Shown here: positions 1 through 20,843 of the stretch, piece by piece
How positions within the stretch are numbered: position 1 is the first letter of the stretch
How the letters are laid out: every line of letters begins with the position of its first letter
IMG/VR virus record: IMGVR_UViG_3300021197_000777
Span: 1-20,843 of that record
Reading direction: 5' to 3' (one strand)
Source of the DNA: a virus
DNA: 20,843 nucleotides
The notes under the pieces: model-generated
Databases searched by the model: none
What the model was told of the DNA's origin: nothing
The model's input: only the letters and a program-made list of their open reading frames with translations
Translations under genes and position numbers: made by a program

Positions 1-1
1 T

Positions 2-241
2 CATGATGACCTCATGATGAATTTAGTTATGTTTGGATATTTTGCTACAGGTAATTATTTTTCTCAATTAACTGATGTAAACATTAAAACTATGATGTTT
101 GAACAGCAAATGAAAGCTATAGAAGAAGATGTACTTCCGTTTGGTTTTATTGATGATGGTATAGCTGCAGCAGAACATGAAGAACAACAAGATGAGTGGA
201 ATACTAAAAGATGGGTCGAAGATTGGGGCGCAGCTTACTAA
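2..241 (+). CDS. 17: Terminase large subunit gp17, C-terminal end (partial)
   Basis: This is the last 79 codons of a gene that enters from upstream of the window. The reading frame is open from base 2 and begins with the residues HDDLMMNLVMFGYFA. That matches the HDDhhM region near the end of the T4-type terminase nuclease domain, where an acidic residue helps bind the catalytic metal. The end is acidic and aromatic (RWVEDWGAAY). The large terminase is the ATP-driven motor and headful nuclease that packages DNA through the portal. Its place directly before gp18 is the normal T4 order 17-18-19-20. The ATPase domain is outside the window, so the identification rests on this short segment plus gene order. 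An internal ATG at 14 is not the real start. Confidence 0.82.
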   Translation, partial: HDDLMMNLVMFGYFATGNYFSQLTDVNIKTMMFEQQMKAIEEDVLPFGFIDDGIAAAEHEEQQDEWNTKRWVEDWGAAY

Positions 242-252
242 ATAATAAGAAT

Positions 253-260
253 TATAAATA
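253..260 (+). promoter_or_regulatory. T4-type late promoter upstream of gp18
   Basis: TATAAATA is an exact match to the T4 late promoter -10 box, which is recognised by gp55-containing RNA polymerase and needs no -35 box. It lies 62 bases before the gp18 start. The 15 bases from 253 (TATAAATACTGGTAA) recur exactly at 8054. Confidence 0.85.
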
Positions 261-322
261 CTGGTAATTGAACATCCGTATTATGATAACATATAATTCG
301 ATTACTGGAAAAGGAATTAAAA

Positions 323-1927
323 ATGGCGATAGGCGTACCTTCCGAATCTCCAGCTATAGTTGTTAAGGAAGTAGATCTTACAGGCGGTGTGCCTAATGTA
401 CAATCTACTACTGGCGCATTTGCTGGTGAATTCCGCTGGGGTCCTTGCGAGGAGGCTGTATTAGTAGACAACGAAGCTACTCTTGCCTCAACGTTTGGAG
501 CTCCGGACGATGCTTTCTCTGTAGATTTTCATACAGCAGCAAGCTTCTTAAAATACTCAAGTTCACTACAGGTTTCGAGAGCAGTTAATACTGCGGCTAG
601 AAACGCAGCAGCTGATTCAGCTGGTGGAGCTGTACTGATCAAAAACAATAATGCGTGGGACAATGGAACCTGGTATGGCTCAGCATTTGCAAAACATCCA
701 GGTTCACTAGGAAATTCTCTAAAAATGCAAGTTGCAGGTCCAATTACATGGACAACATCAGCTGCTGCGTTTACAAATCAATTTGACGCAGCTCCAACAG
801 GCAATGAACGTCATATTCTTGTAACAGATGAAGATGGAGTAATTACAGGTACTGCTGGTACTGTGCTTGAAAGATACGCTTTTGTATCTAGCTCATCTTC
901 AGCTACAAACGCTGACGGGTCAACTAACTATCAGAAGAATGTAATTAACCGAGGCTCTAATTATGTAAGAGTAAACAGTACTTTAGATTCTAATGCATCG
1001 CTGTCTTTTGCTGGCGGAGTCGAGACAACTGTAACTACTACAGAGACATTATTAGCTCTAGATGCATTTAATGATAAAGATACTATCTCTGTTGACTTTA
1101 TGATTGCTCCTGGTCAAGCTTCAGCTACAGATCAAGAGACTGTTGTAGATGATATGGTTGCTACAGCAGGTACAACTCGTAAAGATTGCGTTGTTGTAAC
1201 ATCTCCTGCTAGTGCTTCTGTTGTAGGAAATGCAGATCCGGTTACAGCCACTGTTGCAGATGTTGCAGATTATACTTACAGTTCATATCTCTTTGTAGAT
1301 AATAACTGGTTAAAAGTGTATGATAAGTTTAACGACAAATATATTAATATACCTGCAGCAGGATCTACTGCTGGAATTATGGCAGCATCTGATGCAGAAG
1401 CTGCTCCGTGGTTCTCTCCTGCAGGTTCTCGACGCGGAGCATACTTAGGTGTTACCTCTTTAGCTTACACTCCAACTAAAGCTCAGAGAGATACCCTATA
1501 TAAAGCAGGTATTAACCCGATAGCAAATTTACCAGGACAAGGCATCTTGTTGTATGGTGATAAAACACATATGAATAGACCAAGTGCATTTGATCGTATT
1601 AATGTACGTCGTCTCTTTAATGTGGTAGAAAGAGCAGTTGCTTTAGCAGCTAGAAACACATTGTTTGAATTGAACGATGAGTTTACTAGAGCTGAGTTTG
1701 TAAACATCGTAGAGCCATTCTTAAGAGAGATTAAGGGTCGTAGAGGTATTACTGACTTTAGAGTTGTATGTGACGACACAAACAACACAGCAGCAGTTAT
1801 TGATAGAAATGAGTTCGTAGCGAACCTCTTTATTAAACCTGCACGCTCTATTAACTACATCACTCTCAACTTTGTGGCTGTTAGATCTGGTGTAGACTTC
1901 GAAGAAGTCGCTGGATTACAGGTATAA
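323..1927 (+). CDS. 18: Tail sheath protein gp18
   Basis: Contractile tail sheath subunit, 534 residues. It polymerises around the tail tube and shortens during infection. The N-terminus (IGVPSESPAIVVKEVDLTGG) is a typical sheath start. The C-terminal third is the most recognisable part: the ALAARNTLFELNDEFTRAEF helix, then RGITDFRVVCDDTNNTAAVIDRNEF, and a closing strand ending in SGVDFEEVAG, as in the Phage_sheath family. It is about 125 residues shorter than T4 gp18 (659). The missing mass is probably in the surface-exposed middle domains, which here are rich in Ala, Thr, Ser and Val. The start is supported by AAGGAA at 311-316. A late promoter lies at 253-260, and gp19 follows after 11 bases, so sheath and tube are co-transcribed. 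Confidence 0.95.
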   Translation: MAIGVPSESPAIVVKEVDLTGGVPNVQSTTGAFAGEFRWGPCEEAVLVDNEATLASTFGAPDDAFSVDFHTAASFLKYSSSLQVSRAVNTAARNAAADSAGGAVLIKNNNAWDNGTWYGSAFAKHPGSLGNSLKMQVAGPITWTTSAAAFTNQFDAAPTGNERHILVTDEDGVITGTAGTVLERYAFVSSSSSATNADGSTNYQKNVINRGSNYVRVNSTLDSNASLSFAGGVETTVTTTETLLALDAFNDKDTISVDFMIAPGQASATDQETVVDDMVATAGTTRKDCVVVTSPASASVVGNADPVTATVADVADYTYSSYLFVDNNWLKVYDKFNDKYINIPAAGSTAGIMAASDAEAAPWFSPAGSRRGAYLGVTSLAYTPTKAQRDTLYKAGINPIANLPGQGILLYGDKTHMNRPSAFDRINVRRLFNVVERAVALAARNTLFELNDEFTRAEFVNIVEPFLREIKGRRGITDFRVVCDDTNNTAAVIDRNEFVANLFIKPARSINYITLNFVAVRSGVDFEEVAGLQV

Positions 1928-1938
1928 GGAGATAGAAG

Positions 1939-2466
1939 ATGGCAGTATTAGGCGTCGATGATTTTAAAGCAAAACTACGTGGAGGTGGAGCTCGTCCTAA
2001 TTTATTTAAGGCGACAATAAACTTTCCAGGTTATGCTAATGGCGATGTAGAATTAACATCGTTCTTGTGTGAAGCAGCTCAGTTGCCTGCTTCTACAATG
2101 GGTACAATTATTGTTCCTTTCCGTGGTCGTCAGTTAAAGATGGCAGGTGATCGTACATTTGATGTATGGACACCAACCATTATTAACGATACAGACTTCA
2201 ATGTTCGTGACTCAATGGAGCGTTGGATGAACGGTATGAATGCACATAGTGCAAATACTGGTTTAACTAACCCTGTTGATTACGAAGCAGACCTTGTTGT
2301 AGATCAACTTGATAAGGACGGATCTACAATTAAGTCATATAACTTTAGAGGTTGTTTCCCAACAGCAGTTTCTCCAATCGATCTAGCTTATGGGTTAGAA
2401 AACGAGATTGAAAGATTCTCTGTAGAATTCCAAGTACAATACTGGGAAGCTGGAACTACTTCTTAA
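1939..2466 (+). CDS. 19: Tail tube protein gp19
   Basis: Major tail tube subunit, 175 residues (T4 gp19 is 163). Stacked hexamers of it form the DNA channel inside the sheath. Residues 20-100 show the family pattern: an FKATINFP strand, SFLCEAAQLPAS, VPFRGRQLKMAGDRTFDVWTPT, and the RDSMERWMNGMN helix. A C-terminal strand pair follows (YNFRGCFPTAVSPIDL, ERFSVEFQVQYW). The RBS AAGGAGA overlaps the end of the 11-base gap after gp18. The gene at 8090-8638 shows the same succession of motifs and appears to be a distant paralogue. Downstream, a hairpin at 2482-2502 separates it from the portal gene. Confidence 0.94.
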   Translation: MAVLGVDDFKAKLRGGGARPNLFKATINFPGYANGDVELTSFLCEAAQLPASTMGTIIVPFRGRQLKMAGDRTFDVWTPTIINDTDFNVRDSMERWMNGMNAHSANTGLTNPVDYEADLVVDQLDKDGSTIKSYNFRGCFPTAVSPIDLAYGLENEIERFSVEFQVQYWEAGTTS

Positions 2467-2469
2467 CTC

Positions 2470-2477
2470 GATAAATA
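2470..2477 (+). promoter_or_regulatory. Possible weak late promoter before gp20
   Basis: GATAAATA matches the late promoter box TATAAATA at 7 of 8 positions. It sits in the gp19-gp20 gap, 47 bases before the portal start and just upstream of a hairpin. The mismatch is at the first base, so activity is uncertain. Confidence 0.35.
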
Positions 2478-2481
2478 GTTA

Positions 2482-2502
2482 GAGGGGCTGTAATGGCCCC
2501 TC
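2482..2502 (+). terminator. Hairpin between gp19 and gp20 (attenuator or processing site)
   Basis: A perfect 7-bp stem (GAGGGGC at 2482-2488 with GCCCCTC at 2496-2502) encloses a 7-base loop. It is very GC-rich for this AT-rich genome. No T-run follows (next bases ACAACTTAAT), so it is not a classical terminator. It could attenuate transcription, protect mRNA 3' ends, or adjust portal expression relative to tail tube. Stem and loop are seen directly; the function is inferred. Confidence 0.5.
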
Positions 2503-2524
2503 ACAACTTAATTTAGGAATTACT

Positions 2525-4114
2525 ATGGCTGATAACGAAGGCATTAGATTATTTGGTTTTGAGATAAAACGAGCTAAAGATAGAAATGCAGAGAAAATGC
2601 AATCTATTGTACCTCCTGTTGATCAGGATGGAGCGGGTTATGTTACTGCAGCCGGCGCTCATTATGGCACCTATGTAAACTTAGGTGAAGGTGATCATGC
2701 CAAAGATAACTTACAAAATATTAGACAATATAGAGCTGTTGCAACTCACCCAGAAGTAGACGCAGCAGTAGAAGATATTGTAAACGAATCAATTACAGCT
2801 AGTGAAAATGAATCACCTGTATCACTTATTTTAGATCATGTAGAAGGACTTAGCGATCAACTTAAAAAGGTTATGACTGAAGAATTTGATAATTTATGCT
2901 CTATGCTTAAATTTACAGAATTAGGTCATGATGTTTTTAGAAGGTGGTATATTGATGGACGCATTTACCATCATTTAGTAGTTGATGAAAAGAATTTAAA
3001 GGCTGGTATTCAAGAGATTAGACCTATAGATGCTACTAAGGTTCGTAAAGTAAAAGAAGTAAAAAAGAAAAAAGATCCTGCTACTGGAGCATCTTTAGTA
3101 GAGAATGTAAACGAGTTTTACATTTATCAAGAGAAACCAGGTGGTATGAATCAAGGTATTAAACTATCAAATGATTCTGTATCTTATGTAACTTCTGGTT
3201 TATTAGATGTGGACCGCAAGAGAGTTGTATCTTATTTACACAAAGCTCTAAAACCTATTAACCAATTACGTATGATGGAAGACTCGCTAGTTATTTACAG
3301 GCTGGCTCGAGCACCTGAACGTAGAATTTTTTATATTGATGTAGGTAACTTGCCGAGAGGCAAAGCTGAAACATATATGAAAGATATTATGGCTCGTTAC
3401 CGTAATAAATTAGTCTATGATGCAGATACCGGGAAGATTAGAGATGATCGCAAACATATGTCGATGCTTGAAGACTTTTGGCTCCCTCGTAGGGAAGGCG
3501 GTCGTGGAACAGAAATCTCTACACTTCCAGGCGGTGAAAATCTTGGACAAATCGACGACATCGTCTATTTTCAAAAGCGACTCTACAGATCGTTAAATGT
3601 TCCTATTAATAGATTAGAACAAGAAGCTCAGTTCTCTCTAGGCCGGTCTACAGAGATCAACAGAGACGAAGTTAAGTTTCAGAAGTTTATTGATCGTCTA
3701 AGAAAACGCTTCTCAATGTTGTTCACAGAGATTCTTAAAAAACAGCTCATAATGAAGCAAATTATTACTGAAGAAGATTGGAACTCTTGGCAACAAGATA
3801 TAATCATTGATTACGTAAGAGATAATCACTTTACTGAACTTAAAGATGCAGAGCTAATACAAAATAGATTACAAACTTTAGATAACATGCAGCAATATGT
3901 AGGAGAGTTTTTCTCTAAAGAATATGTTATGAAGAATGTATTACAATTAGATGATGATGCCATCAAAGAAATGAAAAAACAAATAGCAGCAGAGCAAGCT
4001 TCTGGTGAGATTGATAATGACGAAGAGGAGGAGCAAGAAGCGCCACCTGAACCTCAAGGTCAAAAACATAAGATAGATATCAATGTAAATAATGGAGATA
4101 GTAATGGAAGTTAA
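2525..4114 (+). CDS. 20: Portal vertex protein gp20
   Basis: Portal protein, 529 residues (T4 gp20 is 524). Twelve copies form the ring at the special capsid vertex that nucleates prohead assembly, docks the terminase and later joins the neck. Landmarks are the N-terminal block AVATHPEVDAAVEDIVNE, the YIDGRIYHHLVVDE wing strand, RAPERRIFYIDVGNLPRGKAE, and the crown/stem block EGGRGTEISTLPGGENLGQIDDIVYFQKRLY followed by LNVPINRL. The C-terminus is an acidic tail (DNDEEEEQEAPPEP) ending in a polar stretch. The RBS AGGA at 2515-2518 supports the start. The gene ends 11 bases inside the following prohead-core gene, so the two are probably translationally coupled. Confidence 0.95.
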   Translation: MADNEGIRLFGFEIKRAKDRNAEKMQSIVPPVDQDGAGYVTAAGAHYGTYVNLGEGDHAKDNLQNIRQYRAVATHPEVDAAVEDIVNESITASENESPVSLILDHVEGLSDQLKKVMTEEFDNLCSMLKFTELGHDVFRRWYIDGRIYHHLVVDEKNLKAGIQEIRPIDATKVRKVKEVKKKKDPATGASLVENVNEFYIYQEKPGGMNQGIKLSNDSVSYVTSGLLDVDRKRVVSYLHKALKPINQLRMMEDSLVIYRLARAPERRIFYIDVGNLPRGKAETYMKDIMARYRNKLVYDADTGKIRDDRKHMSMLEDFWLPRREGGRGTEISTLPGGENLGQIDDIVYFQKRLYRSLNVPINRLEQEAQFSLGRSTEINRDEVKFQKFIDRLRKRFSMLFTEILKKQLIMKQIITEEDWNSWQQDIIIDYVRDNHFTELKDAELIQNRLQTLDNMQQYVGEFFSKEYVMKNVLQLDDDAIKEMKKQIAAEQASGEIDNDEEEEQEAPPEPQGQKHKIDINVNNGDSNGS

Positions 4115-4373
4115 AGATTTTATTAACGATGTAGCTAACCAAGAGTTTGGTAAAGCTGGACCTACGTTCGTAGAGATTATGAAAAGTAAAATGGACGATG
4201 CTTTAGAGCAAGAGAAAATCTCTGTTGCTGGAGAGATGTTCGGACAGACTAGTGATGAAGATGAGGAAAGCGATGTTGAAGATGATGATATTACAGATGA
4301 AGATATTGAAGCAGAATTAGAAGATGAAGCAGAATTAGAAGATGAAGCAGAATTAGAAGATGAAGTTGATTAG
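4104..4373 (+). CDS. 67: Prohead core protein, gp67-like
   Basis: An 89-residue, strongly acidic protein located between portal and protease, the T4 place of gene 67 (80 residues). T4 gp67 is an internal scaffold-core protein that gp21 cuts up during maturation. The N-terminus (MEVKDFINDVANQEFGKAGP) looks like an amphipathic helix. The second half is almost all Asp, Glu, Ala and Leu and ends in three identical AELEDE units encoded by an exact 18-bp tandem repeat (4311-4364). I chose the ATG at 4104 because GGAG at 4094-4097 sits 6 bases upstream. The in-frame ATG at 4092 has no RBS. It overlaps the end of gp20. Sequence similarity to T4 gp67 is weak, so the name rests on position, size and composition. 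Confidence 0.72.
   Translation: MEVKDFINDVANQEFGKAGPTFVEIMKSKMDDALEQEKISVAGEMFGQTSDEDEESDVEDDDITDEDIEAELEDEAELEDEAELEDEVD
4311..4364 (+). repeat. Three exact 18-bp tandem repeats in the prohead core gene
   Basis: GCAGAATTAGAAGATGAA occurs three times head to tail (4311-4328, 4329-4346, 4347-4364) with no mismatch. Each unit adds AELEDE and keeps the frame. Perfect identity at synonymous sites implies recent expansion by slippage or unequal recombination. Confidence 0.95.
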
Positions 4374-4389
4374 TTAAAAATAAAATAAT

Positions 4390-4397
4390 TATAAATA
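4390..4397 (+). promoter_or_regulatory. T4-type late promoter upstream of the 71-residue prohead gene
   Basis: TATAAATA is an exact late promoter box in the 37-base gap after the gp67-like gene, 13 bases before the ATG at 4411. The 5' leader would be only a few bases, so it may mainly serve gp21, gp22 and gp23 downstream. Confidence 0.75.
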
Positions 4398-4410
4398 AAG
4401 TAAAGATAAA

Positions 4411-4626
4411 ATGAAAAACTTTAAACATATTAGAGAAGCTATGAAGAAGGGAATGCCTCCTGGTGTTCATGTCTACGATAAAAGAATTAATCGTATTACC
4501 CTTATGATTCATAAAGAGAAGAACATGTTTGTTGTTTACATTGATGGCGAAAAGCTTGATGCCTATAAGACTCAGAAAGAAGCTGAGAAAATGGGTAAAG
4601 AGTTTATAAAGCAATATAAAGGTTAA
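4411..4626 (+). CDS. Small basic prohead-region protein (gp68 position)
   Basis: A 71-residue, lysine-rich protein at the place of T4 gene 68, a prohead core protein of 141 residues. It begins MKNFKHIREAMKKGMPPG. A short beta-rich middle follows (RITLMIHKEKNMFVVYIDGEKLDAY), then a helix (TQKEAEKMGKEFIKQY). The basic charge contrasts with the acidic gp67-like neighbour, so the two could pair inside the prohead core; this is inference. No strong RBS is seen. A late promoter lies immediately upstream, and gp21 starts four bases after its stop. It is probably a real gene, given its position, codon use and fit between neighbours, but homology to gp68 is not visible by eye. Confidence 0.7.
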   Translation: MKNFKHIREAMKKGMPPGVHVYDKRINRITLMIHKEKNMFVVYIDGEKLDAYKTQKEAEKMGKEFIKQYKG

Positions 4627-4630
4627 CTAG

Positions 4631-5287
4631 ATGAAGCTAATTACAGAATATACTGAAACTGATGTTCAGTGCATTGTTGAAAAGAAAGAAGATGGCTCAA
4701 AGTCTCATGTCATTGAGGGCGTCTTTATGCAAGCTGAATCTAAAAATAGAAATGGTCGAGTATATCCTAAAGCAGTTATGGAATCTGCTGTTAAGAAATA
4801 TGTCGATGAACAAGTTTCCAAGGACAGAGCGGTTGGTGAGTTAAATCACCCTGATGGACCTACTGTTAACTTGGATAAAGTATCTCATAAGATCACAGAT
4901 CTCAATTTTGAGGGAAATGATGTTATGGGTAAGGCACGAATCCTGGATACTCCAATGGGTAATATCGTCAAAGGTTTACTAGAAGGTGGTGTTCAACTCG
5001 GTGTCTCAACTCGTGGTATGGGTAGCCTCGAGCAACGTAACGGTACTATGTACGTCAAAGATGACTTTATGCTTAATACGGTTGATATCGTACAAGACCC
5101 ATCTGCACCAAATGCTTTTGTTAATGGAATAATGGAAGGTGTAGATTGGATCTGGAATAATGGCATCATTGAAGCTCGAGAAATTGAAAAGATAGAGACT
5201 GAAATTAAACGTGCTCCACGCGCGGACCTTTATGAGGTTCAAACTCGTGAGTATAAGAATTTCCTCTCGTTATTGAAACAATCATGA
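4631..5287 (+). CDS. 21: Prohead maturation protease gp21
   Basis: Serine protease of the herpesvirus-assemblin-like fold (peptidase family S78/U9 type), 218 residues (T4 gp21 is 212). It is packaged in the prohead, activates itself, and cleaves scaffold, core proteins and the N-terminus of the capsid protein after (I/L)-x-E sites. Visible motifs are GVFMQAESKNRNGRVYP near residues 30-46, GELNHP with the likely catalytic His73, GVSTRGMG with the likely nucleophile Ser126, and VDIVQDPSAP with Asp152 or Asp156 near the active site. AAGG at 4619-4622 serves as RBS within the end of the preceding gene. gp22 follows after 13 bases. Confidence 0.94.
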   Translation: MKLITEYTETDVQCIVEKKEDGSKSHVIEGVFMQAESKNRNGRVYPKAVMESAVKKYVDEQVSKDRAVGELNHPDGPTVNLDKVSHKITDLNFEGNDVMGKARILDTPMGNIVKGLLEGGVQLGVSTRGMGSLEQRNGTMYVKDDFMLNTVDIVQDPSAPNAFVNGIMEGVDWIWNNGIIEAREIEKIETEIKRAPRADLYEVQTREYKNFLSLLKQS

Positions 5288-5300
5288 TAAGGAGTCAAGC

Positions 5301-6242
5301 ATGACTGATCAAATCGAAGACCAGGATGTAGAGCTCGACGAGGAAATCGAAGAAGCTCACGATCCAAAAAATGCTGAAGCTCAATCACTAGCAGCGAACG
5401 ATAAGGCAGAAGCCGCAGGCAAGAAAGCCAAACATCGCAAAGGTGATAAGAGTAACAGCCAACCGTCTGAATTGAAATCTGCTGGCGGCAAAGCAATGGC
5501 GGCAGAAGAAGTTGAATTTGATGGAGATTTTAGTGAAGACCTAAATGCTCTTGTCGAATCTGAGGCAACACTCAGTGATGAGTTTAAAGCCAAAACAGCA
5601 GTAATTTTCGAAGCAGCGGTAAAATCAAAACTATCTGAAGAGATCAATCGTTTAGAGACTGAATATGCTGAGCAATTAGCAGAAGAAGTTGAATCAACAA
5701 AAGCTGATCTTGTAGAGAAAGTTGATAGCTACCTCGACTATGTGGTTGAGCAGTGGATGGATGACAACAAACTTGCAGTACAATCAGGGCTACGCGCTGA
5801 GATTGCAGAAGGTTTCATGAACGGTCTAAAAGACTTGTTTGCGGAATCATATGTTGAAGTTCCAGAAGCTAAAGTTGACCTAGTAGACGAAATCGCAACA
5901 GCACATGAAGAGCTTGAAGAAGCTCATAATAAAGCAGTTGCTGATGTAATTGACTTGAAAGAAGAGCTAGAATCTTATAAGCGTCAAGCGGTAATTCGCG
6001 AAGCGTCTAAAGACTTAGCAGAAACTCAAGTTGAAAAACTAACCTCACTTGCTGAAAGCATTGCATTTGAGTCAGCTGAAGATTTTGCAGCAAAAGTTGC
6101 AACTCTTAAAGAATCTTACTTTAACCAAAAAACTGCTACTTCTACAATCGCTGAGAGCGTAGAAGAAGAAGCAGATGATGCGGTTGAAGTATCAGGTTCA
6201 ATGGCTGACTATGTAGCAGCTCTCAGAAAAACTATTAAATAA
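5301..6242 (+). CDS. 22: Prohead scaffold protein gp22
   Basis: Major internal scaffold, 313 residues (T4 gp22 is 269). It forms the core around which gp23 assembles and is degraded by gp21. It is highly charged and almost wholly helical, with a long predicted coiled coil (about residues 195-245). Recognisable family blocks are LSDEFKAKTAVIFEAAV near residues 91-107 and the C-terminal SMADYVAALRKTIK. The first 60 residues are a low-complexity, Lys-, Ala- and Asp/Glu-rich extension that probably accounts for the extra length. Several (I/L/V)-x-E triplets are present as potential gp21 sites. The RBS AAGGAG at 5289-5294 is strong. The gene has a more GC-rich, expression-biased codon use like gp23. 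Confidence 0.92.
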   Translation: MTDQIEDQDVELDEEIEEAHDPKNAEAQSLAANDKAEAAGKKAKHRKGDKSNSQPSELKSAGGKAMAAEEVEFDGDFSEDLNALVESEATLSDEFKAKTAVIFEAAVKSKLSEEINRLETEYAEQLAEEVESTKADLVEKVDSYLDYVVEQWMDDNKLAVQSGLRAEIAEGFMNGLKDLFAESYVEVPEAKVDLVDEIATAHEELEEAHNKAVADVIDLKEELESYKRQAVIREASKDLAETQVEKLTSLAESIAFESAEDFAAKVATLKESYFNQKTATSTIAESVEEEADDAVEVSGSMADYVAALRKTIK

Positions 6243-6257
6243 CCAGGAGATCCAATT

Positions 6258-7613
6258 ATGGAATTAAACACTTACGATCGTCTCGTTGAGAAGTGGGCTC
6301 CGGTACTGAATGAAGACGCAGCTGGTAAAATTGAAAATGCCTCTAAGCGTGCAGTAACCGCAGTTGTTCTCGAGAACACAGAAAAAGCTTTGCGTGAGCA
6401 AGGCATGCTTAACGAAACTGCTGCTAACGCAGCAGCTGCCGGTACAGTAGCATCAGGTGGTGCAGCTGACAACTGGAACCCAATCTTGATTTCACTCGTA
6501 CGTCGTGCGATGCCAAACTTGATGGCTTATGACATTTGTGGCGTTCAGCCAATGTCAGGTCCAACAGGCTTGATCTTCGCAATGAAATCTAAGTACAAAA
6601 CAACTAAAGCTGGTGCATCAAATGGTGACGAAGCGTTGTTTAACGAAGCACTTGTTAACTACTCAGGTGACTCATCTACCACTTCAGGTGGATCAGAAGG
6701 ACCATCAGGTCTTGCTGGTGTATCTGATACAGATGGTGCAGGTTCAATTGTTGACTCAGGTTCATCATATGTACCAGTAACCGGTGATGCTTACACAACA
6801 ACTGAAGCGGAAGCTTTGGGTAGCACTGGTGAATCATTTGCTGAAATGGGTTTCACCATTGAAAAAGCAACTGTGACAGCCAAGTCACGTGCATTGAAAG
6901 CAGAGTACACACTCGAGCTTGCACAAGACTTGAAAGCTATCCATGGTTTGGATGCAGAGACAGAATTGGCAAACATCTTGTCAACAGAAATCTTGGCAGA
7001 AATTAACCGTGAAGTTGTTCGTACAATCAACAGCCAAGCTAAAATTGGTGCACGTCAAGCAAACGTAACAACTAAAGGTATCTTTAACTTGTCTTCAGAT
7101 GCTGATGGTCGTTGGTCAGCTGAGAAGTTTAAAGGTCTTGGTGTACAGCTAGATCGTGAAGCTAACACAATCGCAAAAGAAACTCGTAGAGGTAAAGGTA
7201 ACTTTATCGTATGTTCTTCTGACGTTGCTACAGCTCTTGCAGCTTCCGGTATGTTGGATTACAGCCCAGCGTTGTCAACCAACTTGAACGTAGATGACAC
7301 AGGTAACACTTTTGCAGGTGTTATGAATGGTCGTATCCGCGTTTATATCGATCCATATGCAACTACAGATTACATCAACGTAGGTTATAAAGGTACTAAC
7401 CCTTATGACGCAGGTCTTTTCTATTGCCCATACGTACCATTAACTATGGTCCGTGCAGTAGGCGAGAATGACTTCCAACCACGTATCGGGTTCAAAACTC
7501 GTTATGGCATGGCGTCTAACCCATTCGTAGGTGCAGCACCTGCAGATGGTCTTGCTACAGCTCGTACAAACCAGTACTACAGAATCTTCCGCGTAGACAA
7601 CATCTTAACATAG
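6258..7613 (+). CDS. 23: Major capsid protein gp23
   Basis: Major head protein, 451 residues with an HK97-type fold (T4 gp23 is 521). Clear T4 blocks are RRAMPNLMAYDICGVQPMSG and PTGLIFAMKSKY (about residues 82-112), EMGFTIEKATVTAKSRALKA and ELAQDLKAIHGLDAE, then EILAEINREVV, the RGKGNFIVCSSDVA strand and the C-terminal FQPRIGFKTRYGMASNPF. The shortened Ser/Gly/Thr-rich region near residues 135-195 takes the place of a longer T4 segment. The likely gp21 cut is after Glu53 (LNE/TAAN), matching the T4 cut after Glu65 in LTE. The RBS AGGAG at 6245-6249 is strong and codon use looks optimised. No gene 24 vertex paralogue follows; a terminator does. Confidence 0.97.
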   Translation: MELNTYDRLVEKWAPVLNEDAAGKIENASKRAVTAVVLENTEKALREQGMLNETAANAAAAGTVASGGAADNWNPILISLVRRAMPNLMAYDICGVQPMSGPTGLIFAMKSKYKTTKAGASNGDEALFNEALVNYSGDSSTTSGGSEGPSGLAGVSDTDGAGSIVDSGSSYVPVTGDAYTTTEAEALGSTGESFAEMGFTIEKATVTAKSRALKAEYTLELAQDLKAIHGLDAETELANILSTEILAEINREVVRTINSQAKIGARQANVTTKGIFNLSSDADGRWSAEKFKGLGVQLDREANTIAKETRRGKGNFIVCSSDVATALAASGMLDYSPALSTNLNVDDTGNTFAGVMNGRIRVYIDPYATTDYINVGYKGTNPYDAGLFYCPYVPLTMVRAVGENDFQPRIGFKTRYGMASNPFVGAAPADGLATARTNQYYRIFRVDNILT

Positions 7614-7636
7614 AATTAAGAGTTCGGAAATAACTA

Positions 7637-7661
7637 GGGCCGCTCACGCGGCCCTTTTTTT
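7637..7661 (+). terminator. Rho-independent terminator after gp23
   Basis: Stem GGGCCGC (7637-7643) pairs perfectly with GCGGCCC (7648-7654) around a TCAC loop, followed by seven T residues (7655-7661). It lies 24 bases after the gp23 stop and closes the late head operon. The convergent minus-strand gene ends 10 bases before the stem, so the hairpin may also stop leftward transcripts. Confidence 0.93.
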
Positions 7662-7663
7662 AT

Positions 7664-7966
7664 TTAATATGTAAACCCTTTTCTCTCTAAGACTCTTAGA
7701 GGAGAGCTATCTATATCATTTCCACTTCTCATCTCTACATATTCTTCAACAGTAAAGTTTTTTACCAAGAACTTTTTAAACGCTCCCATTTTAATAGGGC
7801 TACCGCTATACTTAAAGCGAGCAATAAATAATTCTTTAGGCATTCCTACCCGTGAAGGATGACATTTAGGAGCTACTTGATCCCATGTTGGTTGACCTTC
7901 ATAAGTACCTACATACTCAAGATATCCACCGTGGTAAGTAAACTTAGATTTATCAAACTTAGTCAT
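7664..7966 (-). CDS. Small protein of unknown function, minus strand
   Basis: A 100-residue protein I do not recognise. It starts MTKFDKSKFTYHGGYLEYVG. It contains ELFIARFKYSGSPIKMGAFKKFLVKNFTVEEYVEM and ends in a basic, aromatic tail (RKGFTY). It looks like a small alpha/beta protein with no signal peptide or membrane segment. It is the only convincing minus-strand gene in the window. Two signals make it real: a strong RBS (GAGGAGA just before the ATG) and a sigma70-like promoter 17-bp spaced at 7991-8019. It is convergent with gp23 and divergent from the tail-tube-like gene. The promoter type suggests early expression, before the late head genes. Confidence 0.8.
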   Translation of the reverse strand: MTKFDKSKFTYHGGYLEYVGTYEGQPTWDQVAPKCHPSRVGMPKELFIARFKYSGSPIKMGAFKKFLVKNFTVEEYVEMRSGNDIDSSPLRVLERKGFTY

Positions 7967-7990
7967 AATATATCTCCTCTTTATACATTA

Positions 7991-8019
7991 GTTATATACT
8001 CTTTTTGAACTAAGTGCAA
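7991..8019 (-). promoter_or_regulatory. Sigma70-like early promoter for the minus-strand gene
   Basis: On the minus strand, TTGCAC (complement of 8014-8019) and TATAAC (complement of 7991-7996) are separated by 17 bases, with a seven-A tract just upstream of AGTTGC. The layout closely matches the minus-strand promoter at 12353-12381. Transcription would start about 20 bases before the ATG. Confidence 0.72.
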
Positions 8020-8053
8020 CTGTTTTTTTCAGAAAAACGAAACTTTTTTTCCA

Positions 8054-8061
8054 TATAAATA
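8054..8061 (+). promoter_or_regulatory. T4-type late promoter for the tail-tube-like gene
   Basis: TATAAATA is an exact late promoter box 28 bases before the ATG at 8090. The following bases repeat the gp18 promoter context, giving a shared 15-mer TATAAATACTGGTAA (8054-8068 and 253-267). It is back to back with the early promoter of the minus-strand gene. Confidence 0.83.
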
Positions 8062-8089
8062 CTGGTAAATAGTATAACTGGAAAAATAC

Positions 8090-8638
8090 ATGCCTACATT
8101 AAATCCTAGTATATCTGTAAGTGTTAGTGATACAAATTCAAATTCAGGTTTGAATAATATTAATTTTCTTCAACCTACATCCTTTAAACTTACAGTTGAT
8201 AGAAAGCACTTTGCTAATTTAGAGTTCTTTTGTCAGACAGTTTTACATCCTAATCTCGGATTAAATCCAGTAGAGGTTCCATTTAAAAGAGTTTCATCTA
8301 TACCTTTTGCAGGAGATAAATTGACTTTTTCGGAATTAACAGCTATAATTATAGTAGACGAAAATTTAAACTCTTACACAGAGATGTACAATTGGATGAA
8401 CAGACTTGTAGAGCAGAAGGATAGATTACCTACAGAAAGATCTGCAGAGTTAGCTCCTACATATTCAGATCTAACCCTATCTATACTTTCAAGTCATAAT
8501 AATACAGTTCGTACAATTAAATATGTTGATTGTATCCCAGTTGCTTTAGGTGATATGACATTAGAATCAACATTAAGCGATAATACATTTATTACATTTC
8601 CAGCATCGTTTAGATTTTCGACTTTTGAACTTAACTAA
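8090..8638 (+). CDS. Tail-tube-fold structural protein (gp19/gp54-type paralogue)
   Basis: A 182-residue protein whose succession of motifs parallels gp19 in this same window. It has an FKLTVDRKHFANLEFFCQTV strand, VPFKRVSSIPFAGDKLTF, an acidic turn followed by the EMYNWMNRLV helix, and IKYVDCIPVALGDMTLES, ending in an FPASFRFSTFEL strand. T4 gp54, the tail-tube initiator on the baseplate, has the same WVNSV...GCIPISV pattern. It is therefore probably a baseplate or tail-terminus protein. In some marine T4-like phages I recall gene 3 (tail completion) lying between 23 and uvsY, so a gp3-like role is also possible. Expression is from its own late promoter, which isolates it from the flanking early operon. 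There is no strong Shine-Dalgarno; GGAAAA lies about 8 bases upstream. Confidence 0.72.
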   Translation: MPTLNPSISVSVSDTNSNSGLNNINFLQPTSFKLTVDRKHFANLEFFCQTVLHPNLGLNPVEVPFKRVSSIPFAGDKLTFSELTAIIIVDENLNSYTEMYNWMNRLVEQKDRLPTERSAELAPTYSDLTLSILSSHNNTVRTIKYVDCIPVALGDMTLESTLSDNTFITFPASFRFSTFELN

Positions 8639-8653
8639 ATACCTTTATACATT
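8625..8653 (+). promoter_or_regulatory. Candidate sigma70-like promoter for the uvsY operon
   Basis: TTGAAC (8625-8630) and TACATT (8648-8653) are 17 bases apart and overlap the end of the tail-tube-like gene. The -10 is imperfect. An early or middle promoter is expected here because uvsY begins a separate operon after a late gene. Confidence 0.4.
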
Positions 8654-8666
8654 ATGAGGATATATT

Positions 8667-9110
8667 ATGGACTTACAGAGCATTCTAGAAGAATGGAAGA
8701 ACGATAGTGTTATTGAAAGAACTGCTTTAGATGAGACATCAAGAGCAACACCTTCTCTACATGCTAAATATCTACAATGGTTAGCAGAGGCTAAACTAGC
8801 TAAAAAGCGTGCAGAGTTTAAACAGAAAACTTTACTCAAGAAAAAATGGTTATATTATAACGGTAAGATGGATCGTGAATCTATCGAAGCGTTAGGTTGG
8901 GAGCCAGATCCTTTTGATGGTCTCAAGGTAATGAAAGGTGAGATGGAATACTATTATGATAGTGATCCTGAGATACAACAAAGCGAAGAGAAAGTACAGT
9001 ACTGGAAAACTGTTATAGATACTCTTACAGAAATAGTAAATAACTTAAATTGGCGACATCAAACTATCGGCAATATTATAAAATGGAAGCAATTTGAAGC
9101 AGGTAACTAA
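8667..9110 (+). CDS. uvsY: Recombination mediator UvsY
   Basis: UvsY, 147 residues (T4 UvsY is 137). It loads the UvsX recombinase onto single-stranded DNA coated with gp32, and works as a hexamer. Matching features are the N-terminal LQSILEEWKNDSVIERTALDE, the KYLQWLAEAKLAKKRAEFKQK helix, the ALKxxxxYYxG-like segment LLKKKWLYYNGKMDRES, the late VQYWKTVIDTL helix, and the family C-terminus IIKWKQFEAGN (T4 ends FEAGK). The RBS GAGGA sits in a GAGGATATATTATG start cassette also seen, with small changes, at other early genes here. Its stop overlaps the next ATG (TAATG). Confidence 0.93.
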   Translation: MDLQSILEEWKNDSVIERTALDETSRATPSLHAKYLQWLAEAKLAKKRAEFKQKTLLKKKWLYYNGKMDRESIEALGWEPDPFDGLKVMKGEMEYYYDSDPEIQQSEEKVQYWKTVIDTLTEIVNNLNWRHQTIGNIIKWKQFEAGN

Positions 9111-9766
9111 TGTTTAATCACGTCGATCATGGTATAACTTTACCTAAAATGACTAGAAAGACAACTAAAAAAGGTCGTAAGTATTTTACCCCTGAAGGTA
9201 ATGCTTATCCTTCTATTACTACAGTCTTAAGTATTTTAAGTAAAGATAGTATCATACGTTGGCGTAAAAGAGTTGGTGAGGAGGAAGCTAATAAAATATC
9301 TCATCAAGCATCTACTAGAGGTACATCAGTACATAAGTTAGCAGAGGACTATTTAGATAACGTAGACGGTTGGGACAGCAAGGCTATGCCTAATAATCTC
9401 TACACGTTTAGCCATCTTAAAGACATTATAGATAAAAGAGTAAATAACATATGGTTTCAAGAAGAGTATCTCTATAGTGATAAACTTAAATGTGCTGGCC
9501 AAGTAGATTGTATTGCTGAGTTTGATGGAGAGCTCTCTATTATAGATTTTAAGACGGCTCGTAAACCTAAGAAAGTAGAATGGATTACTAACTACTTTAT
9601 ACAAGCTTCATTCTACGCAGCGGCTTTCTATGAGAGAACAGGAGTACCTATTAAGCAAGGAGTAATCCTTATTACTGTTGATCATAGTGAACCTCAAATA
9701 TTTACAGTGAATACTCATGATTATCTACCACTATTTCTTGATGTGAGAAAAAAATATAATGGCTGA
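9110..9766 (+). CDS. PD-(D/E)XK exonuclease, MGME1/RecB-like
   Basis: A 218-residue nuclease of the PD-(D/E)XK superfamily. The N-terminus has PSITTVLSILSKDSIIRWR, a block that also occurs in the mitochondrial exonuclease MGME1. Active-site motifs in order are RGTSVH (residues 70-75), Glu118-Glu119, GQVD (Asp133), IIDFKTA (Asp146 and Lys148, the D-x-K), and QASFY (Gln165 and Tyr169), typical of RecB/Cas4-type nucleases. It probably trims single-stranded DNA ends during recombination or replication; this is inferred from family and context. It lies between uvsY and uvsW, overlapping the first by one base and the second by eight. T4 has no counterpart at this place, so this is a non-T4 addition. 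Confidence 0.85.
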   Translation: MFNHVDHGITLPKMTRKTTKKGRKYFTPEGNAYPSITTVLSILSKDSIIRWRKRVGEEEANKISHQASTRGTSVHKLAEDYLDNVDGWDSKAMPNNLYTFSHLKDIIDKRVNNIWFQEEYLYSDKLKCAGQVDCIAEFDGELSIIDFKTARKPKKVEWITNYFIQASFYAAAFYERTGVPIKQGVILITVDHSEPQIFTVNTHDYLPLFLDVRKKYNG

Positions 9767-11255
9767 ATTTACAGTACGTTTAAAAGACTATAGTATGCTG
9801 TATGTAGACTGTGAAGCAGGTTATGCAGCAGAACTATCAGAGTATTTTTCTTTCTTTGTACCTGGCTACAAGTTTATGCCTGCTTATAAAAATAAAGTAT
9901 GGGATGGAAAGATACGTTTATTTAATCGCATAAATGGCGAGCTCTCTGCTGGGCTATATGTTTATTTAATAAAGTTTGCAGCTGAGCGGTCATATTCTGT
10001 TGACACTGAAGAGACAAAATATGGCTTTCCAGTTCCGGCGAAACCTTCTCTTCAAGATATGTCTCATTTACTAGCTGACGCAACGCTTCCATTTCAGCCT
10101 CGAGATTATCAATACGATGCGCTTGAAATAGCCCTAACAAGAACTCGAGCAATTCTTCTATCTCCTACAGGATCGGGCAAGTCGTTTATTATATATCTAT
10201 TAGCTAAGTATTGGCTACAGTATATTACAGAAGGAATAGGATATCCTAAAGGTAGTAAAGTATTAGTTATTGTACCTACAACTTCACTCGTAGAGCAGAT
10301 GCATCAAGACTTTCTTGATTATGGCTACAGTGAAGCAGGTATGCATAGAATATATTCAGGTAAAGATAAAGTTACAGACAAAGCTATTATAATATCTACC
10401 TGGCAATCAATATATAAATATCCTAAGAAATGGTTTGAACAGTTTGGTATGGTACTCGGAGATGAGTGTCACGGATTTAAGTCTAAGTCTCTGTCTGCTA
10501 TTATGAATAAAGCAACAGAAGCGAAATATAGATTTGGATTTACTGGTACTTTAGATGGTACACAGACACATAAATTAATGCTTGAAGGGTTATTTGGACC
10601 TGTATATAAAGTAACTACAACTAAAGCACTACAAGATAATGAAACGTTAGCTCCGCTTGATATTAAAGTATTACTATTAAATTATCCAGAGAAGGTGCGT
10701 AAGGATTTTGGAAAAAGAGACTATCAAGATGAGATTGACTTCATCGTTGGAAATGATGCTCGTAATCGCCTCATTCGTAATTTGGCTATTGATGCTAAAG
10801 GAAATACTCTCGTCTTATTCAGGCTTGTGGATAAGCATGGAAAGCCATTATACGAACAGATAAATAATAAAGTAGAAGAGAATAGGAAAGTCTTTTTTGT
10901 ATCTGGCGATACTGACACTACAGACAGAGAAGCTATAAGACGGATTGTGGAGAAACAAACTAATGCTGTCATTGTCGCTAGTCTTGGTACTTTTAGTACT
11001 GGTATTAACATACGGAACCTGCATAATATTATATTTGCAAGTCCCTCGAAATCACAAATCAAAGTTCTACAATCGATTGGGCGTGGGCTTCGGCAATCAG
11101 ACAATGGACAGATTACTACACTCTATGATATAGCAGATGATTTGCATTGGAAGGCTAGAAAGAATTATACTTTAATGCATAGCGCTCAACGAATAAAAGT
11201 TTATGAACAAGAGCAGTTTAATTATAAAATAATAAAGGTAGATTTAAATGACTAA
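9759..11255 (+). CDS. uvsW: UvsW helicase
   Basis: Superfamily 2 helicase UvsW, 498 residues (T4 UvsW is 503). It unwinds branched DNA and R-loops, and helps switch from origin- to recombination-driven replication. Motifs in order are QPRDYQYDALEIAL (Q-like motif, residues 113-126), Walker A SPTGSGKS (135-142), IVPTTSLVEQ (motif Ia), the DECH box (235-238), FTGTL (261-265, motif III), FFVSGDTD, and QSIGRGLRQ (438-446, motif VI). The N-terminal 90 residues match the DNA-binding cap of UvsW (YKFMPAYKNKVWDGKIRLFN). It overlaps both neighbours by eight bases, so the operon is tightly packed. Confidence 0.96.
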   Translation: MAEFTVRLKDYSMLYVDCEAGYAAELSEYFSFFVPGYKFMPAYKNKVWDGKIRLFNRINGELSAGLYVYLIKFAAERSYSVDTEETKYGFPVPAKPSLQDMSHLLADATLPFQPRDYQYDALEIALTRTRAILLSPTGSGKSFIIYLLAKYWLQYITEGIGYPKGSKVLVIVPTTSLVEQMHQDFLDYGYSEAGMHRIYSGKDKVTDKAIIISTWQSIYKYPKKWFEQFGMVLGDECHGFKSKSLSAIMNKATEAKYRFGFTGTLDGTQTHKLMLEGLFGPVYKVTTTKALQDNETLAPLDIKVLLLNYPEKVRKDFGKRDYQDEIDFIVGNDARNRLIRNLAIDAKGNTLVLFRLVDKHGKPLYEQINNKVEENRKVFFVSGDTDTTDREAIRRIVEKQTNAVIVASLGTFSTGINIRNLHNIIFASPSKSQIKVLQSIGRGLRQSDNGQITTLYDIADDLHWKARKNYTLMHSAQRIKVYEQEQFNYKIIKVDLND

Positions 11256-11667
11256 TATCAAGCAGTTTAAGCTTACTTCTGGAGAAGAGATACTATGTGA
11301 AGTAGTAGAATGGGCGGATGAAGACAACTGTGATATGGTTGTAAAGAAAGTACTACGTATTAATTGTGTTGATGATGATAAGAAAGGTGTTAGGTATTAT
11401 AATTTAAGACCATGGTTAACTATGCAAGAAGGGGATGAAGTTTTTATGACTCTTAATGCTAATCATGTTATAGCAGAAGCAAATCCAGATGGAAAAATGC
11501 TCAAGTTTTTCTTTGAAGCGGTAGATCAATCAGAATTATCCGATGAAGATATTAACGATAAGATTGAGGATTATGTAGCTAAATTAAAAGAAAAAATTGG
11601 ATTACTAGATGACTCTGATACTAGTAATATAATTCCTATTAACTTCAATAAAAATAAAATGCATTAA
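11248..11667 (+). CDS. Conserved-looking small acidic protein, possible Sm-like barrel
   Basis: A 139-residue protein that I do not firmly recognise. The N-terminus (MTNIKQFKLTSGEEILCEVVEW) has the hydrophobic and Gly pattern of an Sm1-type strand pair, as in LSm/Hfq-like barrels. A second strand set follows (YYNLRPWLTMQEGDEVFMTLNANHVIAEA). The C-terminal third is a charged helix (residues 95-125) with a polar tail. An Sm-like fold is an inference from pattern alone. It overlaps uvsW by eight bases and the next gene by one (TAATG), so it is co-translated with the recombination genes. An RNA- or DNA-binding accessory role would suit the context but is not shown. Confidence 0.75.
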   Translation: MTNIKQFKLTSGEEILCEVVEWADEDNCDMVVKKVLRINCVDDDKKGVRYYNLRPWLTMQEGDEVFMTLNANHVIAEANPDGKMLKFFFEAVDQSELSDEDINDKIEDYVAKLKEKIGLLDDSDTSNIIPINFNKNKMH

Positions 11668-12323
11668 TGGACGATTCAAAATCATATCTTAAATATCCTC
11701 ATCACCGAAAATGGTTTAATAAATTATGGATAGCAGAAACATTTGGATATAAATGCGGGCCGGCTGATATAGACATACCTGAAACTGGTATGTATGTTAT
11801 TAGACCTATATATAATTTAGCTGGAATGGGAGCTGGTGCTACTGTACAAACTCTTTCTGCAGGTGATGATCGATCTGTTCCTCCTGGTTATTTTTGGTGT
11901 GAGTATCTAACAGGTAAACATTATTCGGCTAATTATATATGGCAGTATGATAGAGATCAAATTATGGGTAAGTGGAGACAACCATGGAAAGGATCGGCTT
12001 GTTGGGAGGGAACTAACATGCCTATCAATCTAACCAAATTTGTTGAATGGAATCGATCAGATTATATTCCTCAAGTACCTGATGAGCTTAATGAATTAAG
12101 CGATGTAAAAGAAATTAACGTTGAATTCAAAGGAGATCAAGTTATAGAGGTACATTTACGTCCATCCCCTGACCCAGATTATGATCATATTATTCCTGTA
12201 TGGGCTTCCGATTTTGGAAAGAAGAAGGAGCATATGGAAATGCATGGATATGACTTCGTTGAAGCTTACGATGATGCAAATGGATATATTGACGACGCTC
12301 GCATCGGATTTTTAGTTAAGTAA
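11667..12323 (+). CDS. Unknown protein, weak ATP-grasp-like pattern
   Basis: A 218-residue protein ending the uvsY-uvsW operon. I do not recognise it with confidence. The region YVIRPIYNLAGMGAGATVQT (residues 43-62), followed by PPGYFWCEYLTGKHYSANYIW (72-92), resembles the Lys/Arg-Pro...Gly-rich and Glu-x-x-x-Gly order of ATP-grasp enzymes. The usual C-terminal metal-binding Asp/Glu-x-Asn motif is not obvious, so this is only a suggestion. It has many Trp, Tyr and Asp residues and no membrane segment. The start shares one base with the preceding stop. Five bases after its stop lies an odd pyrimidine tract (12329-12339). A minus-strand promoter at 12353-12381 would transcribe antisense across this gene. 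Confidence 0.72.
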   Translation: MDDSKSYLKYPHHRKWFNKLWIAETFGYKCGPADIDIPETGMYVIRPIYNLAGMGAGATVQTLSAGDDRSVPPGYFWCEYLTGKHYSANYIWQYDRDQIMGKWRQPWKGSACWEGTNMPINLTKFVEWNRSDYIPQVPDELNELSDVKEINVEFKGDQVIEVHLRPSPDPDYDHIIPVWASDFGKKKEHMEMHGYDFVEAYDDANGYIDDARIGFLVK

Positions 12324-12352
12324 TATATCCCCCCTCCCCATATCGCTATATG

Positions 12353-12381
12353 ATTATATACCAATTAGCGAGATTGTGCAA
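12353..12381 (-). promoter_or_regulatory. Sigma70-like promoter reading leftward (antisense)
   Basis: On the minus strand, TTGCAC (complement of 12376-12381) and a perfect TATAAT (complement of 12353-12358) are exactly 17 bases apart. A seven-A tract lies upstream, as at 7991-8019. No gene with a normal start follows it leftward; transcripts would run antisense to 11667-12323 and uvsW. Confidence 0.6.
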
Positions 12382-12398
12382 CTACTTTTTTTAGTTGC
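12378..12398. repeat. Inverted repeat between divergent promoters
   Basis: GCAACTA (12378-12384) and TAGTTGC (12392-12398) form a perfect 7-bp inverted repeat around CTTTTTT. Each arm overlaps one of the two divergent -35 boxes. It could be an operator or merely two copies of one promoter motif placed head to head. Confidence 0.7.
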
Positions 12399-12423
12399 CA
12401 GTAATAAAAATATAGATTATAAT
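12395..12423 (+). promoter_or_regulatory. Sigma70-like early promoter for gp55 and the replication operon
   Basis: TTGCCA (12395-12400) and a perfect TATAAT (12418-12423) are separated by 17 bases. This is the best sigma70 consensus in the window. Transcription would start about 17 bases before the gp55 ATG, just ahead of its RBS. Confidence 0.83.
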
Positions 12424-12446
12424 ATTGTGAATTGAAGGAATATATT

Positions 12447-13043
12447 ATGGCAAGAACTAAACGAGCAAGTATCCATTATGTAAATAATAAAGAGTTCTCA
12501 CAAGCTGTAGTCAGTTATGTACGTACTCTTAACGAAGCTCAAAAGACTGAAGATAAACTTCCCATCGTACCTAATTATATTGCGTCTTGTTTTCTTAAGA
12601 TTGCTGAAGGCCTATCTCATAAGTCTAACTTTATTCGTTATACCTATCGTGAAGAAATGGTGATGGATGCAGTTGAAAATTGTTTAAAAGCCATTGAGAA
12701 TTATAATGTAGAAGCAGCTACGCGGACAGGTACTCCTAACGCTTTCGCGTATTTTACACAGATTAGCTGGTATGCATTTCTTCGTCGTATTGCAAAAGAA
12801 AAGAAACAGCAAGATATTAAGATTAAATATATGACGTCTTCTGGTATTGAAGAATACATAACAGCTGAAGGAGATGCTGCATCTAAGGCTGTTATTAATC
12901 AATTTGTAGATACACTGAAAGATAGAATTGATAAAGTAAAAGAAAAAGATAGTGCTTTTAAACTATTTGCTGAGGAAGAGAAAAAGAAAACTAAGAGAGC
13001 AAGATCTAATAATGTAGACTCTGACCTCGGTGATTTTTTATGA
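12447..13043 (+). CDS. 55: Late transcription sigma factor gp55
   Basis: Phage sigma factor, 198 residues (T4 gp55 is 185). It directs host RNA polymerase to TATAAATA promoters, which occur at 253, 4390 and 8054 in this window. Shared blocks are HYVNNKEFSQAVVSY near the N-terminus, IAEGLSHKSNFIRYTYREEMVMDAVENCLKAIENYN (sigma region 2-like) and NAFAYFTQISWYAFLRRIAKEKK, with the C-terminal peptide DSDLGDFL. T4 gp55 has a hydrophobic-acidic sequence (LDFLYE) near its end that binds the sliding clamp, so DFL is the likely clamp contact. I chose the ATG at 12447 because GAAGGAA (12434-12440) lies just upstream; an in-frame TTG at 12432 lies within the leader. The end overlaps gp47 by ATGA. Confidence 0.92.
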   Translation: MARTKRASIHYVNNKEFSQAVVSYVRTLNEAQKTEDKLPIVPNYIASCFLKIAEGLSHKSNFIRYTYREEMVMDAVENCLKAIENYNVEAATRTGTPNAFAYFTQISWYAFLRRIAKEKKQQDIKIKYMTSSGIEEYITAEGDAASKAVINQFVDTLKDRIDKVKEKDSAFKLFAEEEKKKTKRARSNNVDSDLGDFL

Positions 13044-14101
13044 AGGTTTGTATATTAAATGACACCCATTGTGGTACTCGCAATAGCAGCGACATATTTC
13101 TCGATAACGCAGAAAAATTTTATTCTGATGTATTGTTTCCTTATCTTCTGGAACATAATATTAAGCATATTGTGCATCTTGGTGATTACTATGATAACAG
13201 GAAGTTTATCAACTTCCGTGCTCTTAACCGTAACCGTAATCACTTTCTTAAACCGTTAAGAGACAATGGAATGACCATGGATATTATCTGTGGTAATCAT
13301 GACACGTACTATAAGAATACTAATGAGCTTAACAGTCTCAAGGAGCTCTTAGGTCACTATATGAATGAGGTAAATATACTTCATGAGCCTACTGTGATGG
13401 ACTATGATGGGTTTAAGTTAGGTCTTGTACCTTGGATATCCGCAGAGAATGAGAAGCAGTCATTAGAATTTATTAATAATGCTAAGTGTGATTGGCTTGG
13501 AGGTCACTTCGAGATAGCTGGTTACGAGATGATGAAAGGTATAAAGAATGAACATGGATTAAATCGTTCTATATTTAAACGATTTGAGAAAGTCTTATCT
13601 GGCCACTTTCATACAAAATCAGAACAAGATAATATAACATATCTAGGTTCACAGATGGAGTTCTTTTGGAATGATGCCCATGATAAAAAATACTTTCATA
13701 TACTTGACACCGAGACTAGGGAGCTTACTCCTATACACAATCCGCACACTCTCTTCCATCGTATCAGATATGATGACAATGATTGTGATTACCTCCATTA
13801 TCCTTTGGATGATGTAGAAGGTAAGTTTGTAAAGTTAGTGGTAGTTAATAAATCGGATACCTTTACTTTTGATAAGTTTGTTGATCGCATACAGAATAGA
13901 TCAATACTAGAATTGAAGATTGCAGAAAACTTTAACGAGTTTGTTGGAGAAAATGTAGAAGATAGTGAAATATCAGTTGAAGATACTTCGAGTTTATTAT
14001 ATACTTACATAGACGCTGTAGATACAGACTTAGATAAAGATAAGATTAAATCTCAGATGTCAGATCTTATGTTGGAAGCACAAACTCTAGAAATTGCATA
14101 A
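13040..14101 (+). CDS. 47: Recombination endonuclease subunit gp47 (SbcD/Mre11-like)
   Basis: Mre11/SbcD-family metallophosphoesterase, 353 residues (T4 gp47 is 339). With gp46 it resects DNA ends for recombination-dependent replication and host DNA breakdown. All calcineurin-like motifs are visible: NDTH (Asp8, His10), LGDYYDN (Asp49), CGNHD (Asn86-His87-Asp88), GGHF (His156) and SGHFHT (His189 and His191). The C-terminal third is the acidic adaptor region that contacts gp46. It overlaps gp55 by four bases (ATGA) and gp46 by one (TAATG), so the sigma factor, nuclease and ATPase genes are coupled. Confidence 0.95.
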   Translation: MKVCILNDTHCGTRNSSDIFLDNAEKFYSDVLFPYLLEHNIKHIVHLGDYYDNRKFINFRALNRNRNHFLKPLRDNGMTMDIICGNHDTYYKNTNELNSLKELLGHYMNEVNILHEPTVMDYDGFKLGLVPWISAENEKQSLEFINNAKCDWLGGHFEIAGYEMMKGIKNEHGLNRSIFKRFEKVLSGHFHTKSEQDNITYLGSQMEFFWNDAHDKKYFHILDTETRELTPIHNPHTLFHRIRYDDNDCDYLHYPLDDVEGKFVKLVVVNKSDTFTFDKFVDRIQNRSILELKIAENFNEFVGENVEDSEISVEDTSSLLYTYIDAVDTDLDKDKIKSQMSDLMLEAQTLEIA

Positions 14102-15813
14102 TGATTACATTTAAAATTTTAAAGTGGAAGAATTTTCTTTCAACTGGTAATAACTGGTCTGAATTAGATTTAACTAAAAATAAGACTACTCTTGTTGTTG
14201 GATCTAATGGTGCAGGTAAGTCTACTATGCTAGACGCTTTGAGCTTTGCTTTGTTTGGTAAGGCTCATCGTAATATATCTAAACCTCAGTTAGTTAATTC
14301 TATTAATAATAAGAATTGCATTGTTGAAGTAACCTTCAGCGCATTAGGTTCAGATTTCAGAATCGTTAGAGGTATTAAACCTAACGTATTTGAAATATGG
14401 AAAGGCGAGACGATGATTAATCAATCATCTCATGCCAAAGAGTACCAGAAGATCCTCGAGCAAAACATCTTGAAGCTCAATCATAAGAGCTTTCATCAGA
14501 TTGTAGTGCTGGGCTCCTCCTCCTTCATTCCTTTCATGCAGCTAAGCGCTCAGAATCGAAGAGATGTTATCGAGGATCTTCTGGACATTAACGTATTCTC
14601 TAAGATGAATTCTTTACTAAAAGAAAAGACATCGTTATTGAAGGATCAGATCAAAGATGTTACTCATCAGCATGCCGTCACAAGCACTAAATTTGATGCT
14701 CAGAAGAAATATATTAAAGACATCAAAGCAATTAATAAAGAACAAAGGGAAGAGAAACTCAAACTCATCTCAGATTTCCAACATGAAATCAAAACTCTAC
14801 ATGGAAAGAACGAAGAGCTTAGTGATTCCATTCAATCTCAACTACCGAATGCAGATGTGGAGAGAGGACAACGCGAAGCTAAAATTAAAGAGCTTGAAGC
14901 CTATAAGACCAAATTCAACACTGAAGTCAAGAAGATCGTTAAAGAAGTCCAGTTCTTCGAGAAAAACGATATCTGTCCGACCTGTGATCAAGCCATCACT
15001 GAGGAAACAAAAGCAGCCCATATCTTGGAAGGTAAAGGCCGAGCAAAGGAACTTCAAGCGGGAATTAATAAAGCAGATGACGGACTACAACAAGCTCAAG
15101 AAGCTTTATCCTCTGCATTAAGTATTATTGATATATGTAGAGCTTATCAAAGTGATTTAGCTGCTAATAATAAATCTATAGCTCAATTTCAATCTTCTAT
15201 TGATCGTACTCAAGCAGAGATAGGTAAGTTAGATAGTAATGTTGATATGGATCAAGCTATACAAGATCTAGACGATCTTACATTTACAAGTAATAACTTA
15301 ATAGAAGAAAAGCTTGCACTTAGTGAGCAACTAAACTATAATGTCATAATGAGTACAATGCTCAAGGATACTGGTATTAAGACTAAAATTGTAAAGCAAT
15401 ATCTTCCTGTTATTAATCAGCTTTGTAATCAATATTTAAATATTTTAGACTTCTATGTTTCGTTTAATCTAGATGAATCGTTTCAAGAAACTATTAGGTC
15501 TCGATTTAGAGATAGCTTTTCATACGATTCATTCTCAGAAGGAGAGAAGCAACGTATCGATTTAGCATTGTTGTTTACTTGGCGTATGATAGCTAAGATG
15601 AAGAATAGTGTTGCAACTAATCTGTTAATATTAGATGAGACGTTTGATTCATCATTAGACCACGAAGGTGTTGATAATCTGATGAAAATCATCTATACTT
15701 TAGGAGATGAAACTAACATATACGTAATATCTCATAAAAGAGAGTTGCTTGATGATAAGTTTTCTAATAGAATAGAAGTAGTGAAAGATAAAAACTTTAG
15801 TAGGATTGTATAA
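14101..15813 (+). CDS. 46: Recombination endonuclease subunit gp46 (SbcC/Rad50-like)
   Basis: Rad50/SbcC-type ATPase, 560 residues (exactly the T4 gp46 length as I recall it). It pairs with gp47. Walker A is GSNGAGKST (residues 34-42), then the Q-loop region near FHQIVVLGSSSFIPFMQL. Long coiled-coil arms flank a zinc hook Cys-Pro-Thr-Cys (Cys292 and Cys295). The signature is SFSEGEKQRIDLAL (about 477-490), and Walker B is LLILDETFDSSLD (about 508-520). Codon use is unusual: from about 14440 to 15060 the gene uses ATC, CTC, AAG and GCC and avoids ATA, whereas both flanks are rich in TTA, ATA and GAT. This suggests a recombined central segment covering the coiled coil and hook. Confidence 0.96.
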   Translation: MITFKILKWKNFLSTGNNWSELDLTKNKTTLVVGSNGAGKSTMLDALSFALFGKAHRNISKPQLVNSINNKNCIVEVTFSALGSDFRIVRGIKPNVFEIWKGETMINQSSHAKEYQKILEQNILKLNHKSFHQIVVLGSSSFIPFMQLSAQNRRDVIEDLLDINVFSKMNSLLKEKTSLLKDQIKDVTHQHAVTSTKFDAQKKYIKDIKAINKEQREEKLKLISDFQHEIKTLHGKNEELSDSIQSQLPNADVERGQREAKIKELEAYKTKFNTEVKKIVKEVQFFEKNDICPTCDQAITEETKAAHILEGKGRAKELQAGINKADDGLQQAQEALSSALSIIDICRAYQSDLAANNKSIAQFQSSIDRTQAEIGKLDSNVDMDQAIQDLDDLTFTSNNLIEEKLALSEQLNYNVIMSTMLKDTGIKTKIVKQYLPVINQLCNQYLNILDFYVSFNLDESFQETIRSRFRDSFSYDSFSEGEKQRIDLALLFTWRMIAKMKNSVATNLLILDETFDSSLDHEGVDNLMKIIYTLGDETNIYVISHKRELLDDKFSNRIEVVKDKNFSRIV

Positions 15814-16487
15814 TGGAAATAAGTGCAGAAACAGTAAAGGTATTAACTAACTTTGCTCAGATCAATAGCAATATTGTTATTAAACCTGGTAATAAGATTA
15901 TGACTATATCAGAAGCTAAGAATATTTTAGCTGAAGCGGTAGTGCAGGAAGAGTTTGATTCGAGTATAGGTATATATGACTTGCAAGAGTTTTTAAGTGT
16001 ACTTAACTTAGTAGATACTCCTTCGGTTAAGTTTGACTCTAGCTATATGAGGATAGGAGGTAATGCTGGTCGATCTATTGTAAAGTATTTTTATGCAGAT
16101 CCAGAGATGTTAACTACTCCTTCTAAACCTATTGATATGCCTGAAGCAGACGTTTGGTTTACTTTAGATCAGACTACTCTATCTGGAATTAAGAAAGCAT
16201 CTTCTATCTTTGGTCATAGTCAAGTAATAGTTGAACCAGATGATAATACTATTAAACTATCAGTAGTAGATGCAGAGAATGCTACAGCTAATACTTATTC
16301 TGTGACAGTAGATGGAGGATATAACTCACCTGATTTTAAATATGTACTAAATATTAACAACCTGCGTATGGTCAATGATGACTACGAGGTTAACATTTCT
16401 AAAAAATTAATATCACAATTTACAAGTGTCAATAGCAGTATTACTTACTGGGTTGCGCTTGAAAAGTCATCAACATATGGAGAATAA
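15813..16487 (+). CDS. 45: DNA polymerase sliding clamp gp45
   Basis: Sliding clamp, 224 residues (T4 gp45 is 228). The trimer encircles DNA, holds the phage polymerase on the template and activates late transcription with gp55. Matching landmarks are the N-terminal helix and strand (VKVLTNFAQINSNIVIKPGNKIMT), AVVQEEFDSSIGIYDLQEFLSVLNLVD, DVWFTLDQTTLSGIKKASSIFG (the second-domain helix), FKYVLNINNLRMVNDDYEVNIS and the final ITYWVALEKSSTYGE, which parallels the T4 ending in VVALEADSTHDF. The start shares one base with the gp46 stop. GGAG near the end of the gene serves as the RBS of the next small gene. Confidence 0.95.
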   Translation: MEISAETVKVLTNFAQINSNIVIKPGNKIMTISEAKNILAEAVVQEEFDSSIGIYDLQEFLSVLNLVDTPSVKFDSSYMRIGGNAGRSIVKYFYADPEMLTTPSKPIDMPEADVWFTLDQTTLSGIKKASSIFGHSQVIVEPDDNTIKLSVVDAENATANTYSVTVDGGYNSPDFKYVLNINNLRMVNDDYEVNISKKLISQFTSVNSSITYWVALEKSSTYGE

Positions 16488-16488
16488 A

Positions 16489-16716
16489 ATGGCTAAAGAA
16501 GACGAATTGAAACTCGCGCATGAATCACATGCTCCTGTATACGACCTATCTAATAGAGTATGTCGTTCAACAGTTGCGGTGATTGATACTATGGTGCAAC
16601 GAGGAGCAGTTAAAGGTGAAGAATTATCTACTCTAGGTCAATTACGAGATCAAGCTGTACAGCTAATTCAAATGTCAGAAACTTATCAGCAAGATATGGC
16701 TGCTGAATCCGAATAA
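16489..16716 (+). CDS. Small helical protein between clamp and clamp loader, unknown
   Basis: A 75-residue, mostly helical, acidic protein (MAKEDELKLAHESHAPVYDL...). I do not recognise it. Helices are likely at residues 18-36 (SNRVCRSTVAVIDTMVQRG) and 43-66 (EELSTLGQLRDQAVQLIQMSETY). I placed the start at 16489 because GGAG at 16479-16482 lies six bases upstream, and the reading frame further upstream overlaps gp45. In T4 the small genes rpbA and 45.2 lie beside 45 on the gene 46 side; this product has about half the length of RpbA and no visible similarity. It sits one base after the gp45 stop and 16 bases before gp44, so it is in the same operon. Confidence 0.75.
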   Translation: MAKEDELKLAHESHAPVYDLSNRVCRSTVAVIDTMVQRGAVKGEELSTLGQLRDQAVQLIQMSETYQQDMAAESE

Positions 16717-16732
16717 GGATACTATTTATATT

Positions 16733-17671
16733 ATGAGCAATGATTTTCTTTGGGTTGAGAAATATCGTCCTACTAAGATATCTGAAACTATATTACCTCC
16801 TGCGTTAAAGCAAACGTTTCAGAGTATGGTAGATGCTGGAGAATTGCAGAATATGCTCTTCTCTGGCACTGCCGGTTTAGGTAAAACTACTATAGCAAAA
16901 GCCCTATGCAACGAGCTGGGGCTTGATTATATTTTAATTAACGGATCTGAAGAAGGTAATATAGATACATTACGAGGTAAGATAAAGCAATTTGCTTCAT
17001 CAGTATCTTTATCAGGAGGAGTAAAGGTTTGTATTCTTGATGAAGCAGACTACTTGAACCCTCAAAGCACTCAACCTGCTTTGCGAGGATTTATTGAAGA
17101 GTTTGCTAATAACTGTCGCTTTATTCTTACCTGTAACTTTAAGAATAGAATTATTGAACCTTTACATTCTCGATGTGGAGTTTATGAGTTCAATACTACT
17201 AAGAAAGACTTAGCTGAATTAGCTGCTCAATTTTATAAACGTATGTCCTTTGTATTAGATGAAGAAGGTATATCATACGATAATAAAAACGTTGCAGATC
17301 TTATTATGAAGCATGCTCCAGACTGGAGGAGAGTAATCAATGAAGCTCAACGAAGATCAATCAGTGACTTTAATAGTGTCGGTAGTGGTGTTGGTAGTAT
17401 TGACAGCACTATTAACCAGTTAGTAGAACATCTAAAGACGAAGAACTTTAAGAAGATGCGTTCATGGGTTGTAAACCATATGGATGTAGATACTAATGCT
17501 ATCTTTCGTGGGCTATATGACAATATGAATGAGTATGTAGACTCTGGAAGTATACCTCAACTTGTTCTTATATTAGCAGACTATCAATATAAAGATGCAT
17601 TCGTGGCTGATCATGAGCTAAATATTGTAGCATGCATGACAGAGATAATGGCACAGGTCAATTTTAAATGA
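16733..17671 (+). CDS. 44: Clamp loader ATPase subunit gp44
   Basis: AAA+ clamp loader subunit, 312 residues (T4 gp44 is 319). With gp62 it opens and loads the gp45 ring. The N-terminus WVEKYRPTKISETILPP is the standard clamp-loader start. Walker A is GTAGLGKT (residues 45-52), Walker B is ILDEAD (101-106), the sensor 1 region is FILTCNF (about 130-136), and the arginine-finger motif is SRC (146-148). The C-terminal collar helices end MAQVNFK, comparable to LACEMQWK in T4. AAGGA at 16714-16718 is rather far from the ATG. In T4 gene 62 follows directly. Here its place is taken by a halogenase gene that overlaps the gp44 stop by ATGA. Confidence 0.95.
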   Translation: MSNDFLWVEKYRPTKISETILPPALKQTFQSMVDAGELQNMLFSGTAGLGKTTIAKALCNELGLDYILINGSEEGNIDTLRGKIKQFASSVSLSGGVKVCILDEADYLNPQSTQPALRGFIEEFANNCRFILTCNFKNRIIEPLHSRCGVYEFNTTKKDLAELAAQFYKRMSFVLDEEGISYDNKNVADLIMKHAPDWRRVINEAQRRSISDFNSVGSGVGSIDSTINQLVEHLKTKNFKKMRSWVVNHMDVDTNAIFRGLYDNMNEYVDSGSIPQLVLILADYQYKDAFVADHELNIVACMTEIMAQVNFK

Positions 17672-19350
17672 AAACACAAGTAAAGAATATTACTATTTTA
17701 GGTGGTGGTGTAATTGGATGGTTTACAGCTGCATACTTAGCTAAGTTTCATAAAAATATAAAAATTACTCTTATTGAATCTCCTTATGTTCCTATTCTAG
17801 GAGTGGGAGAGTCTACGATTCCTCAACTTGGAGATCTACTTAAATGGTTAGAAGTAGATGAACATCAGTGGATGAAAGGTGTGCACGGTCTTCACAAATT
17901 TGGTAATATGTTTAGTGCATGGAATACTGAAGATCCAAAAGTAAGAGCTGTTGACCATTGGAATACTCCTAAACATCACAGACAGTTCTATACTTTTAAT
18001 CTTACATTTAGGGATAATGTATTTAAAAAGAGTTTCTATAATCCATTAAAAATGGATGATTTTTTCTATGACAATGATGGTCGATACGGCATTGATAATA
18101 AAAGTGTGGACTATTGGTTAGAGTTAGTACGACAAGGTAAATATAAGTGGTATGAGTGGGGGGAGTACACTTCAGATCAATATAACCTAGCTATTAATAA
18201 CAAATCTGTATATGATGATGAAAATGATATTCTAATTGGTGATTGGCATGGATATGCTTGGCATGTTGATGCTGAGCGTTTTCCTTTAGTCGTAAGAGAT
18301 CAAGTTGCTCTTCCTTTAGGTGTGGAATGGATTGAAGGTCATGTTGAGCATATTGCTAAGCGTGAAGATGGTTACATCGATTATCTACAATTAGAAGATG
18401 GAAGACAATTTAAAGGAGATCTATTTTTAGATTGTACTGGGTTTAATAGAGTGCTTATGAAACAAATGGAGAATGAATGGTTCTCTATGAGTGACAGACT
18501 TCCTACTCAAAGTGCATGGGTTGCTCCTATTAAGTATAATGATCCCTATACAGAAATGAAACCATACACTCAATCATATGCTCAAGCTAATGGTTGGAAC
18601 TTTATTATTACTTTGTATAGTCGTATGGGTTCAGGATACATCTTTGACGAGCGCTCAGAAGATAAAGACTCTGCAAGAGAAAGGTTTATTCGTTATTGGG
18701 ATACCCATGAGATGATTAGAGACCCTAAACTACTTCAATGGGAGCAAGGTTACTATAAAGATGCTTGGGTAAAGAATGTAGTGGGTATTGGTATGGGACA
18801 AGGTTTTGTAGATCCAATGGAAGCTAACTCTATCTACGTTGCGCAAAGTTGTATTCAGATGCTAAGTCAAGCCCTGAATAAATATGATAACAGAGAAATA
18901 TCTCACTTTACTAAGAAAGCATTCTCTCGACATATTCAAAAGCTAGAAAATCAGATCTGTGATTTTATTGCATACCATTTTACAATTAGTAAGCGTAGAG
19001 ATAATCCTTTATGGCAGACATGGGGAGAGAAAGGATTACAAAGAAATCATATTGAGAAAAACTGGCAAGAGTACCGCGCGCCAAAAGGCTATCTAGGAAG
19101 AAATCTTTATCTAGATTATCAGTGGGCTCAGCAGCATCATTTCTTAGATAGATGGGATGAAGACTTGTGTAAAATAAATATTGATCCTAAAAAGCTCAAA
19201 CTAGCAGAAGTAACATTTAATTATATAAAAGAGAAGAGTCAAGCATTATCTGAATATGCTCCTCATGTATATGATTGGACTAGAGAAAAACTACATGATG
19301 GAGCAACTCACGATGAAATTTTACAACAGGCATTAGCGGAAAGAAAATGA
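17668..19350 (+). CDS. Flavin-dependent tryptophan-halogenase-like protein
   Basis: A 560-residue member of the flavin-dependent halogenase family. Family members use FADH2, oxygen and halide to form hypohalous acid, which a Lys delivers to an aromatic substrate. Visible features are the FAD-binding GGGVIGW (residues 12-18), GVGESTIPQL (45-54), a Lys77 that plausibly aligns with catalytic Lys79 of PrnA, LDCTGFNRVL (254-263), GSGYIFD (321-327), and GQGFVDPMEANSIY (377-390), with Glu385 at the place of the PrnA catalytic Glu. The hallmark WxWxIP motif is altered to WNFIIT (310-315). No flavin reductase is seen in the window. A viral halogenase (VirX1) is known from a marine cyanophage. The start overlaps the gp44 stop and the end overlaps the next gene, both by ATGA. 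The substrate is unknown. Confidence 0.88.
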   Translation: MKTQVKNITILGGGVIGWFTAAYLAKFHKNIKITLIESPYVPILGVGESTIPQLGDLLKWLEVDEHQWMKGVHGLHKFGNMFSAWNTEDPKVRAVDHWNTPKHHRQFYTFNLTFRDNVFKKSFYNPLKMDDFFYDNDGRYGIDNKSVDYWLELVRQGKYKWYEWGEYTSDQYNLAINNKSVYDDENDILIGDWHGYAWHVDAERFPLVVRDQVALPLGVEWIEGHVEHIAKREDGYIDYLQLEDGRQFKGDLFLDCTGFNRVLMKQMENEWFSMSDRLPTQSAWVAPIKYNDPYTEMKPYTQSYAQANGWNFIITLYSRMGSGYIFDERSEDKDSARERFIRYWDTHEMIRDPKLLQWEQGYYKDAWVKNVVGIGMGQGFVDPMEANSIYVAQSCIQMLSQALNKYDNREISHFTKKAFSRHIQKLENQICDFIAYHFTISKRRDNPLWQTWGEKGLQRNHIEKNWQEYRAPKGYLGRNLYLDYQWAQQHHFLDRWDEDLCKINIDPKKLKLAEVTFNYIKEKSQALSEYAPHVYDWTREKLHDGATHDEILQQALAERK

Positions 19351-20315
19351 TTTATATTGATGGTGTTGAGTACCTTGAAAGTGATAATGATTATATTAGA
19401 AGTGCAGTTATTGATCGACTTGAAGATAGAAATGTTTCAGTAAATACAAGTGGGACTACAGGTCATCCTAAACCAGTTAATCACACAGCAGACTCTGTAA
19501 CAAAAATTAGTGATTATAATACAGAATTTTTTAAGCTAACTTCTAGTAGTACTATGTTACAGTTATACAGTCCTAGAGGTATAGCTTTTACTACTATGAG
19601 TTTATATCCCAGTTTAAATGCTGGGTGTGATCTTTTTATAGAAACTAATATAAACAGATACATTGAACGTATGAATGAGATAAAACCTACTCATACTTTA
19701 GTTCTGCCTTCGCTATATAATACTTACAGTAAACATCCTAAATGGAATACCTTAGACCTCTCTAATTGCGAACAAGTATTAATTGGTAGTGATTTTACCC
19801 CTGTTGATGCATTAACAGATCTAAGAATGTTAGGAGCTAAGACTGCGTATAGTGTTTATGGCAGTACAGAAACTCCTCCAATTATTGCTTACACAGAATC
19901 AGATAATCATTATACTTGGGAAGGTATAAATCCTAATGTTGATCTAAAGATTGAAGCTGAGCAGCTATATGTTAAGTGGAAGCATCAAGATGAGTGGTGG
20001 CGGAGCGGAGACTTAGTAGAAGAAACACCTAGAGGATTTAACCTAGTAGGTCGTAAATTAAATATGTTTAAACTTGGTGAATGTGGGGTTAGAGTTTATC
20101 CAGAGCAAGTAGAGAAGATTGCCATTGCTTTAGGAGCTACAAGAGCTCTTTGTAGAAAGGTTAATGAAAAATGTTATGTATATGTTACTGGGGATGTAAA
20201 CAGTAAAGATTTAATCAAGAACTTTACATTTGACATTGTAGTAAAAGAAGTTGAAAACATTGAAGTAGATAATAACTTGAGAAAAGTAAAACGAGACCAA
20301 TGTATGAAAGAATAA
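19347..20315 (+). CDS. Compact ANL-family adenylate-forming enzyme
   Basis: A 322-residue enzyme of the acyl/aryl-CoA synthetase, NRPS adenylation and luciferase superfamily. These enzymes activate a carboxylic acid as an acyl-adenylate and usually pass it to a thiol. Core motifs in order are A3 TSGTTGHPK (residues 34-42), A5 YGSTE (171-175), A7 SGDL (220-223), the hinge and A8 GRKLNMFKLGECGVRVYPEQVE (235-256), and an A10-like LRKVKR (311-316) with Lys313 as the likely catalytic Lys. Family members are usually 500 or more residues with A3 near residue 150-190, so about 120-150 N-terminal residues are absent. It overlaps the halogenase by ATGA and probably acts in the same pathway. No carrier protein is seen. 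The substrate cannot be read from the sequence. Confidence 0.87.
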   Translation: MIYIDGVEYLESDNDYIRSAVIDRLEDRNVSVNTSGTTGHPKPVNHTADSVTKISDYNTEFFKLTSSSTMLQLYSPRGIAFTTMSLYPSLNAGCDLFIETNINRYIERMNEIKPTHTLVLPSLYNTYSKHPKWNTLDLSNCEQVLIGSDFTPVDALTDLRMLGAKTAYSVYGSTETPPIIAYTESDNHYTWEGINPNVDLKIEAEQLYVKWKHQDEWWRSGDLVEETPRGFNLVGRKLNMFKLGECGVRVYPEQVEKIAIALGATRALCRKVNEKCYVYVTGDVNSKDLIKNFTFDIVVKEVENIEVDNNLRKVKRDQCMKE

Positions 20316-20843
20316 AAACAGATTTAGAAGATTGGGATTTATATATTACAGATAATCCTACCAATTTTTATGTGCAAAGCTTTATAGAAAAGGTTTCACA
20401 AGAACAATCTCTGTTAACAAGACTTACTGATGATCCTTACACTTATGATAGGTTAATTAGGTTCAATCGTAAGTTTAATATATTATGGCTATATAAAGGC
20501 AATCCTGTTTACGGTTTCTTTGCTGTTCAGTATGATAAGCTTCCCTCTAATATAATTAGAATGTATACCAGATTATATAAATTAAATAGAAAAGAAAATT
20601 TATTCTCTCGTGAGTTTCTATTTAATGAGAATAAAACATATTCTATATATTTAAAAAGATTGTTTCATGCACATAAAATTGATACTATCTTCTTTACCAG
20701 GCATACAGCAACCACTACTAATGACATAAATAAATGGAAAAGCTCTAAACGTAATAAACAGTTTATGAATCTCGATATTAAATATGCTGACAACATACGA
20801 TTTAGAGGTGTAGATCAAACCATTTATTACTATAACGCTTGGC
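20300..20843 (+). CDS. Unknown protein, third gene of the halogenase cassette (partial)
   Basis: An open frame of 181 codons that runs off the window end. It starts at ATG 20300 inside the last 16 bases of the ANL gene. I do not recognise it firmly. It is rich in Tyr, Arg, Lys, Phe and Asn, with WLYKGNPVYGFFAVQYDKLPSN near residues 64-85 and YLKRLFHAHKIDTIFFTRHTATT near 119-141. The strand-turn-strand character, with a later Arg- and His-rich stretch, is loosely like phage GNAT-type acyltransferases, but no acetyl-CoA-binding motif (R/Q-x-x-G-x-G/A) is visible. A second ATG at 20304 is out of frame. The overlap suggests translation coupled to the ANL enzyme. Coding potential is supported by length and by codon use like the neighbours. 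Confidence 0.75.
   Translation, partial: MYERIKTDLEDWDLYITDNPTNFYVQSFIEKVSQEQSLLTRLTDDPYTYDRLIRFNRKFNILWLYKGNPVYGFFAVQYDKLPSNIIRMYTRLYKLNRKENLFSREFLFNENKTYSIYLKRLFHAHKIDTIFFTRHTATTTNDINKWKSSKRNKQFMNLDIKYADNIRFRGVDQTIYYYNAW

What the first reader, a model, noticed from the sequence alone, without database searches (positions are those of the whole stretch)
17668..20843. Halogenase-ANL-unknown cassette inside the replication operon of a T4-like phage
Sequence: gp44 is followed by a halogenase-like gene, a compact adenylate-forming enzyme and an unrecognised third gene. Overlaps are ATGA at 17668, ATGA at 19347 and 16 bases at 20300. Known: in T4, gene 44 is followed by 62, regA and 43, and a viral halogenase (VirX1) is described from a marine cyanophage. 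Inference: this is a coupled cassette, expressed early with the replication genes, that may make or attach a halogenated or acylated group. Pairing of a halogenase with an ANL enzyme is typical of secondary metabolism and unexpected next to a clamp loader. Possible roles include modifying a host metabolite or signal, DNA or protein modification, or chemical interference with competing phages.
Basis: partly seen in the sequence, partly recalled or inferred. Interest (0 to 1): 0.88.

Follow-up and report, generated by a model that had tools for sequence, protein, structure and literature searches.

The report
Marine phage flavoenzyme-ligase-acyltransferase gene cassette
A group of uncultured marine phages carries, wedged inside its DNA-replication genes, a small set of co-inherited enzymes (a halogenase-like flavoenzyme, a shortened acid-activating enzyme and an acyltransferase-like protein) that looks like a miniature pathway for making a custom small molecule or acyl tag during infection, and that no cultured phage searched carries.

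Summary
gp44 is followed by a PF04820 flavoenzyme (HAL), a compact ANL enzyme and a third gene, with the overlaps described. Independent contigs span all three junctions at 94-98% identity. One continues past the window end: ORF3, fatty-acid desaturase, a 194-aa protein, glutaredoxin, gp62, regA. The cassette therefore sits between gp44 and gp62. The nearest cultured phage, C48C1, has gp44-gp62-regA with nothing between.

ANL was found in 64 IMG/VR contigs, with HAL as immediate neighbour in 39, across several genome backgrounds and different gene orders. ORF3 has a predicted GNAT fold. In other phages the ANL sits beside another GNAT-like family, with or without HAL.

ANL and ORF3 gave no match in 50,697 phage records. 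ANL lacks the N-terminal half of PF00501 but keeps its catalytic motifs. All ANL-linked HALs form one tree side apart from VirX1 and share altered motifs (GWxFxI, PMEAN[SA]), so halogenation itself is uncertain.

Best explanation: ANL activates a carboxylic acid, the GNAT passes the acyl group to an amine, and HAL plus desaturase or other oxygenases tailor the product. The chemistry is inferred and untested.

The parts
15813..16487 (+). gp45 sliding clamp (context)
   Evidence: phrog_223 E 7e-74, PF09116
16426..16716 (+). small conserved ORF between gp45 and gp44 (context; the GTG start is mechanical, the true start is probably later)
   Evidence: conserved at 75-100% identity in every T4-slot relative in which it is visible
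16733..17671 (+). gp44 clamp loader large subunit (upstream border of the cassette)
   Evidence: phrog_168 E 2e-110; nearest cultured relative is phage C48C1, 67%
17668..19350 (+). HAL: PF04820 flavoenzyme, halogenase-like; GGGVIGW at residues 12-18, catalytic Lys77 (nt 17896-17898), Glu385 (nt 18820-18822), GWNFII and FVDPMEANS motifs
19347..20315 (+). ANL: compact adenylate-forming enzyme; P-loop SGTTGHPK residues 35-42 (nt 19449-19472), A10-type Lys313 (nt 20283-20285); about 110-135 N-terminal residues of a normal ANL are missing
20300..20843 (+). ORF3: predicted GNAT-fold acyltransferase-like protein, truncated by the contig end (full copy of 198 aa in L004:6875-7471)

Best explanation
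The cassette is a small acyl-activation and acyl-transfer pathway carried by lytic-type marine phages. ANL uses ATP to adenylate a carboxylic acid (an aryl or fatty acid, not a canonical alpha-amino acid). Because no carrier protein was found, it would pass the acyl group to CoA, to host ACP or directly to an acceptor. The GNAT-fold protein (ORF3) transfers the acyl group to an amine, giving an N-acyl compound or acyl tag. The PF04820 flavoenzyme halogenates or hydroxylates the aromatic part, with FADH2 from a host reductase. The desaturase, probable 2OG oxygenase and glutaredoxin further tailor or support the chemistry. Co-translation with the clamp-loader genes would switch it on while phage DNA is being replicated. 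Shown: gene content, order, conservation, selection, folds and conserved catalytic residues. Inferred: substrates, order of steps, product, timing and benefit.
For: HAL, ANL and a GNAT-class gene stay together in several arrangements: HAL-ANL-ORF3; ANL-(HAL)-GNAT; GNAT-ANL-HAL; ANL-HAL-GNAT-ketosynthase-desaturase; plus HAL-ANL-DUF6356. The 4-base overlap recurs in both gene orders. L108 replaces the compact ANL with a full-length one and adds a ketoacyl synthase (PF00109 9e-25, PF02801 1e-24) and a desaturase match below cut-off, i.e. acyl-chain chemistry. Two ANL/GNAT phage contigs hold a second GNAT+ANL cluster, with P450 (L162) or with sulfotransferase, thiolase-like protein and nitroreductase (L161). 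ANL conserves P-loop, YGxTE, SGD, GR...K hinge and the A10-type Lys; its model matches MenE, feruloyl-CoA and chlorobenzoyl-CoA ligases at Z 19-20, and its profile's best PDB hit is Cfl, coronafacic acid ligase, E 2e-9. ORF3 model pLDDT 84: top VIA hit LasI (Z 10.0), with BjaI, RpaI, MesI and FeeM also listed at Z 8.3-8.7. dN/dS 0.03-0.17.
Against: No substrate or product is known. LasI and FeeM are nearly tied with generic GNATs, and sequence profiles of ORF3 find no PDB relative. Homology between ORF3 and the other GNAT family is not shown by profile comparison. HAL lacks motifs said to mark active halogenases (PMC8407142). Some relatives carry a 215-aa ANL without P-loop and C-terminal domain (L015, L060, L061), so catalysis by ANL is not needed in all of them. 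No carrier protein or flavin reductase was found in related contigs.
Confidence: 0.45

Rival explanations
1. The cassette modifies a macromolecule rather than making a free small molecule: the GNAT puts an activated acyl or aromatic group on phage DNA, on a tail protein or on a host protein, and the flavoenzyme oxidises the group or the target residue.
For: Phage Mu Mom, a GNAT-fold DNA modifier, is among the Foldseek hits of ORF3 (E 6.6e-5). The cassette lies in the replication operon. In other phages the ANL/GNAT pair sits next to a tail-fibre-like gene and radical SAM genes. Weak NCBIfam hits of HAL to GoxB and LodB, protein-modifying flavoenzymes (E 9e-5).
Against: The Mom hit is one of many GNATs. 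The ketosynthase, desaturase, P450 and sulfotransferase neighbours point to small-molecule or acyl-chain chemistry.
Confidence: 0.25
2. The flavoenzyme is a genuine halogenase of a free aromatic metabolite, as VirX1 is in vitro, and its pairing with ANL and GNAT makes a halogenated acyl signal or toxin (a sub-case of the best explanation, scored on its own).
For: Strong PF04820 match and alignment to Thal, RebH and PrnA with Lys77 and Glu385 at the catalytic positions; seawater is rich in halide (general knowledge).
Against: WxWxIP is replaced by GWxFxI and FxxPxxSxG by FxxPMEAN[SA] in nearly all ANL-linked copies. The Trp4 substrate motif is absent. It lies on the other side of a 100/100 branch from VirX1.
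Confidence: 0.3
3. The genes are passing cargo (morons) with little or no joint function, kept together because the gp44-gp62 gap tolerates insertions.
For: The gap is empty in C48C1 and takes variable extra genes (172-280 aa) in relatives. HAL alleles are swapped independently of their neighbours.
Against: The same partners recur outside the gp44-gp62 gap, in other phage backgrounds and other orders. Purifying selection and coupled 4-base overlaps.
Confidence: 0.08
4. The contig is chimeric at the gp44-HAL junction.
For: None found.
Against: L004 and L019, with other IMG sample numbers, cross the junction at 98% identity, and L003 and L104 at 88%.
Confidence: 0.01

Closest known systems
VirX1 (cyanophage Syn10 halogenase, PDB 6qgm) and PrnA-like cyanophage halogenases
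   Same: PF04820 flavoenzyme in T4-like marine phages; catalytic Lys and Glu conserved; in S-B64 also placed within the replication genes, overlapping gp46
   Different: Under 34% identity; opposite side of a 100/100 branch; different WxWxIP and FxxPxxSxG motifs; no ANL match found in any of the phage records
Coronafacic acid ligase (Cfl, PDB 7a9i/7a9j) and other acyl/aryl ANL ligases (MenE, feruloyl-CoA synthetase, FadD8)
   Same: Conserved ANL motifs from the P-loop to the C-terminal Lys; same fold
   Different: The phage enzyme is 322 aa and lacks about 110-135 N-terminal residues; found only in viral contigs here
LuxI-type AHL synthases (LasI, BjaI, RpaI) and FeeM N-acyl amino acid synthase
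   Same: Predicted fold similarity of ORF3 (Z 8.3-10.0); in FeeM and LuxI systems an activated acyl group is passed to an amine (general knowledge)
   Different: 4-12% structural identity, no sequence-level match, and other GNATs score almost as well; a lead, not membership
Phage-encoded biosynthetic gene clusters
   Same: Secondary-metabolism-like genes carried by phages
   Different: Reported phage clusters are rare, mostly bacteriocins in temperate phages, and antiSMASH found none in 153 cyanophages (PMC10452541); here flavoenzyme-ANL-GNAT sets in uncultured marine phages, including T4-like ones

Membership tests
Flavin-dependent halogenase (PF04820) | Family profile match and FAD GxGxxG motif | tested here: met
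   PF04820 E 5.8e-86; GGGVIGW
Flavin-dependent halogenase (PF04820) | Catalytic Lys and Glu | tested here: met
   Lys77 and Glu385 align with the catalytic positions and are conserved in the ANL-linked copies
Flavin-dependent halogenase (PF04820) | WxWxIP motif | tested here: not met
   GWNFIIT; the second Trp is Phe in all ANL-linked copies aligned. PMC8407142 notes that some active FDHs also lack it
Flavin-dependent halogenase (PF04820) | FxxPxxSxG tunnel motif reported for active FDHs | tested here: not met
   FVDPMEANS; Ser to Ala and Gly to Ser (PMC8407142)
Flavin-dependent halogenase (PF04820) | Halogenating activity | not testable with these tools
   needs an enzyme assay
Tryptophan halogenase (groups A/B) | Trp4 substrate-binding motif | tested here: not met
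   window YHFTISKRRDNPLW does not fit the motif given in PMC8269204
VirX1 / cultured phage halogenase clade | Groups with VirX1 in a tree | tested here: not met
   separated by a 100/100 branch; midpoint root, bacterial sequences not included
ANL superfamily | P-loop, YGxTE, SGD, GR..K hinge, C-terminal Lys | tested here: met
   invariant or nearly invariant in 25 copies; fold Z 20 to MenE
ANL superfamily | Complete N-terminal domain | tested here: not met
   PF00501 match starts at profile position 170 of 384; P-loop at residue 34 against roughly 130-145 in the full-length L108 copy
GNAT superfamily | GNAT fold | tested here: met
   AlphaFold pLDDT 84, pTM 0.82; top structural hits are GNAT proteins
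GNAT superfamily | Canonical Q/RxxGxG/A acetyl-CoA loop | tested here: not met
   no such motif among the conserved columns of A7
LuxI / FeeM acyl-transferases | Closer to LuxI/FeeM than to other GNATs | tested here: inconclusive
   LasI Z 10.0 against 9.4 for YhbS; no sequence hit; Pfam FeeM at E 0.035 only in the other GNAT family
Modular natural-product pathway | Carrier protein in the same genome | tested here: not met
   no PF00550 in 11 related contigs, which may be incomplete

The most novel reading that the evidence does not exclude
Marine phages possess their own carrier-free acyl-activation system, a compact ANL with a GNAT acyltransferase and exchangeable tailoring enzymes (flavoenzyme, desaturase, P450, sulfotransferase, ketosynthase). 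It makes a phage-specific N-acyl metabolite, possibly a LuxI- or FeeM-like signal, antibiotic or acyl tag, during lytic infection.
Probability: 0.35. Interest if true: 0.93.

Novelty: new variant of a known kind. Interest (0 to 1): 0.8.

Why it matters
Single viral halogenases are known but their biological role is not. Here a halogenase-like clade is tied to two further enzyme classes across several marine phage lineages, which gives a testable pathway: activate an acid, transfer it, oxidise or halogenate it. If true, lytic marine phages make dedicated metabolites or acyl tags, which would add a layer to phage-host and phage-phage competition. The compact ANL, lacking about a quarter of the usual enzyme, is also of interest for enzymology.

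Tried and rejected
Chimeric contig: rejected. Cellular origin: two genome-contig scans with ANL and HAL alignments found no relative; these rely on a few short patterns, so absence is not proven. ANL, ORF3 and the second GNAT family gave no match in cultured phage records. Carrier protein, flavin reductase and ketosynthase searches in related contigs: none, except the ketosynthase of L108. Profile-profile link of ORF3 to the other GNAT family: not significant. The 194-aa GNAT-class protein of L038 matches the L108 protein by BLASTP at E 4e-6 but the family profile only weakly. Amino-acid specificity for ANL: considered and disfavoured because the residue equivalent to Asp235 of GrsA appears to be Ala by hand alignment from memory, a weak argument. 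Literature searches found no description of this cassette in the open library.
Full report
What is there. The window is a complete IMG/VR record of 20,843 bases, so extension was done through relatives. L004 shares 7.4 kb at 97.7% identity and runs on past the window end. After ORF3 it carries a fatty-acid desaturase (PF00487, 2.7e-11), a 194-aa protein whose His/Asp and Arg pattern resembles 2OG oxygenases (no Pfam hit; my reading), glutaredoxin (PF00462), gp62 (PF16790) and regA (PF01818, 5.5e-43). The cassette is therefore an insertion between gp44 and gp62. The closest cultured relative, phage C48C1 (67% in gp44 and in gp23), has gp44, gp62 and regA in a row with no gene between gp44 and gp62. 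Other near relatives among isolates are the Pelagibacter phage HTVC008M and the Methylophilales phages Melnitz; the host of this phage is unknown.

It is not an artefact. Contigs with other sample numbers cross the three junctions at 94-98% identity. Nei-Gojobori dN/dS in close pairs is 0.025-0.17 for HAL, 0.05-0.09 for ANL and 0.07 for ORF3, in the range of purifying selection and comparable to gp44 (0.037).

Co-occurrence. Scans of IMG/VR gave 64 distinct contigs with the ANL. In 39 of these the halogenase-like gene is the immediate neighbour. The arrangements are: (a) T4-like gp44-gp62 slot, HAL-ANL-ORF3, usually followed by desaturase and/or glutaredoxin; (b) L021/L022, HAL-ANL-DUF6356 in another backbone; (c) L009-L016 and relatives, tail-like gene-(DUF6356)-ANL-GNAT-radical SAM without HAL; (d) L055, L136 and L137, ANL-HAL-GNAT in the same backbone as (c); (e) L025, L053 and L054, GNAT-ANL-HAL; (f) L148, GNAT-HAL without a compact ANL beside it; (g) L108, full-length ANL-HAL-GNAT-ketoacyl synthase-desaturase. 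HAL and ANL overlap by 4 bases in most T4-slot copies and also in the reversed order. Recurrence in different orders and backbones argues for a functional link rather than shared neighbourhood alone.

HAL. The protein belongs to PF04820 and aligns with Thal, RebH and PrnA. A maximum-likelihood tree of 34 phage proteins puts every ANL-linked copy, down to 26% identity, on one side of a 100/100 branch, and VirX1 (L154, confirmed against PDB 6qgm) with all the cultured-phage copies tested on the other. The root is a midpoint and bacterial sequences are not included. The ANL-linked copies share GWxFxI in place of WxWxIP, and FxxPMEAN followed by Ser or Ala (Val in two) in place of FxxPLE[S/A/G]x[G/S], while the catalytic Lys and Glu are kept. 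[quoted passage not shown] The Trp4 substrate motif (PMC8269204) is absent. I therefore call it halogenase-like; hydroxylation is possible. In L003, a phage about 99% identical to the window up to gp44, nucleotide identity falls to about 62-73% within HAL and returns to 92-99% in ANL and ORF3: an allele exchange confined to this gene.

ANL. At 322 aa it matches PF00501 only from profile position 170 onward, yet all motifs from the P-loop to the C-terminal Lys are invariant or nearly so across 25 copies. AlphaFold gives pLDDT 87, and the structural second look gives Z about 20 to MenE and feruloyl-CoA synthetase over some 304 residues with high rmsd (6.9-7.8 A), as expected for two hinged domains. 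The profile's best PDB sequence hit is Cfl, coronafacic acid ligase (E 2e-9), closely followed by FadD8. My reading of the pocket alignment disfavours alpha-amino acids, but weakly. Some relatives (L015, L060, L061) have a 215-aa version without P-loop and C-terminal domain, so ANL catalysis has probably been lost there.

ORF3. No family hit. The full copy in L004 folds with pLDDT 84 and pTM 0.82 into a GNAT topology. VIA ranks the AHL synthase LasI first (Z 10.0, 157 residues, 4.1 A), with BjaI, RpaI, MesI and FeeM at 8.3-8.7 among many ordinary GNATs. The fold is well supported; the LuxI/FeeM likeness is only a lead. In the other phage backbones the ANL partner is a different small protein family with weak GNAT and FeeM signals (3t9y E 0.045; FeeM E 0.035). 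Homology with ORF3 is not shown, but the position beside the ANL is the same. In T4-slot phage L038 the ORF3 position is held by a protein matching the L108 member of that family (BLASTP E 4e-6).

Wider context. No acyl carrier protein was found in 11 related contigs, and no flavin reductase in 15, so host CoA, ACP and reductase would be needed. Contigs G013 and G015 each hold a second GNAT+ANL cluster: with sulfotransferase (3e-39), thiolase-like protein, nitroreductase and a full-length ANL (L161), and with a P450 (6e-15) and a still shorter ANL of 255 aa (L162). This suggests a recurring ANL+GNAT core with exchangeable tailoring enzymes.

Mechanism. Best supported is a carrier-free acyl activation and transfer pathway with oxidative or halogenating tailoring (confidence 0.45). 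The main rival is modification of DNA or protein, given that Mom is a GNAT-fold DNA modifier and that the pair sits near tail genes in other phages.

Novelty. A halogenase in a marine T4-like phage, even beside replication genes, is known. The ANL and ORF3 have no match in 50,697 phage records, and antiSMASH found no cluster in 153 cyanophages (PMC10452541). I found no paper describing this cassette, within an open-access library only.

Noticed in passing
window 17668-19350 against L003:4514-6190: The halogenase-like gene alone is exchanged (62-73% nt) between phages about 99% identical upstream and 92-99% identical downstream; L005 shows the reverse (HAL 90%, gp44 77%).
   Followed up: yes
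L015:38-685, L060:2910-3557, L061: 215-aa ANL variants that lack the P-loop and the C-terminal domain but keep their place next to ORF3 and/or HAL where these are visible.
   Followed up: partly
L162:5158-7682 (contig 3300031974_003900): A phage cluster of radical SAM, cytochrome P450, GNAT-like protein and a 255-aa ANL without the C-terminal domain.
   Followed up: partly
L161:2910-10636 (contig 3300017914_002709): A phage cluster with GNAT-like protein, full-length ANL, sulfotransferase, thiolase-like protein, nitroreductase, radical SAM and oxygenase-like genes.
   Followed up: partly
L108:4601-10082 (contig 3300020182_001262): Full-length ANL, halogenase-like protein, GNAT-like protein, beta-ketoacyl synthase and desaturase in one run of genes; possibly close to the ancestral arrangement.
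   Followed up: partly
L016:3860-4111, L021:12688-12954, L055:7605-7823: DUF6356 (PF19883), a small hydrophobic protein, recurs beside the ANL in several phage backbones.
   Followed up: no
L013:4125-4652, L005:4823-5341, L083:1571-2212: Different 172-280-aa proteins, several resembling 2OG oxygenases by eye, are inserted around gp45-gp44-HAL in relatives.
   Followed up: no

Follow-up and report, generated by a model that had tools for sequence, protein, structure and literature searches.

A probable self-contained, trimmed adenylate-forming enzyme in an accessory cassette of marine T4-like phages

The 20,843-nucleotide viral stretch analysed here (IMG/VR record IMGVR_UViG_3300021197_000777, positions 1 to 20,843; hereafter the window) encodes a 322-residue ANL (acyl-adenylate-forming) enzyme, which we consider probably to be self-contained: a trimmed adenylate-forming enzyme carried in the accessory cassette of a marine T4-like phage. 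We count as observed the motifs of this protein, the short length of its whole family, the purifying selection upon it, its predicted fold, the existence of a cellular precedent and its linkage to particular neighbours; from these we infer that the protein is a catalyst, what class of substrate and which acceptor it uses, and what parts are played by a halogenase and by two small neighbouring families, F13 and F7. Such shortness is rare for an ANL enzyme, yet it is precedented in bacterial enzymes of vitamin K (menaquinone) synthesis, which lowers the surprise of it. The family is sizeable and its members are among the smallest ANL enzymes, which makes it helpful in finding out what portion of the fold is required for catalysis, while its linkage to a halogenase in two genome contexts points to a marine phage product. 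Among the matches listed in PMC full text, judged by titles and the starts of abstracts and with most subscription papers outside that collection, we found no description of the phage family.

The window gene and its motifs

The genes and motifs to which we refer are the following.

16733 to 17671, plus strand: clamp loader of the gp44 type, bordering the accessory cassette on its left (67% by tblastn to that of phage C48C1)
17668 to 19350, plus strand: flavin-dependent halogenase of the Trp_halogenase family, 560 aa (PF04820, E 5.8e-86; PHROG 2928)
19347 to 20315, plus strand: short ANL (acyl-adenylate-forming) enzyme, 322 aa (open reading frame, Pfam, structural model and structure matches)
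19446 to 19472, plus strand: A3 P-loop TSGTTGHPK, residues 34-42 (Pfam match and alignment)
19569 to 19589, plus strand: A4-like SPRGIAF, residues 75-81, a family signature (alignment)
19857 to 19871, plus strand: A5 YGSTE, residues 171-175 (alignment)
20004 to 20012, plus strand: A7 SGD, residues 220-222 (alignment)
20049 to 20072, plus strand: A8 hinge GRKLNMFK, residues 235-242 (alignment)
20274 to 20294, plus strand: A10 NLRKVKR, residues 310-316, with the catalytic-type Lys313 (alignment)
20300 to 20843, plus strand: third gene, truncated by the window end; its relatives, family F13, have ~198 aa (open reading frame; no Pfam match)

The Pfam AMP-binding profile (PF00501) matches residues 34-202 of the ANL protein over profile positions 170-355 of 384 (E 2.7e-18; 66.4 bits against a cut-off of 29.9). 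Since the match begins at profile position 170, the segment that corresponds to the first ~170 profile positions is absent from the protein. Only 33 residues stand ahead of A3, where ~140-190 are canonical; as a yardstick, all ten long ANLs of one Bacteroidota genome have A3 at positions 151-267 of the stop-to-stop frame. The motifs read T34-S-G-T-T-G39-x-P41-K42 (A3), Y171-G-S-T-E175 (A5), S220-G-D222 (A7), G235-R236-x-x-N239-x-x-K242 (A8) and N310-L-R-K313-V-K-R316 (A10). The names A3, A5, A7, A8 and A10 follow ANL usage, and the A3 P-loop, the A5 Glu, the A7 Asp, the A8 Arg and the A10 Lys are the residues characteristic of ANL enzymes. A sequence-only reading of this DNA had described a short ANL of 322 residues with A3 at residue 34 and with A3, A5, A7, A8 and the A10 Lys all recognisable, and both the Pfam match and a 44-row alignment of relatives bear this description out.

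The start is genuine. The ATG of the ANL gene overlaps the stop codon of the halogenase (ATGA, 19347-19350), and the same MIYIDG start recurs in relatives that have different upstream genes (in lists of loci that include duplicates). Short as it is, the segment ahead of A3 is kept: residues M1-G6 are invariant in 12 of the 12 rows of our smaller alignment.

A phage family of uniformly short enzymes

Scanning IMG/VR with the single ANL protein gave 17 loci, 48-97% identical, while a scan with the 12-sequence alignment gave 107 confirmed relatives, of which 79 loci were kept. The sequence-only reading had proposed a search for equally short ANLs in other phages; the 53 distinct complete open reading frames in IMG/VR span 320-355 aa, with none longer than 355 aa. 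This count takes in distinct closed frames of at least 315 aa only, and so stands apart from loci open at a contig end (L013, L017, L018, L055, L058, L086 and L093), a 215-aa remnant (L015) and a gene split into two frames (L090). Two loci, L021 and L043, are listed at 346 aa by virtue of an upstream TTG, but counting from the shared MIYIDG gives 322 aa. The family falls into two main subfamilies. In one, A3 is at residue 34; members of the other have 352-355 aa, an A3 close to residue 64 and mostly Gln where the A3 Lys stands. Across the family, 30-64 residues precede A3.

All 44 relatives in the alignment match PF00501 at E <= 0.001, and membership of the family in PF00501 is far beyond chance. 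Residues S35, G36, T37, G39, P41, Y171, G172, E175, D222, G235, R236, N239 and K242 are present in 44 of 44 rows, and K313 and R316 in all 43 rows that reach that far. Position 42 of A3 is more variable (Lys in 30 rows, Gln in 13, Arg in one). In the SPRGIAF signature, P76 and G78 are likewise invariant (44/44), and R77 is found in 41 of 44 rows with Lys in the other 3. The alignment also reveals altered canonical features: Asn occupies the hinge position of A8, there is no A6 loop and the C-terminal lid is shorter.

Selection on the gene is purifying. Of 20 pairs compared, 15 have a finite dS, and their omega (Nei-Gojobori) lies at 0.026-0.182; the other 5 are saturated. The window, L002 and L004, set against one another, give 0.054-0.080 in their three pairings. 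Full-length relatives, together with relaxed selection on this gene, would have told against a genuinely short enzyme; what we see is the opposite, in frames of 355 aa or less and in low omega.

No full-length phage relative turned up, either in the IMG/VR scans or in 50,697 phage records. When these records were searched by tblastn with both subfamilies, only weak matches were found, to three unannotated fecal contigs (20.8-28.4% identity, E 2e-6 to 8e-4), and the window protein alone found only two weak fecal contigs. As a separate observation, BFVD contains five further viral ANL models (E < 1e-13); uncultured Caudovirales phages are the source of four, and one of the five has 359 aa.

Predicted structure

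An AlphaFold2 model of the ANL protein alone, made from the 44-sequence alignment, is confident (pLDDT 88.0, pTM 0.76, no residue below 50) and has the ANL fold; an earlier model from 12 sequences was mediocre (pLDDT 67.6). The N-terminus is modelled as a strand (2-4), a helix (15-26) and a strand (30-33), with pLDDT block means of 91-95 over residues 1-30. Among the 50 matches listed by VIA-align, all are ANL enzymes (Z 23.7-27.1, 298-313 residues), including MenE 5gtd (Z 26.7, rmsd 2.9, 309 aligned) and PheA 1amu (Z 25.1, rmsd 2.7, 298 aligned). The top Foldseek match is 4gs5 from Dyadobacter fermentans (350 modelled residues; E 2.9e-16, TM 0.52, rmsd 10.7), where a different lid position may be the cause of the large rmsd.

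The two ways of placing the missing segment differ. The structural superposition already begins close to the N-terminus when the model is laid on full-length chains (at chain residues 15-57, multidomain NRPS entries aside), whereas the sequence profile places residues 3-33 directly ahead of A3 in luciferase 6k4c and MenE 5x8f.

Comparison with cellular ANL enzymes

ANL enzymes consist of a large N-terminal and a small C-terminal domain, according to PMC6594144, which also covers MenE chemistry. With the full-length enzymes (MenE, DltA, MatB, 4CL, FadD8, Cfl and NRPS A domains) the phage protein has in common the retained fold (Z 24-27) and the catalytic motifs; it differs in that those enzymes possess an A6 loop and have ~140-190 residues before A3, while the phage ANLs have 30-64 and no such loop.

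Short ANLs do exist in cells. The 4gs5_A chain is a short ANL solved as a single chain of 358 residues, with A3 near 45 (read off the alignment) and the same trimmed layout as the phage ANL; the phage profile matches it from query 22-257 to chain 28-267 (E 0.0083). A 378-aa homologue of 4gs5 (E 1.7e-55) is encoded in a Flammeovirgaceae genome (L115), and short frames of 343-416 aa (E <= 1.5e-45) are present in 10 of 61 Bacteroidota genomes sampled, the query's own included. We examined four of the neighbourhoods. In L121 the short ANL is adjoined by isochorismate synthase, menD and menB, and in L122 by menC, while L116 has no recognisable men gene. Thus some Bacteroidota short ANLs are MenE by their gene neighbours. 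In L123 the upstream frame looks menC-like, by eye only. The best NCBIfam matches of the four proteins are o-succinylbenzoate-CoA ligase models, below the curated cut-offs.

Four such Bacteroidota relatives measure 353-378 aa, with A3 at index 52-66. They resemble the phage ANLs in motifs A3 to A10 and in the absence of the A6 loop, and hhalign matches the phage alignment to the four short MenE-type sequences collinearly from before A3 to past A8 (99.2%, E 1.2e-19). The phage proteins differ in being shorter still (322 aa here), with a shorter lid, the SPRGIAF signature and no men neighbours. In a 25-row tree, the phage ANLs form one clade and the short MenE proteins another, each with support of 100/100, but the tree does not group the two together (support 45/27), so that convergence may account for the precedent. 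The phage family is a separate clade and, by these sequence comparisons, not MenE.

Two curated models describe short ANLs. NF005877, o-succinylbenzoate--CoA ligase (PRK07824; 362 positions), matches the short Bacteroidota proteins with A3 near model position 48, and is absent among the best 25 of 57 NCBIfam models for the phage ANL. NF045666, the DVU_1553 family AMP-dependent CoA ligase (331 positions), matches phage residues 27-176 weakly (E 2.7e-6; 26.7 bits, far below the cut-off of 300), and its match begins at model position 90, implying more residues ahead of A3 than in the phage ANL.

Gene neighbourhood

Neighbours were counted over 83 loci, the window included. Ten second contig copies, three cellular loci and L001, a copy of the window, had been removed beforehand; near-identical phages were left unmerged if they came from different contigs, so that the counts are of loci and not of independent events. 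Two contexts recur. The first is that of the window and of some two dozen further loci: the cassette comes after gp44 where this is visible, in the order halogenase, ANL, F13, and is succeeded by a glutaredoxin-like gene (by eye), gp62 (PF16790) and RegA (PF01818). A fatty-acid desaturase (PF00487) follows F13 in 13 of 83 loci, L002 and L004 among them. In C48C1, the nearest annotated phage (67% in gp44), only 131 bases separate gp44 from the next clamp-loader gene, which marks the window cassette as accessory. In the second context, the ANL gene follows a tail-fibre-like gene (by eye), often with a 72-aa DUF6356 membrane protein, and F7 lies downstream; some of these loci have a halogenase between ANL and F7, 27-30% identical to that of the window.

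The window halogenase scores 289.6 bits against PF04820 (cut-off 21), and its G12, G14, G17, K77, P383 and E385 are invariant in 14 rows; we take these to include the GxGxxG motif and the catalytic Lys and Glu. Cyanophage flavin halogenases belong to the same Pfam family. Gkotsi reportedly described a viral halogenase of cyanophage in 2019, presumably the one named VirX1. The halogenase profile matches 7 of 12 larger records, two of the seven only in part; all 12 are fragments, in which an absence carries little weight. Furthermore, 60 phage records match the window halogenase (26-30% identity among the 30 of 60 listed). In PMC10452541, halogenase genes are given for 20 of 153 cyanophage sequences. 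A halogenase lies within two genes of ANL in only 37 of 83 loci, making it unlikely as a structural partner of the family, and we have rejected it in that role.

F13 lies within two genes of ANL in 25 of 83 loci and F7 in 44. The former overlaps the ANL end by 16 bases in the window and accompanies ANL in 24 of its 26 loci, the other two ending just upstream; the latter is found with ANL in 53 of 80 loci and without it in 27. No kinship between F7 and F13 is detectable (hhalign 0.3%). F7 shows a faint likeness to FeeM in Pfam (9 of 17 members match weakly, best E 0.012; two score 14.3 and 14.5 bits, where the cut-off is 27; hhalign 20%), while no Pfam or other profile match, FeeM included, was found for F13. 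PADLOC, which covers defence and counter-defence, gave no match for ANL, F13, F7, F19 or F89, and one for the halogenase at E 0.021.

Substrate pocket and proposed activity

The A4 Asp of two NRPS A domains aligns to residue 80 of the phage ANLs, which is Ala in 21 of 44 rows and Gly in 23, and the A4 His of acyl-CoA synthetases aligns near Gly78. We take the former to be the ligand of the alpha-amino group (D235 of PheA) and the latter to be a substrate contact. With both positions occupied by Ala/Gly80 and Gly78, an alpha-amino acid is an unlikely substrate. The sequence-only reading had offered a pocket built differently as one explanation of the short chain; this may hold in part, for the A4 substrate-contact residues are indeed replaced, but the core superposes on ordinary enzymes. 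As a guess from the sequence, Arg77 (Lys in 3 of 44 rows) might be a candidate binder of a second acidic group. Judged by alignment, the candidate residues for the lining of the pocket are R77, A80, V170 and P178.

We propose that ATP would be bound in the usual A3/A5/A7/A8 site, and that Lys313, on the short C-terminal lid, would serve to convert a carboxylic acid into its acyl-AMP; this acid is probably not of the alpha-amino kind. The acyl group would then be passed to CoA, or to an acceptor handled by F13 (here) or, in the second context, by F7. The protein would manage without the ~100-150 residues that it lacks ahead of A3, as the short Bacteroidota MenE does. A PP-binding carrier protein (PF00550) was found in 0 of the 12 virus records searched, all fragments, and a host carrier protein could serve. 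A far more speculative idea, which we rate as quite doubtful, is of a carrier-free phage module in which ANL makes the acyl-AMP, an amine is acylated by F13 or by the faintly FeeM-like F7, and a halogenated N-acyl aromatic metabolite results during infection from tailoring by the halogenase and, in some phages, the desaturase.

Alternative explanations for the short ANL

Must another protein supply what is missing, as had been suggested from the sequence, with the halogenase or the third gene as the partner? In an obligate two-protein enzyme, F13 (or F7) would stand in for the missing segment and so complete the active site or the pocket for the substrate. Consistent with this, F13 is found only beside ANL, one or other family is within two genes of it in many loci, and the window frames overlap. 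Yet the third gene differs between the contexts; the absence of kinship between F13 and F7, and the occurrence of F7 without ANL, make a single structural role for both unlikely. Moreover, 4gs5 is one short chain, and the model of ANL alone is confident throughout. Given that Bacteroidota MenE-type proteins have an architecture in common with the phage ANL, neither a partner nor a rebuilt pocket is needed. The tight linkage of F13 keeps the two-protein explanation alive, and we regard it as unlikely. Slightly less probable still is a pseudoenzyme, whose ANL core would hold ATP or an acyl ligand without catalysis in a regulatory or binding role. The replacement of the A3 Lys by Gln in 13 of 44 rows, the Asn in the hinge of A8, the shortened lid and the lack of the His and Asp contacts of A4 would all suit such a protein, but the A5 Glu, A7 Asp and A8 Arg are kept in 44 of 44 rows and the A10 Lys in 43 of 43, under strong purifying selection.

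The self-contained enzyme that we favour might instead be a MenE captured by a phage and working in host menaquinone synthesis. The profile similarity to short MenE, the common trimmed layout and the missing A6 loop fit this explanation. Against it, TIGR01923 (MenE) gives the window protein 35.1 bits where the cut-off is 330 (though the cellular short MenE-type proteins also miss their cut-offs), the phage proteins form their own clade, and no men gene was found by Pfam among their neighbours, which are instead the halogenase, F13 or F7, the desaturase, clamp loader, RegA, the tail-fibre-like gene and DUF6356. We therefore think a captured MenE very improbable. Capture from a named cellular lineage was also considered and gained no support: one genome scan gave 3 weak matches to full-length ANLs (22-26%), and the tree favours no particular placement. 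Least credible of all is a decaying remnant of a full-length gene. Conserved motifs had been held to argue against decay, and the near-invariance of the catalytic residues in 44 relatives agrees with this; with no relative above 355 aa, no full-length phage relative found and omega of 0.05-0.08 among the window's closest relatives, family-wide short length and purifying selection rule decay out for this gene. Decay does occur within the family, as L015 and the split gene of L090 demonstrate. In the 215-residue remnant of L015, A3 is gone by an in-frame deletion, the A5 Glu is Ile, and the A7 Gly, R77-G78 and everything from A8 onwards are lost, while its F13 stays open. Such a joint loss of catalytic motifs, confined to one of 83 loci, is what one would expect if the protein works as an enzyme in the other loci and has lost its function in L015, and the dead copy and the split frame, one each of 83 loci, suggest that ANL is dispensable in some lineages.

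Gene contexts of the ANL relatives

The genes that accompany the ANL gene vary among the 83 loci counted, the window included, and the features on which this section draws are as follows (L-handles denote the loci compared).

L097:6945-7077, empty site of the cassette in phage C48C1, 131 bases separating two clamp-loader genes
L063:8614-8832, DUF6356 membrane protein, 72 aa (E 4.6e-8)
L028:3428-3973, extra gene of family F29, between gp44 and the halogenase gene
L002:1923-2666, fatty-acid-desaturase-family gene (PF00487, E 7.7e-12)
L056:8435-8953 and L068:1977-2459, small gene of family F89, adjoining ANL

C48C1, the nearest annotated phage, differs from the window in lacking the cassette of halogenase, ANL and F13 at the clamp-loader site. 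A DUF6356-family gene lies directly 5' of ANL in 22 loci, and a desaturase-family gene follows ANL and F13 in 13 (L002 and 12 others). The F29 family, with 11 members, sits between gp44 and the halogenase gene in some loci; its L028 member has no match in Pfam, and by eye resembles 2OG-Fe(II) oxygenases. F89 is a third small-gene family adjoining ANL, in a third gene context; it gave no family match, and looks, by eye only, acyltransferase-like.

Variant and interrupted ANL copies

Gln replaces the usually conserved A3 Lys in 13 of the 44 aligned ANL sequences, and SGTTGxPQ is the most frequent A3 reading in L063 and its relatives, the subfamily of 352-355 aa.

The 215-aa relative at L015:38-685 has an in-frame deletion of A3, Ile for the A5 Glu and SDD for the A7 SGD, and lacks A8-A10. 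Judged by its sequence, this is a dead or repurposed copy. It stands immediately 5' of an open F13 frame. At L090, two frames (268 and 83 aa) take the place of one ANL frame; either a frameshift or a sequencing error would account for the split.

Other features of the window

7664-7966, - strand, 100-aa ORF in the gap 3' of the major capsid gene
4291-4373, acidic repeat of EDEAEL units at the end of a 93-aa ORF

The 100-aa ORF, whose neighbours lie on the opposite strand, is plausibly a gene.
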